From NCBI GenBank assembly GCA_039555135.1, contig CP114179.1, forward strand, positions 372,001 to 436,000: a stretch of 64,000 nt of DNA, in the 5' to 3' direction. The DNA comes from Phycisphaeraceae bacterium D3-23 (GTDB lineage: Bacteria; Planctomycetota; Phycisphaerae; Phycisphaerales; Phycisphaeraceae). Of this stretch, positions 1 through 64,000 are shown piece after piece (position 1 is the first letter of the stretch; every line of letters begins with the position of its first letter). Below the pieces are notes generated by a model. It searched no databases. It had not been told where the DNA came from and saw only the letters and a program-made list of their open reading frames with translations. The translations under genes were made by a program, and so were the position numbers.

Positions 1-488
1 TTGAAGGCGGCGAGCTGGCGGTCGGCGATGGACTCGCCCAAAAGCGCGATGAGCCAGATGGTAAGGCCCAGCGCGTCGCGCCAATCGAGCGGGCCGGGGC
101 GCGACATGGCGGCGACGATCGGGCCGACGAAGAGGACGACGAAGAGGGCCTGCAACTGGAAGAAGACGAAGAAGGCGAGGTCGACGCGAGGAGCGAAGTA
201 GGCGCGCATGGCTTGGTAGCGGCCGTCCTCTTCGTGGCCGTGGATGCGTTTGAAGAGATGGGTGCCCAGGCGGAAGGCCCAGAGGGCGGCGAGCAGCGCG
301 ACGCCCCACCGCCGGGCGGGTTCGCCGGCGATGAGCAGGGCCCCGAGCAGCGCGGCCGCGCCGATCGCGTAGGCCCAGACGGCGTCGACGTAGCCGGCGT
401 TGTGCTTGGCGCGGCAGTAGACCCAGACGCCCGCCATCACGGCGGCGGCGGCGATCCACATGAATAGCAGGAAGAACCACGGGCTCAA
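1..488 (-). CDS. DUF1295 / steroid 5-alpha-reductase-like membrane protein (3' end cut by window)
   Basis: Read on the minus strand the frame opens with a TTG at 488 that overlaps the stop of the preceding methyltransferase gene (TTGA), with AAGGA a few bases upstream, and stays open to the window edge (162 codons). The visible protein is strongly hydrophobic with several membrane segments, a WAFRLGTHLFKRIHGHEEDG motif and a following Y-x-x-M-R stretch, which is the signature region of the DUF1295 family. Family members are integral membrane proteins related to steroid 5-alpha reductases and isoprenylcysteine methyltransferases. It is the last visible gene of a four-gene minus-strand lipid operon, so it probably acts on the same membrane lipid. 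The C-terminal part is outside the window. No exact substrate can be given. Confidence 0.8.
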   Translation of the reverse strand, partial: MSPWFFLLFMWIAAAAVMAGVWVYCRAKHNAGYVDAVWAYAIGAAALLGALLIAGEPARRWGVALLAALWAFRLGTHLFKRIHGHEEDGRYQAMRAYFAPRVDLAFFVFFQLQALFVVLFVGPIVAAMSRPGPLDWRDALGLTIWLIALLGESIADRQLAAF

Positions 489-1804
489 GCGGTGATCCTT
501 GGGCGGGCGAACTCGAACTGCGCGAGGCCGATGTTGCGTTCGCGGAAACCGCCTTCGCAGTAGGCGAGGTAGAAGGCCCAGAGGCGGAGGAGGGTGTCGG
601 GGTAGCCGAGCGCGTGGATGGCGTCGCGGTTGGCATCCATGTTCTGCCGCCAGCGGTGGAGGGTTGCGGCGTAGTGCGGGGTGAGGTCGTCGAGGCCGGC
701 CATGCGGAGCGGGCCGCTGTCGGCCATGGCGTGGTTGAGCGCGGCGATGGAGGGGATGCACGAGCCGGGGAAGACATACTTCTTGATGAAGTCCACGGTC
801 TTGCGGGCGGTGTCGTAGCGGTCGTCAGGGATCGTGATGCACTGGATGACGCCGCGGGCCCCGGGGTGGTCGACGAGCAGGCGCTCGCAGGCGGCGAAGA
901 AGGCGCGGTAGAAGTGGTGGCCGACGGCCTCGATCATCTCGACCGAGACGATCTTGTCGTAGCGGCCGTCGAGGTCGCGGTAGTCGCGCTGCAGGAGGTC
1001 GATGCGGTCGGCTACGCCTTCACGCTGGAAGAGCGCGGCGGCGTAGTCGTGCTGTTGTTTTGAGAGGGTCGTCGTGGTGACGCGGCAGCCGATGGTCTTG
1101 ACAGGGCGCAGCGCGAGGCCGCCCCAGCCCGTGCCGATCTCGAGGAGGTGGTCGGTGGGTTTGAGGCCAAGCTTGGCGAGCAGGCGATCGTTCTTCGCGT
1201 GTTGCGCTTCTTCGAGCGGGGTAAGTTCGGTGGCGAACACGCCGGCGGAGTAGGACATCGTGGGGTCGAGCAGGTGCTGAAAGAAGTCGTTGCCCAGGTC
1301 GTAGTGCGCCGCGATGTTGTCTCGGCTGCCGCGTGCGGTGTTGCGTCGGAGCCAGTGGCCGAGTTTGAGCGCGACGCCGCCGAGGCGGACCGAGAGCTTG
1401 TCCATGTCGTCGGAGAGCGCGAGGTTGCGTGCGAAGATGCGGACGAGCGCGGTGAGGTCGTCGCAGTCCCAGAGCCCGTGGACATAGCCCTCGGCCGCGG
1501 CGAGGTGGCCGCCGAGTACGGCGTCTCGGTAGAAGCGCGGGTGGTGGACGCGGATGGTGCAGGCGGGTGTGTCCTTGCCCGGTGTCTGGCGGCCGAAGGT
1601 CCGGGCGTCGTCGCCATCGCGGAGCGTCAGGCGTGCGCCTTCGAGTTGGCCGAGCCAGCGGTGCAGGGCCGATCGGCACCGCCGGGCGACCGGCCCGACG
1701 GAGGACGGGGCGGGCAGCGAACGGGGGGCGGGGATGATGGTGGTCGTCATGGATGGGGACCGCGGTTGGGGTGGCGGAGCGGCGGGTCGGGACGAGCACA
1801 GCAC
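485..1804 (-). CDS. SAM-dependent CFA-synthase-like methyltransferase
   Basis: A 439-residue protein of the cyclopropane-fatty-acyl-phospholipid synthase family. Visible marks are AHYDLGNDFF (residues 166-175), the SAM-binding loop EIGTGWGG (222-229) and the C-terminal LRLWAFYLAYCEGGF block. It should transfer a methyl group from SAM to an unsaturated acyl chain of a membrane phospholipid at the cytoplasmic membrane. Two positions differ from classical cyclopropane synthases: the MxYSC motif reads MSYSAGVF (residues 183-190), and the later L-H-T-I motif reads QCITI. It therefore resembles the methyltransferases that travel with DUF1365 and FAD oxidoreductases (the Ufa-type subgroup) and may not make a cyclopropane. 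The GTG start at 1804 lies 9 bases after the DUF1365 stop; an ATG at 1750 is an alternative and would remove a proline-rich extension. Confidence 0.88.
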   Translation of the reverse strand: MLCSSRPAAPPPQPRSPSMTTTIIPAPRSLPAPSSVGPVARRCRSALHRWLGQLEGARLTLRDGDDARTFGRQTPGKDTPACTIRVHHPRFYRDAVLGGHLAAAEGYVHGLWDCDDLTALVRIFARNLALSDDMDKLSVRLGGVALKLGHWLRRNTARGSRDNIAAHYDLGNDFFQHLLDPTMSYSAGVFATELTPLEEAQHAKNDRLLAKLGLKPTDHLLEIGTGWGGLALRPVKTIGCRVTTTTLSKQQHDYAAALFQREGVADRIDLLQRDYRDLDGRYDKIVSVEMIEAVGHHFYRAFFAACERLLVDHPGARGVIQCITIPDDRYDTARKTVDFIKKYVFPGSCIPSIAALNHAMADSGPLRMAGLDDLTPHYAATLHRWRQNMDANRDAIHALGYPDTLLRLWAFYLAYCEGGFRERNIGLAQFEFARPRITA

Positions 1805-1813
1805 ATCCCCGGG

Positions 1814-2692
1814 TCACTTCGCCGGCGGCTTGCCGATGGATTCATCCGATCGGCGCCACTTGGGGTGGTCATGGATCGGGGCCCCTTTGAGCCGGAGTTT
1901 CAGGGCATTGGTGTAGATGCCGGCGACGACGCGGGCGGTCATGAACGGGTACTTGAGCAGCATCAGGTTGAGCCGGGCAGAGGTGAGGGCGTGGCGCTGC
2001 AGGACCAGCGAGGCGTCGAAGACGCGCCGCCCGTCGTCGCGGTTGGTCATGCCGACGATAAGCCGGCCGCCGACTTCCTCGGGCGGTGGCGAGAACCGCC
2101 AGTCGTAGCGGTGGTGCATCGGCATGAAGGGCGAGACGTGGAACGCCTTATCGAAGTCGAAGCGCATGTGCCGGGCGTTGGGCGACGACACGCTCTGGCT
2201 GCGTGGGAGGACGTAGCAGTGGCGCTCGCCCCAGGGCGTGTTGTGGATCTCGGTGACGACGGCTTGTACGCCTTCTCCCGCTGCGTCGAAGCAGTAGTAG
2301 AACGTCGCGGGGTTCATGGCGTAGCCGAAGTACCGCAGGTGCGCGAGCATGCGCACCGGGCCGGCCGGGCGATCGCCGGTCTGTTGCTCGACCAGATCAA
2401 GCACGGCCTGCTTGAGCGGCACCTTGCGGTCACCGAAGTGGTCCTTGCGCAGCAGGCACGCCAAGTTCCACCGCCCCGCCGACCACAGCAGCCGGCACGC
2501 GCCTTGGAAGACGGTCGCAAGCTCATCCAGGTCCAGGTACATCATGAACATCCGGTATCGCAGCGCGTGCTCCACCGGCTCAAACCGGCGGTGCCGGACC
2601 ATGCCCTCGAAGATCGCCGAGTGCGTTTGGGAAGCGCCACGCGGTGCGGGCTCACGACGCGATGTGGGTTGGCCATTCATCTTGCCGCTCAT
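1814..2692 (-). CDS. DUF1365 family protein
   Basis: A 292-residue protein with the typical DUF1365 opening (H-R-R-F-x-P-x-x-H-x-L-x-Y-x-x-x-M-x-Y-L-D-L-D-E-L) and the NPATFYYCFD motif followed by V-V-T-E-I-H-N-T-P-W-G-E-R. The biochemical role of the family is not established; members nearly always sit between an FAD-dependent amine-oxidase-like gene and a CFA-type methyltransferase gene, as here. The ATG overlaps the stop of the upstream FAD gene by four bases (ATGA, 2689-2692), so translation is probably coupled. Function in fatty-acid modification is inferred from this context only. Confidence 0.88.
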   Translation of the reverse strand: MSGKMNGQPTSRREPAPRGASQTHSAIFEGMVRHRRFEPVEHALRYRMFMMYLDLDELATVFQGACRLLWSAGRWNLACLLRKDHFGDRKVPLKQAVLDLVEQQTGDRPAGPVRMLAHLRYFGYAMNPATFYYCFDAAGEGVQAVVTEIHNTPWGERHCYVLPRSQSVSSPNARHMRFDFDKAFHVSPFMPMHHRYDWRFSPPPEEVGGRLIVGMTNRDDGRRVFDASLVLQRHALTSARLNLMLLKYPFMTARVVAGIYTNALKLRLKGAPIHDHPKWRRSDESIGKPPAK

Positions 2693-3936
2693 AACGACAC
2701 ACCGAACGGCTCAACCGCCCGCAGCGCGCTCACCACCCCGTCCTCGTGGAACCCGTAACCCCAGTACGCGCCGCAGAACGAGACGCCATTTTGATGGTTG
2801 ATCTTGTCGTAGAGCCGATGCGCGGTCGCCCGACCCGGACCAAACACCGGGTGCTCGTATGGGATCACCCGCAGAATCTTTTCCGGGTCGATGCGGTCGC
2901 GCTCATTGAGCGTGACGCAAACCGGCTCTGGCGTTTCCAGACCCTGCAAGGTGTTCATGTGGTAGGTCAGCGCAACGGGCCGGCCGGGCTCACGCGGGAT
3001 GCGGTAGTTCCACGCTGCCCAGCACGACCGGCGTTCTGGCAGGACCGAGACATCGGTATGCAACACCGCTTCGTTGGGCTGATACGGGATCGCGCTCAAG
3101 GCGGCGCGTTCATCGTCGGTGGCGTCGCTGTCGAGCAGGGCCAGCGCATGGTCGCTGTGGCAGCCCAGCACGATGTGGTCGAAGCGCTGGCACGCCATGC
3201 GTGTGGTGTCGACAACGACGCCCCCCGCTGCGCGCCGCACGGCAACCACGGGCTCGTTGAGGTGGATACGGTCTGCGAACGGCTCGGTCAGCTTAGCCAT
3301 GTAGTTGCGTGACCCGCCGGTGATGGTCCGCCATGTGGGCCGGTGCCAGGTGTTGAGCATGCCGTGGTTGCGCAAAAATTCGGCCATAAAACGCATCGGG
3401 AAGTCGTCGAGCATCGACGGGTCGGCCGACCAGATCGCTGCGGTGATGGGGATCAGGTATTGCTGTTCGAACATGGCCCCGAAGCCGTTCATCGCGAGAA
3501 AGCCGCGCATCGTCATTGCCGGGTCGCCCTCGTCCGCAAAGCGTCGTGCCAGCCGGTTGAAACGCAGAATGTCGCGGAGCATCCCAAGAAACCGCGGGCT
3601 CACGGCGTTGCGCTTCTGGGCGAACAGCCCCGCGATCGATCCGCCGTTGTACGCAACGCCGGTGCGCTCACAATCAACCGAAAAACTCATCGTCGAGCCG
3701 CGCCAGGCAACGCCCAGCCGATCGATCAGCTTGCAGAAGTTCGGGTACGTCCAGTCGTTGAAGACAATGAACCCCGTATCGACCGCGAAAGTAGCCCCGC
3801 CAAGCTGCACATCGACCGTGTTGGTATGCCCGCCGATGTACCCGGCCTGCTCGAACACCGTGATGTCATGCTCGCGGTTTAGGAGGTAGGCAGCGGTCAT
3901 TGCCGAAACCCCTGTGCCGACGATCGCGATCTTCAT
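2689..3936 (-). CDS. FAD/NAD(P)-binding amine-oxidase-like oxidoreductase
   Basis: A 415-residue flavoprotein. The N-terminus carries the dinucleotide-binding GTGVSAMTAAYLL stretch followed by ITVFEQAGYIGGHTNT, the classic Rossmann fold of the amine oxidase/phytoene desaturase family; the C-terminal half contains FCGAYWGYGFHEDG, typical of the subgroup encoded beside DUF1365. It is the first gene of the minus-strand operon and overlaps DUF1365 by ATGA. The expected role is a flavin-dependent oxidation or desaturation of a membrane acyl chain before or after methylation by the CFA-like enzyme. In Alphaproteobacteria comparable clusters are tied to furan fatty acids and photo-oxidative stress; whether that applies here is inference. 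Confidence 0.87.
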   Translation of the reverse strand: MKIAIVGTGVSAMTAAYLLNREHDITVFEQAGYIGGHTNTVDVQLGGATFAVDTGFIVFNDWTYPNFCKLIDRLGVAWRGSTMSFSVDCERTGVAYNGGSIAGLFAQKRNAVSPRFLGMLRDILRFNRLARRFADEGDPAMTMRGFLAMNGFGAMFEQQYLIPITAAIWSADPSMLDDFPMRFMAEFLRNHGMLNTWHRPTWRTITGGSRNYMAKLTEPFADRIHLNEPVVAVRRAAGGVVVDTTRMACQRFDHIVLGCHSDHALALLDSDATDDERAALSAIPYQPNEAVLHTDVSVLPERRSCWAAWNYRIPREPGRPVALTYHMNTLQGLETPEPVCVTLNERDRIDPEKILRVIPYEHPVFGPGRATAHRLYDKINHQNGVSFCGAYWGYGFHEDGVVSALRAVEPFGVSL

Positions 3937-4508
3937 GGTTGCTCCGAATCACTGGCTTCATCCATGAGCTTTGATTCGCCGCGACAGTCTTTCTGGATTC
4001 AACAGCGACACACAATATGGCTTCAACAGAACCGCCCGAGCGGGGATCGCCCCGCCACGGATGTCCTTGGCGTCTTGGCTCTAGAGTGACCTGCTGATGG
4101 AGGGCTTGCTAACCGGATGCTGGACCGACAGACGACGATTCACTGACGGCGAAGTCGACGATGCGGCAGATGGAGCATGGCCCCGATGCGGCCGGGGGCC
4201 TGGAGAGGTTCACGGGCTGTTCTGGATTCGATGTCTGTCTCATCACGGCGGGCGGGCGTGTTTTCTGAGCAGTCCTTTGAAATCGCCGATCCTCCCGTCG
4301 CCGACACGGCGAGCCCGGGTTTCTCAACAGCCGGCCCCGCATGGGGAAACCCCCCATCTTCGGCGAACCCCGACCCGATCAACGACGTATCATCGGCGTG
4401 TGGAAGATGAGCCGGCGCGGTACGTGCCGGGCTGCTTGAGGGGGTCGGCCGAGTGGTCGGCTCGGATTCAATCACTTCGTTTTATTCACTGGAAGGCAGG
4501 AGACCCAG
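3937..4508. other. Divergent intergenic region, no gene seen
   Basis: This 572-base stretch separates the minus-strand lipid operon from the plus-strand tricorn-like gene, so it should hold promoters for both directions. I see short palindromes (for example GCGGGG ATCG CCCCGC near 4037) but no convincing sigma-70 hexamer pair, RNA gene or coding frame. The short frames that cross it show no recognisable protein features. Confidence 0.4.
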
Positions 4509-7500
4509 ATGCCTACGCTACGCCCCAAGACCTTTAGTATGAAGATTCGTCCGTTGCGCCGCTCACTGGCCGCGATCCTCGCGGTGGCGTCGATCCCCGT
4601 AACCGCGCTGGCGCAGGACGGTCGGCCACACGCGGGGATGCTGCAGTTCCCGGACATCAGCGCGTCGCACATCACGTTTGTGTATGCCAACGACCTGTGG
4701 GTCGTGCCACGCGACGGCGGGCAGGCGCGGCTGGTCGCGAACCCGGCGGGCTCAGAACAGATGCCGCGCTTCAGCGCGGATGGGCAGACCATCGCGTTTG
4801 TCGGCAACTACGAGGGCGACCGCGACCTCTACACCATCGGGCTTGATGACGAGACGCCCTTCCGCGTCACGCACCACCCCGCCAACGAGATGTTCAGCGA
4901 CTGGACGGCCGACGGCGGCTTGGTGTTCTCGACATGGCTCTACCCGGGCAGCCACGCCCAGGCGCCGGGCATGTACCACGTCGATGCCGAGGGCGGGATG
5001 CCCGAGGCGATGCCCGTCCCCTACGGCGGCAACGGCGCGGTGTCGGCGGACGGCGAGTGGCTCGCGTACACGCCCTCGACCCGCGAGTTCCGCACATGGA
5101 AACGCTACCAAGGCGGGCTCGCACAGGACATCTGGCTGTTCAACCTGGAGACGAACGAGTCGGTGCGCGTCACGGACTACGCCGGGACGGACACGCAGCC
5201 GATGTGGCACGGCGAGAAGCTGTACTACCTGTCGGACGACACCGCGTCGGGCCGGCTCAACCTGTTCGTCTACGACACGGGCTCGCGTGAGACCGAGCGC
5301 GTCACGGACTACACCGACAACGACGTCAAGTTCCCCGCGATCGGGCCGGGCACCGACGGCGGAGGCGAGATCATCTTTCAACTCGGTTCCGAACTCGTCG
5401 TGCTCGACCTGGCGACCGCCGAAACACGCAACGTCGAAGTCACCGTCCCCGGCGTGCGCAGCGCACTGCGTGAACGCAACGAAGACGCGTCCCAACTCAT
5501 CATGGACGGCACGGTCTCGGCGACCGGCGTCCGCGCAGCCGTCGAAGCGCGGGGCGACATTTGGACCCTCGCGGCCGAGAGCGGCCCGCCCCGCAACCTG
5601 ACCGATACCGATGGCTTCGCCGAGCGCACCCCCGCGTGGAGCCCAAGCGGCAAGTGGATCAGCTACTTCTCCGACGAGTCGGGCGAGTACAACCTCTACA
5701 TCACGCAGTCCGATGGCAAGGGCGAAACAATCCAGCTCACCGACATAGACGGCGGGTACTTCTTCTCGCCCCAGTGGTCGCCCGACTCCAAGAAGATCAT
5801 GTTCCAGGACCAGCGCGGCCACATCTATATCACAACGCTGGCAGACGGCGACAACGAGGCCTCGACCCAGCTCATCGACACGATGCCCGACGCCAACCAA
5901 GGCACCCCCGCGAACTGGTCGCACGACTCGAACTGGGTGACATACGCCCGCCCCGACGACCGCGCCCAGGTCAGCGCGATCTGGGTCTGCAACCTGGAGA
6001 CGGGCGAAAAGACGCAGATCACCGAGACGTTCTTCCACGCCGACTCGCCGGCGTTCGATACCAAGGGCGAATTCCTGTACTACGTCAGCTACATGGACTT
6101 CACCGACCCGCAGTACGACGACTGGGGCCGGACCTTCGCGTACAGCGGGACGGGCCAGCTCGTCGCGGTGCCGCTGCGCGGCGATGTCGCTTCGCCTTTC
6201 CTGGTCGAGAGCGATGAGGAGACGTGGGAAGATGAAGTTGCTGAAGACGAAGACGCCGCCGAGGGCGAGGACGCGGAGGGAGGCGACGAAGACGCCGACG
6301 ACGTGGAACGCCACCCGCTGCACGGGACGTGGTCCGGCGTGATGAAAGGGTTCGAAGTGCTCGGCCTGCCCGAAGACGAGATCGCGTTCACGCTGACGGT
6401 TTTCGTCGATGAGGACGGCAACATCACCGGCACGGCCGAGATGATGGGCGAGTCCGACGACGCGGGCACCATGACCTTCGATGAAGAAACCAACACGCTG
6501 ACCGTGACCGACGAGGAGGACGGCATCAAGTCCGTCATGACCGCGACGCTCGACGGCGACACACTGACGGGCACGTGGTCCCTGCCCGACCAGGGCTTCA
6601 ACGGCAGCTGGGAAGCGACCAAGACCGGCGACGACGCGGGCGACGAACCTGCCGAGGACGACGCCAGCGACGAGCCGCTCGTCATCGACTTCGACGGCAT
6701 CCGCAGCCGGGGCATGATGCTCCCGGTGGCGAGTGGGCAGATCCTCCAGCTCTCGGTCAACAGCAGCAACCAGCTCATCTACCTGCGGGTCGAGAACGGC
6801 ATGCCGTCGATCAAGCTCTTCGACATGCACGCGGACGACCCCAGCGAGGGCAACGTCGTGTCGGGCGTCGGCGGCTACGCGATGAGCGGCGACGGCAAGA
6901 AGCTCGGCGTCATGGGACCGGCCGGGCTCGCGATCATCAACGCCGCGAAGGGCCAGTCGTTGGCCAACGCCGTACCGACCGACAACATGATGGTCCGCAT
7001 CAACCCGCGCGACGAGTGGCGGATGGTCGTCCGCGATGTCTGGCGTCGCTACCGCGACTTCTTCTACGTCGAGAACATGCACGGCGTCGACTGGGACAAG
7101 GTCCACGCGCACTACGACGCGATGATCGACGACGCCGTCAGCCGGCAGGACATCGACTACATCATTGGCGAGATGATCGGCGAGATTAACGTCGGCCACG
7201 CCTACAACATGGGTGGGCAGTCCGAGATGGAGCCCAGCATCGACGTCGGCATGCTCGGCGCAGACCTCGAACTCGCGACGACCGATGAAGGCACCGCCTA
7301 CCGAGTCGCCGACATCCTCGAAGGCGCGGCGTGGGACATCGACGCCCGCGGCCCGCTGAGCGAGCCCGGTATCGACATCCACGAAGGCGACTTTATCCTC
7401 GCCGTCAACGGCCGACCGATCGACACGGATAAAGACCCGTGGGCGTCGTTCCTCGGCCTGGCGGGTGATGTCGTCACGCTGACCGTCTCGGCCAAGCCCG

Positions 7501-8249
7501 TCATGGACGACGAGGCGCGCGAAGTCACCCTCACGCTCACCGACGCGATGAGCGAGATGAACCTGCGCTTCCGCCAGTGGGTCGAGTCCAACCGCCAGTA
7601 CATCTTCGAGAAGTCCGGCGGGCGCATCGCCTACATCTACGTCCCCGACACCGGCGTCAACGGGCAGAACGAATTGTTCCGTCAGTTCTACGGCCAGATG
7701 CACATGGACGCGATGGTCGTCGATGACCGTTTCAACGGCGGCGGGCAGATCCCGGACCGCTTCATCGAGCTGCTCAACCGGCCGGTGACCAACCAGTGGG
7801 CCGTGCGCAACGGGCGCGACTGGCAGTGGCCGCCGGACTCGGCGCCGGGGCCCAAGGCGATGCTGATCAACGGCTGGGCGGGCTCGGGCGGCGACATGTT
7901 CCCTTGGCTCTTCAAGGAAGCCGGGCTCGGGCCACTCATCGGCACACGCACCTGGGGCGGGCTTGTCGGCATCGGCGGGATGCCCCCACTCACCGACGGC
8001 GGCTACGTCACCGTCCCCAACTTCGGTTTCTACGAGCTCGACGGCACGTGGGGCATCGAGGGCTACGGCGTCGCGCCCGACATCGAAGTCGTCGACGACC
8101 CGGCCCTGATGCTCGAAGGCGACCCGCAGATGGATAAGGCCGTCGAGGTCCTGCTCGAAGCCCTCGAAAACGGCGGCCAGTTCACCCCCGCCGACCGCCC
8201 CGCCGACCCCGACCGCAGCGGCATCGGCATCCCCGACACCGACCGCTAA
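4509..8249 (+). CDS. Secreted tricorn-like protease (S41 family) with an inserted beta domain
   Basis: A 1246-residue exported protease. GGAGA lies about 8 bases before the ATG; an in-frame ATG at 4539 also precedes the signal peptide (hydrophobic LAAILAVASIPVTALA, cleavage near ALAQ). Residues about 40-560 are WD40/Tol-type beta-propeller repeats (S-P-D-S and W-S-P-S-G-K turns). About 570-600 is a very acidic linker, about 602-711 a beta-rich insert bounded by GTWSG and GSWEATK, and about 711-727 a second acidic linker. The tricorn C1 helix region (EWRMVVRDVWRRYRDFFY), a PDZ domain (about 911-998) and the catalytic domain follow, with NGWAGSGGD placing the nucleophile at Ser1126. It should degrade peptides in the periplasm. 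It is monocistronic, ending in a terminator at 8280. Confidence 0.93.
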   Translation: MPTLRPKTFSMKIRPLRRSLAAILAVASIPVTALAQDGRPHAGMLQFPDISASHITFVYANDLWVVPRDGGQARLVANPAGSEQMPRFSADGQTIAFVGNYEGDRDLYTIGLDDETPFRVTHHPANEMFSDWTADGGLVFSTWLYPGSHAQAPGMYHVDAEGGMPEAMPVPYGGNGAVSADGEWLAYTPSTREFRTWKRYQGGLAQDIWLFNLETNESVRVTDYAGTDTQPMWHGEKLYYLSDDTASGRLNLFVYDTGSRETERVTDYTDNDVKFPAIGPGTDGGGEIIFQLGSELVVLDLATAETRNVEVTVPGVRSALRERNEDASQLIMDGTVSATGVRAAVEARGDIWTLAAESGPPRNLTDTDGFAERTPAWSPSGKWISYFSDESGEYNLYITQSDGKGETIQLTDIDGGYFFSPQWSPDSKKIMFQDQRGHIYITTLADGDNEASTQLIDTMPDANQGTPANWSHDSNWVTYARPDDRAQVSAIWVCNLETGEKTQITETFFHADSPAFDTKGEFLYYVSYMDFTDPQYDDWGRTFAYSGTGQLVAVPLRGDVASPFLVESDEETWEDEVAEDEDAAEGEDAEGGDEDADDVERHPLHGTWSGVMKGFEVLGLPEDEIAFTLTVFVDEDGNITGTAEMMGESDDAGTMTFDEETNTLTVTDEEDGIKSVMTATLDGDTLTGTWSLPDQGFNGSWEATKTGDDAGDEPAEDDASDEPLVIDFDGIRSRGMMLPVASGQILQLSVNSSNQLIYLRVENGMPSIKLFDMHADDPSEGNVVSGVGGYAMSGDGKKLGVMGPAGLAIINAAKGQSLANAVPTDNMMVRINPRDEWRMVVRDVWRRYRDFFYVENMHGVDWDKVHAHYDAMIDDAVSRQDIDYIIGEMIGEINVGHAYNMGGQSEMEPSIDVGMLGADLELATTDEGTAYRVADILEGAAWDIDARGPLSEPGIDIHEGDFILAVNGRPIDTDKDPWASFLGLAGDVVTLTVSAKPVMDDEAREVTLTLTDAMSEMNLRFRQWVESNRQYIFEKSGGRIAYIYVPDTGVNGQNELFRQFYGQMHMDAMVVDDRFNGGGQIPDRFIELLNRPVTNQWAVRNGRDWQWPPDSAPGPKAMLINGWAGSGGDMFPWLFKEAGLGPLIGTRTWGGLVGIGGMPPLTDGGYVTVPNFGFYELDGTWGIEGYGVAPDIEVVDDPALMLEGDPQMDKAVEVLLEALENGGQFTPADRPADPDRSGIGIPDTDR

Positions 8250-8279
8250 GCGGCAACACGGCAAAGCACACCCTCCCCC

Positions 8280-8309
8280 AAGCCCCGCCCAACCCGGCGG
8301 GGCTTTTTT
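8280..8309 (+). terminator. Intrinsic terminator after the tricorn-like gene
   Basis: A perfect 10-base-pair stem (AAGCCCCGCC / GGCGGGGCTT) with a six-base loop, running directly into six T residues. It lies 30 bases after the protease stop codon. Confidence 0.92.
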
Positions 8310-8338
8310 GTCTCCACACGCACCCGACAACCGACCCG

Positions 8339-8363
8339 AAGCCCACAGATTTCATCTGTGGGT
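8339..8363. repeat. GAAGCCCA-type palindrome, single-hairpin copy
   Basis: GAAG followed by CCCACAGAT TTC ATCTGTGGG (8342-8362). The same word order, GAAG plus a CCCAC(A/G)GAT hairpin with a three-base loop, occurs at 14619-14669 and 44125-44178, where a second hairpin and a closing TGGGCTTC are also present. This copy lacks the closing arm. No T tract follows, so it is not a simple terminator. Confidence 0.7.
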
Positions 8364-8524
8364 CTCCCCCGAAACTAAACGCCTGCCCCACCCGCCCCCG
8401 TTTGCCCGCAACCCCCGATCGCCTTATCCTGTGTGGTTCGACCACCCCCGCCCAATCCCCGCGACCCCGCCACTAACGCCGCCACTAACGCCGCTACTAA
8501 CGCCGACCCAAGGAACCGCCCGCG

Positions 8525-9439
8525 ATGCCTGACACGATGCTCGACGTCCGCGACACCGCGACCAGTGACAAGTACTACCAGCAAGGCCTCGAAGCCGAGC
8601 AAAACGGCAACCGCGTCGAGGCGATCAAGGCCTACGAGGCCGCCTACACCGCCGACCCCGACAACACCGAGGTCTGCTTCCGCCTCGCCTACAACCTCGA
8701 CCTGTTGGGCGAAGAAGACGAAGCCATCCACCTCTACGAAGAGTGCTGCCGCGTCGAACGGCCCAACCTCAACGCGCTGGTCAACCTCGCCGTCATGTAC
8801 GAGGACCAGAACAAGTACAGCCAGGCCGAACGCTGCATCCGGCAGGTCCTCACGACCGACCCCAACCACGACCGCGCCCGGCTGTACATCCGCGACATCA
8901 TGGCCAGCCGCGAGATGCTCGTCGACGACGAGCAGGAAGCCAAGTCCGTCAAGCAGGACGCGCTGCTCAACACGCCCGTCACCGACTTCGAGCTCTCCGT
9001 CCGCACCCGCAACGCGCTCAAGAAGATGGATATCCGCACGCTGGGCGACCTGCTCAAGGTCACCGAGGCCGAGCTGCGCAGCTTCAAGAACTTCGGCGAC
9101 GCGTCGCTCGAAGAGATCAAGGCCATGCTCGCGCAGAAGCACCTCCGTCTGGGCGAGTCGGTCGAGAAGAGCCAGGAAGAAGTCAAGCAGCGCGTCTACG
9201 ACGAGATCGCCAGCAAGACCGGCGACAGTGAGATGCTCGGCAAGAGCGTCAACGAGCTCGCCCTTTCCGTCCGCGCCCGCAAGGCCCTTGCGCTGCTCAG
9301 CGTCGCGACGCTCGGCGACCTGTGCATGAAGACCGAGGCCGAGCTGATGGGCGTCAAGAACTTCGGCATGACCTCGCTGGTCGAGATCAAAGAAAAACTC
9401 GTCGAGATGGGGCTCTCGCTGCGGACCCTCGAAGCGTAA
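8525..9439 (+). CDS. TPR protein with two RNA polymerase alpha-CTD-like domains
   Basis: A 304-residue soluble protein. Residues about 15-125 form tetratricopeptide repeats (for example EAIKAYEAAYTADPDN and A-E-R-C-I-R-Q-V-L-T-T-D-P-N). Two helix-hairpin-helix domains of the RNA polymerase alpha C-terminal type follow at about 150-210 and 240-303, spaced exactly 90 residues apart (LSVRTRNAL at 157-165, LSVRARKAL at 247-255; KNFGDASLEEIK and KNFGMTSLVEIK). Positions matching E. coli alpha Arg265, Gly296, Ser299 and Glu302 are kept in both (R160/R250, G191/G281, S194/S284, E197/E287); Asn268 is kept in the first only, and Lys298 is lost in both. A role in binding DNA or the transcription machinery is inferred. 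It is flanked by terminators, so it is probably transcribed alone. A 12-base unit (about CCACTAACGCCG) repeats three times near 8469-8505 just upstream. Confidence 0.88.
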   Translation: MPDTMLDVRDTATSDKYYQQGLEAEQNGNRVEAIKAYEAAYTADPDNTEVCFRLAYNLDLLGEEDEAIHLYEECCRVERPNLNALVNLAVMYEDQNKYSQAERCIRQVLTTDPNHDRARLYIRDIMASREMLVDDEQEAKSVKQDALLNTPVTDFELSVRTRNALKKMDIRTLGDLLKVTEAELRSFKNFGDASLEEIKAMLAQKHLRLGESVEKSQEEVKQRVYDEIASKTGDSEMLGKSVNELALSVRARKALALLSVATLGDLCMKTEAELMGVKNFGMTSLVEIKEKLVEMGLSLRTLEA

Positions 9440-9470
9440 GCCGAAACGAGCGACCTCAAAAACACGATAA

Positions 9471-9507
9471 GAACAGCCGCCGCGTCACACGCGGCGGTTG
9501 TCTTTTT
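9471..9507 (+). terminator. Intrinsic terminator after the TPR/alpha-CTD gene
   Basis: A long GC-rich stem (CAGCCGCCGCGT paired with the GCGGCGGTTG side, three-base loop) followed by TCTTTTTC. It lies about 30 bases after the stop at 9439. Confidence 0.88.
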
Positions 9508-9549
9508 CAGTTTGCGGCAAGCATGCGCATCACGACCGACATACGCGGC

Positions 9550-9999
9550 CTACTCCGCCGCTGACGCATCATTCCCACGCCTACAGCAGCACGCTCCCAG
9601 CCACCCACCCAGCAAGACACCCAGCGTCCCCGTCAAAGGTAACAGCGGCAGGCACCAACCCGGGATGTCCGCGCCAAACTCCCGATACATCGGCGGCGCG
9701 AAAATCGCGTAGGGCACCCCGATCAGCACGATCAGCCCCGCCATCCCGATCACCGGCCACCAGGGCCTTGCCCTAGCGATCTTCGTCGCGACAAACGCGC
9801 CGATCGCGCCGGCGGGCAGATACCACGCGATGTTCCAGGCACACATGCCCGGCGTGTTGGCGTCCGCGGAGATCTTTTTCGTCTCCGGGTCCGGCATACT
9901 GTGGAACATCAAGCCGCCGATACCATTAGTCACCATCACGGCGACCTGCACGACCAGGAACCCAACAATCAAAGCTGCGATCAGTCGGCCTGTTGACAT
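9550..9999 (-). CDS. Small integral membrane protein, function unknown
   Basis: About 149 residues from the ATG at 9999, which has GGAG seven bases upstream; a longer frame from 10038 lacks a ribosome-binding site. Four hydrophobic segments are visible: LIAALIVGFLVVQVAVMV, the region around WNIAWYLPAGAIGAFVAT, VIGMAGLIVLIGVPYAIF and LLPLTGTLGVLLGGWLGA. It ends in a short charged tail after CCCRR. I do not recognise the family. It stands alone between the plus-strand TPR gene and the PilZ gene. Confidence 0.7.
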   Translation of the reverse strand: MSTGRLIAALIVGFLVVQVAVMVTNGIGGLMFHSMPDPETKKISADANTPGMCAWNIAWYLPAGAIGAFVATKIARARPWWPVIGMAGLIVLIGVPYAIFAPPMYREFGADIPGWCLPLLPLTGTLGVLLGGWLGACCCRRGNDASAAE

Positions 10000-10115
10000 G
10001 ACGAAACTCCGGCCGACGGCGATCGACCGGGCACGCACCGCCAGCAGGCCTTTGAGGGGCCCGGCCGCGAATCAGGATAATCGATCGGCTAGAAGTTCGT
10101 CGAACACGCCCAGCG

Positions 10116-10919
10116 CTACGCCCTTCGGCGCTTGAGCTGTTGGCGTTGCAGCCACGCGCCGTACTGCACCAGCCGTGACTCCAATGCCTTGCCTTCCTTG
10201 CCCTCGGGCAGCTCGAAACGCAGGCCGAGATACAGCCCGGTCGTATCGAGCGGCGAGAGATGGACGAGCGTCGTGTCGAGGTCGATGACTTCGTTGTCCG
10301 ACTGGATCTCCAGCCGGCAGCGGTACTTCGTATCACCCTGAATCTCGCGGAGTAAGTCGCGGCTGGCGCGGATCGAGACACCCATGCCACCGCCGCCGAG
10401 GTTGACCATGCGGGCTCGGACTTCGTCTTCGATATCTTTGCCGTGGGCCAGCAGACTCACGGTACCCAGGTCCGCCCCGGCCGTATTCACGCGGAAGAAC
10501 GATCGGCGCTGGTCGGGCCGGATGCGTTTGGCGGGGCCGAGTTTGAAGCAGGTGACGCGCGTCGCCCGGTTGATCTGTTTCGCCGCGACCTCGCGCAGCT
10601 CGCAGTCGCCAAGCATGCGCTGATTGTTGACAACAAGTAGCAGCTCGATCGTATCGCCGACGCGGAACGCGTGGTCGAGCACCGACTGGTCGGGGCGCTC
10701 GACGATGATCTCGCCGTCCTTGCTGACCTCGAACAGCCGGCTCTTGTAGACCTTGCGCGTGTCGTCGGCGCTCGCGCCGCGCGGCGCGAGCTCGACGCCC
10801 CCGTCGCGTTTGGACAGGTGGGCCAGGAACTGCTTCCAGTCGCGTTGGTCGATCTTGCTCAAGCCGGCCGCCTCTCTCCCGTTCCGCCCCGCCGTCACGG
10901 CTCCTCCGCCACGGCCCAT
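10116..10919 (-). CDS. PilZ-domain protein, probable cyclic-di-GMP effector
   Basis: About 267 residues from the ATG at 10919. A TTG at 10862 with GAGAGG upstream would give 248 residues and may be the true start, since the first 19 residues are low-complexity Gly/Ala/Arg. The N-terminal half resembles the YcgR N-terminal beta barrel; the C-terminal PilZ domain begins with RRSFFR, the arginine-rich cyclic-di-GMP motif, followed by VNLGGGGMGVSI, matching the (D/N)-x-S-x-x-G motif with Gly in place of Ser. Such proteins change motility or surface behaviour when the messenger binds. No flagellar gene is nearby; the MshEN protein at 32804 is another possible cyclic-di-GMP reader in this window. 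Confidence 0.82.
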   Translation of the reverse strand: MGRGGGAVTAGRNGREAAGLSKIDQRDWKQFLAHLSKRDGGVELAPRGASADDTRKVYKSRLFEVSKDGEIIVERPDQSVLDHAFRVGDTIELLLVVNNQRMLGDCELREVAAKQINRATRVTCFKLGPAKRIRPDQRRSFFRVNTAGADLGTVSLLAHGKDIEDEVRARMVNLGGGGMGVSIRASRDLLREIQGDTKYRCRLEIQSDNEVIDLDTTLVHLSPLDTTGLYLGLRFELPEGKEGKALESRLVQYGAWLQRQQLKRRRA

Positions 10920-11021
10920 CAACGCGCCGCCCGCGCGACACCTTCCTCCCCTACATCGGACCAACCCCGGCCCGACTTCACGCCAAAACAGCCCAGCCCG
11001 CACGATCGCTACACTGCAACG

Positions 11022-11819
11022 ATGCCTACCCCCGGCCACGGCTCCGACCTCACCCTCGCACCGACCCTCGGCCCGCTGGTACGCGCGAGCAGACGCCCGG
11101 TCCGCGCGGCGTTCTCGGCCCTCGCCGACCTCGGGTTCCGCAGCGTCCAGCTCGACGCCGGCCTCCCCGGCATCCGCCCACGCGAGCTCGACCAGCGCGC
11201 CAGGCGAGACCTGGCCGCCGCCGCCCTGCGCGCGGGACTCGCGATCACCGGGATCGACCTGTTCATCCCTCGCCAACACTTGCTCGAACCCGAGCACCTG
11301 GATCGCGCGACCCAGGCCCTCTTCGCCGCGCTCCAGTTCGCCGCCGACCTCGGCCGCGTACCGCTGAGCGTGGCCTTACCGATCGCCGAGTTATCAAGTG
11401 AGGTTACGGATGCGCTGCTCGCACTGGCCGATGCGCGGGGCGTGATGCTTGCGGTGCATGCGGAGGACCAGCCCGAGGCCTTGTCGGCATGGATCGCCGA
11501 GTCTGGTGAGGGGATCGCCGGGATCGCGCTCGATCCAGCGCCTGTGCTGGCTTCACAAAACGACCCGGTGCAGCGCCTGCAACAGGCGGGCAAGCTGCTC
11601 GCGATCTCGCGTCTCAGCGACACCCAGCGCGGCCTTGGCGACGGCTCGCGGCTGCCCATCGGCGCGGGCGACCTCGACATCTCGGGCTACCGCATCAGCG
11701 CCGACCTCGCGCCCGACCGCCTCGGCCCGGTCGTCCTCGACCTGCGCGGGCTGACCGACCCGGCAGGCGCTGCGGCCGCCGGCAAACGCGCATGGGACAA
11801 CGCCGCGGTGAAGTTTTAG
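11022..11819 (+). CDS. Xylose-isomerase-like TIM-barrel protein
   Basis: 265 residues. The pattern of alternating strands and helices (VRAAFSALADLGFRSVQLDA, LAITGIDLFIP, VMLAVHAEDQPEALSAWI, IAGIALDPAPVLA) fits the sugar phosphate isomerase/epimerase superfamily. Several acidic and His positions usual for metal binding in that superfamily are hard to place: only H-A-E and L-D-P are evident, so the catalytic competence is uncertain. It is divergent from the PilZ gene and ends just before a compound palindrome. No pathway can be assigned. Confidence 0.72.
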   Translation: MPTPGHGSDLTLAPTLGPLVRASRRPVRAAFSALADLGFRSVQLDAGLPGIRPRELDQRARRDLAAAALRAGLAITGIDLFIPRQHLLEPEHLDRATQALFAALQFAADLGRVPLSVALPIAELSSEVTDALLALADARGVMLAVHAEDQPEALSAWIAESGEGIAGIALDPAPVLASQNDPVQRLQQAGKLLAISRLSDTQRGLGDGSRLPIGAGDLDISGYRISADLAPDRLGPVVLDLRGLTDPAGAAAAGKRAWDNAAVKF

Positions 11820-11849
11820 AACGCGCGGTCGCCGCAGAACAAACCAACC

Positions 11850-11948
11850 GTGGGGCAGACATTCCTGTCTGCCATCAGGACGCAGTCCTGACTTCGAACC
11901 AAAGATTTTTCGGCTGCGCCGAATGGCAGACAAAACTGCCTGCCCCAC
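11850..11948. repeat. Compound palindrome with three hairpins inside 9-bp closing arms
   Basis: Closing arms GTGGGGCAG (11850-11858) and CTGCCCCAC (11940-11948). Inside are GGCAGACA/TGTCTGCC (11854-11873), TCAGGAC/GTCCTGA (11875-11891) and TTCGGC/GCCGAA (11909-11923). Folded, this is cloverleaf-like. The right arm touches the stop codon of the minus-strand gene that begins at 13214. A related element lies at 37371-37505. Confidence 0.75.
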
Positions 11949-13214
11949 TCAGGCGCTGCGGGACAATGACCGCTCATTCGGCGCGGGTTCCGCAGCATTA
12001 CCCTGCTCCGCAGGCGAATCCGACGCCACCTCGGCACGACCCCCTGCGCCGCCAGCTTCCTCCTCTGCCTGCGGGTGCAGATGGATTCCCCCTTTGAGCA
12101 GGCCCAGTGCGCCGAGCAGGCCCAGCACGATCGCATACCCGCGGTAGATCACCATCATCATCGCGACCTGATGCGCCGTCGCGCGGACGCCGTCCGCCAG
12201 CAAGCCCACCGTCACGACGTCCATCGGCCCGAGCCCCAACGGCCCGCTGATCGGCAAGGAGCCCACCAGCACCGCCACCGGCACCGTGCCCATGAGGTAG
12301 TCCACCGGCTGCGTGATCCCCAACGCGTAGCCGGCCGTGGCGATCGACAGCGCGACCAACCCATGCACCGGCAAGCTCATCAGCACTGCCCCCAGCAACG
12401 CGCGCTTGTGGTTGCCGTACGCGACCGCCGCGCTGTCGAGGTTGCGCAGCATCCCGCCGCCGGGCAGCTTGTTCATCAGCCAGTCGAAGCCGACCTTCCG
12501 TCGCAGCGTCGGGTGGCTGTACAGCCAGGCGAACAGCACGACGCCGATCAACGCGGCCCACATGAACAGCGTGATCCTCCGCACGACCGGGTGGTCGAGC
12601 ATCGTGAGCCCAACCAGCGCGACCAATAGCACGAGCCCGAGCAGCCCGCACGCGCGGTCGACGATGACGCTCATCACCGCGACGCTGCGCTGGCTCGACC
12701 CCTTCGCGGCGTAGTAGGCCTTCATCACATCGCCGCCCGTCGCGCCGGGCATACAAAGGTTGAAGAACACGCCGACCATGGTCAGCCGGAACGTCTTGAC
12801 CGGCGTGACGTCCATCCCGCGCACGCGCATCAGCAAGTACCACCGCGCCGCGCCGATCAGGTAGATCGGGCTCAGCAGCAGCAGCCCCAGCAATAGCAGC
12901 TTGCCATCGGCCTGCCGCACGGTCGTCGCGAACGACGGCTTGAAGCGCGGGCCTTCGCCGTCGGTCGTCAGCTCGGACTTATTGATCCACACGTCCTGGC
13001 GCGGCTTGTCGACCCGGTATCCGATCCGGTAGGCCGAGTCGGTCTCTTCGAGGACCGAGTAGGACGCGCCCGCCTCGCCGCCGGTCATGCCCGGCCCGGC
13101 CACATACCCCGCCGGCAGGTGGACCTGATCCGACCAGTTGAGATTCATGATGAGGAAGGTGATCCCCGCCGCGGCGATCGCGAGGCGGAAGATCGTACCC
13201 AGGTGCTTTTTCAT
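11949..13214 (-). CDS. YbhN/LPG-synthase-TM family membrane protein
   Basis: 421 residues with the hallmarks of the UPF0104 / lysylphosphatidylglycerol-synthase transmembrane family: an N-terminal anchor, then R-W-Y-L-L-M-R-V-R-G-M, F-F-N-L-C-M-P-G-A-T-G-G-D-V-M-K-A-Y and G-P-L-G-L-G-P-M-D embedded in about eight membrane segments. Family members are integral inner-membrane proteins proposed to move or modify lipids; no catalytic LPG-synthase domain is attached. Between the first and second membrane segments is a soluble insert of about 90 residues (about 30-120). The C-terminal 35 residues are hydrophilic. It is divergent from the prenyltransferase-repeat gene, which could be relevant to isoprenoid lipids, but this is only proximity. 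Confidence 0.85.
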   Translation of the reverse strand: MKKHLGTIFRLAIAAAGITFLIMNLNWSDQVHLPAGYVAGPGMTGGEAGASYSVLEETDSAYRIGYRVDKPRQDVWINKSELTTDGEGPRFKPSFATTVRQADGKLLLLGLLLLSPIYLIGAARWYLLMRVRGMDVTPVKTFRLTMVGVFFNLCMPGATGGDVMKAYYAAKGSSQRSVAVMSVIVDRACGLLGLVLLVALVGLTMLDHPVVRRITLFMWAALIGVVLFAWLYSHPTLRRKVGFDWLMNKLPGGGMLRNLDSAAVAYGNHKRALLGAVLMSLPVHGLVALSIATAGYALGITQPVDYLMGTVPVAVLVGSLPISGPLGLGPMDVVTVGLLADGVRATAHQVAMMMVIYRGYAIVLGLLGALGLLKGGIHLHPQAEEEAGGAGGRAEVASDSPAEQGNAAEPAPNERSLSRSA

Positions 13215-13389
13215 ATCGCGTCGCCGAGCCCTGTAAACGTCGTCGTGCCCTTCTTATCGTCCACTATTGGCCCCCGACTGTACGCCCAAAATCGACTGCA
13301 ATCTGTGCATCGGCGTCTACAATAACGATGTATCGACCGATAGCCCTAGTCCCTGCCATACCCGCGACCCTACCGCCCGGAGCGACACC

Positions 13390-14595
13390 ATGCGACTGCC
13401 CGCCCCCCTGCTTGCCCTCGCCCTGATGACCAGTCTGCTCGCCGCGCCCCGCGTCAAGGCCCTCGACGATGCGCACTGGCAGATCGCCAACACCTCGATC
13501 GACGCCGGCATCGCGTACCTCCTCGAATCCCAAAATGAAGACGGCTCGTGGATCCCCGAGCCCGGCCCGGCCGTGACGGGCCTCGCCCTGACCGCGCTGC
13601 TCCAGCACCCCGAGATCGACGCCGACCACCCCGCCGCCGCCAAGGCCATCGCGTACATCCTGTCGCACGTCCAGGAAGACGGCTCGATCCGCAGCGGGCC
13701 CGATGGCATCCTCGCCAACTACAACACCGCGCTGTGCCTCTCGGCGCTCGCCAAGGTCTACAACAACGAAGACGCCGCCGCCGCCATCGCCGCCGGGCAG
13801 GAATACCTCCGCGGCACGCAGTGGATCGTCGGCATGGTCGACCCCAACGGCGACACGATCACCGAAGACCACCCCTACGTCGGCGGCTTCGGCTACGGCA
13901 AGCACGGCCGGCCCGACCTCTCCAACACCCAGCTCGCGCTCCAGGCCATGCACGACACCGGCTGCGACTGCGACGACCCCGCCTTCCAACGCGCGCTCGT
14001 CTTCCTCAACCGCACCCAGGCCATCGAAAGTAACGACCTCTACGCCGACCAGATCAACCTCGAAGAGGGCAACCACGGCGGGTTCATCTACGCACCCTCA
14101 CTCAACAGCGACAACATCGAAACGCCCGAGTCCAAGGCCGACCCCGAGCAGATGGATGAGGCCCTCGAAGGCGCGACCGTCTCCAACCTCCGCACCTACG
14201 GCGGCATGACGTACTCGGGCTTCAAGACCCTGCTCTACGCCAACCTCGAACGCGACGACCCCCGCGTCCAGGCCGTGTTGGGTTGGATCGCCCACAACTA
14301 CGAGTTCGACCACAACCCCGGCATGCCCGACGAAGTGAAGCTGCAGGGGCTGTACTACTACTACCTCTCGATGGCGCGGGCGCTGGATGCTTGGGGGAGC
14401 AGCAGTGTGAGTGTCTTCGAAGGCGAGCCCGGCGAAACCGCCACGCGCGACTGGGCCAACGACCTGGTCGACAAGCTCGCGTCGATGCAGGCCGAGGACG
14501 GCTCATGGACCAACACCGCCAGCCGGTGGATGGAAGACAGCCCGGTCCTCTGCACGGCCTACGCGGTGCAGGCGCTGCAGGCGGCGACGGACTAA
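13390..14595 (+). CDS. Exported prenyltransferase/squalene-oxidase-repeat protein
   Basis: 401 residues from the ATG at 13390. A signal peptide (LLALALMTSLLAAPRVKA) is followed by repeats of the alpha/alpha-barrel type: YLLESQNEDGSW, VQEDGSIRSG, a middle repeat around DLSNTQLALQAMHD, and MQAEDGSWTN near the end. The QxxDGSW motif marks the terpene cyclase/prenyltransferase repeat superfamily, but the DxDD motif of squalene-hopene cyclases is absent, so cyclase activity is not supported. Planctomycetes encode many such secreted proteins of unknown role. A TACAAT hexamer at 13318 is a possible -10 box. The gene is followed by a compound palindrome. Confidence 0.85.
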   Translation: MRLPAPLLALALMTSLLAAPRVKALDDAHWQIANTSIDAGIAYLLESQNEDGSWIPEPGPAVTGLALTALLQHPEIDADHPAAAKAIAYILSHVQEDGSIRSGPDGILANYNTALCLSALAKVYNNEDAAAAIAAGQEYLRGTQWIVGMVDPNGDTITEDHPYVGGFGYGKHGRPDLSNTQLALQAMHDTGCDCDDPAFQRALVFLNRTQAIESNDLYADQINLEEGNHGGFIYAPSLNSDNIETPESKADPEQMDEALEGATVSNLRTYGGMTYSGFKTLLYANLERDDPRVQAVLGWIAHNYEFDHNPGMPDEVKLQGLYYYYLSMARALDAWGSSSVSVFEGEPGETATRDWANDLVDKLASMQAEDGSWTNTASRWMEDSPVLCTAYAVQALQAATD

Positions 14596-14618
14596 GCAAC
14601 AGCTTTAACATGTAACCC

Positions 14619-14669
14619 GAAGCCCAGCCCCTTTGGGGCTGCGTCCCACAGATGCAATCTGTGGGCTTC
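14619..14669. repeat. GAAGCCCA...TGGGCTTC compound palindrome
   Basis: Closing arms GAAGCCCA (14619-14626) and TGGGCTTC (14662-14669) enclose AGCCCC TTT GGGGCT (14626-14640) and CCCACAGAT GCA ATCTGTGGG (14645-14665). It has the same architecture as 44125-44178 but with the two hairpins in swapped order. It lies between two plus-strand genes. Confidence 0.8.
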
Positions 14670-14722
14670 TGTCGCTATCGAATTGCTGCACATCACTCCC
14701 GAATCCACCCGATAACCCGGGT

Positions 14723-15853
14723 ATGAACCGACGCAAACTGATGACCGGGCTCGTGATCGCGGGGGTGCTACTGCTGATCACGCCGTTGACGCTCCGGCTG
14801 CTGGGGTTTGGGGCGACGCCCGGGGTCGCGGCCCAGGCGGACTACTTCCCGGTACAAGACAACGAAACCGGCAAATGGGGGTTTGTTGATGCCGAGGGCA
14901 ATGCTCTGACGCCAGCGGTCTTTGACTGGGCGGGTGATTTCCGCCACGGCCGGGGGCTCGCGCAGGTGATGCTCGGCGGCAAGCCGGTCATGGGCTATAT
15001 CGACGCGACGTTCAAGAAGGAAGGCGACTGGGCCATCACGCCGCGCTTCGAGTTGGCGGATGTCGATGACACTGCGGCGCGCGGGTTCTTTGATGAACTC
15101 GCCGCTGCGCGGCACGATGACGGTGTCTGGGGCTATATCGACCCGGCCGGCGAGTGGGCGATCGAGCCGCGTTTTGCGGCGCACGAATTGATGCCTGAGT
15201 TGCAGGCGTGCGGCGACTTCGCGGACGGCATGGCCTGGTTCCAGGAAGCCGAGGCGGTGATGAGCAACGTCACCGACGAGCACGGCCAACTCGTGCGCGA
15301 CGCCGACGGCGCGATCGTGCAGGAGCCGACCCTGCGCATCCGGTACGGCTACATCAACCGCAAGGGCGACGCCGTGATCCATGCGCAGTTCCAGCTCGCG
15401 CAGGACTTCGGCGAGGGGCTGGCGGGTGTGCGCTACGAGACCTCGGAGGGCTGGGGTTTTATCGACCGGCGTGGCCACCGCCAGATCAGCCCGCAGTTCG
15501 AAGCCGTCGGCCGATTCGCGCAGGGCCTGTGCCCGGCCAAGCTGCACGGCAAGTGGGGCTACATCGACCGCGAGGGCGGGTGGGTGATCGAGCCGACGTT
15601 TGCTGAAGCGCGCGAGTTTGAGGGCGATCTCGCGCCGGCTCGCGACGTCGGCGGGCGCTGGGGCTACATCAATCCCGAGGGCAGCTTCGTCATCGCCCCG
15701 CAGTTCGACGACGACCCCAGGCCCGGCATGTTCAACGACGCCCGCCCTTTCGACGGCGGCGTCGCGCGCGTCATGCTTGAAGGCAAGGCGTGCTACATCG
15801 ATACGTCGGGCGAGGTGGTTTGGCCGCGCGGCGTTGCCGCAAGTGAACAGTGA
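14723..15853 (+). CDS. Membrane-anchored WG-repeat protein
   Basis: 376 residues from the ATG at 14723. An N-terminal membrane anchor (LVIAGVLLLITPLTLRLLG) is followed by about seven WG (KWG) repeats: KWGFVDAEG, VWGYIDPAGEWAIEPRF, RYGYINRKGDAVI, GWGFIDRRGHRQISPQF, KWGYIDREGGWVIEPTF and RWGYINPEGSFVIAPQF. The repeats build a beta structure thought to mediate binding; no enzymatic role is known. The gene's last codons lie inside a palindromic stretch (15842-15923), so its 3' end is also part of a likely terminator or repeat. Confidence 0.88.
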   Translation: MNRRKLMTGLVIAGVLLLITPLTLRLLGFGATPGVAAQADYFPVQDNETGKWGFVDAEGNALTPAVFDWAGDFRHGRGLAQVMLGGKPVMGYIDATFKKEGDWAITPRFELADVDDTAARGFFDELAAARHDDGVWGYIDPAGEWAIEPRFAAHELMPELQACGDFADGMAWFQEAEAVMSNVTDEHGQLVRDADGAIVQEPTLRIRYGYINRKGDAVIHAQFQLAQDFGEGLAGVRYETSEGWGFIDRRGHRQISPQFEAVGRFAQGLCPAKLHGKWGYIDREGGWVIEPTFAEAREFEGDLAPARDVGGRWGYINPEGSFVIAPQFDDDPRPGMFNDARPFDGGVARVMLEGKACYIDTSGEVVWPRGVAASEQ

Positions 15854-15923
15854 ATCGTTCACAGCCAGCCGTGAGAATCCAGACCCCTTCCCGCTGTTCA
15901 CGAATCACTGTGAACTGTTCACT
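15842..15923. repeat. Palindromic stretch between convergent genes
   Basis: AGTGAACAGT (15842-15851) pairs with ACTGTTCACT (15914-15923). Within it are two smaller hairpins, GTGAA TCG TTCAC (15850-15862) and GTTCAC with GTGAAC (about 15895-15914). The left arm includes the stop codon of the WG-repeat gene, and the right arm ends 14 bases before the stop of the convergent coiled-coil gene. It may be a bidirectional terminator, although no long T tract follows. Confidence 0.6.
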
Positions 15924-15937
15924 TCGGCGCAGCCGTG

Positions 15938-16393
15938 CTACTCGACACGCCGCAGCCGGTTGTCGAGGTTACGTAGCTCACGCTGCAGCGCGTCGATCTC
16001 ACGTTCGATCCCTGCAACGCGGTTGTGGTCGAGGCGTTCCATGCGGGTCTGCAGTGTCTCCATTGCGCGTTCGAGCTGGCGGATCGCGCGGTCCTGGTCG
16101 CCGTCAGTGCCGTCGCCTTCTTCGCCGTCGTCCTCGGCCGCTTCGAGGTCGCGCGCGATGCTCTCCAACTCGAGCTCGGCCGCGCGGAGACGGGCATCGA
16201 TCGAGCCGGCGTTGCGCTGGGGTTGGCCCAGCAGCCGTTCAAGTGTGGCGATGCGTTCCTCGTGTTCGGCGACCAGCGCCGCAACCGCGGCATCGCCCCC
16301 GGCAGCGTCATCATCCCCGACGACCGGGCGCGCGGCCCACAGCGTCAAGATCAGCAGGACCAGCCCGAGCGACATGGCGTTTCGTTTCAGCAT
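15938..16393 (-). CDS. Exported coiled-coil protein, function unknown
   Basis: 151 residues. A signal peptide or anchor (MSLGLVLLILTLWAARPVVG) precedes a long heptad-rich segment from about residue 40 to the end (leucine-rich EHEERIATLERLL and IEREIDALQRELRNLDNRL), interrupted near 90 by an acidic Gly-rich linker. This predicts a periplasmic coiled coil. I recognise no family. The gene is convergent with the WG-repeat gene. Confidence 0.65.
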   Translation of the reverse strand: MLKRNAMSLGLVLLILTLWAARPVVGDDDAAGGDAAVAALVAEHEERIATLERLLGQPQRNAGSIDARLRAAELELESIARDLEAAEDDGEEGDGTDGDQDRAIRQLERAMETLQTRMERLDHNRVAGIEREIDALQRELRNLDNRLRRVE

Positions 16394-16473
16394 TGTGTTT
16401 GCTCCGTTGGAGAATGGGGCGTCTGTGTGATTCTAGCTCGTCACATTGGCCGCGTCTGACGCTGAGAATAACC

Positions 16474-16541
16474 GCGTTGCTACACAACGCCGGTGCCTTG
16501 CATCAAGCCGCGCGGGCGGGACCGGCACCGCGTAGCGGTGC
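16474..16541. repeat. GCACCGC-GTA-GCGGTGC palindromic element, copy 1
   Basis: Contains GCGTTG/CAACGC (16474-16490), GGTGCC/GGCACC (16492-16529) and GCACCGC GTA GCGGTGC (16525-16541). The blocks CAACGCCGGTGCC and GCACCGCGTAGCGGTGCGG recur at 46881-46925, about 30 kb away, with a different middle. It lies in the gap upstream of the coiled-coil gene and downstream of pdxA. Confidence 0.7.
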
Positions 16542-16582
16542 GGCTATTTTGCAATGCGCATTACCGACTTCAAAAAACGACG

Positions 16583-17680
16583 CTACACCGCCGCGCGGGA
16601 TTCTGCCTCGCCCGCCGCGCCGTGGACGCGCCGGACCGCGAGGCGGATCGCGGCCTTCATCGAGCCCGCGTCCGCCTTGTTCTTGCCGACGATGTCGAAG
16701 CCTGTGCCGTGGTCGACGCTCGTGCGGATCACGGGCAGGCCCAGCGTCGTGTTGACCGCCTCGTCGAACGCGAGCATCTTCACCGGGATCAGCCCCTGGT
16801 CGTGATACATCGCGACGAAGAGGTCGTAGCGTTTCAGGTTGCGCGGCGTGAACAGCGTGTCGGCGGGGAACGGCCCACGCGCATCGATGCCCGCCTTGCG
16901 AGCGACCTCGATCGCCGGGCGGATGATACGTGTCTCCTCGTCACCGAACAGCCCGTCCTCGCCGGCATGAGGGTTAAGCCCGCACACCGCGATGCGCGGC
17001 GAAGGCGTGCCCAACTCCCGGCAGGCGTCGTGGCCCAGGTCGATCGCGTCGAACACCCGCCCGATCGTCAGCATGTTACGAAGGTCCATCAGCGCAACAT
17101 GCACACTCGCCAGCGCGACTTGGATCTGCGGGGCGTGGAAGAACATCACCGCGCGCTTCGCCTTGGTCTTGTGCTGGAAGTACTCCGTGTGCCCGGGCCA
17201 GCGGTCGAAGCCAGCGAGTTTCCACGAGGTCTTGCTGATCGGGCCGGTGACGATCGCGTCGATCCCGCCCGCGTCGATCGGTCGGCGGACGGCGGCGAGG
17301 GCGTCGTCGATAAACCGCCGACTCACCTGCCCGCCGGGTTTGCTGGGCTGGCTCTGCTGCGAGCCGAGCATCGAGACCTCGTCGTAGTCGAGGACCACGA
17401 CGTCGTGGACAAGCTCGTGCGCCGCGCGGTCGGCGTCGTGCTGTAGGCGGTGCCAAAACGTCTCGATCTCCGCGGCGTCGGCGGCGTAGGCGAGCTGCTC
17501 GTTCATGCCAAAGACCACGAAACGCGCAAGCGAACGGACCTCGGGGTCGGCGAGCGCCTTGACGATCACCTCGGGGCCGATGCCGGCCGGGTCGCCCAGC
17601 GTGATGCCGATCACCGGCTTGCGCTGGCGCATGCGTGGTGGCGGGTAGCCATCGGTCTTGTTGTCCGGCGTCTTAGGCAT
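16583..17680 (-). CDS. pdxA: 4-hydroxythreonine-4-phosphate dehydrogenase
   Basis: 365 residues. PdxA oxidises 4-phosphohydroxy-L-threonine with NAD in the DXP-dependent vitamin B6 pathway in the cytoplasm. Visible family marks are IGITLGDPAGIGPEV at the N-terminus, GPISKTSWKLAGFDRWPGHTE with the metal-binding His, VCGLNPHAGEDGLFGDEE, and MYHDQGLIPVK with the second His, then TSVDHGTGFDIVGK. Length is normal for the family apart from a short N-terminal extension; Met17 (17632) is an alternative start. It is divergent from the Gfo/Idh gene with only 48 bases between them. The paralog PdxA2, acting on other hydroxy-threonine compounds, cannot be fully excluded. Confidence 0.93.
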   Translation of the reverse strand: MPKTPDNKTDGYPPPRMRQRKPVIGITLGDPAGIGPEVIVKALADPEVRSLARFVVFGMNEQLAYAADAAEIETFWHRLQHDADRAAHELVHDVVVLDYDEVSMLGSQQSQPSKPGGQVSRRFIDDALAAVRRPIDAGGIDAIVTGPISKTSWKLAGFDRWPGHTEYFQHKTKAKRAVMFFHAPQIQVALASVHVALMDLRNMLTIGRVFDAIDLGHDACRELGTPSPRIAVCGLNPHAGEDGLFGDEETRIIRPAIEVARKAGIDARGPFPADTLFTPRNLKRYDLFVAMYHDQGLIPVKMLAFDEAVNTTLGLPVIRTSVDHGTGFDIVGKNKADAGSMKAAIRLAVRRVHGAAGEAESRAAV

Positions 17681-17728
17681 CCGCGTATTCTAGCATCCCA
17701 CGCGAAGCCAAACGGGTACCATGCCCGC

Positions 17729-18757
17729 ATGGATGAAACGCAATCGAAGCAGCGGGTCGCCGTCGTCGGCGTCGGCCGGATGGGCCGACACCACGCACGG
17801 ACGTTGAAGAACAATGTCGAATCCGCCGAACTCGTCGGCGTGGTGGATGGCGACGCGTCGCGTGCGCGGACCGTGGCCGAGGAGTACGGCACGACGCCCT
17901 ACACGTCGGTCGAGGCGCTGCTAAAGGCCGAGCCCGAGTTGCAGGCCGCAGTCATCGCGGTGCCCACGGTCTACCACACCGCCGCCGCGCAGCCGCTGCT
18001 CGAATGTGGCATCGCGTGCTTGATCGAGAAACCGATCGCCGGGTCGAGCGACGAAGCTGGAGCGCTCGTCGCGTTCGCCAAACAACACGGCGCGCTGCTG
18101 CAGATCGGTCACACCGAGCGGTTCAACCCCGCAGTGCGAGCGCTCGCCAAACTCAAACTGACGCCCCGGCTGATCCAGGTCACGCGCGTGAGCCCGATGA
18201 CGTTCCGCTCGATGGATGTCGGCGTCGTGATGGACATGATGATCCACGACCTGGACATCGTGCTGTCGCTGGTCGGCCGCCCGCTTGCTACGGTCGAGGC
18301 GGTCGGCGAACGCCTACTGGGCGAACACGAAGACCTGTGCGACGCCCGGCTGACCTTCGAGGGCGGCTGCGTCGCAACGGTACGCGGCTCGCGCCTGGCG
18401 ATGGGTACCGAGCGCACGCTCCGGCTGTATAGCGACGACGGGTTTGTGTCGCTCGATTACGGGAACCGAACCGGCATCATCGTCCGCCAAACCGCGAACG
18501 CAGAGGCCCTCGCGTCGGTGCGCGAGCGGCTGCGGCAAGGCGAAGACCTGTCGGGGCAGAACTACTTGGAGATGTTGCGCTACGAGCCGTTGGCCGTCGA
18601 TTTGCCGCCGGGCCAAGACGACCCGCTGACCGCGCAGGCGACGGCGTTCCTCGAATCCGCCTCGAACGGCACCGCGCCGGTTGTGTCTGCGGATGACGGC
18701 GTGGCTGCGGTCGATGCCGCGGAGCGGATCGTCGCGGCGATCGGGACCGTGGCTTAG
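17729..18757 (+). CDS. Gfo/Idh/MocA family oxidoreductase
   Basis: 342 residues from the ATG at 17729. The N-terminal Rossmann domain has VGVGRMGRHHA; the family motif EKP follows as LIEKPIA; and the C-terminal alpha/beta domain contains the H-D-L-D-I-V-L catalytic-region block after MDMMIHD. Members are cytoplasmic NAD(P)-dependent sugar or cyclitol dehydrogenases. The substrate is not evident from the sequence. It is divergent from pdxA and 15 bases upstream of the DUF21 gene, so it may head that operon. Confidence 0.88.
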   Translation: MDETQSKQRVAVVGVGRMGRHHARTLKNNVESAELVGVVDGDASRARTVAEEYGTTPYTSVEALLKAEPELQAAVIAVPTVYHTAAAQPLLECGIACLIEKPIAGSSDEAGALVAFAKQHGALLQIGHTERFNPAVRALAKLKLTPRLIQVTRVSPMTFRSMDVGVVMDMMIHDLDIVLSLVGRPLATVEAVGERLLGEHEDLCDARLTFEGGCVATVRGSRLAMGTERTLRLYSDDGFVSLDYGNRTGIIVRQTANAEALASVRERLRQGEDLSGQNYLEMLRYEPLAVDLPPGQDDPLTAQATAFLESASNGTAPVVSADDGVAAVDAAERIVAAIGTVA

Positions 18758-18772
18758 CGGTCTGAATACACC

Positions 18773-19228
18773 ATGGACTTAGTGACCCTTATCCTGTTGA
18801 TCGCGCTGCCGTTGCTGCTGGTCGCCAGCGCGGTCTTCAGCGGGTCCGAGACCGCGCTGTTCTCGCTGACGGCGCACGAACAGACGCGGATGAAACGCGA
18901 ACCGACTGCGGCTTCGTCGGCCGTGCTACAGCTCCTGCGCGAGACCGCACCGCTGCTGGTCACGCTGCTTATCAGCAACATGGTCGTCAACGTGCTCTAC
19001 TTCACGCTGTCGACCGTTCTGCTGGACCGCTGGAGCCAAAGCGGGGCGCTGAGCACGGGCGGCGCGGCGGGGCTCGCGCTAGCTGCACTGTTGGGCGTGA
19101 TCCTCTTCGGTGAAGTCCTGCCCAAGCAGGTCGCGGCGCAGCGCGCGTCGGGCTGGTCGCTCTTCATCGCCCTGCCGCTGCTCGGGCTGCACCGCATTCT
19201 CGCGCGCCGATCCGGATCGTCACGATGA
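18773..19228 (+). pseudogene. DUF21 (CNNM) membrane half of a CBS-pair transporter, apparently frameshifted
   Basis: 151 residues with three membrane segments and the DUF21 marks F-S-G-S-E-T-A-L-F-S-L and F-G-E-V-L-P-K-Q. The frame ends in the unlike tail RRSGSSR. Shifting by one base at about 19203-19210 gives L-A-R-P-I-R-I-V-T-M and runs directly into the next frame. The intact paralog at 20106 reads L-A-R-P-L-R-I-L at the same place. The simplest reading is that one base has been lost and a single DUF21-CBS gene is split into this part and 19225-20109. These proteins are membrane Mg/Co-transport or efflux-related (CorC/HlyC-type). A sequencing error, or a genuine two-subunit arrangement coupled by the ATGA overlap, are alternatives. 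Confidence 0.7.
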
Positions 19229-20109
19229 CGCTCGCTATCACCCCGCTCTCACGCCTGATCGCGCCGCCTACTCCGCCGGCGGAACTCTCGGCCGAGGACC
19301 TGGGCGCGATGCTTCGGCTGAGCGAACGCAGCGGCGTGATCGACCAGAGCGAGCAAGACCTGCTCGCGCATGTCATCGAGCTTGGCCGTCTCAAGGTGCG
19401 CGACCTGATGGTCCCGCGCGTCGAGATCCGAGCGCACGACTTGGGCGCACCGGCGGCCGAACTCACCGCGCTGGCACGCGAGACCCGCCTGCGTTACCTA
19501 CCGGTCTACGACGGCGGGCTCGACCAGGTCAAGGGCGTCGTCCTCTCGCGCGACGTCTTGCTCAACGAGCCGACTACCACGAAGCAGGTGCGTGCGATGG
19601 TCAGGCCCGTGCGGTTCATCCCGGAGATCGCGCCGGCGGATGTCCTGCTCGCCAAGCTGCGCGACAACGCGATCGTCTTCGCGATTGCCGTCGATGAGTA
19701 CGGCGGCACGGCCGGGCTCATCACCCTCGAAGATGTCGTCGAGCATGTTGTGGGCGAGATCCCCGGCGCGTACGAGCAAGGAGACGCCCCTGTGGTCGAG
19801 ACGGTGGGCGACGGCGTCTACCGGATCGACGCGGACCTGCCGGTTCATGACTGGGCACAGTGGTTTGGTCACAACCGGATGCTCGCGGGGGCGGCGTCGG
19901 GCGCGTCCACCGTCGGCGGGCTGATGTTCAAGCTGCTGGGCCGGTTCCCCGAGGTCGGCGATACCGCGTCGATCAGCAACATCCGGCTGACCGTCGATGC
20001 CATGGCCGGGCGGCGTATCGAGCGGTTGCGAATCACCCTGATCCCGCACGCAGACAGTGCAACGTGCGATCCTGTCCAATCCGAGCCATCGGGGGAGGCC
20101 AAGCGATGA
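19225..20109 (+). CDS. CBS-pair / CorC_HlyC half of the split DUF21 protein
   Basis: 294 residues if begun at the ATG that overlaps the previous stop (ATGA). It starts with the last DUF21 membrane/juxtamembrane stretch (TLAITPLSRLIAP), then a CBS pair (VRDLMVPRVEI, YLPVYDG, the linker F-I-P-E, and VDEYGGTAGLITLEDVVE, a strong CorC motif) and a C-terminal CorC_HlyC domain (YRIDADLPVHDW, TVGGLMFKLLGRFPEVGD). CBS domains bind adenine nucleotides and gate ion movement. It overlaps the next paralog gene by ATGA. It is probably the second half of one ancestral gene; see the entry at 18773. Confidence 0.82.
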   Translation: MTLAITPLSRLIAPPTPPAELSAEDLGAMLRLSERSGVIDQSEQDLLAHVIELGRLKVRDLMVPRVEIRAHDLGAPAAELTALARETRLRYLPVYDGGLDQVKGVVLSRDVLLNEPTTTKQVRAMVRPVRFIPEIAPADVLLAKLRDNAIVFAIAVDEYGGTAGLITLEDVVEHVVGEIPGAYEQGDAPVVETVGDGVYRIDADLPVHDWAQWFGHNRMLAGAASGASTVGGLMFKLLGRFPEVGDTASISNIRLTVDAMAGRRIERLRITLIPHADSATCDPVQSEPSGEAKR

Positions 20110-21164
20110 TCCACGCTGCCGCGCTCACCCCGCCGCTGGGCCTGACAACACTTGCCCAGAATGGTTTAGGCATGACCAACACGCAGCTCTGGGTGTGGGT
20201 CGGCCTGATGGTCGTGGGGTTTGCCGGGTCCGCGCTCTTCTCCGGGATGGAGACCGGGTGCTACCGGCTCAACCGTGTCCGGCTCTTCGTGCGGTCCGCA
20301 AGGAAGGAGCGGGCCGCGATCGTCCTGGACAAACTCATCAGCCGGCCCGCTGCGTTACTGGGCACGCTGTTGGTGGGAAACAACATGGCCAACTACCTCG
20401 GGACCGCCGCCCTTGGCATTATCCTCGGTTCCCTGGCACTGGCCGAGTGGCAGGTCATCCTGGTCAATACCCTGCTGGTAACGATCCTGCTGTTGATCTT
20501 TGGCGAAACCTTGCCCAAGAACCTCTTCGCGTCACACGCCGACCGCTTCATGTACCCACTGGCTCGGCCGCTGCGCATCCTGCACTGGCTCTATACGGTG
20601 ACGCTCGTCCTGCCCGTCGTCGTACTCGTCAGCAAGCTCGCGGTCCGGCTGGTCGGCGGCGGGCAGGCGCGCATCATCTCGCCCCGTCTCCGCGTCGTCG
20701 AGATGGTCCGGCACGGCGCGGGCCACGGGCTGTTGAGCGACGAACAGTCCGCGATGGCGCAGCGTGCATTCGCGCTATCCAACCACGAGGTAGGCGGTGA
20801 GGCGACGCCCTGGAGCAAGGTGCAGACTGTCCGCGCCGATCAAGACGTCGACGGGCTGATCGCGTTGGCGAGGCGGTCAAAGCACTCGCGATTCCCGGTG
20901 CTTGATACGCAGGGACGTATCGCCGGTACGATCGACGTCATCGACACTCTGGCCGACGGCGAGCCGGGCGGGCGGAAGGTCGGCGAACTAATGCGTCCGG
21001 CCGTCAGCGTCCCCGCCACACGGACGATCCGCTACACACTGACACAGCTGCAGCGCGAGCACATCGGGCTGGCGGTCATTACTGGGCCGACGGGCCGGCC
21101 CGTCGGGGTCGTCACCGTCAAGGACCTGGTCGAACCGCTGACCGGCGAGATCGCGGACTGGTAA
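20106..21164 (+). CDS. DUF21 (CNNM) and CBS-domain membrane transporter
   Basis: 352 residues, intact. Three to four membrane segments in the first 180 residues contain A-L-F-S-G-M-E-T-G and F-G-E-T-L-P-K-N, followed by a CBS pair (about 230-350: SKHSRFPVLDTQGRIAGTID, V-G-E-L-M-R-P-A, GPTGRPVGVVTVKDLVEPL). It lacks the extra CorC_HlyC domain seen in its neighbour. The ATG overlaps the upstream stop by four bases. Two adjacent, different-length CNNM proteins are common and may work as a pair in divalent-cation handling. Confidence 0.88.
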   Translation: MIHAAALTPPLGLTTLAQNGLGMTNTQLWVWVGLMVVGFAGSALFSGMETGCYRLNRVRLFVRSARKERAAIVLDKLISRPAALLGTLLVGNNMANYLGTAALGIILGSLALAEWQVILVNTLLVTILLLIFGETLPKNLFASHADRFMYPLARPLRILHWLYTVTLVLPVVVLVSKLAVRLVGGGQARIISPRLRVVEMVRHGAGHGLLSDEQSAMAQRAFALSNHEVGGEATPWSKVQTVRADQDVDGLIALARRSKHSRFPVLDTQGRIAGTIDVIDTLADGEPGGRKVGELMRPAVSVPATRTIRYTLTQLQREHIGLAVITGPTGRPVGVVTVKDLVEPLTGEIADW

Positions 21165-21318
21165 CCCGCGCGGCGTGCTACCTCGTTTTCACCACCGCCC
21201 GGTGTGTAGCGCATCGTCTTTCAAACGCGAATCAACACGCTGTCTGCTGGGCGATGGCTAAACGTGCTGCGCGTGGATCGAGACAAGTGGATACACAAGC
21301 CGCCTGCATCCAAGCTCT

Positions 21319-21972
21319 ATGATACGGCCCATGCGCTGGTCCACCGCCGACATCGCCGACGCTCTACATGCAGGCCTCACCGCGCGGGCACACGAGGACG
21401 ACGCGGAGCACGCGGTGTACGGCTTCGATGCGCTCGACGAGTTGGGCATGCACCCGCTGCTGCGCGATGCACTCGCCGATGCCGGGTACGGGGCCTGGCC
21501 TGAGCAGCGCTACCCCGGGCACTGGCACAAAAAGAAGAAGAGCCACGGCTTGCGGTGCGACCTCGTGCTGACGCCGAGCGGCGCGCCGTTGCGCGACCCG
21601 GACGTCAAGAACACCCTCTTCGACGACGGAAGCGCATGCGATGCACAAGCCGCGTACTGGCTGGAGGTCAAGACCGTCGCGCAGCATGAGACCAGCGGGC
21701 CGTTCAAACGCTACTCGGCCGAACTGCTCGCGCCCGTCGCGAACGACGTCAAGAAGATCTGGTCCGACGGTGTGATCCAGCACGGTGGGCTCGGGCTCGT
21801 GCTGTTCACACAAACACAAGAGGTCGCGGAGCACGACCTGGCCGTCTGGCACGAACGCTGCCTGCGCAAGGGCTTCCCCGTTGGCCCCCCGTCGGTGCGT
21901 GGGCTGGAGATCACCGACCGGATCGGCAACGCCTGGTGCAGCGTCGCGGTGTTTGGCGTGCGCGGGGCGTGA
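21319..21972 (+). CDS. Unknown protein with a possible PD-(D/E)xK nuclease core
   Basis: 217 residues; Met5 at 21331 is an alternative start. I do not recognise a family. Seen in the sequence: RCDLVLTP followed, about 35 residues later, by AYWLEVKTVAQ. This is the D-x(n)-E-x-K arrangement of PD-(D/E)xK nucleases, and V-F-T-Q-T later could complete the fold. A patch HWHKKKKSHG lies just before it. No partner methylase, helicase or toxin gene is adjacent, so a restriction role is not supported. It ends at a strong terminator shared with the convergent minus-strand operon. Confidence 0.62.
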   Translation: MIRPMRWSTADIADALHAGLTARAHEDDAEHAVYGFDALDELGMHPLLRDALADAGYGAWPEQRYPGHWHKKKKSHGLRCDLVLTPSGAPLRDPDVKNTLFDDGSACDAQAAYWLEVKTVAQHETSGPFKRYSAELLAPVANDVKKIWSDGVIQHGGLGLVLFTQTQEVAEHDLAVWHERCLRKGFPVGPPSVRGLEITDRIGNAWCSVAVFGVRGA

Positions 21973-22001
21973 GGCGTAGGTCTTAGGTCGGTCAAAGAAA
22001 A

Positions 22002-22033
22002 ACCGACGCCGGTCGGCGTCGGTTTGGGGTTTT
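22002..22033. terminator. Bidirectional intrinsic terminator
   Basis: ACCGACGCC GGTC GGCGTCGGT (22002-22023), a perfect 9-bp stem with a tetraloop. On the plus strand TTTGGGGTTTTG follows; on the minus strand TTTTTC follows the stem. It serves the convergent genes ending at 21972 and 22050. Confidence 0.88.
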
Positions 22034-22049
22034 GAGAAGGGCGTCCGTC

Positions 22050-23987
22050 TTAGCGTCGCGGTCGGCCGCCGGGCTCGAGGCCGGGGCCAAGCGATCCCGG
22101 TCCGCCGGGGCCCAAGCCGCCGGGGCCGCCGGGGCCGAGTTCGCCTGGGAAGCCGCCCGGGCCGGGCTGCTCAGTCATTTCGCGGGCGCGTTCCTCGGCT
22201 TCGCGCTGCTGACGCAACTCTCGCTCGAACTGGCTGGACGCGGACTTATCTTCATCGAGCAGGCGTTCGTGGAGGTTACCCATCTCGTCGATGTAGATCA
22301 GGACCCAGATCGTCTTGCCGTCGATGTTGGTCCGGCGGTCGATATCGACCACGGTCACACCGACCTGCATGTCGATCCCATCGACGCGGCCACCGATCTG
22401 GTCACCGGGGTTGACCTCGAACAGGTGCTCGTGCCATTCGCCGTTGTGGATCTGATGGACCTTGACGCGTGCGCCGCGGTCGGTGGCGGAGACGACGAAG
22501 AAGCGGGTGCTCGCCTGGATGTCGATCGGGCCGACCCAAGGGGCCTGCTCGATGTCGGCGTCGCTCGGGAGCAGGGCCGCGCGGTGGCGGTTCTCGCTGC
22601 GCTGGGCCTCGTCGAGACGGTCTACGGCGTAGAGCGGGTTGATGACGCCGGCGACCAGCTTGTAGCGGTAGGTCGTGCCGGGCACGGCGGTGACGTCGAT
22701 CGCCCAGACGCGGAGCATGCCTTCTTCCATGACGGTGTCTTCGCCGACCCCGGGGCCGGCGGGCAGGCTGGGGCCGCGTTCGTTGCCACCGCGGGACGGG
22801 TCCAGGCCACCCCGGCCCGGGACACCGCGATCCGGTGCGCCACGGTCTCGGTTGTTGTCTGTCGAGCGGCTTGGTGGGGCCTGGGTCTCACCGCCGCCAC
22901 GACCGCCGGCTCCACGCCCGCCGCCTCGGCCACCGGGTCCGCCCAGGCCACCGGGCCCGTCGTTACCCCGGTTGCGCTCTGCTTCGCGCTCGGCCGCACG
23001 TTGGGCACGCTCTTCCTCACGACGCGCACGCGCCTCGGCGGCACGCGCGGCACGCTCGGCATCCTCCATCGCCTCGAACGCCTCGGCGTCGAATAGCGAC
23101 ATCGGGTCGTCAAGCGGTGACAACAATTCTTCGCCGTCGGCCAATACCGGCGGGTCGGCCATCGCGATGCTGAACTGGTTGGCCAACAGGTAGTCGATCC
23201 ACTGATTCGCAACGGTCGGGTCGTCCGTCATCTCGGTGTTGGGCGCAATGCCGACGTAGCCCGGCAGCAGCGACACGACCTCCGCCTCGCCCCACTGCCC
23301 GGTCACCGGGTCGCGCGCTTCACGCATCAGGTACACCGTCGCAAGCCCCAGCTTCTGCCACCAGATGCCCGGCGGGACCATCGCGTGGGTCTCGCTCTCG
23401 CCTTCAAGTGTCTCGATCCAGGCGTTCATGTCGAACTGGCCCTCGATGAAGACGAAGCTGAAGTCGGCGGGCGTGCGCGACTCGCCCCAGAGTGTTTCAT
23501 AGGCCTGACGCACCGTGCGATCGGTGGTATCGAGCACCTCGAAGCCGTACTTGACCTCGGTCTCGGTCACCATCGGCGGGGTCGGCAAGTAGTAGGTCGG
23601 GGCGTCGGGTGGGTCGACTTCGATTTCATGCCGCGCCATCCCCGGCTGCGAGATCGACGCGAAGCTCTCGGTCTGCAGCAGCGGCTGGTGGAGCATCTGC
23701 TCGTAGTCCGTCGCCAGGTCCGGCGTCTGGTAGTCCTCCTCGACACCGAGCGGGACGTCGCGGCCGCTGGGTTTCAGGCCGGCCGTCAGTGTACTGGCCT
23801 CTTTTACCAGATCGGGGATGACCTCTTTAGGTTCCTCATACGTGTTGTTGCCCAGCGTGACCTGGTAGGGCTTGAGGATCACGCCGAAGACGACGACCGC
23901 GACCGCGAGAAGGAGGAACACGACCCCCGCAGCGAGTACGATTTTTTCGATGTGTAGCTGGAAGAAGCTGGCGTTCTTGAGTTTCAT
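22050..23987 (-). CDS. Membrane-anchored PilP/PilO-like component of a type IV pilus operon (tentative)
   Basis: 645 residues with GGAG before the ATG. One N-terminal membrane segment (IVLAAGVVFLLLAVAVVVFGVI, about 15-36) leaves the rest in the periplasm. About residues 310-350 are highly charged (A-R-A-A-E-A-R-A-R-R-E-E-E-R-A-Q) and followed by a Gly/Arg/Pro-rich region; about 440-560 is a beta-rich domain (VPGTTYRYKLVAGVINPLY and FFVVSATDRGARVKVHQI); the last 45 residues are GPGG-type repeats. Sequence alone does not prove PilP. The assignment rests on being the third gene after the PilM-PilN fusion and on the bitopic layout. The beta domain could equally be a PilP-like HR domain or a planctomycete-specific fold. 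Confidence 0.6.
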   Translation of the reverse strand: MKLKNASFFQLHIEKIVLAAGVVFLLLAVAVVVFGVILKPYQVTLGNNTYEEPKEVIPDLVKEASTLTAGLKPSGRDVPLGVEEDYQTPDLATDYEQMLHQPLLQTESFASISQPGMARHEIEVDPPDAPTYYLPTPPMVTETEVKYGFEVLDTTDRTVRQAYETLWGESRTPADFSFVFIEGQFDMNAWIETLEGESETHAMVPPGIWWQKLGLATVYLMREARDPVTGQWGEAEVVSLLPGYVGIAPNTEMTDDPTVANQWIDYLLANQFSIAMADPPVLADGEELLSPLDDPMSLFDAEAFEAMEDAERAARAAEARARREEERAQRAAEREAERNRGNDGPGGLGGPGGRGGGRGAGGRGGGETQAPPSRSTDNNRDRGAPDRGVPGRGGLDPSRGGNERGPSLPAGPGVGEDTVMEEGMLRVWAIDVTAVPGTTYRYKLVAGVINPLYAVDRLDEAQRSENRHRAALLPSDADIEQAPWVGPIDIQASTRFFVVSATDRGARVKVHQIHNGEWHEHLFEVNPGDQIGGRVDGIDMQVGVTVVDIDRRTNIDGKTIWVLIYIDEMGNLHERLLDEDKSASSQFERELRQQREAEERAREMTEQPGPGGFPGELGPGGPGGLGPGGPGSLGPGLEPGGRPRR

Positions 23988-24065
23988 GTCGCCTGTCTCC
24001 GGGGTTGGCTTGGGGCCGGGGTACGTAAAAGCAAGGGCTGAACTCGGCGGTGCAGCGTCGGCGCG

Positions 24066-25727
24066 TTAGGGCGTCGGCGCGGGCACGGCCAGGGCGTTCT
24101 TGACGATCTGCGGCATCAGGTCGGTGGTCCAGTCGCGGAACCAGAGCGTCTCGATCACAAGCTCGACCTCGACGACATCGCTGCTGTACACGTAGCCGTC
24201 GGCCAGCTGCGCGTACTCGTCGACGTCGATGACCTTCATGTCGAGGATCGTCATGAAGTTGACCCGGCGGAGCTGCTCGAAGAAGAGCGGGAGCGAGGCC
24301 CAGTCGATGTGGAGGGTGAGTGTAACGTGGCGGACATCGAAGACGTTGTTCGAGAACCGGCCGGTGGGCCCGAAGTAGAAGCTGTCGATGATGGGCTGGT
24401 CGGGCGGGGGCAGGGTCGTGACGATGGGCGCGTTGTACTCGGTGGAGACCGCGACTTCTGGGGCAGCCGGGGCGGTATTGGCGTTGGCCGGCAGGCCGGT
24501 GGCCTCGTCGATGGTGCCGTCATCCCCCCCCCCGGCGGGTGCGCCGGGCGACAGCGCGCCGGGGCCGCCGGGTGCGACGCCGCCTCGGCCCGGGGTGCCT
24601 CGTCCGCGTCCAAGCCCGGGCTCCATCCCACGGCCGCCGGGCGTCAGGGCGCCGCCCAGTCCCCCGGGGCCGCCGGGGGCAGCACCGGCAGTGCCTGCGG
24701 CCGGGCTGATCGCCCCGCCGTTATGCAAGCCGACGTAGCCGGGCAGGAGTTCGAGACGCAGCAGCCTTTTCACCGGCGCGTTGATCACCGCGAGCTGGGT
24801 CGAGACGGCGGTACCGTCTTCCGAGGTGGTCGTGACAGTATTCGTGTTTGCGATCGCCTGCATGATGTCGCGGATGACCCAGATCTGAACCTGGCCCTCC
24901 CACAGCTCATCGAGCTTGGCAGGCTCGGCCGCGACCGACCAGTCCGCGATCATGAACGGGTACTCGGGATTGAACCGCTCCATCCCGATCGGTGCGGGGC
25001 CCGCGTCCTCGTCATCCTCATCGATAGGCACCGGCATCACGTCCGCGTACAGATGGATTGACTCGGCCCGCTCACGCAGCGGCGCCATCGCCGCGACCTT
25101 CTGGAGCTGGAGCAGCTCATCGGCCTGGGCCTGAGTCAGGTCGGCGGTCGTCTCGGCACCGACACTGGTCAGGTACTCGTAGAGCATCTGGTCAACACTC
25201 GCCATGACTTCGTCGACGCTCGGCGGCAGGCCGGGGACCATCTTGGGCATCGCGAGGTTGTCGTAGCCCTCGACGAACATCGCCTCAAAGGAGTTTCGGT
25301 AGTCGAGTGTCGCCTGCGCGACCTGCGCGTTGTTAGGCCGGTCGTTGCCGAATAGCTGGCCGTTGGCGAAGGTGTAGTTCTCGTGGGCATCTGCGTTTCG
25401 GGAGCGGGTGCCGCCCTTGATCGAAGCCGACTGGGCAGCGATCGCTTCGTTGACGCCTTCCATAAACGTGATGACTTCAGGGTTGATGACGAGGTTGCTG
25501 ATCGTGATGTTTTCCCCGTTGGGGTCGGGGTTGGGCAGCTCGATCGAGGCGTGCGTCAGGTCGTAGAGGTCTTTGTTCTGCTTGTCATTCTCGGCGATCA
25601 CCCGCGCACGCAGCGCGGGCGCCTGAACAAACAGCACGAACACAAAGACCAGCAGGCCAAGGAAGGCGACGACGAGCGACGCGGCGCTGATGGGGTTGCT
25701 CTTGATCCAGTCCAGTGCATTTTTCAT
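24066..25727 (-). CDS. Bitopic periplasmic protein, PilO-like by position
   Basis: 553 residues. ATG overlaps the PilM stop (ATGA) with GGAG upstream. A single N-terminal membrane segment (ISAASLVVAFLGLLVFVFVLFV, about 13-34) is followed by an alpha-helical/coiled stretch typical of PilO-type proteins, a Gly/Pro-rich linker at about 345-410, and a C-terminal alpha/beta region (HVTLTLHIDWASLPLFFEQL then FMTILDMKVIDVDEYA) that resembles the ferredoxin-like fold of PilN/PilO. A run of ten C on the plus strand (24524-24533, glycines in the linker) is a slippage-prone site; changing it by one base would cut off the C-terminal domain. Confidence 0.62.
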   Translation of the reverse strand: MKNALDWIKSNPISAASLVVAFLGLLVFVFVLFVQAPALRARVIAENDKQNKDLYDLTHASIELPNPDPNGENITISNLVINPEVITFMEGVNEAIAAQSASIKGGTRSRNADAHENYTFANGQLFGNDRPNNAQVAQATLDYRNSFEAMFVEGYDNLAMPKMVPGLPPSVDEVMASVDQMLYEYLTSVGAETTADLTQAQADELLQLQKVAAMAPLRERAESIHLYADVMPVPIDEDDEDAGPAPIGMERFNPEYPFMIADWSVAAEPAKLDELWEGQVQIWVIRDIMQAIANTNTVTTTSEDGTAVSTQLAVINAPVKRLLRLELLPGYVGLHNGGAISPAAGTAGAAPGGPGGLGGALTPGGRGMEPGLGRGRGTPGRGGVAPGGPGALSPGAPAGGGDDGTIDEATGLPANANTAPAAPEVAVSTEYNAPIVTTLPPPDQPIIDSFYFGPTGRFSNNVFDVRHVTLTLHIDWASLPLFFEQLRRVNFMTILDMKVIDVDEYAQLADGYVYSSDVVEVELVIETLWFRDWTTDLMPQIVKNALAVPAPTP

Positions 25728-28105
25728 TGTGAAAGCTCCTCTGCGTCGGCTTGGGCGAACGTCTGGGCCTCGGCCGGGGCGACTGCGCCGCCGGTGTCAC
25801 CCGCCTCCGCGGAGGGCTCGGGCGTGTCGGTCGCATCGGGCTCGAGGGTCCGCCCGGCGGGGGACATTGTCTTGCGGGCCTCGGTGGGCTCGACCAGGAC
25901 GACATCGAAAGTAATCGTAAAGGTCACGTCGCTCTGGCTGACCGCCCCCGAGTCGGGGCGTTCGGGCAGGAGCGCGGCGAGGTCCCAGCCGTCGCTGCCT
26001 AGTTCGTGCTTGGTGCCGCTGGCGCTGATGTAGAACGGGACGGGCCGTTCGTTTTCGCCGGTGGTGCCCGGTGCGCCGGGCCCGCCGGGAGCGGTGGCTT
26101 CGCCGGGCCGTGTAGCGGCCGGGATGTTGCTGCCGGGCCGGCCGGGTCCGGTCTCAGAGCCGCCGCGTGAAGTGCCGGGCCGGCCGGGGCCGGCCGACCC
26201 TGGCCCGAGCAAGCCGGGGCCTATGCCGCCAAGCCCGGGGCCGCGTGAGCCGCCGCGCGAGCCGCCGCGTGATCCGCCGATCGCTCCGCCGCGCGAGCCG
26301 CCGGTCGAGTTACTGCTACCGCCTAACAGCACGCCGGTGCGGGGCGGGCGTGTCGAGGCGCGGGTGATGGTCTGCATAAAGCCGCGGCCGCTTTCGACCA
26401 CATACTCGTAAGGCCGGTCGGGCTGCTCGGCGTTGTCACGGAACCACTTGATGAACTGGTCCTCGATCATCGACGCCGCAGCCACCTGATTGAGCGGGGT
26501 GCGACCGGTGATCGTGACACGGATCGTCGGAGCGACGCGTTCGGCGTTCGGGTCCGGCGCGGGGGTGAAGAACACCTGGGCCGGCGCGACGCGTCCCGCG
26601 AGGTCGGGGAGCTCGGCTGTGCCGGGCTTGGGCGCAAAGCTCGTGGAGACCTCGTCGATCCAGATCTCGCGGCGCTGGTTGCGCGGGATCGAGGCGATCT
26701 GTTCCGGGTCGCCGCTGAGCAGCTCGGGCTGGGTGCCGATCGCCTGCAACGCGAGGTTAATGTCCGCGGTCAACTTAGGCATCAGGTCGCGGTAGTCGAA
26801 CGATCGGCGGTAGTTGTCGATCAGCGGCCGGGGGTCTTCGCTCTGCACCGCCGCGAAATCGCTCTTGAGCTGGCGGGCCTGCTGGATGGCACGGTCGACC
26901 TGCGGGCTTTCGGCGCTGGCGAGCGAGTCGTAGCTGGACGCCTTGACGTACTGCGTGACCATCGCGACGCCGGCACCCACGGCGATGCACGCCGCGGCCG
27001 CACCGATCCACGGCTGCTTGGCCTTCCACATCCGCTGGCGCAGGATCATCTGCGGCAGGATGTTGGCCGACACCGATTCCATCTCCAGCCCCTGCAGCGC
27101 GAGCCCGTAGGCCGTCGCCATGGTCACCGCCTGCTTGGAGAAGTCGGAAGCGCGCTTGCCGTCGACTTCGAGCCGGGTGAACCCGTCGGGCCGGGACACT
27201 TCCATCTGGAGGTGCTGCTTGAGGTACTTCCGCAGGCCCGGGAGCTTCCAGGTTGAGCCGACGCCAACGACCTTGTCGAGTTCCGAGTCGCGGTTCATAG
27301 ACTGGTAGAAGCCCAGCGACCGCTGGATCTCCTGGACCAGGTCGTGGAACACGCCGCGCATGGCCTGGAAGATCTGCTTGGCGTACTTGCTGGTCGATGC
27401 TTCCTTCTTGAGCTTCTCGGCGCGGGCGAAGCTGATCTTGAACTGCTTCATCAGCGCTTCGGTGAAGTGGTTGCCGCCCAGGGGCAGCGTCCGAAGCCAG
27501 ATGCCGCCGGCCTCGACGATGATGATGTCGGTCGAGACCGTGCCGATATCGAGGTACACCGTGCCTTCGCCGCCGCCGCCCGCCTCCTCGAAGGCGAACG
27601 CGTTGTAGACCGCGACCGGCGAGAGCGTCAGCGCATCGACCCGCAGGTCGACCGCGCGGTAGTTCGATAGATACTGGGCGACGCGTTCCTTAGTGATCGC
27701 GAAGATGCCGACCTCGACATCCGGCGCATCGTCCTGCTCGAAGACCTGGTAGTCCCACTCGACCTGCTCGATCGGGAACGGGATCTGCTGCTGGGCCTCG
27801 TACGCGACGATCGACTGCACCTTGCTGGGCTCGACGGGCGGCAGCTTGGCGAAACGCGCAAACGCCATATGCCCGGGCACCGAGACCACGACCTGCGACT
27901 TGTCCAGTTCATGCTTGCGGATCAGCGCATCGAGGTTGACGCGGATCGCCTCCTCGGCGTTGATGTCCGGCGTCGTCAGGATCTGCTTAAAAGGAACGAC
28001 GTCGTAGTCTTCCAGATGCACAGACGAGCCGTGCCTGGAAAGCTTCATGGCCTTGATGGCCTGCGACCCCACCTCGATACCCCATGCTTCATTTTTCCGG
28101 GGCAT
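25724..28105 (-). CDS. pilM: PilM-PilN fusion, type IV pilus alignment-complex protein
   Basis: 793 residues from the ATG at 28105, which has a strong AAAGGAG seven bases before it. Residues 1-340 are the actin-like ATPase PilM (WGIEVGSQAIKAMKL, VVVSVPGHMAFARFAKLP, VYLDIGTVSTDIIIVE, VVGVGSTWKLPGL). PilM is normally a separate cytoplasmic protein that binds the N-terminal INLLP motif of the membrane protein PilN. Here the motif-like S-A-N-I-L-P-Q (346-352) and a membrane segment (about 366-388) follow in the same chain, then a coil, a PilN-like alpha/beta region (VRVTITGRTPLNQVAAASMIEDQF), a Gly/Arg/Ser-rich stretch and a C-terminal domain. It leads a three-gene operon. Whether it drives a pilus or a type II-like secretion system is open. 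Confidence 0.85.
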   Translation of the reverse strand: MPRKNEAWGIEVGSQAIKAMKLSRHGSSVHLEDYDVVPFKQILTTPDINAEEAIRVNLDALIRKHELDKSQVVVSVPGHMAFARFAKLPPVEPSKVQSIVAYEAQQQIPFPIEQVEWDYQVFEQDDAPDVEVGIFAITKERVAQYLSNYRAVDLRVDALTLSPVAVYNAFAFEEAGGGGEGTVYLDIGTVSTDIIIVEAGGIWLRTLPLGGNHFTEALMKQFKISFARAEKLKKEASTSKYAKQIFQAMRGVFHDLVQEIQRSLGFYQSMNRDSELDKVVGVGSTWKLPGLRKYLKQHLQMEVSRPDGFTRLEVDGKRASDFSKQAVTMATAYGLALQGLEMESVSANILPQMILRQRMWKAKQPWIGAAAACIAVGAGVAMVTQYVKASSYDSLASAESPQVDRAIQQARQLKSDFAAVQSEDPRPLIDNYRRSFDYRDLMPKLTADINLALQAIGTQPELLSGDPEQIASIPRNQRREIWIDEVSTSFAPKPGTAELPDLAGRVAPAQVFFTPAPDPNAERVAPTIRVTITGRTPLNQVAAASMIEDQFIKWFRDNAEQPDRPYEYVVESGRGFMQTITRASTRPPRTGVLLGGSSNSTGGSRGGAIGGSRGGSRGGSRGPGLGGIGPGLLGPGSAGPGRPGTSRGGSETGPGRPGSNIPAATRPGEATAPGGPGAPGTTGENERPVPFYISASGTKHELGSDGWDLAALLPERPDSGAVSQSDVTFTITFDVVLVEPTEARKTMSPAGRTLEPDATDTPEPSAEAGDTGGAVAPAEAQTFAQADAEELSQ

Positions 28106-28459
28106 AAAAACGCTCCTTTGATTGTGCCTTCTGTCGGGCTCTACGAGTCCACCACGATGCTCAGCCCACGCCAAGGTACGCGACATCGGCCAGGACGACC
28201 ATTCAGGGCCGGCGCAGCCACCCGCGCCTCATGCGCGGCATGATAAAACTGGTCTGGTTGAACGGGCGACACACACGGCACGAAGGATGGAATGATCTTG
28301 CCGAGTCGTACACACACACTGGCTCATGAGTGACGCATTAGAACCCTGTAGGCCCCTCGCGTCAAGGCAGCGTGCCCGCTACGCCAATCTTATCGTCGCC
28401 CCCCATGCCCCGTCCAGAAAAAACGGCCCGACCTGCCATTTTCCACACCACGCCCCCAC
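28106..28459. other. Intergenic region upstream of the pil operon and tRNA
   Basis: No gene is visible. The region must contain the minus-strand promoter of the pil operon, but I cannot pick a convincing hexamer pair. It includes short CA-rich runs near 28270 and 28310. Confidence 0.4.
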
Positions 28460-28488
28460 TTGACCCCCCTGCCGCACCGCGAGACAAT
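28460..28488 (+). promoter_or_regulatory. Sigma-70-type promoter of the tRNA-Ala gene
   Basis: TTGACC (28460-28465), a spacer of exactly 17 bases, and GACAAT (28483-28488). The expected start lies about 10 bases before the tRNA at 28505. This is one of the clearest promoters in the window. Confidence 0.85.
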
Positions 28489-28504
28489 CGACCCCTACCC
28501 GCCC

Positions 28505-28577
28505 GGGGCCGTAGCTCAATTGGGAGAGCGCTACGTTCGCAACGTAGAGGTTGAGGGTTCGATCCCCTTCGGCTCCA
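28505..28577 (+). tRNA. tRNA-Ala, anticodon CGC
   Basis: A complete cloverleaf of 73 bases. The acceptor stem GGGGCCG pairs with CGGCTCC (one G-T), the D arm is GCTC/GAGC, the anticodon stem CTACG/CGTAG has loop TTCGCAA (anticodon CGC, codon GCG), the T arm is GAGGG TTCGATC CCCTT, and the discriminator is A. CCA is not encoded. Variable loop is AGGTT. It reads the GCG alanine codon, which is frequent in this GC-rich genome. Confidence 0.96.
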
Positions 28578-28711
28578 TTCCAAGCCAACTCCCTCCCGCC
28601 ACAAGACCCTTGCGGCACGCCCCGCCCCACGTACCCCCGACACGATGGCCCCGCCGGTCGATCCGGTCGGCGGCACCTGCCTGCTGATCTGTATAGAAAA
28701 GACACCGCACC

Positions 28712-30586
28712 ATGGCCTCCCTCCTCAACGCTCGCGGACTGACCAAGGCCTACGGCACGCACACGCTTTTTGCAGGCATCGGCATCGGGCTGGTTCAAGG
28801 CGATCGGCTCGGGCTCATCGGGCCCAACGGCGCGGGCAAGTCCACGCTGCTCAAGATCCTTGCCGGGCTCGTCGAGCCCGACGACGGCGAGATCACACGG
28901 CGACGCCAACTCACGCTCGCCTATGTCCCGCAGGACGACCGCTTCCCCGCGGACGCTTCGCCCGCGCAGTGCGTGGTCGAAGCGCTCGACGCGCTGGGCG
29001 GGCACGACCACCACGCGCTCGACGCCGACACCCGTGCGGCGATCACGCTCTCCAAGCTCGGGTTCACCGACTTTGACCGGCCCGTGGGGACGCTCTCGGG
29101 CGGGTGGCGCAAGCGGCTATCGATCGCGTGCGCGATCGCGGGCGAGCCCGATGTGCTGATGCTCGACGAGCCCACCAACCACCTCGACCTCGAAGGCGTC
29201 GTCTGGCTCGAACAGTTCGTGAAGCAGGCGGACACGGCGGTCGTGTTCATCACCCACGACCGGACGTTCCTCGAAGGCGCGGCCAACCGCATCATCGAGC
29301 TCTCCGCCGCCTACCCGGATGGGACGTTCGAGGTGAAGGGCAACTACTCGGCGTTCGTGCGGCGCAAGGAAGAGTTCCTTGAAGCGCAGGCCGCGCAGCA
29401 GACCGCGCTCGCGGGCAAGGTGCGGCGCGACACGGCCTGGCTCCGTCAAGGCATCCAGGGCCGGCAGACACGCAACAAGACACAAGTCGAGGCGAGCCAC
29501 GCCCGGCAGGACGAGCTCCAATCACTCAAGGACCGCAACACCGCGACCGGCAAAAGCGCAGCCGTCGACTTCCAGGCCACCGACCGCAAGACTCGCAAGC
29601 TGCTCGATGTGCAAAGCATCGCGAAGTCGCTTGGCGGCAAGCAACTCTTCACCGGCATCGACCTCACGCTCTCGCCGGGCACACGGCTTGGCCTGCTCGG
29701 GCCCAACGGCTCGGGCAAGACGACGCTGATGCGCCTGCTCACCGGCGAGCTTGAACCCGACGCGGGCACGGTCACACCGGCCGACAACTTGCGCATCGTC
29801 AACTTCACCCAACACCGCGAAGAGCTCGACCCTAAGGAAAACCTGCGCGACGCGTTGTGCCCCGTCGGCGACACGGTCTACTTCCAAGACAAACCCTTCC
29901 ACGTCTCGGCCTGGGCCAAGAAGTTCCTCTTCGACCCCGGCAAGTTCCGCACATCCGTCGGCGACCTCTCGGGCGGCGAGCAGGCACGCATCCTCATCGC
30001 CCGCCTCATGCTCAAGCCCGCCGACCTGCTGATCCTCGACGAGCCGACCAACGACCTCGATATCCCGACGCTTGAGGTGCTCGAAGACTCCCTCGCGAGT
30101 TTCCCGGGCGCGATCGTGCTCGTGACCCACGACCGCTTTATGCTCGGCCGACTCTCGACGCACCTCCTTGCGTTCGACGGCCAGGGCGGCGCCAAACACT
30201 ACGCCGACTACGCGCAGTGGGAACACGACATGGCCCGGCTCGCCTACACCGCGCCGCCCGCAACGACGCCGACACCAGCCGGCAACACCGGCGAAAAACA
30301 AACCGTGCCCGCAGGCGATCGCGCCACTGCCGCCAGCACTTCCGCTACGGCTGCGCCCAAAGCCCCGGCGAAGAAACTGACCTACAAGCTGCAACGCGAA
30401 CTGGATCAGATGGAGGACGCGATCCTCGCGGCCGAGACCGAGCTCGAAGCGCTGCAGCAAGAAGCCAGCGATCCCAAAATCATCGCGGACCACGCGCGGT
30501 ACGCAGACGTGTGCGTCAAGCTCGGCGAAGCCGACCTGCGTGTCCGCGCGATGTACGACCGCTGGGCCGAACTCGAAGCGATGTAA
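28712..30586 (+). CDS. uup: ABC-F family ATPase, Uup type
   Basis: 624 residues with two ABC ATPase domains and no membrane segments. First domain: Walker A GPNGAGKST, signature LSGGWRKRLS, Walker B VLMLDEPTNHLDL. Second: GPNGSGKTT, LSGGEQARI, LLILDEPTNDLDI. The interdomain linker carries the ABC-F pattern with many charged residues (GKVRRDTAWLRQGIQGRQTR). The C-terminus ends in a coiled-coil domain (LTYKLQRELDQMEDAILAAE), which is the feature separating Uup from EttA and YbiT. Such proteins act on the ribosome or on DNA; E. coli Uup is linked to transposon excision and ribosome function. It follows the tRNA gene in the same direction but is likely transcribed on its own. Confidence 0.92.
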   Translation: MASLLNARGLTKAYGTHTLFAGIGIGLVQGDRLGLIGPNGAGKSTLLKILAGLVEPDDGEITRRRQLTLAYVPQDDRFPADASPAQCVVEALDALGGHDHHALDADTRAAITLSKLGFTDFDRPVGTLSGGWRKRLSIACAIAGEPDVLMLDEPTNHLDLEGVVWLEQFVKQADTAVVFITHDRTFLEGAANRIIELSAAYPDGTFEVKGNYSAFVRRKEEFLEAQAAQQTALAGKVRRDTAWLRQGIQGRQTRNKTQVEASHARQDELQSLKDRNTATGKSAAVDFQATDRKTRKLLDVQSIAKSLGGKQLFTGIDLTLSPGTRLGLLGPNGSGKTTLMRLLTGELEPDAGTVTPADNLRIVNFTQHREELDPKENLRDALCPVGDTVYFQDKPFHVSAWAKKFLFDPGKFRTSVGDLSGGEQARILIARLMLKPADLLILDEPTNDLDIPTLEVLEDSLASFPGAIVLVTHDRFMLGRLSTHLLAFDGQGGAKHYADYAQWEHDMARLAYTAPPATTPTPAGNTGEKQTVPAGDRATAASTSATAAPKAPAKKLTYKLQRELDQMEDAILAAETELEALQQEASDPKIIADHARYADVCVKLGEADLRVRAMYDRWAELEAM

Positions 30587-30888
30587 GCCGGCACGAATCG
30601 TGCCACGCTAGCGCTTCAACCTTTGCACGCATATCCCTGTGCGATCGGTCGCAACTCACCTGCCAGACCATGCAGTATCAGGCTGCGTTTGGCTCGGAGC
30701 GCGAGGGCCATCCACACAAACCCCACCATCCGGACAGCCACTACAATTGCGCAGTGCGATGGCATGTCTGAAGAAAAAGTAACCGACGACCTTGGCACTG
30801 CCCCGCCTGGATGAGACGGTTGTAGGACACACCCCCACTGCCGATGTGGCGCGGGGGACCGATCGTAACCAGGGATAGGGGCATCCAG
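30587..30888. other. Intergenic region, no gene seen
   Basis: Starts with a small palindrome, GGCACGA A TCGTGCC (about 30590-30604), right after the uup stop. A TACAAT at 30742-30747 could be a -10 box, but I see no matching -35. The rest shows no coding features. Confidence 0.35.
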
Positions 30889-31806
30889 ATGAAAATGCGT
30901 ACCGCATTCGCCGCACTCGGCATCGTCGCCGCAGGGCTGACGACAACCGCCATCGTCAACCAGGTCAACCACTCCCACGCCGGCCCGTCGCTGGGCTACT
31001 TCAGCCACGACTACCAGGTCCCCCTCAGCCAGCGGGCCGAGTTCCACGTCTCGGGCGACGCCGCCGAGGGCGACATGGAGGGCAACGCCTACCTCGGCAA
31101 GGTCATCTACCCCGACGGCGAAGAGTTTGTCGAGTTCTACAGCCCCATCGCGGTCAGCGACTTCGACGCCGACCGAGACGACGGCCGACTCATCTCGATC
31201 CACGGCGGCAGCAACATCACCTCCGGCATCGCGGGCAAGCACTACCTGGGCGGCTACGCCGACGGCTCGAACACCAGCCACATCAGTGACGAAGATATCG
31301 CCGCCTTCGAGACCGACCTGCTCCGTGTCATGGCCAACAAGAACCTCAACAACTACATCGACATGGGCGGCAACCCCACGTTCGAGTTCACGATCACCTT
31401 CGAGCTGCCGGTGAAAGACGACGACGAAGGCCCCGACGTGCATGGTGAGTTGCTCTACTTCGAGCGCGGTACCGGCGGGGGCAACTCCTGGCTCACCATG
31501 CAGGCCGTCGACGAAGACGGCAACGCGCTGGGCCCGGCCATCGCCATCAGCCCCGAGGAAACCTTCCGCACCACCCCCGAGTTCTCCGTCTACCGAAGCG
31601 GCCAGAAAATCGGCGGGCTCGCCATCGACGTTTCACGCCTGGGCGTCAGCGAGGTCCAGCACCTCCGCCTCCGACGAACCGTCTCGACCGACGACGGCCA
31701 CGGCGCACTCTCACGCGGCGGCGTCGACTACCAGCCCGACTTCAAGCTCATGGCGGTCATCACCCACCCCGACCACCTGTCCATCCTCTCGGCGCTGTAC
31801 GACTAA
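30889..31806 (+). CDS. Exported protein of unknown function
   Basis: 305 residues from the ATG at 30889, preceded by AGGGG. Signal peptide: MKMRTAFAALGIVAAGLTTTA, cleavage probably near the first 30 residues. The mature part is acidic and beta-rich (HGGSNITSGIAG, FEFTITFELPVKDDDEG, LLYFERGTGGGNSW). No transmembrane tail, cysteine pair or sorting signal is seen. I do not recognise the family. It is single, ending in a clear terminator at 31841. Confidence 0.78.
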   Translation: MKMRTAFAALGIVAAGLTTTAIVNQVNHSHAGPSLGYFSHDYQVPLSQRAEFHVSGDAAEGDMEGNAYLGKVIYPDGEEFVEFYSPIAVSDFDADRDDGRLISIHGGSNITSGIAGKHYLGGYADGSNTSHISDEDIAAFETDLLRVMANKNLNNYIDMGGNPTFEFTITFELPVKDDDEGPDVHGELLYFERGTGGGNSWLTMQAVDEDGNALGPAIAISPEETFRTTPEFSVYRSGQKIGGLAIDVSRLGVSEVQHLRLRRTVSTDDGHGALSRGGVDYQPDFKLMAVITHPDHLSILSALYD

Positions 31807-31840
31807 ATCCTCAGCCAAACTCCACAAACAGCCACGACGA

Positions 31841-31872
31841 ACAAGGGGCACGGCCAGCCCCTTGTTTGTTGT
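31841..31872 (+). terminator. Intrinsic terminator after the exported protein gene
   Basis: ACAAGGGGC / GCCCCTTGT stem with a seven-base loop (31841-31865) followed by TTGTTGTG. The T tract is broken but the stem is strong and lies 35 bases after the stop. Confidence 0.75.
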
Positions 31873-32220
31873 GCGCCAAGCCGCTCCCCCCGCCGAAATC
31901 GGCCGCCCGTATCACGATGGAGCGTCACCCGTTTCATAACCCACATCTGAGAATAACCAGCCCGCAAATACCCCAATACGCCCAGATTAACCGCACTATC
32001 TGGATGCCTAATGCGGACGCCACTCCATGGCCTTACGGCATGCTCCGAGTGAAACAAAACCCAGCAGAGAGTGCAGCCCCGAGCACGCCGACACCGATAG
32101 AAACTGAGGACGGGTTGCACGGAAAAGACCCGTCCATGGCGGGGGAGGGGCGAACCTACCCCCGCGATTCAGGCGTCTAGAGGTGTCACGTTTCGAAAGG
32201 GGCCGCCGATGGCGGGTATC

Positions 32221-32280
32221 AGGGGCGGGAGAAGACGGGGAGAAAAGAACCGAGGGAGAGGAGACTCGGGGGGAGAGAAA
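32221..32280. repeat. Purine-rich tract
   Basis: 53 of 60 plus-strand bases are A or G, without a fixed repeat unit. It lies about 65 bases before the candidate RNA. It could form triplex or polypurine structures, or be the 5' part of the same transcript. Confidence 0.55.
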
Positions 32281-32344
32281 GCACCGGCGGGAAGACGATT
32301 TAGCCAGCACTGGTGACATCTGCACGGCCCGCCGGCCGGCCTAT

Positions 32345-32519
32345 CTTGTCCATGAAAAAACCGCGCTCGCTGCGAACGAGCACGGCCATCGTGGGCGGAC
32401 AAGCCACCGGGTCTTCAGGTCCATCAACCTGTCGACCCGCTTCTTACAGGATCGGGCTGTCCGGTCCCTGCCTCGTGCCGCACTGGGATAGCTGCGGTAC
32501 GGGGCTTTTTCTTTTTTAG
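32345..32519 (+). ncRNA. Candidate structured non-coding RNA of unknown class
   Basis: Four successive stems in about 160 bases. Stem 1: CTTGTCC (32345-32351) with GGACAAG (32397-32403), enclosing GCTCG/CGAGC (32365-32381). Stem 2: GGGTC TT CAGGT, loop, ACCTG TC GACCC (32409-32438), with a symmetrical internal loop. Stem 3: GGATCGG/CCGGTCC (32449-32467). Stem 4: the terminator at 32471. The only frame (from about 32352) is proline/serine-rich and lacks a ribosome-binding site. It matches none of the conserved words I know for RNase P RNA, tmRNA or SRP RNA. No promoter was identified, so the 5' end is unknown. Confidence 0.5.
32471..32519 (+). terminator. Strong intrinsic terminator in a region without a gene
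   Basis: A 12-bp stem (CCTCGTGCCGCA 32471-32482 with TGCGGTACGGGG 32493-32504, two wobble pairs, ten-base loop) followed by CTTTTTCTTTTTT. This is among the best terminators in the window, yet no plus-strand gene precedes it, which implies a transcript ending here. Confidence 0.85.
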
Positions 32520-32803
32520 TTAGTGAATATTGATCGTTCGCAAGATGATCGCCTCGGTGCAGTAGGTCGGAGCGGCGCTGCTTGGCGGAGTGAGAATCAG
32601 AAGGATTCGGGTGTTAGAAACTCGGTGGAGTACTGGTTGAAATTCTTACACTTGTGATATCGGGTACGCGCGCGCATTCCCTTCAACTTTGCCTATCTCC
32701 CCCGACTGCTGTTCAGGGGAAATGGGCAAGCTGGGCAAATCTGAGATGCGATCGGACATCCGCAGGCATCTATTGACGATTCAGATGGCGAGGATTGCGA
32801 GCG

Positions 32804-33289
32804 TCAATTCAGCGAACCGATACGCGGCTCGGCCGCGCCTGGCTGCCAGTTGTAGCACCGGTTCAGCCAGCGGCGCACCGCATACGGGTCGGCGGCGTGC
32901 ATCTCGATCGGGCCAGGCAAGACCCGCCACGCAAACTTGGACGCCGCGCCCAGCCGCGAGGTCGAAGCGACCACCACCAGCGCCTGGGTGTTCCAGAACA
33001 GCGGGAGCATCTCGAACTGCCACGCCTGACGGGCGGTGACCAACTCCAACGCGCGGGCGTCGGGGCTGACCCGGCCAAGGTCCAGCGGGCCATCGCCCTG
33101 AAGGCGTTGGATGCGCCAGGCGGACTCGATATGCCGGATGGGGACGCCAAAGAGCGACCGCGCCAATTCGCCGATCGGGCGGGCGTCGTCGCGCTGGGCA
33201 TCCAAGAGGAAGCGCAACTGGGGCTTAGTGAGGGTGCCTTGAGTCGTGAGGATTTCGCCGAGGCGTCGGCGGGTATTGTTGCGGACCAT
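32804..33289 (-). CDS. Stand-alone MshEN (GspE N-terminal-like) domain protein
   Basis: 161 residues. The opening RLGEILTTQGTLTKPQLRFL followed by LDAQ fits the first MshEN cyclic-di-GMP motif (R-L-G-x-x-L-x-x-x-G-x-x-x-x-x-x-L-x-x-x-L-x-x-Q). The later PLDLGRVSPDARALELVTAR and WQFEMLPLFWNTQALVVVAS match the usual second half of the GspE/PilB N-terminal domain. No ATPase domain follows, so it is the sensory module alone. It could bind cyclic-di-GMP or act as an adaptor for a pilus or secretion ATPase, for example one working with the pil operon at 22050-28105. That link is inference. Confidence 0.8.
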   Translation of the reverse strand: MVRNNTRRRLGEILTTQGTLTKPQLRFLLDAQRDDARPIGELARSLFGVPIRHIESAWRIQRLQGDGPLDLGRVSPDARALELVTARQAWQFEMLPLFWNTQALVVVASTSRLGAASKFAWRVLPGPIEMHAADPYAVRRWLNRCYNWQPGAAEPRIGSLN

Positions 33290-33427
33290 TGTCTTTCTGC
33301 CCGTTGCGGGCGGGATAGCAACATGCTCATCGGCAAGCCAGTCCGATCACCCTGAACGACGACGCCTACGCCTCGGGTCCACGCGATTATCGGAGTGAAC
33401 CCGGTCACCCGACGCATCCCACGGTCT

Positions 33428-34621
33428 CTACTCCGCCCCACGGTTCCACAGGATCTGTGTACCGTCCTTGCCGGCGACGACGATCTCCAGGTCGCCATCC
33501 GCATCGAGGTCGGCCGTGCGGATCTGCAGGCCGATGCCGACGGTGCCCTCGCAGATCGTGTGGCGTTGGAATGATGCGAATTTTTCGTCCCAGGTGTAGT
33601 AGACGACGATGGCCGGGTCGTCGCTGCCCGGGTCGTTGCCGTTGTGCCCGCGGACGCGCTTGCCGGTGATGAGTTCGTCCCGCCCGTCGCCGTCGAGGTC
33701 GGCGAAGTGGATCGCGTGGGCCTGCGAGAACGACTCGTCGAGCGCGACCTGTTCGAAGGTGAGCTTGCCCTCGGCGTCGGCGCCTTGGCCCAGCCAGACG
33801 TAGACGCCGTAGTCGTGGGGGTTGCCCCAGACGATGTCGCTCAAGCCATCGGCGTTGACATCGCGCACGAGCATGGGGCAGGAGAAGTCGTCGTCCCAGT
33901 CGGCATGGAAGGCCCACTCGCCGGCGAGGGGGTCGCCCTCGGGGCGTTCGTACCAGCCGGTGCCGACGAGGATGTCGTCGCGTCCGTCGTTGTTGATATC
34001 GCCGAAGCCGATGCCGTGGCCGTTCTTCGGGCCGATGGTGTGGCCGACGAGTTGTGGCGGCGTGTCGCCCGGCACATTGTTCTCTTCGACAAAACGCCAA
34101 ACGATCAGCGGCGCATCGCGTGTCCACTGGTTGGCGATCCACTCGGGCGTGCCGTCTTGATCGACATCGATATCCAGCAGCATGCCGATCTCGTTGCTCG
34201 ACTGCCCGGTGTTTGCGAGGATGCCGGGCGTCCAGAGCATGCCGCGCAACACGTCTTGCTCGCCGGGGTTGCGGTACCACTTGACGGGGTCGGTAAAGAA
34301 GTCGCCCGAGACGATGTCGGCAAAGCCGTCGCCATCGACGTCGTAGGCGTACTCGCCGTTGGAGTGGGTGTAGCCGTTGGCGTCTTCGATCAGGCGTAGC
34401 GGACGGGGTATCCAAACCCCGCCATCGCCTGCATCTTCGCCCGGGTTGCGGTACCAGTTCCGCCCGGCCGAGACGTCGAGCCGCCCATCATTATCAAAAT
34501 CCGCGACGGCGCAGCCCTCGTTCGCATCGACGCCAAGAAGCTGGACGTCGAAGGTCACGGGGTGCCCGGCGGTGGAAGAGCCCGCCAAGACGACGGCACC
34601 AATGTAGGCGATCAATTTCAA
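33428..34621 (-). CDS. Secreted FG-GAP/VCBS-repeat protein
   Basis: 398 residues from a TTG at 34621. This start is chosen because AGGAG lies six to seven bases upstream and the translation then opens with a clean signal peptide (KLIAYIGAVVLAGSSTAG). The longer upstream frame has no such site. At least six calcium-type loops of D-x-D-x-D-G pattern are visible (DFDNDGRLDV, DVDGDGFADIV, DINNDGRDDIL, DVNADGLSDIV, DLDGDGRDELI, DLDADGDLEIV). These repeats build a seven-bladed beta propeller as in integrin alpha chains. It is probably extracellular or periplasmic, with a binding role. Confidence 0.88.
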   Translation of the reverse strand: MKLIAYIGAVVLAGSSTAGHPVTFDVQLLGVDANEGCAVADFDNDGRLDVSAGRNWYRNPGEDAGDGGVWIPRPLRLIEDANGYTHSNGEYAYDVDGDGFADIVSGDFFTDPVKWYRNPGEQDVLRGMLWTPGILANTGQSSNEIGMLLDIDVDQDGTPEWIANQWTRDAPLIVWRFVEENNVPGDTPPQLVGHTIGPKNGHGIGFGDINNDGRDDILVGTGWYERPEGDPLAGEWAFHADWDDDFSCPMLVRDVNADGLSDIVWGNPHDYGVYVWLGQGADAEGKLTFEQVALDESFSQAHAIHFADLDGDGRDELITGKRVRGHNGNDPGSDDPAIVVYYTWDEKFASFQRHTICEGTVGIGLQIRTADLDADGDLEIVVAGKDGTQILWNRGAE

Positions 34622-34832
34622 TACCGACTCCTGAGTGAATGACTCCGATTTGCCTAAAAAGGCAGCAGGTCTAACCGCATCTGAACCGGGCTCCTGTTTC
34701 ACGCGCATCGCCCACAGGATCACACGCTTTACTCGCCCAAAAACGACACTTTTTTGGCATCGTAATTGTATCTATGACTGTGACACCGCGACGCCGACCG
34801 TCGCACTTTTTGTACTTCGATAGGACTCGAAA

Positions 34833-35159
34833 ATGCCCTACTTCCTCTCCCCGATTGGCCGCGCCCTCACCAAACTCGCCCGATCCCCGCTCGAGCTAGC
34901 CCGCCACCGCCGTGCAGTACGGGCCGGCGACCTGTACATGCGGTACCTGGATGGGCATCTGTCTCTGCGCGAAACCGATTGGCTGTTCGCGGAGATCGAC
35001 CAAAACCCGGACGCGATCCACGAGATGGAAAAGCAGTTCGAGGTGGACTGCATGCTCTACAGTCACTTCTCGAAGCCCAAGCGTGCAAGCCAATCGAGCC
35101 ACCAAGAGTCGTCAACCCGCCCCAACGGCAGCACTACTCATCCGCGCCCAGGTCCTTGA
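34833..35159 (+). CDS. Small protein resembling an anti-sigma N-terminal domain
   Basis: 108 residues; the tail overlaps the end of the convergent DUF1080 gene by 26 bases. Residues 30-75 (AGDLYMRYLDGHLSLRETDW, then DQNPDAIHEMEKQFEVDCML) follow the same pattern as the start of the LamG anti-sigma protein at 49014 (LVHKYLDGLADNAESAALER, then DPAHLRAFARAAYLDQ). No membrane segment follows. It may be a degenerate or stand-alone remnant of such a protein; no sigma factor is adjacent. It could also be a chance frame, though base usage looks coding in the first 80 residues. Confidence 0.5.
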   Translation: MPYFLSPIGRALTKLARSPLELARHRRAVRAGDLYMRYLDGHLSLRETDWLFAEIDQNPDAIHEMEKQFEVDCMLYSHFSKPKRASQSSHQESSTRPNGSTTHPRPGP

Positions 35160-35826
35160 TCCGCAGCGCGCGCCAGTGGATCTCCGCGTTCTGGCCCGAG
35201 TGGACCTGCAGGGCGATGAAGCCTTCCATCAGCGCTTCGTCGGCCTCATCAACGTAGTCCGTCACCTGCACGCCGTTGAGCCAGGTCTGGATGTGGTTGC
35301 CTTCGCAGCGGATGACGATGTCGTTCCAGTCGTCCATGTTCAGCGCGTCGCGCTTGTGGGCGTTGTCGTCGCCCTCGACGTTCTGCAGCCAGCCGCGTCG
35401 GCCTTCCTCGTAGAGCCCGGCGGTCCAGGCGCGGGGGCTGTGGTCGAGTTCGCACTGGTAGCCATACACCCGGCCGACTTCTTCACCTTCGTTGTTCGGC
35501 CGCTGGTGCGAGCGGTACTGGATGCCGGAGTTGGAGTGGCGGACGAACTTGAACTGGCAGCGGAACTCGAAGTCGTCGTAGGTCGCCTCGGTGCGGAGGA
35601 AGGTGTTCTGGTTGACGCGGTCGCCGCTGCCGACGATGACGCCATCGACGGCTTCGTAGGTCGCGTTGCCGCCGACGCTGTACCAGCCGTCAAGCGTCTC
35701 GCCGTCGAAGATCGGGGTGAAGCCGGCCTCGGGGTCGTCCTCGACCGCCGCGACGTTCGCCGTAGCGCAGCCGAGCGTGAGCAGGAGGAGGGTCGCCAGG
35801 ATAGTGATCCGGGGGTGTCGCTTCAT
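35134..35826 (-). CDS. DUF1080 (3-keto-disaccharide hydrolase-like) lipoprotein
   Basis: 230 residues. The N-terminus has a lipobox-like LLLTLGC with Cys20, so it is probably a lipoprotein. The DUF1080 marks are FTPIFDGETLDGWY, N-T-F-L-R-T-E, an F-K-F-V-R-H-S-N-S-G-I-Q-Y-R block, and DWNDIVIRCEGNHIQTWLNG close to the end, giving a concanavalin-like jelly roll. Some family members hydrolyse 3-keto-glycosides; many planctomycete members are uncharacterised. The stop lies inside the 3' end of the small plus-strand gene. Confidence 0.9.
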   Translation of the reverse strand: MKRHPRITILATLLLLTLGCATANVAAVEDDPEAGFTPIFDGETLDGWYSVGGNATYEAVDGVIVGSGDRVNQNTFLRTEATYDDFEFRCQFKFVRHSNSGIQYRSHQRPNNEGEEVGRVYGYQCELDHSPRAWTAGLYEEGRRGWLQNVEGDDNAHKRDALNMDDWNDIVIRCEGNHIQTWLNGVQVTDYVDEADEALMEGFIALQVHSGQNAEIHWRALRIKDLGADE

Positions 35827-35935
35827 CTCAATGTCCTCTCGGCTAGGTGTGTGTAGTGAGTGTCCGTCGGGGGCATGATAGCTCGAAGCCGGATTGGGCC
35901 TTGAACCGCCGAGTCATGGCTGCGCCGTTTGCGTC

Positions 35936-36682
35936 CTATGGTGTCGCGATGTTCCGCCATTCGTCGCGGACGGCCCAGAGGTTGATGGGGTTGTGCGTGA
36001 GGCCGAATCGGAAGTTTCTCACGCTGCCGTCGAGGAAGCTGTAGTTAGAGAAGCCCAGGCCGGTGCCCCCGGCGCTGCCGTGGCGCGACTCTTCGAGCTC
36101 GGTGAAGTTATTGCCCAGCGCCCCCTCGAAGGCGTCCATGTAGTAGTGCAGCGACTCGGTGTTTTTCTCGCCGAAGCCGATGACCTCGCCGGGCTGGCTC
36201 AGGGCGCTGCGTCGCAGGGAAGCGAACTCCCAGGCGTTGGGGTTGGCGGGGCTGTAGAAGAAGTCGTTCCAGCCGTTGATGATGTAGCTGCGCGGGGCGT
36301 TGTCGACCCATGCGTCCTGCGAGGGCGCGTTGAGCTGGGTCATGGCCGGGTCGCGCGGCTCGGGCTGGTCGGTCGGGCAGACCAGGGCCTCGGTGACTTC
36401 GTAATACTCGATCAGTTCGCTAGGCCAGTGTGGCTCGCCACGTGCGGGGAAGTACTCCTTATTCTCCGTGGCGTAGAGCTCCATCCCGATCGCGACCTGG
36501 CGCAGGCCCGACGCACACTTCACCGACCGTGCCGACTCGCGCGCCAGCCCGAGGGACGGCAGAAGGATACCGATGAGCATCGCGATGATCGAGATGACCA
36601 CGAGCAGTTCGATCAGCGTGAACGCATCGCGCGGCCGGGTAACAGTGGCGGGTCCATCAGCGTCGGTAAGTGTGTGTGGCAT
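35936..36682 (-). CDS. Prepilin-type N-terminal cleavage protein with a DUF1559-like body
   Basis: About 248 residues from the ATG at 36682; a GTG at 36739 is possible, and neither has a good ribosome-binding site. The prepilin motif is R-D-A-FTLIELLVVISIIAMLIGILLP with Ala, not Gly, before the cleavage site. The body has the planctomycete type II pseudopilin features: V-K-C-A-S-G-L-R-Q-V-A after the helix, and F-L-D-G-S-V-R-N-F-R near the end. Such proteins are very numerous in Planctomycetes and act as pseudopilins or secreted surface proteins processed by the prepilin peptidase. Confidence 0.88.
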   Translation of the reverse strand: MPHTLTDADGPATVTRPRDAFTLIELLVVISIIAMLIGILLPSLGLARESARSVKCASGLRQVAIGMELYATENKEYFPARGEPHWPSELIEYYEVTEALVCPTDQPEPRDPAMTQLNAPSQDAWVDNAPRSYIINGWNDFFYSPANPNAWEFASLRRSALSQPGEVIGFGEKNTESLHYYMDAFEGALGNNFTELEESRHGSAGGTGLGFSNYSFLDGSVRNFRFGLTHNPINLWAVRDEWRNIATP

Positions 36683-36812
36683 GCTGGCGTCCGAATGGGT
36701 GATGCGATAGGTTGCCCCCTGTAGCGACGCCATCGGCACGGCATGTCGTTACAGTTGAGTCTCTCATTTTCTGATTATCTTTGGGCACACCGCCCGTGCT
36801 AGGGGAATCCCG

Positions 36813-37337
36813 ATGTCGATTAGCCGACGAGTTGTGGTCCTGCTGGTGCTTGCGGTACTGCTGGTCGGCGTGCTGGTGTTTGTCCTCACGCGCGGGCCGG
36901 CCGAGGAGCAGATCGCGATCGCGTATTCCGCCCGGCCGCCTACTGGTTTGGCGGCACAAGCCAGGCCCGACCTGCTCCAGAACGTCTTCCGCTTCCCCCG
37001 ACCCGTCGCGCTCAAATCGGTCCGACTCGTCTACCTCGACGCTGCGGCTCTGGCTGACGACGGGGAAAACGTAGAGGGCGTGACGGTATGGCTGCTCGAG
37101 CCCGACCCGCTTTTCGAGCCCGACGCGGCGCAGGCCGATGGCTTCCGCTCGGGCGCATCGGTCAAGACGGAGGTCTTGTCATTGGGCGATGCTGTGCCCG
37201 GGATGGTGCGGGTCGATGACGCAGCAGCCGGTCCAGTACGCGGCCTCGTCGCGGGCGGCCGATACCGGCTGGAGGTCGCAGGCGAAGGGCTCGAAGGCAG
37301 CTACGAATTCGTCGCCACCCCCTACCGCCGGCGGTAG
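36813..37337 (+). CDS. Membrane-anchored protein of unknown function
   Basis: 174 residues. A single N-terminal membrane segment (VVVLLVLAVLLVGVLVFVLT) is followed by a soluble, mostly beta domain with no cysteines (VFRFPRPVALKSVRLVYLD and VRGLVAGGRYRLEVAGEGLE). The end resembles a fibronectin-like strand pattern, but this is weak. I recognise no family. It is divergent from the prepilin gene and ends 33 bases before a compound palindrome. Confidence 0.62.
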   Translation: MSISRRVVVLLVLAVLLVGVLVFVLTRGPAEEQIAIAYSARPPTGLAAQARPDLLQNVFRFPRPVALKSVRLVYLDAAALADDGENVEGVTVWLLEPDPLFEPDAAQADGFRSGASVKTEVLSLGDAVPGMVRVDDAAAGPVRGLVAGGRYRLEVAGEGLEGSYEFVATPYRRR

Positions 37338-37370
37338 CTGCAAGATGCGGCGCCCGAATCAAAACAACAC

Positions 37371-37505
37371 CTAGGGTTTGTCTGCAAAGTGGGGCGGGCT
37401 TCCAGCCCGCCGTCAGGCCGTAGGCCTGAGTGTGTCGTTTCACGGCTGCGCCGTGATGGCGGGCAAGATGCCCGCCCCACCGATTGGTTTTCAGACAGAC
37501 CCTAG
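37371..37505. repeat. Large compound palindrome with four inner hairpins
   Basis: Outermost arms CTAGGGTTTGTCTG (37371-37384) and CAGACAGACCCTAG (37492-37505) pair with one wobble. A second pair, GTGGGGCGGGC (37389-37399) and GCCCGCCCCAC (37470-37480), is perfect. Inside are GCGGGC/GCCCGC, TCAGGCC/GGCCTGA, CACGGC/GCCGTG and GGCGGGC/GCCCGCC hairpins. The second arm pair begins with the same GTGGGGC as the element at 11850, and both contain a hairpin with the core CGGC TGC GCCG. Confidence 0.8.
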
Positions 37506-37616
37506 AGCTGCGGGCGAATGCTTGCGTCTTAAACGATGCACCGATAGTATCGGCGGCTCATTCCTGAATCGTCGCCCGCCTCTCTCAGGCCTCCTATCCC
37601 CTCGCACGACACACCT

Positions 37617-37967
37617 ATGAACCCACCACCTACCAGCGACCCGGACGGCGCGGCCACCTCATCCGAGCCCAGCCCAAACGACCCGGCGGTCAAGGCGGCG
37701 CTGGCGCGCTACTGGCGATCGAACATCACGATCATGGCGGTCCTGCTCACCATCTGGGCCCTCGCGGGGTTGGGCTGCGGCGTGCTGTTCGCCGATGTGC
37801 TCAACCAATTCCACCTCGGCGGCTACCCGCTGGGCTTCTGGTTCGCGCAGCAGGGGTCGATCATCATCTTCGTGCTCATCATCCTGACGTACTGCATCCT
37901 GCTCAACCGGCTGGATAAAAAACACCACGACGAACTCAAGTCGATCCGCAACGGGGAGTCGGCATGA
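37617..37967 (+). CDS. DUF4212 small subunit of a sodium:solute symporter
   Basis: 116 residues with a disordered Pro/Ser start and two membrane segments (ITIMAVLLTIWALAGLGCGV, then GSIIIFVLIILTYCILLNRL). DUF4212 marks are YWRSN, FHLGGYPLGFWFAQQGS and LDKKHHDE. These proteins pair with the VC_2705-type solute:sodium symporters, and here the ATG of that gene overlaps the stop (ATGA). It probably forms part of the transport complex in the inner membrane. Confidence 0.93.
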   Translation: MNPPPTSDPDGAATSSEPSPNDPAVKAALARYWRSNITIMAVLLTIWALAGLGCGVLFADVLNQFHLGGYPLGFWFAQQGSIIIFVLIILTYCILLNRLDKKHHDELKSIRNGESA

Positions 37968-39952
37968 CGCTTCAGGTCTGGTCCTACATCTTTGTCGCCG
38001 CGACCTTCACACTCTACCTGTCGATCGCCTGGATCTGCCGGGTCAAGGACACCAAGGGCTTCTTCATCGCGGGCGGCGGCGTGCCTGCGCCGGCCAACGG
38101 CATGGCGACGGCGGCGGACTGGATGTCGGCCGCGTCGTTCATCTCCATGGCCGGGCTCATCTCCGGCATGGGCTTCGCCGGCGGCGTCTACCTCATGGGC
38201 TGGACCGGCGGGTACGTACTACTCGCGCTGCTGCTCGCACCCTACCTGCGTAAGTTCGGCCACTTCACCGTGCCCGACTTTGTCGGCGACCGATTCGACT
38301 CCTCCACCGCCCGCATGATCGCACTGCTGTGCGCGATCTTTGTCAGCTTCACCTACGTCGTCGGGCAGATGAAAGGCGTCGGCGTCGTGTTCTCCGGTTT
38401 CCTCGGGGTGACGCCGGCCGTCGGTGTATTTATCGGCATGGCGATCGTCTTCTGCTACGCGGTCTTCGGCGGGATGAAGGGCATCACCTGGACCCAGGTC
38501 GCGCAGTTCTGGGTCCTCATCACCGCGTTCCTCATCCCCGCGATCGCGATCTCCCTCAAGCTCACCGGCAGCGCGGTCCCCTCGATCGGGCTGGGCAGCC
38601 AGGTGCTCGAGACGGTGGACCCGTCGCAGCCCTACCTCCTCGAAAAACTCACACACATCAACCAGCAGTTCGGCTTCGGCAGTTACACCGACGCCTACGG
38701 CGAAGGGGCGGGCAAGTGGAACCGGCTCAATGTCTTCTGCGTCGTACTCGCGCTGATGGCGGGGACGGCGGGCCTGCCCCACGTCATCGTCCGGTTCTAC
38801 ACCGTCAAGAGCGTCAAGGCCGCGCGGTGGTCGGCGTTCTGGGCGCTGCTGTTTATCTCGATGCTGTACCTCACCGCCCCGGCGGTCGCGGGCTTTGCGC
38901 GGTACTACATGGTCGACGACGTGGCCGGGCTCAACGGCAAGACCGCGGAAGAGCTGCCTGAGTGGTACCACAACTGGAACAAGACGGGCCTGATCGCGTG
39001 GGTCGATTTCGATGGCGACGGGAAGGTCGCGTTTACCAATAACCTGACCGATGCGCCCCAATATCCGCCGAGCTTAGAGGGCTCGGACGAAGCGGCCGGC
39101 ACAGCCATCATGCCCAACGAATTGATGCGGATCGGCAGCGTGCCCTCATCCACCCGAGACGCGCTTCTTGAAGACGCGGACGCCTGGGTCGCGTCGCACG
39201 GCGGTACGGCAGACGGCGGGGCAGCCGCAAAGGCCGAACTGGTTGGCCTGGGCGCGGCCCACCACCCCGACCGCGACATCATCGTGCTGGCGACACCCCA
39301 GATGGCGCAGCTCGCCGACTGGGTGGTGGCGTTTGTCATCGCCGGCGGGTTGGCGGCGGCGCTCTCGACGGCGTCGGGCCTGCTGCTGGTGATCTCGTCA
39401 TCGGTCTCGCACGACCTCTACTACCGCGTCATGAACCCCAAGGCCAGCGAGAAGCAGCGTTTGATGGTCGGCCGAATCACGATCGGCGTCGCAGTCCTGA
39501 TCGCGGGCTGGTTCGGGATCAATCCGCCGGGGTTTGTGGGCGAGGTCGTCGCGTTCGCCTTCGGGCTTGCGGCCGCGAGCTTCTTCCCCGCGATCGTGCT
39601 GGGCATCTTCTCCAAGCGGGTCGGTACAGTGCCAGCGATCGCTGGCATGCTCGTGGGCATCGGCTTCACCGCGTTCTACATCCTGACGCAGAAGGCGGAC
39701 AAGATTCTGTCGCCCGATATCGCCGACGCTCTGTTCGGTACGGCGGGCGAGGGCATCCGCGCCCCGTGGGTCTTTGGTATCGACGCGCAGGGCATCGGGA
39801 CGATCGGCATGCTGCTCAACTTCGCGGTGACGCTCGGGCTGACGTTCGTCTGCAAGCCCCCATCGCAGAAGGTGCGCGACATGGTGGACAGCGTGCGCGA
39901 GCCCGAGGGCGATGGGCCGGCGGTGGCGATCGAGGCGACGCCGGGGCACTGA
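37964..39952 (+). CDS. Sodium:solute symporter, VC_2705/ActP-like
   Basis: 662 residues with about 13 membrane segments. SSS family marks include the opening T-K-G-F-F-I-A-G-G-G-V-P, ADWMSAASFISMAGLI, and GLPHVIVRFYTVKSVKAAR. An extra-membrane loop carries an EF-hand-like D-F-D-G-D-G-K before the long hydrophilic insert (about 335-440), a normal feature of the subfamily. The substrate is probably a short-chain organic acid such as acetate, by family resemblance. It is coupled to the DUF4212 gene. No adjacent acetyl-CoA synthetase or two-component gene is seen. Confidence 0.92.
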   Translation: MTLQVWSYIFVAATFTLYLSIAWICRVKDTKGFFIAGGGVPAPANGMATAADWMSAASFISMAGLISGMGFAGGVYLMGWTGGYVLLALLLAPYLRKFGHFTVPDFVGDRFDSSTARMIALLCAIFVSFTYVVGQMKGVGVVFSGFLGVTPAVGVFIGMAIVFCYAVFGGMKGITWTQVAQFWVLITAFLIPAIAISLKLTGSAVPSIGLGSQVLETVDPSQPYLLEKLTHINQQFGFGSYTDAYGEGAGKWNRLNVFCVVLALMAGTAGLPHVIVRFYTVKSVKAARWSAFWALLFISMLYLTAPAVAGFARYYMVDDVAGLNGKTAEELPEWYHNWNKTGLIAWVDFDGDGKVAFTNNLTDAPQYPPSLEGSDEAAGTAIMPNELMRIGSVPSSTRDALLEDADAWVASHGGTADGGAAAKAELVGLGAAHHPDRDIIVLATPQMAQLADWVVAFVIAGGLAAALSTASGLLLVISSSVSHDLYYRVMNPKASEKQRLMVGRITIGVAVLIAGWFGINPPGFVGEVVAFAFGLAAASFFPAIVLGIFSKRVGTVPAIAGMLVGIGFTAFYILTQKADKILSPDIADALFGTAGEGIRAPWVFGIDAQGIGTIGMLLNFAVTLGLTFVCKPPSQKVRDMVDSVREPEGDGPAVAIEATPGH

Positions 39953-40014
39953 GCCATCGTGCTGTTTTACGCTGGCATACGCAGGCTGCACCGACACGGA
40001 CGAGACGGGCCGAC

Positions 40015-40569
40015 ATGGAACCGGGATACGACAACACGCCGACGCCGCCACACGCTGCGCCGCCCAGCGTGCCGGCCTACCCGCCCGCGCCCCTGCCACA
40101 AGCGCCACTGCCGCCGACATTTGCGCGGCCGATGTCGGACGGGCGGATCGACCCCGAGTTGGTTCTCGACCACGATATGGCCTGCGCCGGCTGCGGGTAC
40201 AACCTGCGGACCCGTCGCATCGCCGACAACTGCCCCGAGTGCGGTGCACCCGTTCGGCATTCATTCGTCGAGCCTGGCCCCGCGCACAATGAGCGGATGT
40301 ACGGCAGCACGACCTCCGCGAATGTCACGCTGACGATGGGCATCATCTCGCTCGCCCTGGGGCTCAACACTCTGGGCATCGCGGGGGTGATCTTCGGCCC
40401 GATCGGGATCGGCTTCTATTACAAGTACCGGGCCGAGTTGCGTAAAGGCATCGCGAGCCCGAGCCCTCGGACCCGGCGGGTCGCGCGGGCAGGACTGATC
40501 TGCTCGTCGATCGGTCTGGGGCTATGCGCCATCTTCCTCACCATCTTCATCATCGCTGTGTCGGTATGA
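40015..40569 (+). CDS. Zinc-ribbon membrane protein, function unknown
   Basis: 184 residues from the ATG at 40015. A proline-rich start (about 10-40) leads to a double CxxC zinc ribbon (CAGCGYNL then CPECG, about 57-81), then two membrane segments (TLTMGIISLALGLNTLGIAGVIFGPI as one broad stretch, and GLICSSIGLGLCAIFLTIFIIAVSV at the C-terminus). The C-x-x-C-G-Y-x-L plus C-P-E-C-G ribbon is common in planctomycete membrane proteins of unknown role. It lies 62 bases after the symporter gene and upstream of the rpmF promoter. Confidence 0.75.
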   Translation: MEPGYDNTPTPPHAAPPSVPAYPPAPLPQAPLPPTFARPMSDGRIDPELVLDHDMACAGCGYNLRTRRIADNCPECGAPVRHSFVEPGPAHNERMYGSTTSANVTLTMGIISLALGLNTLGIAGVIFGPIGIGFYYKYRAELRKGIASPSPRTRRVARAGLICSSIGLGLCAIFLTIFIIAVSV

Positions 40570-40664
40570 CCTCGCCACGATATCCCCTTGCGGGGCAGTG
40601 ACTTGCAGACACGCTGCCGGGACCGCGCGGATGTGCTCGGCAGGCCCATCGGGCGGGGCAAATG

Positions 40665-40693
40665 TTGACGCTCCATCGGTCGGGCTGTATTCT
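40665..40693 (+). promoter_or_regulatory. Sigma-70-type promoter of the rpmF-fab operon
   Basis: TTGACG (40665-40670), a 17-base spacer and TATTCT (40688-40693). The likely start is near 40700, leaving a leader of about 70 bases before the rpmF ATG at 40772. Confidence 0.8.
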
Positions 40694-40771
40694 GTGCGGC
40701 TCGGCACAGCGGGGCGAGGGCCTCGCCGCGTTGCCAATCCAAGACCACGACGACCCACAGGAAGCAACGCC

Positions 40772-40957
40772 ATGCTGCCCAAGCAACGCCAGTCCCGTAC
40801 CAAAGGCCGCAATCGCCGGTCCCACGACGCTCTTTCCGTCCGCAAGGCCGTGACCTGCCCGAGCTGCGGCTCGGCCAAGCTGCCGCACAGCGCCTGCGCC
40901 GAGTGTGGATTTGTCCGCCCGGGGCTCAAGCTGTCGCTGTCGCGCGAGCAGGCCTAA
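40772..40957 (+). CDS. rpmF: 50S ribosomal protein L32
   Basis: 61 residues starting MLPKQRQSRTKGRNRR with AGGAA before the ATG. The zinc-binding cysteines appear as CPSCGSAKLPHSACAECG, typical of L32 of the four-cysteine type. Longer upstream frames in the same phase are not needed. L32 genes commonly precede plsX and the fab genes, as here, linking ribosome synthesis with lipid synthesis. Confidence 0.95.
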   Translation: MLPKQRQSRTKGRNRRSHDALSVRKAVTCPSCGSAKLPHSACAECGFVRPGLKLSLSREQA

Positions 40958-40999
40958 CAGCCCTGCCGGTCCGATCTTCCGCGCAGACAAGAGAGGGTA

Positions 41000-42094
41000 G
41001 TGCCCGTGCGTATCGCGATTGATGTGATGGGGGGAGACAACGCGCCTGATGCGATCCTTACAGGTGCGCTCAGCGCGATCAAGCTGCTCGGCCCCGACGA
41101 CCGCCTCGTGCTCGTCGGCGACGAGACCATCATCTTGGAATCGATGGAAGAAGAGGGCTTCGCCAACGACCCGCACGTCGAGGTCGTCGCGACCACCCAG
41201 GTCATCGGCATGGGCGACCCGCCCGTCTCGGCGCTGCGCACCAAGACCGACAGCTCCATCGTCAAGTGGGCCTGGCTCGGTTCTAAACGCGCCAAGGATG
41301 AACGCTGCGACGTCATCATCTCCGCAGGCAACACCGGCGCATGTGTCGCGGCCGCGCAGATGACCATGCGACGCCTGCCCGGCGTCCACCGGCCCGGCAT
41401 CGCCGTCACCATCCCAACCTTCTACGGCCCGGTCGTCGTCTGCGATGTCGGCGCGAACCCCGAGCCCCGCCCCACCCACCTCCACCAGTACGGGCACATG
41501 GGCACGATCTTCGCCCAGCGTGTGCTTGATATCGAGACGCCCAAGGTCGCCCTGCTCTCCATCGGCGGCGAAGAGGGCAAGGGCAACGCGCTCACCCGCG
41601 GCACACACGACCTGCTCAAGGCCGATACCTCGATGAACTACGTCGGCTACATCGAAGGCCGGGAGATCTTCGAGGGCAAGGCGAACGTCATCGTCGCGGA
41701 GGGTTTTACGGGCAACGTCGTGCTCAAGCTCGCCGAGGGGCTGAGCAAGGGCATCTTCAAGACGATCGCGCACGAGGCGTTCGAGATCGACCCGGACCTG
41801 GCGATGAAGCTCCAGCCCGTCGTCGAGAGCATCTACGCCAAACACGACTACCACGAGCACGGCGGCGCACCGCTCATGGGTGCCAACGGCATCTGCCTGA
41901 TCTGTCATGGCTCGTCGCAGCCCCGCACGATCCACAACGCGATCCGCAACGCGATCAAGTACGCCGAGCTCAATGTCAACGACGAGGTCTCGCAGGACCT
42001 GCTCGCCGCAGAAGAACTGCTCAAAGCGCATCAGGCGAATCGCGAGTCCGAGTCCGAGCCCAAGCCCGCATCGGTCTCTGGGGAATCGGCATGA
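41000..42094 (+). CDS. plsX: Phosphate acyltransferase PlsX
   Basis: 364 residues. PlsX converts acyl-ACP and phosphate into acyl-phosphate for phospholipid synthesis. Family marks: IAIDVMGGDNAPDAIL at the start, ISAGNTGACVAA, DVGANPEPRPTHLHQYGHMG, LSIGGEEGKGN, and FTGNVVLKLAEG. The frame can begin at GTG 41000 or GTG 41006; the second has a better distance to GAGGG. The C-terminal 25 residues are a hydrophilic extension. It overlaps fabH by ATGA. Confidence 0.96.
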   Translation: MPVRIAIDVMGGDNAPDAILTGALSAIKLLGPDDRLVLVGDETIILESMEEEGFANDPHVEVVATTQVIGMGDPPVSALRTKTDSSIVKWAWLGSKRAKDERCDVIISAGNTGACVAAAQMTMRRLPGVHRPGIAVTIPTFYGPVVVCDVGANPEPRPTHLHQYGHMGTIFAQRVLDIETPKVALLSIGGEEGKGNALTRGTHDLLKADTSMNYVGYIEGREIFEGKANVIVAEGFTGNVVLKLAEGLSKGIFKTIAHEAFEIDPDLAMKLQPVVESIYAKHDYHEHGGAPLMGANGICLICHGSSQPRTIHNAIRNAIKYAELNVNDEVSQDLLAAEELLKAHQANRESESEPKPASVSGESA

Positions 42095-43095
42095 ACCTGC
42101 CCGGCGTGACTCGGCCGGCGGGGGTGCGGTTTGCGGGCGTGGGCACGGCCCTCCCGCAGCGCGTCCTGACCAACGACGACCTCGCGAAGATCGTCGAGAC
42201 CAACGACGACTGGATCGCCAAACGCACGGGCATCAAGACCCGCCACATCGCCGCCGACGGCGAGACGACGCGCGACCTCGCGACGCAGTCGCTCGTCGCA
42301 GCGCTTGATGATGCGGGCATGGCCGGTAGCGATCTGGACATGGTCCTCGTCGCGACGATGACGCCCGAGATGAACTGCCCGTCCACCGCCGTACGCGTCG
42401 CCGCCGCCGTGGGCGCGACCCCCGCCGGGGCGATGGACCTGAGCGCCGCTTGCACCGGCTTTGTCTACGGGCTCAACCACGCGGCGGCATTGATCCAGAC
42501 CGGCCACTACAAAACGATCGCCGTCATCGGTGCCGAGACGCTGTCGAGTGTCGTCAACTACAACGACCGGCGGACGTGCATCCTCTTCGGCGACGGTGCC
42601 GGGGCCGCCGTCCTCACCGCGAGCGACAACGCCGAGCAGGGCTGCCTCTATCAGACCATGCGCGCCGACGGCAAGCGTTGGGACGACATCTACGTCCCCC
42701 GCGCCGAGCGCGACATCTCCGAAAGCAACGGCTACTCGGGCCAACTCAACACGATGCAGATGAACGGCCAAGAGGTCTTCAAGTTCGCGGTCACCCAGAC
42801 CCAGAGCATCATCGACGAAACCCTCGACAAGGCCGGCGTGACCAGCGACCAGCTCGCGGCCGTGATCGCGCACCAGTCCAACAAACGCATCCTCGACCTG
42901 CTCAAGAAACGCATGGACCTGCCCGACGGCAAGCTCGTCGTCAACATCGAGAAGTACGGCAATACCTCCGCCGCGAGCGTCCCGCTCTGCCTCCACGAAA
43001 AACGCGTCAAGGGCGAACTCCACGAAGGCGACCTCGTCCTCTTCGTCGCGATGGGCGCGGGGATGTCGTGGGCGAGTTCGCTGTGGCGGCTGTAG
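42091..43095 (+). CDS. fabH: 3-oxoacyl-ACP synthase III
   Basis: 334 residues. FabH starts fatty-acid chains by condensing acetyl-CoA (or another short acyl-CoA) with malonyl-ACP. The catalytic triad is visible: Cys in DLSAACTGFVYGL, His in VIAHQSNKRIL and Asn in KYGNTSAASVP. T-N-D-D-W-I-A-K-R-T-G-I is the usual N-terminal block. Overlap with plsX is four bases. Length is normal. Confidence 0.96.
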   Translation: MNLPGVTRPAGVRFAGVGTALPQRVLTNDDLAKIVETNDDWIAKRTGIKTRHIAADGETTRDLATQSLVAALDDAGMAGSDLDMVLVATMTPEMNCPSTAVRVAAAVGATPAGAMDLSAACTGFVYGLNHAAALIQTGHYKTIAVIGAETLSSVVNYNDRRTCILFGDGAGAAVLTASDNAEQGCLYQTMRADGKRWDDIYVPRAERDISESNGYSGQLNTMQMNGQEVFKFAVTQTQSIIDETLDKAGVTSDQLAAVIAHQSNKRILDLLKKRMDLPDGKLVVNIEKYGNTSAASVPLCLHEKRVKGELHEGDLVLFVAMGAGMSWASSLWRL

Positions 43096-43169
43096 CCACA
43101 CACCATTAGTCGCCGCGGCGAGGCGCAGTCGGCCTTCAATCCACTGCAAACCCAAAGCAACGCATCACC

Positions 43170-44099
43170 ATGACAGATACCAACACCATCGTTCTTTGCC
43201 CGGGCCAGGGCGCTCAGGCCGTCGGCATGGGCAAGGGCTGGCACGACGCCTCCGCCGAAGCCAAGGCGACCTTCGCGGAAGCCAACGACACGCTGGGCTT
43301 CGACCTCGCCAAGCTCTGCTTCGAGGGGCCGGACGACGACCTCAACCGCACCGACAACGCGCAGTGCGCGATCTACACCGCGTCGGTCGCGTGCTACCGG
43401 GCGCTCCAAGCAAACGGCACGGTCGAGTCGTTCACCGCGACGGCCGGGCTGTCGCTGGGCGAGTTCACCGCGCTGCACCTCGCGGGCTGCTACAGCTTCG
43501 CCGACGGGCTCAAGCTCGTCCGGCTGCGCGGCGAGGCGATGCAGGCCGCGGCCGAAGCGTCGCCCTCGTCGATGGTCGCGATCACGGGCGAGGTCAACGA
43601 GGCCAACATCGAGGTGCTGTGCGACAAGGTCAACGATGCGCTGCCCAAAGAAGCGATCATGGTCCCCGCCAACTACAACTCGCCGATGCAGGTCGTCGTG
43701 AGCGGGACGCTGGACGCGTGCGAAGCGATGGTCGGTGAGGCCGAGGCCGCGGGCTTCCGCGCAACGCCGTTGACCGTGGCCGGGGCGTTCCACTCGCCGA
43801 TCATGCAGCCCGCCGCGCTCCAGCTCTCCGATGCGCTGGCCAAGGTTGATTGGAGCGAGCCCACCTGTACCGTGCTCAGCAACGTCACGGGCGAGCCGCA
43901 CGTGACCGACCCCAAGCTCATCGCACTGCGTCTGGTCGAGCAGCTCACCAACCCCGTGCGCTGGTCGCAATCGATGCAGTACGCCGCGAAGGAGATGCCT
44001 GGCCGATACATCGAGCTGGCCCCGGGCAAGGTGCTCAGCGGGCTGATGCGACGGACGGACAAGTCCATCAAGGTCGAGAACTTTAGTAAGCCGAAGTAG
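43170..44099 (+). CDS. fabD: Malonyl-CoA:ACP transacylase
   Basis: 309 residues. It loads malonyl groups on ACP. LCPGQGAQAVGMG opens the protein; the nucleophile elbow is GLSLGEFTAL (the usual GHSLGE with Leu for His); the catalytic His is in AGAFHSPIM; and an Arg is present in LKLVRLRGEAMQ. It is 74 bases after fabH. The Leu in place of His before the catalytic Ser is not the catalytic position and occurs in other planctomycete sequences only as far as I can infer. Confidence 0.95.
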   Translation: MTDTNTIVLCPGQGAQAVGMGKGWHDASAEAKATFAEANDTLGFDLAKLCFEGPDDDLNRTDNAQCAIYTASVACYRALQANGTVESFTATAGLSLGEFTALHLAGCYSFADGLKLVRLRGEAMQAAAEASPSSMVAITGEVNEANIEVLCDKVNDALPKEAIMVPANYNSPMQVVVSGTLDACEAMVGEAEAAGFRATPLTVAGAFHSPIMQPAALQLSDALAKVDWSEPTCTVLSNVTGEPHVTDPKLIALRLVEQLTNPVRWSQSMQYAAKEMPGRYIELAPGKVLSGLMRRTDKSIKVENFSKPK

Positions 44100-44124
44100 C
44101 GGCACAAAAGCACTACAATCGCCC

Positions 44125-44178
44125 GAAGCCCACGGATTGCATCCGTGGGACACCCACCCTTAGCAAAGGGTGGGCTTC
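44125..44178. repeat. GAAGCCCA...TGGGCTTC compound palindrome inside the fab operon
   Basis: GAAG (44125-44128) and CTTC (44175-44178) close two hairpins: CCCACGGAT TGC ATCCGTGGG (44129-44149) and CCCACCCTT AGCA AAGGGTGGG (44153-44174). An alternative fold pairs GAAGCCCAC with GTGGGCTTC over the whole element. It separates fabD from fabG. ATAAAAAG follows, so this is not a classic terminator. Confidence 0.82.
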
Positions 44179-44224
44179 ATAAAAAGACAACCGTAATCGA
44201 CTCTGATCAGACAGGACCCCCGTC

Positions 44225-44974
44225 ATGGCAGACAAAACCGAGAAACGCGTCGCGATCGTCACAGGGGCCTCCCGCGGGATCGGGCGCTGTTGCGCCCTCG
44301 CGCTCGCGTCCGACGGCCGACACGTCGTGTGCGTCGCGCGCAACGTGGACAAGCTCAATGAAGTCAAGGCAGAGATCGAGACGGCCGGCGGCAGCGCGGA
44401 GGTCGCGACCTGCGACATCGGCGACCAGCAGTCGATCGAAGGGCTCATCGACGGCGTCGCCAAGCAACATGGCCGGCTCGATGTCCTGGTCAACAACGCC
44501 GGCATCACACGCGACAACCTGCTGCTCCGCATGAGCGATGAGGAGTTTGACGACGTGATCCACACGAACCTGCGTAGCGTCTTCGTCGCCTGCCGGGCGT
44601 CGATCAAGCCGATGATGCGGGGCAAGTGGGGGCGGATCATCAACATCGGCTCGGTGGCGGGCGTCGTGGGCAACCCCGGCCAGGCGAATTACGCCGCGGC
44701 GAAGGCGGGGCTCGCGGGGTTTAGCAAGTGCCTGGCCAAAGAAATGGGCGGCAAGAACCTGACGGCCAACGTCATCGCCCCGGGCTTCATCGAGACGGAT
44801 ATGACCGATGGGCTTCCCGACGCGATCAAGGACGGCGTCAAGACGATGACTGCGCTTCGCCGTATGGGCAGGCCCGAGGAGATCGCCGCGGCGGTCGCCT
44901 TCCTCGCCAGCGAAGGTGCCAGCTACATCACCGGGCAGGTGCTGTGTGTGGACGGCGGCATGACGATGTGTTGA
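44225..44974 (+). CDS. fabG: 3-oxoacyl-ACP reductase
   Basis: 249 residues, classical SDR. NADPH site V-T-G-A-S-R-G-I-G, the N-N-A-G-I-T motif, and the catalytic Ser/Tyr/Lys (I-N-I-G-S-V-A-G then NYAAAKAG). R-N-V-D-K-L and C-D-I are the coenzyme-specificity regions. The C-terminal [14 protein letters not shown] is typical of FabG. It reduces 3-oxoacyl-ACP in fatty-acid elongation. Located after fabD and before acpP in the fab operon. Confidence 0.94.
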
Positions 44975-45045
44975 CGCTGCCGTGCCTAACGGCTGTCGGA
45001 CCCTTGCTGAAGGGGCCACAGGGGGTGCCCAAACGGCTCCCGGGC

Positions 45046-45074
45046 TTGTGACAGACCGCCGGGCACGCTATATT
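45046..45074 (+). promoter_or_regulatory. Sigma-70-type promoter before acpP
   Basis: TTGTGA (45046-45051), a 17-base spacer and TATATT (45069-45074). It would allow acpP, whose product is needed in large amounts, to be transcribed separately from the upstream fab genes. Confidence 0.75.
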
Positions 45075-45155
45075 CCCCGCGTGATAGGCGGGCCACGGGC
45101 CTGCATCAACGCCGATACCGATCAACCCGCGACGCGGGCACAGGAGCTCCCAGCT

Positions 45156-45398
45156 ATGGACAAGCAAGAAATCGAAGAAAAGGTGATCGACATCGTCGCC
45201 GAGCAGATGGGCGTCGATAAGGGCGAGATCACCCCGGCGACGTCGTTCGTTAACGACCTCAACGCCGACTCCCTCGACACCGTCGAGTTGGTGATGGAAT
45301 TCGAAGACGTCTTCGAGACCTCGATCCCCGACGAAGAAGCCGAAAAAATCGACACGGTCGGCAAGGCCATCGAGTTTATCACCGCCCACAGCAGTTAG
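45156..45398 (+). CDS. acpP: Acyl carrier protein
   Basis: 80 residues, acidic, with AGGAG before the ATG. The phosphopantetheine attachment Ser lies in [11 protein letters not shown]. Length and composition are normal for AcpP. It carries growing acyl chains for the surrounding Fab enzymes. A 12-bp hairpin follows the stop at 45469. Confidence 0.97.
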
Positions 45399-45468
45399 TC
45401 CTGTGAGCAAAAGGACGCGGAAGCACCCGGCACCGCCGCCGGACCGTCCGCGATAGGCGAACCCACCC

Positions 45469-45500
45469 GCGCCGCCTCGTCTCACGGGGCGGCGCTTCTA
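45469..45500 (+). terminator. Hairpin between acpP and fabF, possible attenuator
   Basis: GCGCCGCCTCGT / ACGGGGCGGCGC (45469-45495), 12 pairs with one wobble and a three-base loop, followed by TTCTATTG. The weak T tract suggests partial termination or 3'-end protection, so that acpP message exceeds fabF message. Confidence 0.65.
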
Positions 45501-45528
45501 TTGACACCCCTCCGGACTCCCCGCGACC

Positions 45529-46776
45529 ATGAGCCATCGACGCGTAGCCATCACCGGGCTCGGCTGGGTCACCAGCCTGGGCAACTCGGTCCCCGAGGTC
45601 TGGGACCTCCTTCTCGCGGGCACCTCGGGCATCAAGCCCATCTCCCGCTTCGACATCACGGACTACACCACGAAGTTCGGCGGCGAGATCTCCCCGTGGG
45701 AAGGCCCGCCCAACCTCGAGCCAATGGAACGCAAACGCTCGACCAAGAAGCTCGACCGCTTCGCGCAGTTCGCGATCAACGCGACCATCGACGCCGTCAA
45801 CGACGCGGGCCTGGACTTCGAGAAAGAAAACCCGTGGCGCTGCGGCAGTATCATCGGCTCGGGCGTCGGTGGCATGGAAGAGTTCGCCGAGGGCCACCGC
45901 AAGCTGCTCGAAAAAGGCCCCAGCCGCGTCAGCCCGTTCATGGTCCCCAAGCTGATGTGTAACGCCGCCGCGGGCAACGTCTCGATCCATTACGGCATCA
46001 AGGGCCCCAACTCCGCCGTCGCCACCGCCTGCGCCTCTGCAGGCCACGCGATCCTCGAAGCCGCCGACAGCATCCGACATGACGCCGCCGACATCATGAT
46101 CGCCGGCGGCTCCGAGGCCGCGCTTACCCCGCTGGGCACCGCCTGCTTCATCGCACTCAAAGCGCTCTCCAAACGCAACGACGACCCGACCAAGGCATCT
46201 CGCCCCTGGGACGCCGACCGCGACGGCTTCGTCCTGGCCGAGGGCGCAGGCATCATCATCCTCGAAGAGATGGAGCACGCCAAAGCCCGCGGCGCACGAA
46301 TCTACGGCGAGATGCTCGGCGCAGGCCAGTCCGCCGACGGCTCGCACATCACCGCCCCGCTCGAAGACGGCGCGGGCGCGGCCTACGCGATGACCGCCGC
46401 TCTCAAAGACGCCGGCAAGAACCCCGAGGACGTCAGCTACATCAACGCCCACGGCACGTCGACAGGGCTGGGCGACCTCGCCGAGACCCACGCCGTCAAA
46501 AACGTCTTCGGCAACGACACCAAGGTCCCTGTCTCCTCGACCAAGTCGATGCTCGGCCACTCCCTGGGCGCGGCCGGCGGCATCGAGGCCGTCATCTGCG
46601 CCAAGGCCATCGAGACCGGCGTCATGCCCCCGACCATCAACCTCGACAACCCCGGCGAGGGCTGCGACCTCGACTACATCCCCCACACCGCCCGCGAAGC
46701 AGACATCAACGCCGTCATGAGCAACAGCTTCGGCTTCGGCGGCCACAACGTGTCGCTGCTGATGGGCAAGGTGTAG
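45529..46776 (+). CDS. fabF: 3-oxoacyl-ACP synthase II
   Basis: 415 residues. FabF elongates acyl-ACP by condensation with malonyl-ACP. The catalytic Cys is in VATACASAGHAI, the two His in N-A-H-G-T-S-T and K-S-M-L-G-H-S-L-G-A-A-G, and the C-terminal N-S-F-G-F-G-G-H-N closes the active site. Start ATG at 45529 opens with SHRRVAITGLGWVTSLG, usual for the family. It is the last gene of the fab operon, followed by a terminator. Confidence 0.96.
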   Translation: MSHRRVAITGLGWVTSLGNSVPEVWDLLLAGTSGIKPISRFDITDYTTKFGGEISPWEGPPNLEPMERKRSTKKLDRFAQFAINATIDAVNDAGLDFEKENPWRCGSIIGSGVGGMEEFAEGHRKLLEKGPSRVSPFMVPKLMCNAAAGNVSIHYGIKGPNSAVATACASAGHAILEAADSIRHDAADIMIAGGSEAALTPLGTACFIALKALSKRNDDPTKASRPWDADRDGFVLAEGAGIIILEEMEHAKARGARIYGEMLGAGQSADGSHITAPLEDGAGAAYAMTAALKDAGKNPEDVSYINAHGTSTGLGDLAETHAVKNVFGNDTKVPVSSTKSMLGHSLGAAGGIEAVICAKAIETGVMPPTINLDNPGEGCDLDYIPHTAREADINAVMSNSFGFGGHNVSLLMGKV

Positions 46777-46805
46777 CTCACGAACACCACAAACACAAAC
46801 ATCCC

Positions 46806-46848
46806 AAGCCCACGGTGTTGCGACAGCAATGCCGTGGGGTTTTCTTTC
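46806..46848 (+). terminator. Terminator after fabF, built like the GAAGCCCA elements
   Basis: CCCACGG (46809-46815) pairs with CCGTGGG (46832-46838) and the inner TTGC/GCAA closes the loop; TTTTCTTTC follows. The word AAGCCCACGG is identical to the start of the element at 44126, suggesting a terminator derived from, or ancestral to, that palindrome family. Confidence 0.8.
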
Positions 46849-46880
46849 AGAACAACCCCTGCCCAATCGCCGCGCTGCGA

Positions 46881-46923
46881 CGCAACGCCGGTGCCCCCGC
46901 AGACCAGCACCGCGTAGCGGTGC
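46881..46923. repeat. GCACCGC-GTA-GCGGTGC palindromic element, copy 2
   Basis: Blocks CAACGCCGGTGCC and GCACCGC GTA GCGGTGC (46907-46923) match the copy at 16474-16541; the intervening bases are different and shorter here. GGTGC (46890) and GCACC (46907) can also pair. It lies directly downstream of the fabF terminator. Confidence 0.7.
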
Positions 46924-47255
46924 GGCTACTCGCCGGACGTACTACGCCACACCACCGCGTCATCATTCCGCACCGCGACTGCGGCTCACCGCCCGCCCGG
47001 CTGACGAAAGTGCAGCGTAACCCATGCCGACCCCGGGCGCTAGAAAAATCGTCTCGTAGATCGGCCAGGATTCCCCCGCCAGCCCTCGCTGATACGCCAA
47101 AACCGGCCTGCGACGCCCGAAAACCCAACGCAGGTGTAACGACGCTGGCCGCTGGGCTGTCTATCTGCAATAATAGGACACAAGGTGGGCGTTCTCCCGA
47201 AGGCCGCCTATCATCCCCCAACCCACCCCCATCGGGCCGAGCCCGGAGTACAACC
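46924..47255. other. Leader region of tatA, no gene seen
   Basis: About 330 bases between the palindrome and tatA. An AATAATAG-like AT-rich patch near 47170 may be a -10 region. I see no clear -35 box and no coding frame with a ribosome-binding site. Confidence 0.35.
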
Positions 47256-47534
47256 ATGACCGCTACCACCCTGCTCGCTTTCATCGGACCCATCGGCTGG
47301 CCTGAGATGCTCATCATCGGGCTCATCGGCGTCCTCATCTTTGGCAAACGCCTCCCCGAGGTCGGCAAGTCCATCGGCAAGGGTATCGTCGAGTTCAAGA
47401 AGGGGCTCTCCGGCGTTGACGACGAAGTCAATGACGCGGTCAAGAAACAGAAGAGCTTGGAAGAAAACTCGGCCGATACCACCACGGTTGAAACCGGCGC
47501 GCACAGCAACGCAGGCGCCTCGCCGCAGTCTTGA
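47256..47534 (+). CDS. tatA: Twin-arginine translocase subunit TatA/TatE
   Basis: 92 residues from the ATG at 47256, with GGAG upstream. The single membrane helix (PEMLIIGLIGVLIFG) is followed by the conserved hinge F-G-x-x-L-P-E and an amphipathic helix (KRLPEVGKSIGKGIVEFKKG), then an acidic disordered tail. TatA rings form the pore for folded proteins carrying RR signal peptides. No tatC is nearby. The glycine before the helix, GWPE, is as usual in TatA. Confidence 0.93.
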   Translation: MTATTLLAFIGPIGWPEMLIIGLIGVLIFGKRLPEVGKSIGKGIVEFKKGLSGVDDEVNDAVKKQKSLEENSADTTTVETGAHSNAGASPQS

Positions 47535-47570
47535 TCCGGCGACGCGACCCCAACAAAACGATTCTCTCCG

Positions 47571-47597
47571 CAGCCCCGCGCCCGACGCGGGGCTGTT
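47571..47597 (+). terminator. Intrinsic terminator after tatA
   Basis: CAGCCCCGCG CCCGA CGCGGGGCTG (47571-47595), a perfect 10-bp stem followed by only TTT. It is 36 bases after the tatA stop. Confidence 0.72.
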
Positions 47598-47654
47598 TGG
47601 TAGAGCTCACTGCGGTACACTCACGCAACACGCCACAGAAGGAGCGACCACCCG

Positions 47655-48359
47655 ATGCCCAAGCCCCCCACCGCCAGCACGCCACGCGTCTACGACGGCG
47701 ACATGACGACGATGCTCGACGGCGCCGCCGCGGCCGACCACATCACGATCGTGCCCGACACCGAGCCCTCGACGCTGCCCGATACGACGCCGCGCATCCG
47801 CATCCAGTGGGGCCAGCACCTGATGGACGACCTGGTCGCGGGGCGCTACCGCTCGCTGATCTGCGCGGTCAACGCGGAGGACAACAGCCACGGCCTGATC
47901 GCGCACCTCGCCGACCAGCTCCCGACCAGCCAGTGGGACAACCGCACGATCACCGAGCACGCCACACGCCACGCGCGCGAGGGCAAAGTCACGATCCTCA
48001 AGATCGACCTGGACACGATCGAGGTCCTCGCGCTGCTCCGCCCCGTGGGCCAGGACGCGCTCTACCTCGCCGACCTGCACGAGGGTATGCGCATGATCGC
48101 CGAGATGGTGAAACGCAAGCCCCAGAGCCGCCGGCCCGTCGCGTCGGTCAGCTTCCTGGGTTCCAAAGCCAACAAGCTCACGGACCGCTCGACCGGCGAA
48201 GAGCCCTCGCTCGAAACCGTGCTACGCACGATGCATGACGCCGGGTTCGCCGGGGACGTCTACCCGCCGCCCGCCCTGTGGCAGAACGCGCCCGACGCCG
48301 TGTACGCCCGCTACCCGTTCCCGGACAGCATCGACCAGATGCGCCAAGGCGGGTTTTGA
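47655..48359 (+). CDS. Protein of unknown function
   Basis: 234 residues with AAGGAG nine bases before the ATG. Mostly soluble; alpha/beta pattern (IRIQWGQHLMDDLVAGRYRS, VTILKIDLDTIEVLALLRP) and an acidic N-terminus. No membrane segment, signal peptide or known motif is seen. The gene has good codon bias and ends exactly 2 bases before a 113-base inverted repeat, beyond which the sigma factor gene starts. It could be co-transcribed with that pair. I do not recognise the family. Confidence 0.75.
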   Translation: MPKPPTASTPRVYDGDMTTMLDGAAAADHITIVPDTEPSTLPDTTPRIRIQWGQHLMDDLVAGRYRSLICAVNAEDNSHGLIAHLADQLPTSQWDNRTITEHATRHAREGKVTILKIDLDTIEVLALLRPVGQDALYLADLHEGMRMIAEMVKRKPQSRRPVASVSFLGSKANKLTDRSTGEEPSLETVLRTMHDAGFAGDVYPPPALWQNAPDAVYARYPFPDSIDQMRQGGF

Positions 48360-48361
48360 TC

Positions 48362-48474
48362 ATTTGGCGATCTGGTGATTGGGTGATTTGGCGATTTGGT
48401 AAAGTGCGCACGGCCTAGCTTGAGCGCGAACTATTCTCGTTTCGCGAAATCACCCAATCACCAGATCGCCAAAT
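48362..48474. repeat. 28-bp perfect inverted repeat filling the gap before a sigma factor gene
   Basis: Left arm 48362-48389 and right arm 48447-48474 are exact reverse complements over 28 bases (left arm begins ATTTGGCGATCTGG). The 57-base loop contains another hairpin, CGCGAA/TTCGCG (48425-48446), that stacks directly against the right arm. The left arm continues with near-repeats of GATTTGG. The element begins 2 bases after a stop codon and ends 10 bases before the sigma factor ATG. No T tract follows. Confidence 0.9.
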
Positions 48475-48484
48475 CCTCCTCCCC

Positions 48485-49021
48485 ATGCCCGACCCCGCGC
48501 AACAACGCAACCTCACCGTCCTCTGGATGAAGGCCCAGCCCGCGGTGTCGGCGTACCTGCACAGCATCATCTTCGACCGCCACCACGCCGAGGACCTGCT
48601 CCAGCAGACCGCGATGCACTGCACGGACAAGTTCGAGCAGTACGACCCGGCCCGGCCGTTCACCGCGTGGGCGATGGGGATGGCCCGGCTCAACGCGCTG
48701 CACTACATGCGCACGCGCGGCCGAGACCGCCACCGCTTCGGCGACGACCTCCTCGCGTCGCTGGCCCAGGCGCAGGTCGCGGTGCACGAGGAGGAAGGCA
48801 CCGCGATGGCCGACGCGCTTCGGCTTTGCCTCGCCGACCTGCCCAAGCACAACCGGCGGATGGTCGAGCTGCGCCACCTGCGCGGGATGTCGCCGCCCGA
48901 CATCGGGCAAAAGATCGGCAAGACCGGCAACAGTGTCGCCGTCACCCTCCACCGCATTCGCAAGGGGCTGGGCAAGTGCATCACGCAGCGCATCGACGAC
49001 GCGGGACCGGCCGGTGAGTGA
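48485..49021 (+). CDS. ECF-like sigma-70 family factor
   Basis: 178 residues with sigma regions 2 and 4 only. Region 2 is H-H-A-E-D-L-L-Q-Q-T-A (about 33-43) and F-T-A-W-A-M-G-M-A-R-L-N; region 4 is LPKHNRRMVELRHLRGMSPP through to V-A-V-T-L-H-R-I-R-K-G-L. This is the planctomycete-type sigma family that is coupled to membrane anti-sigma proteins. Its stop overlaps the next start by 8 bases. The ATG sits 10 bases after a large inverted repeat and lacks a good ribosome-binding site; the sequence before it is TCCTCCTCCCC. Alternative later starts are not obvious. Confidence 0.88.
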   Translation: MPDPAQQRNLTVLWMKAQPAVSAYLHSIIFDRHHAEDLLQQTAMHCTDKFEQYDPARPFTAWAMGMARLNALHYMRTRGRDRHRFGDDLLASLAQAQVAVHEEEGTAMADALRLCLADLPKHNRRMVELRHLRGMSPPDIGQKIGKTGNSVAVTLHRIRKGLGKCITQRIDDAGPAGE

Positions 49022-50261
49022 GCCCGACCCGCTGGAATTGGTCCATAAGTACCTCGACGGCCTGGCCGACAACGCCGAGAGCGCCGCGCTCGAGCGCTGG
49101 CTGCGCGAAGACCCGGCCCACCTCCGCGCCTTCGCGCGTGCGGCCTACCTCGACCAGCGCACCCGCGAACAACTCGAAGAAGACGACCTCCGCGATCTCA
49201 TCGGTTCCGTGCAGTCCGACGACGAAGCCCCCCCGGCGGCAACACGCACACCGATGCCAACCGTCGCCGGCGCCTCGCCAGAAGAGCCCAACCGCCGTCG
49301 CGCCGTCGGCCTCGCGCTGTCGATCTTGACCGTTGCCGTTGCCGCGTGTCTCGTGGGCTTCTACCTGGCCGGCGTACTGGGGCCTGCGACCGATACAAAT
49401 GCGGATGCGCTCGTCGATAGCGATGGACGCCCAACCCAGGCCGCAGACGACAAGGCGGAGCAGGCCGCCTACCGGCGCTGGCTCGCCTACAGCCAACGGC
49501 TGCGGCAGGACCCGGACCTGATCGCCTACTACACCTTCGAGCCCGACCACGCCAAACCCGACACACTCGTCAACCAGGCCGACGCGACCGCCGGCCGATT
49601 CGACGGCCGCCTCGGCAGCCCCGACGACGCCGACACCGCGCCGCGCTGGGCCGCGGGCCGATTCCCCGGCCACCCATCGCTCGACTTCGCCGGCGCCGAC
49701 AAGCAGCATGTCGCCATCCCGCACGAGCAGGGCCTCAACCTCGCCGACCCGTGCACCGTCTCGCTCTGGGTCTACAACGACACCCCCGTCTGGACCGCGC
49801 ACCTCCTGACCAAACGCTTCTACAAGCCCGACGGCAGCTACATCACCAACATCGGCATCGCGTGGATCGGCGTCGACCCCATCCACCACCGCGGCGAACG
49901 CACCTACTACCACACCTTCGAGTTCGGCGATGTCACATCCTTCCGCGCATGGGTCGGCCCACACGAATCACCCGAAGGACTCCCACAGTCGCCGCGCTGG
50001 GTCAACCTCACCATCACCTACGACGGCGAATCGATCGTGTACTACCTTGACGGTGAGCGTACCGACACCAAGCCCGCGCACCCCGAAAACAGCATGGCCG
50101 ACATCGACGACGATCTTGTCCTGGGCGACTCCACCACCGCCGGCAGCCAGCTCAAGAACAGCTTCGACGGACGCATCGACGAGCTCGTGCTGCTTGGCCG
50201 GGTGTGGACCGATGCCGAAGCCCGGGCGTTTTATGAAGCGGGGAGGCCGGTTGGGGATTAA
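49014..50261 (+). CDS. Anti-sigma-like membrane protein with a periplasmic LamG domain
   Basis: 415 residues from the GTG at 49014, overlapping the sigma factor stop (GTGAGTGA). The cytoplasmic N-terminus (about 1-60: LVHKYLDGLADNAESAALER) has the anti-sigma/FecR-regulator pattern without the usual zinc-binding HxxxCxxC. A membrane segment follows (AVGLALSILTVAVAACLVGFYL, about 99-122). The periplasmic part has a LamG/concanavalin-like domain at about 200-410 (YYTFEPDHAK, VSLWVYNDT, WVNLTITYDGESIVYYLDG, GRIDELVLLGRVWTD). By analogy with other such pairs the LamG domain could sense an outer glycan and release the sigma factor. Confidence 0.85.
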   Translation: MSEPDPLELVHKYLDGLADNAESAALERWLREDPAHLRAFARAAYLDQRTREQLEEDDLRDLIGSVQSDDEAPPAATRTPMPTVAGASPEEPNRRRAVGLALSILTVAVAACLVGFYLAGVLGPATDTNADALVDSDGRPTQAADDKAEQAAYRRWLAYSQRLRQDPDLIAYYTFEPDHAKPDTLVNQADATAGRFDGRLGSPDDADTAPRWAAGRFPGHPSLDFAGADKQHVAIPHEQGLNLADPCTVSLWVYNDTPVWTAHLLTKRFYKPDGSYITNIGIAWIGVDPIHHRGERTYYHTFEFGDVTSFRAWVGPHESPEGLPQSPRWVNLTITYDGESIVYYLDGERTDTKPAHPENSMADIDDDLVLGDSTTAGSQLKNSFDGRIDELVLLGRVWTDAEARAFYEAGRPVGD

Positions 50262-50266
50262 ACTGC

Positions 50267-50370
50267 GGGTGCCGCACAACTGCCCTGCTCTGCGGGCTGC
50301 TGTGTGCGGGGCTGGGCTGTGTTTGATACCAACTACACACAGCAGCCCTTCGGGCAGTTGTGTGGCGCCC
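50267..50370. repeat. Nested long inverted repeat between convergent genes
   Basis: Outer arms 50267-50285 and 50352-50370 pair over 19 bases with two wobble or mismatch positions. Inner arms GGGCTGCTGTGTG (50294-50306) and CACACAGCAGCCC (50336-50348) are perfect over 13. Total about 32 paired positions. It lies between the anti-sigma gene and the convergent permease gene, so a bidirectional terminator role is possible, but no T tracts flank it. Confidence 0.82.
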
Positions 50371-50395
50371 CAAGATAGGTGAGAGCCCCGACGCG

Positions 50396-51856
50396 TTACC
50401 CCAGCGCCTGCGCCCTGCGCTTGCGTGCCTGCACCGCCCCGATCGCCTTACGCACCACCTCGTCGGCCATCACGCCGACCAGCAAGACCCCGCCGATGAT
50501 GGCGTACTCCAGATAGGTCGGGATGCCGAGCATGTTGATCGCGTTGTAGAGCGCGCGGAGTACGGCCGTGCCGATGATGACACCGGCGACCGACCCGACC
50601 CCGCCGCGCAGCGAGCACCCGCCGAGCACCGCCGCGGCGATGGCGTAGAGCTCGTAGAAATTGCCGTGGCCCGCGGGCTGCAGCGAGTTGATGTGCAGAC
50701 CGATCAGGATGCCGCCCAGCCCCGCCATGAGCGAGCACAGGATGTACGACAGGATCACCATCCGGTCGGTGTCGATCCCCGAGAAGCGCGTCGCCTCCTC
50801 GTTGCGCCCCAGCGCGAAGAGGTATCGGCCCCACACCGTGCGGTGCAGAAACAACGCCGAGAGCACCGCGAGCCCGAGCAGGATCAGCATCGGCATCGGC
50901 ATCGGCACCCAGCCCACGAGGTCGAGCGCAACCGGCGACTCGGCGATCCCCGCTGGGTTCATCATCATCTCACCCGCCGCGTCGCGGACGGGCTTGCCGT
51001 CCCCGCCGAGCATCACCTCGCCCGCGCGGTTCATCTTCTGCACGCCGCTGCTGTCGACCGCGACCCGGCCCCACCGGCCCTCGCCGATCCAGTTAATGAA
51101 CGGGATCGGGATGCTGAACGGGTCGCCGGAGTTCAGCGCCTTGAGCCCCTCGGGCGCATCGGTCAGGTTCTGCGACTGGTCGCCCGCGAAGTAGCGCGAC
51201 AGCCCGCGGTAAATCAGCAGCCCGCACAGCGTCACGACGAACGGCTGCAGGTTCATCTTCGTGATGAGCAGCCCGTGGAACAGCCCGATCCCCGCCGCAA
51301 TCAGCAGCACCAGCGGCACGGCCGCCCAAGCGCTCCACGACCGCGCTTCCATCACCACCCCGCGGTCGCCTTCACTGAGCCAGCGCGTCGAACCTTCTAC
51401 GAAAACAACGCCGTCTGTATTGTCGAGGGATGTCAGTTCGGCGTCGATGCGGATCGACCGCGGCTCGTTGGGCGGGCTGCTGGTGGGGTCTTTGAACTCG
51501 ACCTGGTCGCGCAGCGTGAAGCCCGGCGGCAGGCCCGAGAGCACCAGACGCCCCTCGTCTCCATCAATCGTGGTGACGGTGACTTGGTGATCGGTGGGCT
51601 CGTAGTGGATCGTGAGCAGGACGGCGAGGACGACGCCCGTGAGCGCGACGACCGAGCCGATGGAGAGGTCGATCCCGCCGGTGATGATGACGAAGGCGAC
51701 GCCGAGGGTGAGGATGCCGAAGAGCGCGGTCCAGTGCAGGAGGTTGTCGAGGTTGTTAGTCTTCGCGGCTGCGGGGTTGATCGCCATGGTGACGACGCAG
51801 ACCACGAGGAGCAGCAGCGTGATGCCGAGGATGCGGTACAGGCCTTGGAGTCGCAT
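50396..51856 (-). CDS. Sugar ABC transporter permease, RbsC-like, with two large inserts
   Basis: 486 residues compared with about 320 for typical RbsC. Conserved parts are GGIDLSIGSVVALTGV, M-N-L-Q-P-F-V-V-T-L, G-R-Y-L-F-A-L-G-R-N-E-E-A-T-R-F-S-G-I and the C-terminal L-G-G-C-S-L-R-G-G-V-G-S-V-A-G with IIGTAVLRALYNAIN. Two hydrophilic inserts at about 90-175 (GDEGRLVLSGLPPGFTL, FVEGSTRWLSEG) and 248-310 (KMNRAGEVMLGGDGKPVRDA) separate membrane segments. Their side of the membrane cannot be decided from sequence alone. It is the last gene of the operon, three bases after the ATPase gene. Substrate is likely a sugar or cyclitol. Confidence 0.9.
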   Translation of the reverse strand: MRLQGLYRILGITLLLLVVCVVTMAINPAAAKTNNLDNLLHWTALFGILTLGVAFVIITGGIDLSIGSVVALTGVVLAVLLTIHYEPTDHQVTVTTIDGDEGRLVLSGLPPGFTLRDQVEFKDPTSSPPNEPRSIRIDAELTSLDNTDGVVFVEGSTRWLSEGDRGVVMEARSWSAWAAVPLVLLIAAGIGLFHGLLITKMNLQPFVVTLCGLLIYRGLSRYFAGDQSQNLTDAPEGLKALNSGDPFSIPIPFINWIGEGRWGRVAVDSSGVQKMNRAGEVMLGGDGKPVRDAAGEMMMNPAGIAESPVALDLVGWVPMPMPMLILLGLAVLSALFLHRTVWGRYLFALGRNEEATRFSGIDTDRMVILSYILCSLMAGLGGILIGLHINSLQPAGHGNFYELYAIAAAVLGGCSLRGGVGSVAGVIIGTAVLRALYNAINMLGIPTYLEYAIIGGVLLVGVMADEVVRKAIGAVQARKRRAQALG

Positions 51857-51859
51857 GGG

Positions 51860-53494
51860 TCAGTGGCTCGCGGGGGTGGCGGGGGTGGCGGGGCCGGTGT
51901 TTGCAGCGGCATGGATGTCTGCGCGATCGCTCGGCAGCGCGGTGTCGGTCGCGAAGCGCATCACGCGCTCGGGGTCGAAGTGGTCGCGCGGCAGCTCGCC
52001 GGTGAGTTTGCCCTCGTGCATGACGAGCACGCGGTCCGAGACGCCGAGCACCTCTTCCATCTCGCTGGAGACAAACAGCACGGCGACGCCCTGCTCGGCG
52101 AGCTTCTCCATCAGCCGGTAGATTTCGGACTTCGCGCCGATGTCGATCCCGCGCGTGGGTTCATCGAGCAGCAGCACCTTGGGGTGCATCGCCAGCCACT
52201 TGGCCAGGACGACCTTCTGCTGGTTGCCGCCCGAGAGCGTGCCGGCCGCGGTCTCGATGCCGGGCGTCTTCGTCGCGAGCTGCTTGGCCATGTCCTCGGC
52301 GAGCTGCGCCTCGGGCCCGGGGCGGAGGAAGACACCCCCCGCCGCGTCGCGTTTGAGCCGGGCGAGCGAAGTGTTTTCGCGGATGGACATCTCGAGGATG
52401 AGCCCTTGCTGCTTGCGGTCCTCGGGGACGAGCGCGAGCCCGGCCCGGATCGCGTCGCGCGGGCTGCGGATGCGGTGGTCCACCCCGCCTACCTTCACGC
52501 GGCCTGCGAGCGGTGGATCAACGCCGAAGAGCGTCAGCAGCATCTCCGTGCGCCCCGCGCCGACGAGCCCCGCGACCCCGACGATCTCCCCCGCCGCGAC
52601 ACGGAACGACAGCGCGTGCGACGGGTTCGCATGCGTCACGAGCCCGTCCACTTCGAGCAGCGTCTCGCCGTGGGCGCGCGGGCGGTAGTCGTAGAGCGAG
52701 CTGGCCTCGCGGCCGACCATGAGCTTGACCATGCGGTCGTGGGTGATGTCTTCTTTGGCCAGGTCGCCCGCGTGTCGGCCGTCGCGCAGGACCGTGACCC
52801 GGTCCGAGAGCTCGGTGACTTCACCCAGCCGGTGCGAGATGTAGATGATGCCCACGCCCTGCGACTGGAGCTTGCGCACGACGGCGTAGAGCTTGTCCGT
52901 CTCCTGCTGCGACAGCGACGACGTCGGCTCATCCATAATCAGGATGCGGGCCTGGGCGCTCACCGCCTTGGCGATCTCGACCATCTGCTGCTGACCCGTC
53001 GAGAGTGCCGACACCGGCGTGCGCGGCGAACACCTGAGCCCGACCGCGTCCATCGCCTGCTGCGCCTCACGCTCGACGCGCCGACGATCGACCCAGCCCA
53101 GTGTGTTGGGCTCACGGCCCAGGAAGATGTTGGTCGCGATATCGAGGTTGTCGGCGAGGTTGAGCTCCTGATGGATCAGCGCGACGCCGGCATTCATCGC
53201 GTCCTGCACCGAGCGCAGCACCGTGGGTTTACCGTCGATGTACACCGTCCCCGCGTCGGGCGGCTGAACCCCGGCGAGGACCTTCATCAGCGTACTCTTG
53301 CCCGCGCCGTTCTCACCGATAACGGAGAGCACCTCGCCGGCGTGGAGCGTGATGCTCACATCATCGAGCGCGATCACGCCGGGGAAACGTTTGCCGATCG
53401 ACTGCGCGATGAGTAGCGGCGCGTCCCCCGCCGGCGCGGCGGCCGGGGACGGATGGCCCTCGCTCTGTCCGGTTTCCGATGGCGTCAAGCTCAC
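51860..53494 (-). CDS. Sugar ABC transporter ATP-binding protein, RbsA-like
   Basis: 544 residues, a tandem ABC ATPase. First domain: Walker A GENGAGKST (60-68), signature LSTGQQQMVEIAKAV, Walker B ILIMDEPTSSL. Second: the degenerate Walker A GLVGAGRTEM usual in this family, LSGGNQQKVVLAKWL and VLLLDEPTRGIDIG. It powers uptake through the RbsC-like permease. The ATG overlaps the stop of the binding-protein gene (ATGA, 53491-53494). A 25-residue low-complexity N-terminal extension is unusual but looks translated. Confidence 0.94.
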   Translation of the reverse strand: MSLTPSETGQSEGHPSPAAAPAGDAPLLIAQSIGKRFPGVIALDDVSITLHAGEVLSVIGENGAGKSTLMKVLAGVQPPDAGTVYIDGKPTVLRSVQDAMNAGVALIHQELNLADNLDIATNIFLGREPNTLGWVDRRRVEREAQQAMDAVGLRCSPRTPVSALSTGQQQMVEIAKAVSAQARILIMDEPTSSLSQQETDKLYAVVRKLQSQGVGIIYISHRLGEVTELSDRVTVLRDGRHAGDLAKEDITHDRMVKLMVGREASSLYDYRPRAHGETLLEVDGLVTHANPSHALSFRVAAGEIVGVAGLVGAGRTEMLLTLFGVDPPLAGRVKVGGVDHRIRSPRDAIRAGLALVPEDRKQQGLILEMSIRENTSLARLKRDAAGGVFLRPGPEAQLAEDMAKQLATKTPGIETAAGTLSGGNQQKVVLAKWLAMHPKVLLLDEPTRGIDIGAKSEIYRLMEKLAEQGVAVLFVSSEMEEVLGVSDRVLVMHEGKLTGELPRDHFDPERVMRFATDTALPSDRADIHAAANTGPATPATPASH

Positions 53495-54576
53495 TGCCCC
53501 AGCAGGTAGTCGATCACGCCCTGCGAGCGCTCCTGCGCGTTTAGCACTTCGAGCTTGCCGACGAAGATCACGATCTTCCCGCCCTCGGGGCAGGCCTCGG
53601 CGATCATCTGCCCCGCCTGACGACCGGCTTCATAGTTGTCCGTGCCCAAGTAGAACAGCCGGTCCGAAGTCGGCGCGTCCGAGTCGCAGGCGATGACCGC
53701 CATGGTCTCGGCCGCACGGTTGATGATCGCGTTCTGCCCGCTCGCGTCGATCGGGCTCACCGCGAGGCCGTCGGCCTCGTTGGTGATGATGTCTTCGATG
53801 TACTGCTGCTGTTCCTGGACCTGGCCCTGGGGCGGCTGGTAGACCGAGACCTCGGCGTTGAACAGCGGGCCCGCGCGTTCGCAGCCGTAGCCCGCGAGGT
53901 CCCAGAACGGGTTCACGCCGTTCGCAACAAAGTGGATGCTCACACTGCCATCGGTGCTGTACGCGTCTGCGTCGTACTCGAGAACCGGGCCCTGGCCCGC
54001 CTTGATGCGTACGAGCTCGGCGAGGAAGTCGTCGACGTTGTCCTGCTGGATCACGCGCGTGGGGACGTAGATCTTCCCGCTGGCGGGGACGTCGATCGCG
54101 TCGTCCTGGCCCCGCGCGATCGCGCTGAGCATCTCGACACTGCGGAAGCCGAAGGCATAGGGGTTCTGTACCACCGTGCCGACGATCTCGCCCTCGCGGA
54201 TCGCGTCCAGCGTCGCCTCGGCCTCATCGAAGCCGATGATCTTCACCTGCCCCAGCATGCCCGCCTCGGACACGGCCTGATGGATCAGCGGCGGGTTGTA
54301 CTGCCAGAGCCCGACCATCGCGGCCAGGTCGTCGTTCTTGGTAAGCGCGTCTTCGGCGTTGGCCTTGGCCTTGGCGTCGTCCATGCTGTCGGTCATGATG
54401 CCGACGATCGTCCATGTCACGCCGGTGTCCGGGTTTGTGACGGTGACCGATCCATCACGCGCATCTTCCCAGGTGATCTTTTTACTCGTGTCGGTCTCGG
54501 TCTTCGAACCGCAGCCAGCGAGGACGAGCGACAGGGCAGCGCAGACGGGCCAGCACTTCGCGAGGAGAGGGTTCAT
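53491..54576 (-). CDS. Sugar-binding lipoprotein with circularly permuted lobes
   Basis: 361 residues with a lipoprotein signal (ALSLVLAGC, Cys22). The body belongs to the ribose-binding (periplasmic binding protein type 1) family, but its order is reversed. Residues about 33-192 match the normal C-terminal part: A-K-A-N-A-E-D-A-L, VGLWQYNPPLIHQAV (Asn94), IIGFDEAEATLDAI (Asp117), VGTVVQNPYAFGF (Gln137), I-Y-V-P-T-R-V-I. After a linker (about 192-211), residues 212-361 match the normal N-terminal part: FVANGVNPFWDLA, VQEQQQYIEDII, V-S-P-I-D, DSDAPTSDR (Asp298, Asp300), GTDNYEAGRQAG and N-A-Q-E-R (Arg350). All expected sugar-contact positions are present. It overlaps the ATPase start. See the finding. 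Confidence 0.9.
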   Translation of the reverse strand: MNPLLAKCWPVCAALSLVLAGCGSKTETDTSKKITWEDARDGSVTVTNPDTGVTWTIVGIMTDSMDDAKAKANAEDALTKNDDLAAMVGLWQYNPPLIHQAVSEAGMLGQVKIIGFDEAEATLDAIREGEIVGTVVQNPYAFGFRSVEMLSAIARGQDDAIDVPASGKIYVPTRVIQQDNVDDFLAELVRIKAGQGPVLEYDADAYSTDGSVSIHFVANGVNPFWDLAGYGCERAGPLFNAEVSVYQPPQGQVQEQQQYIEDIITNEADGLAVSPIDASGQNAIINRAAETMAVIACDSDAPTSDRLFYLGTDNYEAGRQAGQMIAEACPEGGKIVIFVGKLEVLNAQERSQGVIDYLLGQ

Positions 54577-54644
54577 CGGATTGCTCCAGAGGGGGATTAG
54601 TCAGAAGGGCCGCGCCGAGTCCGGGCGATCGACGGCACATGAGT

Positions 54645-55415
54645 TTACTCGACGGTGGTCCCGCCGTTGACCGACAGCCGCTGGCCGGTGATGAAATTCG
54701 CTTCCTGCGACGCCAAAAACGCCACGGCGCTGCCGATATCCGCGTGCTCGCCCCACCGGCCCATCGGGATCGCGGCGACGTAGGCGTCCTTGTCTTCCTG
54801 CGGGTCGTCGTCATGACGCTCGGTCGGGATCCAGCCCGGGGCGACAAGGTTCACCGTGATCTGCCACGACGCGAGCTCCCGTGCCCACGAACGCGTCAGC
54901 CCGAGCTGCGCACCCTTGGCCGCGACGTAGTTCGCAAACTGCGGCACGGCCTGCTCGAAGACCTCGCTACCGATGTTGATGATCCGCCCGCGTTTGCGCG
55001 CCTTCATCCCCGGCACGACCTGCTTGGCCAGCAGCATCGGGCTTTTCACAAAGAATTCCAGCTGGTCGAGCATGATCCGCCAGTCGAGGTCTTCGAGCTT
55101 GATGAAAGGCTGGGGGCCCGTCGCGTTTGCGACGAGAATATCGATCGGGCCGAGCTTCGCCTCGATGTCTTTGCACATCGCGGCGACCTGCGCTTCGTCG
55201 CGGACATCCGCGCCGAACACTGCGCCGCTGCCGCCAGCCGCTTCGACTTCCTTCACCACCGATTCCGCGCGGTCACGATTGTTCACATAGTTCACGGCTA
55301 CCGCGTAGCCCCTGGCCCCCAGCGCGACCGCAATCGCACGGCCAAGTCCGCGCGACGCGCCGGTCACCAATGCGACACTACCCGGTCCGATCTTCGAGTC
55401 GTCTTGTTCTGCCAT
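54645..55415 (-). CDS. Short-chain dehydrogenase/reductase
   Basis: 256 residues, classical SDR with T-G-A-S-R-G-L-G-R (coenzyme site), the N-A-T-G variant of the N-N-A-G motif, and the catalytic S-Y-K set in I-N-I-G-S-E and NYVAAKGAQ. The C-terminal F-I-T-G-Q-R-L-S-V-N-G-G resembles FabG, but an operon position 68 bases before the sugar-binding gene suggests a sugar or polyol dehydrogenase instead. Both substrate types are open. The upstream 186-base gap should hold the operon promoter; I cannot choose one. Confidence 0.87.
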   Translation of the reverse strand: MAEQDDSKIGPGSVALVTGASRGLGRAIAVALGARGYAVAVNYVNNRDRAESVVKEVEAAGGSGAVFGADVRDEAQVAAMCKDIEAKLGPIDILVANATGPQPFIKLEDLDWRIMLDQLEFFVKSPMLLAKQVVPGMKARKRGRIINIGSEVFEQAVPQFANYVAAKGAQLGLTRSWARELASWQITVNLVAPGWIPTERHDDDPQEDKDAYVAAIPMGRWGEHADIGSAVAFLASQEANFITGQRLSVNGGTTVE

Positions 55416-55601
55416 GTTGTCTTCAGTCCTGTGTTATCAACGCGGAGTCCACTCCAAGAGGAGCTATCTAGACAGCACCCACACGGAGTACTCTGCCGAC
55501 CGAGCGATAGATTACACCCGGGCACGGATGCCCAAAGTCGGCCAATAAACAGACAAGGATACGAAAGAACACCGCTGGGACAAGGACAAAACAGACAGTC
55601 C

Positions 55602-57644
55602 CTACGGCATCCCGGTCACTTCTATACGTACGGTGTGGCGCTCACGCCCCGCCCCGACACAGGTCAGGTCGTATCGGCCAAGCGAAAGTGTGAGGCGCGG
55701 CGGCCCGTCTGTCACGATGTATTCGCCATTCAGGAACCACGACGCCGGGTCACCTGTAGCCCGGACGTTGAGCGAGACGGCCCCGTCCCACGCAACAAAT
55801 GCAGAGCCGTCACTAGGCGAAGTGATACGCACCACGGTTTGCGATGCCTCGACCCGTGGCAGCGGCCGGCGGACTACGAGCGGCGTGGATGGGGGCGGTG
55901 GATCCAAAACACGAACCGCCGGGTGCGCAAAGAGCGCCGCGAGAAGCGGTTCTGCGCTCGATCGGCCGGTGTACTGGTAGTCGCCCCCACCCGCGAACCT
56001 GCCCACCCAGACGCCCACGGCATAGCGCCCGTTGTGACCCACCGCCAGGGCGTCGCGCCGCGCCGCACTCGTCCCCGTCTTCCACATGAACCAGCCGCCA
56101 GAAACGTCAAGCCACGCGTGTCCGGTGTTGGGCAGGCGGTGTTGATTGCTCAGGATGTCGTTAATGCTCGCTGCGGTCGCCGAGGTGAGCGCGGCCGATT
56201 CGACCACCGGCTCATCCGCGAACAGGCGGACGTTGCGGCAGACGCCGCCGCGCCCCAGCGTCGCGTAGCTGTTGGTGAGGTCGAGCAGAGAGACCTCGAT
56301 CCCGCCGACCGCGAGTGACAGCCCACCGCGCTGCTGCGTATCCTCGGGCAGGTCGAGTCCGGCCGCAACCATCACGCCGACACACCGCGCCAGCCCCGTC
56401 CCCTCCGCCACGAGGATGGCCGGAACGTTGAGCGACTGCCGGAGCGCCTGCGCCGCCGAGACCTCGCCATGGAACCGCCGGTCGAAGTTGCCCGGCTCCC
56501 AGCCGTCGCGGCGGATCGGCACGTCGTCCAGCAGCGCATCGCGGTTGAGCCGGCCCGCATCAAACGCCGTGGCGTAGATAAACGGCTTGAGCGCCGAGCC
56601 GGGCGACCGCAGCGCGAGCGCGCCGTTGACCTGCCCATCGACCGGGTCCGCCGCGTCCGCTGAACCGACCAGGGCCCGCAGCTCGCCGGTGGCGATGTCG
56701 ATCACGACGACGGCGATATCGCTGCCGGGCGGGAGCGTCGCCGCGTGGTGCGCGACCGCTTCGCTGACGAGTTGTTGCAGCCCGGGATCGATCGTGGTCT
56801 GCCCGCCGCGGGGCCGCTGCGCCAGCGCCATCCATGCAACATGCGTCGCGTCGGGATGCCGGTGCATTGCCGAACGCAGCGCGACCGGCTCAGCCGCCGC
56901 GGCTGCGCGCTGCTCGGCCGTGATAAAACCGGCAGACTCCATCCGCCCCAGCACGATCGCCCGACGACGCCTGGCCGCCTCCAGGTCTCGGTCAGGCCGC
57001 AGCCGTTCGGGCGACTGCGGCAGTCCCGCCAAGAGCGCCGCCTCACCCAGCGACAGCCGCGACGACGGCTTGCCGAAGTATGCCAGCGACGCCTGCTCAA
57101 CTCCGCGCAGATTCCCGCCGTAGGGCGCCATGTTCAGGTACAGCGCCAGGATCTCGTCTTTGGAGTAGAGCTGTTCAAGCTGCAACGCGCGGAACGATTC
57201 AACCGCCTTGGCCCGTATCGTGCGCGGCATATCGTCCATCATCCGGCAGACCTGCATCGTCAGCGTGCTTGCACCCGACACGACCTCGCCGTTTCTCGTG
57301 TTCTGCCACAGCGCCCGGCCGACCGCGCGGGTATCGACGCCGCCATGATCGTAGAACCTTGCATCCTCCACCGCGACCGTCGCGTCGCGCAGGAACGGCG
57401 ACATCTCCTCCAATGCCACCGCCCTGCGCCACTGACCCGACGCCGCGACACGCTCAATCAATACGCCGCCTTCCCGGTCCGTCGCCCGCGGACTCTGACC
57501 CCACCGCTCAAGCCGCTCGTCAGGGAACGGGTAACGCACCCAGCAAAATACAAAAACCCCCAGCGCCAGCACCGCGAGCGCAAGCGAAGTCAACGCTAAA
57601 CGCTTGAACCATCGCCAAAGCCAACGCCGGGGGAAGCGCCACAT
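55602..57644 (-). CDS. pbpC: Penicillin-binding protein 1C
   Basis: 680 residues from the ATG at 57644, which overlaps the stop of the preceding gene (TGATG) and has GGAGGTG eight bases before. N-terminal membrane anchor (LALTSLALAVLALGVFVFCWV), then a GT51 transglycosylase domain (VEDARFYDHGGVD, catalytic Glu, and G-A-S-T-L-T-M-Q), then a transpeptidase with SPGSALKPF (Ser-x-x-Lys), SLN and KTGTS. The C-terminal beta domain of about 90 residues (BiPBP_C) ends the chain. It builds and cross-links peptidoglycan. The pairing with an alpha-2-macroglobulin gene is the same as in E. coli (yfhM-pbpC). Confidence 0.95.
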   Translation of the reverse strand: MWRFPRRWLWRWFKRLALTSLALAVLALGVFVFCWVRYPFPDERLERWGQSPRATDREGGVLIERVAASGQWRRAVALEEMSPFLRDATVAVEDARFYDHGGVDTRAVGRALWQNTRNGEVVSGASTLTMQVCRMMDDMPRTIRAKAVESFRALQLEQLYSKDEILALYLNMAPYGGNLRGVEQASLAYFGKPSSRLSLGEAALLAGLPQSPERLRPDRDLEAARRRRAIVLGRMESAGFITAEQRAAAAAEPVALRSAMHRHPDATHVAWMALAQRPRGGQTTIDPGLQQLVSEAVAHHAATLPPGSDIAVVVIDIATGELRALVGSADAADPVDGQVNGALALRSPGSALKPFIYATAFDAGRLNRDALLDDVPIRRDGWEPGNFDRRFHGEVSAAQALRQSLNVPAILVAEGTGLARCVGVMVAAGLDLPEDTQQRGGLSLAVGGIEVSLLDLTNSYATLGRGGVCRNVRLFADEPVVESAALTSATAASINDILSNQHRLPNTGHAWLDVSGGWFMWKTGTSAARRDALAVGHNGRYAVGVWVGRFAGGGDYQYTGRSSAEPLLAALFAHPAVRVLDPPPPSTPLVVRRPLPRVEASQTVVRITSPSDGSAFVAWDGAVSLNVRATGDPASWFLNGEYIVTDGPPRLTLSLGRYDLTCVGAGRERHTVRIEVTGMP

Positions 57645-60600
57645 CAACGCGACACCTCCACCCGGCCCGCACCGTTCACGCTCGACACCGTCGGGTCGTA
57701 CATACACGACCCCTGCACCGGCGGGAGCGCAAACGACCCGGGCGTCACCACTCGAAGCGCGTAGCGGTATGTCGCCTCGCTCGGCCAGGCCGAGACAAAC
57801 AGCAACACACGGTCGTCCAGGAACTGTGTCCGGCGGTAGCTGCGCGATATCTCGGGGTAGCTCTGATCCTGTGACGATGTAGCAAGCCGGGGATTCTCGA
57901 CCTCCATCCCGCCCGGAAGCGCATCGATGATCGCAAGGTTGTGGATATGTCGCTGGGGTGCACCTTCTGCGGTGCGTACCGTCAACTCAACATAAACCAG
58001 GTCACCAACCCGAAGCGCCAACGGGTCGATATCGTCGCCTTCTCGGTCCAGCCAGCGACGGCGCACGACGAGGTTGTGGTCGGCTTCAACGATGTCGCCG
58101 GGCTCAACAAGACCCTCAGCGACAACCGAGACCGAGGCGTTCCCCGGACCTGCCGTCTCGATCCGGACCGCGCCCTCGGCTCCGTGCAGATCGATCTCCA
58201 GCGGCTGCGTCTGGTCAAACGACACGGGCGGCGCATCACCGACCTGCACCGTCCCCGTAAACGGAGCGGGCGGACCGGACTGCTGCTGATACTGCGCAAG
58301 CGCGCTGAGTGCCGCCGCGTTGTTCAGTGTTGTCCCCCAGTGCCCCTGCGCGCGTTGCGTATTCAAACGCTCGGCCAGCAACGGTACCCAGTCGTGATCG
58401 GGATCAAGCTCCAGCAGCACTGCCAGCAGCACCGCTTCCTGCCGGACCTGTGAAGTTAGCCGGCCCGTAGTCGTCGGGTTGATCTTCTGCGTCAGCAGGC
58501 CGCTATCGAGCAACGCCATCGCACGGTCGCGCCGGCCAAGCTCGAGCAGGCACGCCGCGAGGTGCGCCCGGCCCGCGAGGTCCAGACGCTCCACCCCCGT
58601 CTCCAATGCGCCCGCCCAGCCGTGCTGGGGCCGGCCGAATCCCGTCAATACACGGCAGATGAGCGACCGCGTGTTGTCGTCGAGCTCACGTGTGCTGCCC
58701 CCGCGGTTGAGCTGCGCTTCGAGGTAAGCCATCAGCGACTCACTGAACCGTTCATCGACCGCATAGCCCGCGCGGTCGGCATCAAGCAGGAACGCGCCAA
58801 CGTACGCGCTCACCCACAACGACGGCTCGACATGCCCGGGCCAGTACGCGATCCCGCCGCTGCGCGTCTGCATCCCCCACAGCCGGTGCAGCCCCGCCTC
58901 GACCATAGCACGCACATGCTCGGCCCGACCCGTCGGCGTGAACGAGCCGTCGGCGCTGGCATGCGCATCGATCAACTCGGGCAGGTGCAACAGCGCGACG
59001 AGCCCGCCGACGGTTTGCTCGGCGCAGCCGTAGGGGTAGCGGGTCAACTGGTCGGCCGCAGGCATGAGCTCGACCGCCGGGTCGCCGCCGAGGCGCAGCT
59101 TCAAGTGTGCCGTCCCCGCGACCATCCCCGCGAGCGGGTCGAGCTCCAACGCCTCACCGGGGTCGATGCGTACCACCTGCGAGCGCGTCTGCAATGCGCC
59201 CGCCGCACGCACGGCGAGGGAGACACGTTGATGTGAGCGATACGTCGCACCGTCCGCCTCACCGGTCGCTTCAGCAACGACACGCAGCTCAACCGGACCA
59301 GGCCCGCCCGCCGTCACGGTGAGCCAGCGCGTCGCCGAGCTGTTGGGGGCGATCTGCAACGGCTCGGCAAGCGCCTGCGGGTCGACCGCCAACGGCCCGT
59401 CCAACTCGACGCCCAGCCGCGCCGCGACCGGTGTGTCCGTGTTGTTGAACATCTTCACCGGTACCTCGAACCTGTCCCCGGGTGCCGCGAAGCGAGGCCA
59501 ACTCGACTCGACCATCACGGGCGAGCTGAGTGTCAATGTGCGTTCTGCGCAGCCGTAGCGGTCGCCGTCGACGACGACCGCCATCAGGCGCATTTCGCCA
59601 TGGAGCTCGGGCATGGTCATCGTCGCGCGGACCGTCCCGTCCGGGCCGACAGGGACCGACGCCCGCCAGACCACGGCCGGGTCGTGGCGTGGCCGACTCA
59701 CCGGGCTTCGCCGCATGTCTTCAAAGCCCCCGCCGTCGCCGCCGATCCGTGCGATCCCCGCCGCGCGTTCGTGGTCCGGCAGCAGGTCGGCGAACAGGTC
59801 GGTCGTCCGCACCGCGCCGCGGCGCAGCGCGAAGAAGAAGCCGTGCGCATCGGGCGTCTGGTGCGCCGTCGTCAGGAGGATGCCCTCGTCCACCGCCCAC
59901 AGGTGCGCGACCGCGGCGGGCCGTGGGCCGGTTGTTGCCGCGTCGATATCAGGCGGCGAGACGCCCGGGACACCCGGCAGTAGCGCGGGCACGGCCGGTG
60001 TGGCCTGCTCACGCACCGCACTGGTGTGCAGCATCACCGCAACCGCCTCGCCGGGCAGAGCGTGCTCGACGGCGTCAAACGTTGCGTCGATGCGCTGCGC
60101 CTCGTGCGTCGTCCTCAGCCGAACCAGCCCCAAAGCACGGTGCGGCAGCCAGTCTGGGTCCGCCGGATCCACCGCGCGCACCATCGACACGCTCACAAAC
60201 GCCCCGCCTCGAATCGACGCGTCCACGGGCAGCGTGATGCTCGCGGCACCCTGCGCCATCTCGACAACCTGCTGGTAGATCACGCGGTCGGTCTCGATCG
60301 TGACGAGCGCCGTCCCGCCGGACTTGAAGGCCGAGCGCACCTGCATGACCACCGTTTCACCGGGTTCATAGGTCTCACGATCTAAAGCCAGCTCGATCCG
60401 CTCGGGCCGATCGGCGGCGAGGGCCTCATACTGCGCCGTGCCATCGGCCGCGTAGAAACGCACCTGCGTCGCGCTGTTGGCCCGCGCATCCACCGCACGC
60501 AGCTCGTACAGCCCGGCCCGGTCACACGTCAACGCAAACGCGCCCTCCGCCTGGTCCTCGAACGACCAGCGCTCGACTTCCTCAAGCGTCTGGGTCGTCC

Positions 60601-63160
60601 GCCAGACCATCTCGCCATTAACTTCTTCAAGCAACACATCACGCACAACACGCGACAATACAAACACCGCGTCGCCCGGCTCGGCCAACGTATCCTCACC
60701 CGTCACGCACACCCACCTGTACGTCTGCGGCGTCAGGATCGCGGCGTATCCACCATCGACCTCAACGCCCGGACCACGCACACCGATATAACGCCCCGCG
60801 GTATCGACCATCGTCGAGACGCCTTGTGAAACCGAGCGCCCGCCGTCTTCAGTCACCGTGAGGTTGATGCGCGTCTCCCACAGCCCACGCCGATGCGGCC
60901 GCAGACGATCGCTGGGGACCACCAGGTTGGCCGCGCCTTCCGCATCTAACGCATCGGATACCACCTCCCCGGTGACCGTATCGCCGGCGTTCACATCATC
61001 GAATCGGTACGCCGGGTACGCCTGTGATTTGAACGATTGCCGTACGAACCGAGACGACGCGGCAACCACGAGCCCGACGGCGGGCTGGCCGAAGAGATAC
61101 CGCGCCGATACCTGCACGCCGACCGGCTCGTCGCGTCCGATGTACGGCGCATCGGCATGTGCCTGCATCGCGATGCGCACCGGCTCGAACGACTCGATGA
61201 GCGTACTCACACGCCCGATCGCCTTGCCGCCCGGTGTGCTCAGCCGGAAGCGGTACGCGCCGAGCTGCGCCTCGGCGTCGCTGGGCCAGTCGATGTGGAA
61301 CATGCCCTGATTTTCTTGCGACAGCGCGACGGGGAGCTCGGCGATGTCGCGGCCGTCGGGCCGGGTGACCGTGAGCGTCAGCGGCATATCGGGCGGGAGC
61401 TGGCCGTGCGTCGTGCGGACGATACCGGTGAGGTGCACGGTATCGCCCGGCCGATACGCGCCGCGCTCGGTGTAAAGTAGCGCTTCGTAGTGGTCGGCAT
61501 ATGCTCGGCCCGACTGGTCCACGGTGTCGATCATCACGGGCCGACGCTCGGGTAACAGGAAGCTGCGGTCGGGGCCGAGCTGCGCGGTGATGACCCATGC
61601 GTCGCCGTCGGGGTGGCTGGGCGGGACCGCAAGCCGGGCGAGGCCGTCGGCGTCCGTCGTCGCGGTGGCGAGGGTCTGGTTGTTGTACGACACCCCGGCA
61701 ACGGTGACGCCCACGACGGGCTTCGCCGAGTCGAGCGACGTGACCCACACGAGGTAGCCGTCGCGCTCGAGTTTCGCGGTCAACGCCAAGTCGGTGATCG
61801 CGATGACCGCCGAGTCGCGCACCCAGCGCGACTCGGCGTTGTGCGCCTGCACCCGGTAGATCCCTGGCGGGACTTCGCCGCCGTCCGCCAACACCGCGCG
61901 CAAGTCGAGCGCGAAGGATCCGACTGTGTTGTGCTCCAACTCGACGGGTACAAACCGGGCGCCGGTGGCTCGCGACGACGCATCGACCCGGTCGCCGCGC
62001 AGATGGCTGACGAGGTTGTTGTCGTGGACCCGCCAGGTCGAGACCTCGACGCCCGACACGTTCACCGCCTTGAGGTCCAGCAGCAGGTTCCCGCCCGGCA
62101 TCAGGTACCCACGCGACACGGGGAGCGACAGCGACGACCGGCGGTCGGGGATATCGGCGGTGAGCTTCAATGGCTCACCCAACGCGTCGCCGTTGGCGGC
62201 ACGCAGCCCCGCGCCGAGTTCGAGCGTGTACCGCCGGCCCGGCTCAAACGCGCCGGTGACATACAGGTCCTTCCCGCTGTAGCCCGTGCGAAGCTGCGCG
62301 ACCGGCGGCGATACCTTGACATCCGCGGGCCCCTGCGCGCGGTCGAGCGAGCGCGAAAACTGCACCCGCAAACTCGTCGTCGCCGCCAGCCCCGGCGTCG
62401 GTACACGCAGACGGGTGAACGCGAACACCGGGTCCAGCGCGACATGCTTCTCCCACGCGACCGCCAGCCCACGCTGTGCGCCGTCCCCCGCCAGCCCCGG
62501 CTTGATCACCAGGTGCAAGACCTCCTCGCGCTGAGTCGAACGACCGCGCAGCCGAGCCACGCGCAGCACCAACTCGGCGTCGGGCTCGACGATGAGCGAC
62601 TCGACATCCAGCGGCGTACCGCCGTCGCCCCCCAGCACCTGCAGGTGGCCAAGCAGCTCGCCGGGCGCGACGGGCTGATTGAACATCACCTTGAACGTCG
62701 CGTGTGTGTTGTCCTGCGATAAGAGTTCGCAGTCCTCGACCACCAGCCGTCGCGTCGCGAACGCAAACTCCGTCTCACCAACCAGGTTACGTCCCAGCGC
62801 CGACACATGGTTTGTCGCAGGGACAACGCGGTACTCCCGCCCGGGTGCGAGCGGCTCGTCGAGCAGGTACGAAAGCTCTTTGACGCTGGTCCATTCCCAG
62901 TGGCCCTGCGCGCTCGGCTCGATCTCGAACGGCTTGGTCGACGGGCGCGAGCCGATGTCTTCGGGGGTCACGACGGGCTCGTCAAACAACACGGTCAGCC
63001 GGTCGGCGTCGTCCGCCGCGCCGTCGGGGGCGAACGCGACGACGCGTAAGTTCGCAACAACATCGCGCCCCGCGATCGGGGCGCTTCGGTGGGCGATATA
63101 GAGGAGCCCGGCCGTGTTGAGGGCGACCAAGGCCAACGCGAGGAAAAGGAAACGCCGCAT
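57644..63160 (-). CDS. Bacterial alpha-2-macroglobulin with an intact thioester motif
   Basis: 1838 residues from the ATG at 63160, with GGAGG five bases upstream; longer frames to 63196 are possible. An N-terminal membrane anchor (FLFLALALVALNTAGLLYIA) without a lipobox Cys holds it in the inner membrane, facing the periplasm. MG domains with Y-R-P-G-D-T-V-H-L-T-G and L-Y-T-E-R-G-A-Y-R follow. The thioester is present as Y-G-C-A-E-Q-T, with Cys at about 1379. The protein should trap attacking proteases by covalent capture, protecting PBP1C, whose gene it overlaps by one base. Length fits YfhM-type rather than the shorter YfaS-type only approximately. Confidence 0.94.
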   Translation of the reverse strand: MRRFLFLALALVALNTAGLLYIAHRSAPIAGRDVVANLRVVAFAPDGAADDADRLTVLFDEPVVTPEDIGSRPSTKPFEIEPSAQGHWEWTSVKELSYLLDEPLAPGREYRVVPATNHVSALGRNLVGETEFAFATRRLVVEDCELLSQDNTHATFKVMFNQPVAPGELLGHLQVLGGDGGTPLDVESLIVEPDAELVLRVARLRGRSTQREEVLHLVIKPGLAGDGAQRGLAVAWEKHVALDPVFAFTRLRVPTPGLAATTSLRVQFSRSLDRAQGPADVKVSPPVAQLRTGYSGKDLYVTGAFEPGRRYTLELGAGLRAANGDALGEPLKLTADIPDRRSSLSLPVSRGYLMPGGNLLLDLKAVNVSGVEVSTWRVHDNNLVSHLRGDRVDASSRATGARFVPVELEHNTVGSFALDLRAVLADGGEVPPGIYRVQAHNAESRWVRDSAVIAITDLALTAKLERDGYLVWVTSLDSAKPVVGVTVAGVSYNNQTLATATTDADGLARLAVPPSHPDGDAWVITAQLGPDRSFLLPERRPVMIDTVDQSGRAYADHYEALLYTERGAYRPGDTVHLTGIVRTTHGQLPPDMPLTLTVTRPDGRDIAELPVALSQENQGMFHIDWPSDAEAQLGAYRFRLSTPGGKAIGRVSTLIESFEPVRIAMQAHADAPYIGRDEPVGVQVSARYLFGQPAVGLVVAASSRFVRQSFKSQAYPAYRFDDVNAGDTVTGEVVSDALDAEGAANLVVPSDRLRPHRRGLWETRINLTVTEDGGRSVSQGVSTMVDTAGRYIGVRGPGVEVDGGYAAILTPQTYRWVCVTGEDTLAEPGDAVFVLSRVVRDVLLEEVNGEMVWRTTQTLEEVERWSFEDQAEGAFALTCDRAGLYELRAVDARANSATQVRFYAADGTAQYEALAADRPERIELALDRETYEPGETVVMQVRSAFKSGGTALVTIETDRVIYQQVVEMAQGAASITLPVDASIRGGAFVSVSMVRAVDPADPDWLPHRALGLVRLRTTHEAQRIDATFDAVEHALPGEAVAVMLHTSAVREQATPAVPALLPGVPGVSPPDIDAATTGPRPAAVAHLWAVDEGILLTTAHQTPDAHGFFFALRRGAVRTTDLFADLLPDHERAAGIARIGGDGGGFEDMRRSPVSRPRHDPAVVWRASVPVGPDGTVRATMTMPELHGEMRLMAVVVDGDRYGCAERTLTLSSPVMVESSWPRFAAPGDRFEVPVKMFNNTDTPVAARLGVELDGPLAVDPQALAEPLQIAPNSSATRWLTVTAGGPGPVELRVVAEATGEADGATYRSHQRVSLAVRAAGALQTRSQVVRIDPGEALELDPLAGMVAGTAHLKLRLGGDPAVELMPAADQLTRYPYGCAEQTVGGLVALLHLPELIDAHASADGSFTPTGRAEHVRAMVEAGLHRLWGMQTRSGGIAYWPGHVEPSLWVSAYVGAFLLDADRAGYAVDERFSESLMAYLEAQLNRGGSTRELDDNTRSLICRVLTGFGRPQHGWAGALETGVERLDLAGRAHLAACLLELGRRDRAMALLDSGLLTQKINPTTTGRLTSQVRQEAVLLAVLLELDPDHDWVPLLAERLNTQRAQGHWGTTLNNAAALSALAQYQQQSGPPAPFTGTVQVGDAPPVSFDQTQPLEIDLHGAEGAVRIETAGPGNASVSVVAEGLVEPGDIVEADHNLVVRRRWLDREGDDIDPLALRVGDLVYVELTVRTAEGAPQRHIHNLAIIDALPGGMEVENPRLATSSQDQSYPEISRSYRRTQFLDDRVLLFVSAWPSEATYRYALRVVTPGSFALPPVQGSCMYDPTVSSVNGAGRVEVSR

Positions 63161-63449
63161 GCGCACCTCCATGTGCTGCTGGGCCGACCGCTGCACGCTC
63201 CGCGTGACTTTGCCTCCGGTCGGCGTGGGCTGATTTTACACGACAGGGCCCGGCCTTCCTGCGGCCGAATCCCGATCGATGAAGTGTTCTCCCCACCCTT
63301 CCTATATCCCACGCAACGCCCGCCCGGCATCGAAACTTCTGGGCCGTGGCCACGACACGTATAACTGACCCGCCGGATCGGTCCCGCCCATCGGTATCCG
63401 CCGCTAGACTGAGTGCCACCCATCGCCCGTTCCCTTCAGGAATCCCACC

Positions 63450-64000
63450 ATGCCTACCGCTCTGCCGCTCGCGGACCTCAACGGCGTCATCAATGCCGCC
63501 AACGACCTGATGTTCAGCAACGTCGTCATCTACATCCTCCTCGCGACGGGTGTGCTGTTCACGGTCTGGTCCGGCTTCGGGCAGTTCCGCGCACTGACGC
63601 ACGGCGTCGGCGTGATCCGCGGCAAGTACGACAAAAAGGGCGACCCCGGCGCGATCAACCACTTCCAGGCGCTCTCGGCCGCGCTGTCGGCGACGGTCGG
63701 GCTGGGCAACATCGCCGGCGTCGCCGTGGCCGTGGCGCTCGGCGGGCCCGGCGCGGTGTTCTGGATGTGGGTCATCGGCGTGCTGGGCATGTCGCTCAAG
63801 ATGGTCGAGGTCACGCAGACCATGCTCTACCGCAACACCGACGACCCCGACAACCCGCACGGCGGGCCGATGTTCGTGCTGCGCGACCGTCTGCGACGCT
63901 CCGGGCTCGGGCCGCTGGGCTGGGTGCTGGGCTCGGTCTTCTGCATCACGCTGCTGACCTCGGCGATCACGGGCGGCAACATGTTCCAGGCCTGGAACGT
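63450..64000 (+). CDS. Alanine/glycine:cation symporter (AGCS) family, 3' end cut by window
   Basis: The ATG at 63450, with AGGAA upstream, opens a frame that runs to the window edge (183 codons seen). AGCS marks are V-L-F-T-V-W-S-G-F-G-Q-F-R, ALSAALSATVGLGNIAGVAVAV, G-G-P-G-A-V-F-W-M-W and MVEVTQTMLYR. It imports small neutral amino acids with sodium. About 290 bases separate it from the divergent alpha-2-macroglobulin gene; I see no clear promoter there. Confidence 0.92.
   Translation, partial: MPTALPLADLNGVINAANDLMFSNVVIYILLATGVLFTVWSGFGQFRALTHGVGVIRGKYDKKGDPGAINHFQALSAALSATVGLGNIAGVAVAVALGGPGAVFWMWVIGVLGMSLKMVEVTQTMLYRNTDDPDNPHGGPMFVLRDRLRRSGLGPLGWVLGSVFCITLLTSAITGGNMFQAWN

Follow-up and report, generated by a model that had tools for sequence, protein, structure and literature searches.

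Why does a planctomycete genome encode, apart from its RNA polymerase (RNAP), a protein with two domains of the kind that ends the RNAP alpha subunit (alpha-CTD), and what could such a protein do? The question is raised by a gene found in Phycisphaeraceae bacterium D3-23 at positions 8525..9439 (+) of the window, which is the whole analyzed stretch of 64,000 nucleotides. The open reading frame and its translation (P0001) define a 304-aa protein with full-length homologues across Planctomycetota, in which a TPR domain is followed by two alpha-CTDs (CTD1 and CTD2); it is referred to below as the TPR-(CTD)2 protein.

Gene structure

The sequence AAGGAA is located nine bases 5' of the ATG start codon. 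One terminator-like stem-loop (8280..8309, +) lies between the gene and an upstream gene for a tricorn-type protease, and another (9473..9506, +) follows the gene on its 3' side; the latter suggests a single-gene transcript in the window, where the gene stands alone and is flanked by the protease gene and unrelated genes. Three 12-base tandem repeats (GCCACTAACGCC, GCCACTAACGCC, GCTACTAACGCC) were found at 8469-8504, 20 bases 5' of the start codon, and no such triple repeat arose in 100 shuffles. They were rejected as a conserved operator, being absent in the six relatives checked. Downstream of the gene, positions 10116-11297 (-) encode a PilZ-domain protein (29.7 bits at a cut-off of 22.5).

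Domain architecture

The TPR domain consists of three repeats at residues about 14-118 (8564..8878, +). The Pfam models TPR_1, TPR_2, and TPR_8 all exceeded their cut-offs and covered two to three stretches, which places the protein among TPR proteins. The AlphaFold2 (AF2) model has helices at residues 11-26, 30-43, 48-61, 64-75, 82-94, and 98-111 of this part, for which TPR proteins were the best Foldseek matches. A long conserved helix, residues 116-148 in the AF2 model (8870..8968, +), links the TPR domain to CTD1.

The alpha-CTD family PF03118 matched the protein twice, with 125 bits summed at a cut-off of 23.8. CTD1 occupies positions 8945..9133 (+; 74.9 bits, G000:C1:380945-381133) and CTD2, near the C-terminus, positions 9224..9403 (+; 61.7 bits, G000:C1:381224-381403), so that the layout of two tandem alpha-CTDs behind a TPR scaffold, proposed in the preliminary description, was borne out. 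The same description had called for a profile search on each copy, a better match to generic helix-hairpin-helix (HhH) folds being the result that would speak against it. The generic HhH identity was rejected. HHH_5 scored 18.1, below its own threshold of 27, while all 50 of 50 matches of the CTD-part profile among PDB sequences were RNAP alpha. The AF2 model of the two-CTD part (mean pLDDT 78, about 80-87 within the domains) retrieved RNAP alpha structures in 50 of 50 Foldseek matches among those listed, including CAP/UP-element complexes, and superposed on 9zum, an alpha-CTD on A+T-rich DNA, with an rmsd of 0.8 Å over 64-65 columns at 48% identity. By profile, PDB sequence, and fold, both copies are true alpha-CTDs. 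The full-length AF2 model (mean pLDDT 82.5, pTM 0.44) supports the domains and not their mutual arrangement.

The protein is not an alpha subunit: the N-terminal dimerisation/assembly domain of alpha is absent, the TPR domain is present there instead, and the genome has a separate rpoA. The only further PF03118 site in the whole genome is a 364-aa frame at G000:C1:75470 that reads as an ordinary RpoA. The TPR-(CTD)2 protein as a whole is acidic, with a pI of 4.8 and a calculated charge of about -16; the CTDs carry only about +1.

Distribution in Planctomycetota

The preliminary description considered a single genome, but the gene is phylum-wide, and the phylum survey rejected the idea of a peculiarity of one genome. 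The protein search gave matches in 61 of 61 near-relative genomes and in 292 of 294 genomes sampled across the phylum; a few of these matches, mostly in incomplete genomes, are to rpoA or to TPR sequence alone, making the full-length count somewhat lower. PF03118 was present in all 48 high-completeness genomes; in 46 of them, rpoA contained one copy and the TPR-(CTD)2 protein contained two, and the homologues of the other two (G145 and G248) have a single recognizable CTD. In G145 (locus L200), this CTD is kept in the C-terminal part of the homologue, and G248, of the same genus, looked similar in the family search. Outside Phycisphaerae, the N-terminal TPR part is longer, and the frames mostly comprise about 430-600 aa. 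Most of the 126 distinct two-CTD homologues terminate 0-4 residues past CTD2. Their CTD spacing varies from 83 to 108 residues; the distance of 90 residues noted earlier is thus exact for the 304-aa protein and not conserved. Some of the extracted homologue loci derive from the same or near-identical genomes.

All records returned by a scan of genome contigs with the 304-aa protein were planctomycete, and no phage relatives were found in viral contigs. Matches in PHROGs were weak and unrelated, and those in plasmid records never covered more than about half the query, the annotated ones being rpoA; both were rejected as relatives. The best explanation is a core, vertically inherited protein of Planctomycetota with a homologue in nearly every sampled genome of the phylum. 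A literature search found no description of this protein, and it is not named in the consulted part of the paper on essential genes of Planctopirus limnophila (PMC10632474). TPR and alpha-CTD are already recognized by domain databases; what is new is the layout, the near-universality in the phylum, and the lack of a found description.

Residue conservation

In E. coli RpoA, DNA is contacted by a determinant comprising residues 265, 268, 296, 298, 299, and 302, while an acidic patch touches sigma region 4. The preliminary description placed equivalents of Arg265, Gly296, Ser299, and Glu302 in both copies, and they were found there (R160/R250, G191/G281, S194/S284, and E197/E287). Other contact positions, missing from that list, are not all equal to E. 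coli: N268 corresponds to N163 in CTD1 but to K253 in CTD2, the C269 position is Ala in both copies, and at the K298 position, CTD1 has Ala and CTD2 has Thr.

Across the phylum, in 120 CTD1 and 125 CTD2 sequences (E. coli RpoA numbering; values for CTD1/CTD2), R265 is conserved in 99/100%, N294 in 99/97%, G296 in 100/97%, S299 in 95/95%, and E302 in 100/99%; position 267 is Arg in 96/88%. Position 268 distinguishes the copies, being Asn in 92% of CTD1 and Lys or Arg in 90% of CTD2. Position 298 is mostly Thr. Of the E. coli DNA determinant, both copies keep 265, 296, 299, and 302, CTD1 alone keeps 268, and 298 is not Lys. Thr is also found at position 298 in 25 of 25 sampled planctomycete RpoA CTDs, so the absence of K298 is no argument against function. 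In CTD1, position 259 is acidic in 100% and position 261 in 98% of the sequences. The near-complete phylum-wide conservation of the minor-groove arginine and its neighbors in both copies makes DNA binding more likely; the conserved G296, S299, and E302 may also serve the fold and hence are no proof of DNA contact.

By mean conservation, CTD1 ranks highest, followed by TPR repeat 3 and CTD2, and the stretch linking the two CTDs varies. In TPR repeat 3 and the helix behind it, conserved residues include N87 (100%), D94 (99%), P113 (100%), and D124 (98%); R117, D124, and S128 of the long helix are conserved at 90% or more in the phylum alignment.

Origin of the two copies

In the IQ-TREE phylogeny of 53 CTDs, CTD1, CTD2, and the RpoA CTDs formed three separate groups (support 99/96, 96/92, and 90/94), and FastTree recovered the same groups with weaker support; the deep branching order is uncertain because the alignment is short. 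Since there are three such groups, one ancient duplication, after which the copies were kept separately across the phylum, would be the simplest reading. Both modules may derive from an RpoA-type alpha-CTD that was duplicated before the phylum diversified.

Gene neighborhood and possible function

The gene is retained phylum-wide, its two CTD copies are differentiated, and their contact positions are conserved. We infer that the protein may bind DNA, the polymerase, and a partner and have a role in transcription; it could, as suggested in the preliminary description, form a bridge from DNA to a partner or be a competitor of the polymerase at UP elements. Our preferred reading, held tentatively and with somewhat less than even confidence, is a DNA-binding adaptor with a role in transcription, the TPR part of which recruits a conserved partner. 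On A+T-rich DNA close to promoters, the alpha-CTD modules would occupy the minor groove, as RNAP alpha-CTDs do at UP elements, while the TPR part, chiefly through repeat 3 and the long helix behind it, would grip a conserved protein that might be RNAP, a sigma factor, or some other factor associated with DNA. Since the acidic patch used in E. coli to contact sigma region 4 is preserved in CTD1, this copy could work together with RNAP at the promoter. A more specific version, in which the protein is a universal accessory transcription factor of Planctomycetota that supplements the polymerase at promoters with two extra specialized alpha-CTDs on a TPR scaffold, is possible but rather unlikely. 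Two findings argue against the adaptor: the protein is acidic overall, and its neighbors in other genomes (ruvAB, tgt, secDF, and spoIID) are not transcription genes.

The gene order makes a role linked to RuvAB the main rival. In classes other than Phycisphaerae, 44 of the 67 homologues are followed on the same strand, at a distance of up to 600 bases, by ruvA as the next cluster gene; this count takes in locus L097, where ruvC intervenes (TPR-(CTD)2, ruvC, ruvA, ruvB; RuvC Pfam match at G258:C6:42384-42827). Often, ruvA overlaps the TPR-(CTD)2 gene or starts only a few bases from it, and ruvA, tgt, queH, or spoIID is the next such gene in 49 of the 67. In the complete loci L088 and L092, the TPR-(CTD)2 gene heads the cluster and is followed by what we take, from sequence reading and knowledge of the families, to be ruvA, ruvB, queH, spoIID, tgt, yajC, and secDF; RuvC alone was named by Pfam. 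The protein could thus be an accessory of recombination or repair, with its CTDs serving as DNA-binding modules of the (HhH)2 type and its TPR part touching RuvA, RuvB, or another repair protein. However, the cluster is functionally mixed, with queH, spoIID, tgt, yajC, and secDF among its members, and the domains are alpha-CTDs rather than RuvA-like HhH. Moreover, spoIID and not ruvA is the next gene in six of six loci of Phycisphaerae other than Phycisphaerales and in 9 of 52 Phycisphaerales loci, and the window has none of these neighbors. We consider this role unlikely.

Two further explanations dispense with RuvAB. The CTDs might mimic the RNAP alpha-CTD as a protein-only decoy, holding activators or sigma factors, or occupying their alpha-CTD sites, and so tuning transcription without DNA. 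Such a decoy would agree with the sigma-contacting acidic positions 259 and 261 kept in CTD1 and with the acidity of the protein, but it would need neither the DNA-contact set including R265, which is at least equally conserved, nor the basic residue gained by CTD2 at position 268, and is quite improbable. A tandem pair of DNA-binding-type domains and near-universal presence would also suit a DNA-binding protein that has a general structural task and no preference for promoters, such as an organizer of the nucleoid, which is unusually condensed in this phylum. We regard this as very doubtful: a specific TPR surface is conserved, and the calculated charge of the CTDs is only slightly positive, unlike that of typical nucleoid proteins.

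The presence of the TPR-(CTD)2 protein in practically every sampled genome points to a core protein, so far unstudied, whose place of action is probably DNA or the transcription machinery. Little work has been done on how Planctomycetota control transcription, and a near-universal protein with two polymerase-type modules for promoter DNA located off the polymerase is a clear target. Action at promoters would represent a new way of deploying the alpha-CTD, and, if the accessory-factor reading is true, the phylum in effect has additional alpha-CTDs outside RNAP; action with RuvAB would tie the alpha-CTD fold to recombination.

Comparison with known systems

The closest relative is the RNAP alpha-CTD itself: profile, PDB sequence, and fold all point to one and the same domain family, and positions 265, 294, 296, 299, and 302 are kept. 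Unlike RNAP alpha, the planctomycete protein has two tandem CTDs on a TPR domain and no alpha N-terminal domain, and the genome retains a complete rpoA of its own. The preliminary description took the alpha-CTD to be normally a terminal feature of the alpha subunit, a premise that proved too strict, since such domains are also found in PglW-like kinases, in short alpha-CTD-only proteins, and in an 803-aa planctomycete frame (L194), where three weak alpha-CTD-like segments (13.9-24.3 bits) lie close to the N-terminus. PglW-like BREX kinases, including frames in L198 and L199, likewise carry an alpha-CTD-like domain outside RNAP, but they are large, have a weak single CTD match, occur in few sampled genomes, and lack the TPR-(CTD)2 layout. 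Membership of the TPR-(CTD)2 protein in BREX PglW was rejected: it scored 32.9 bits at a cut-off of 990 with the CTD part alone matching, and the PADLOC match was confined to the same part. Free-standing alpha-CTDs are also represented by PRK07758 (NF005841) and by short alpha-CTD-only proteins of some Planctomycetota, the 109-155 aa frames in G257, G176, and G222 (L195, L196, and L197); these differ in having a single copy, no TPR, and a presence in few sampled genomes. Among TPR-containing regulators, Streptomyces AfsR (SARP-NOD-TPR) works at RNAP, where it makes contact with the alpha-CTD (PMC10936776), but its DNA-binding domain is of the SARP type, and the alpha-CTD that it meets belongs to RNAP and is not a part of AfsR.
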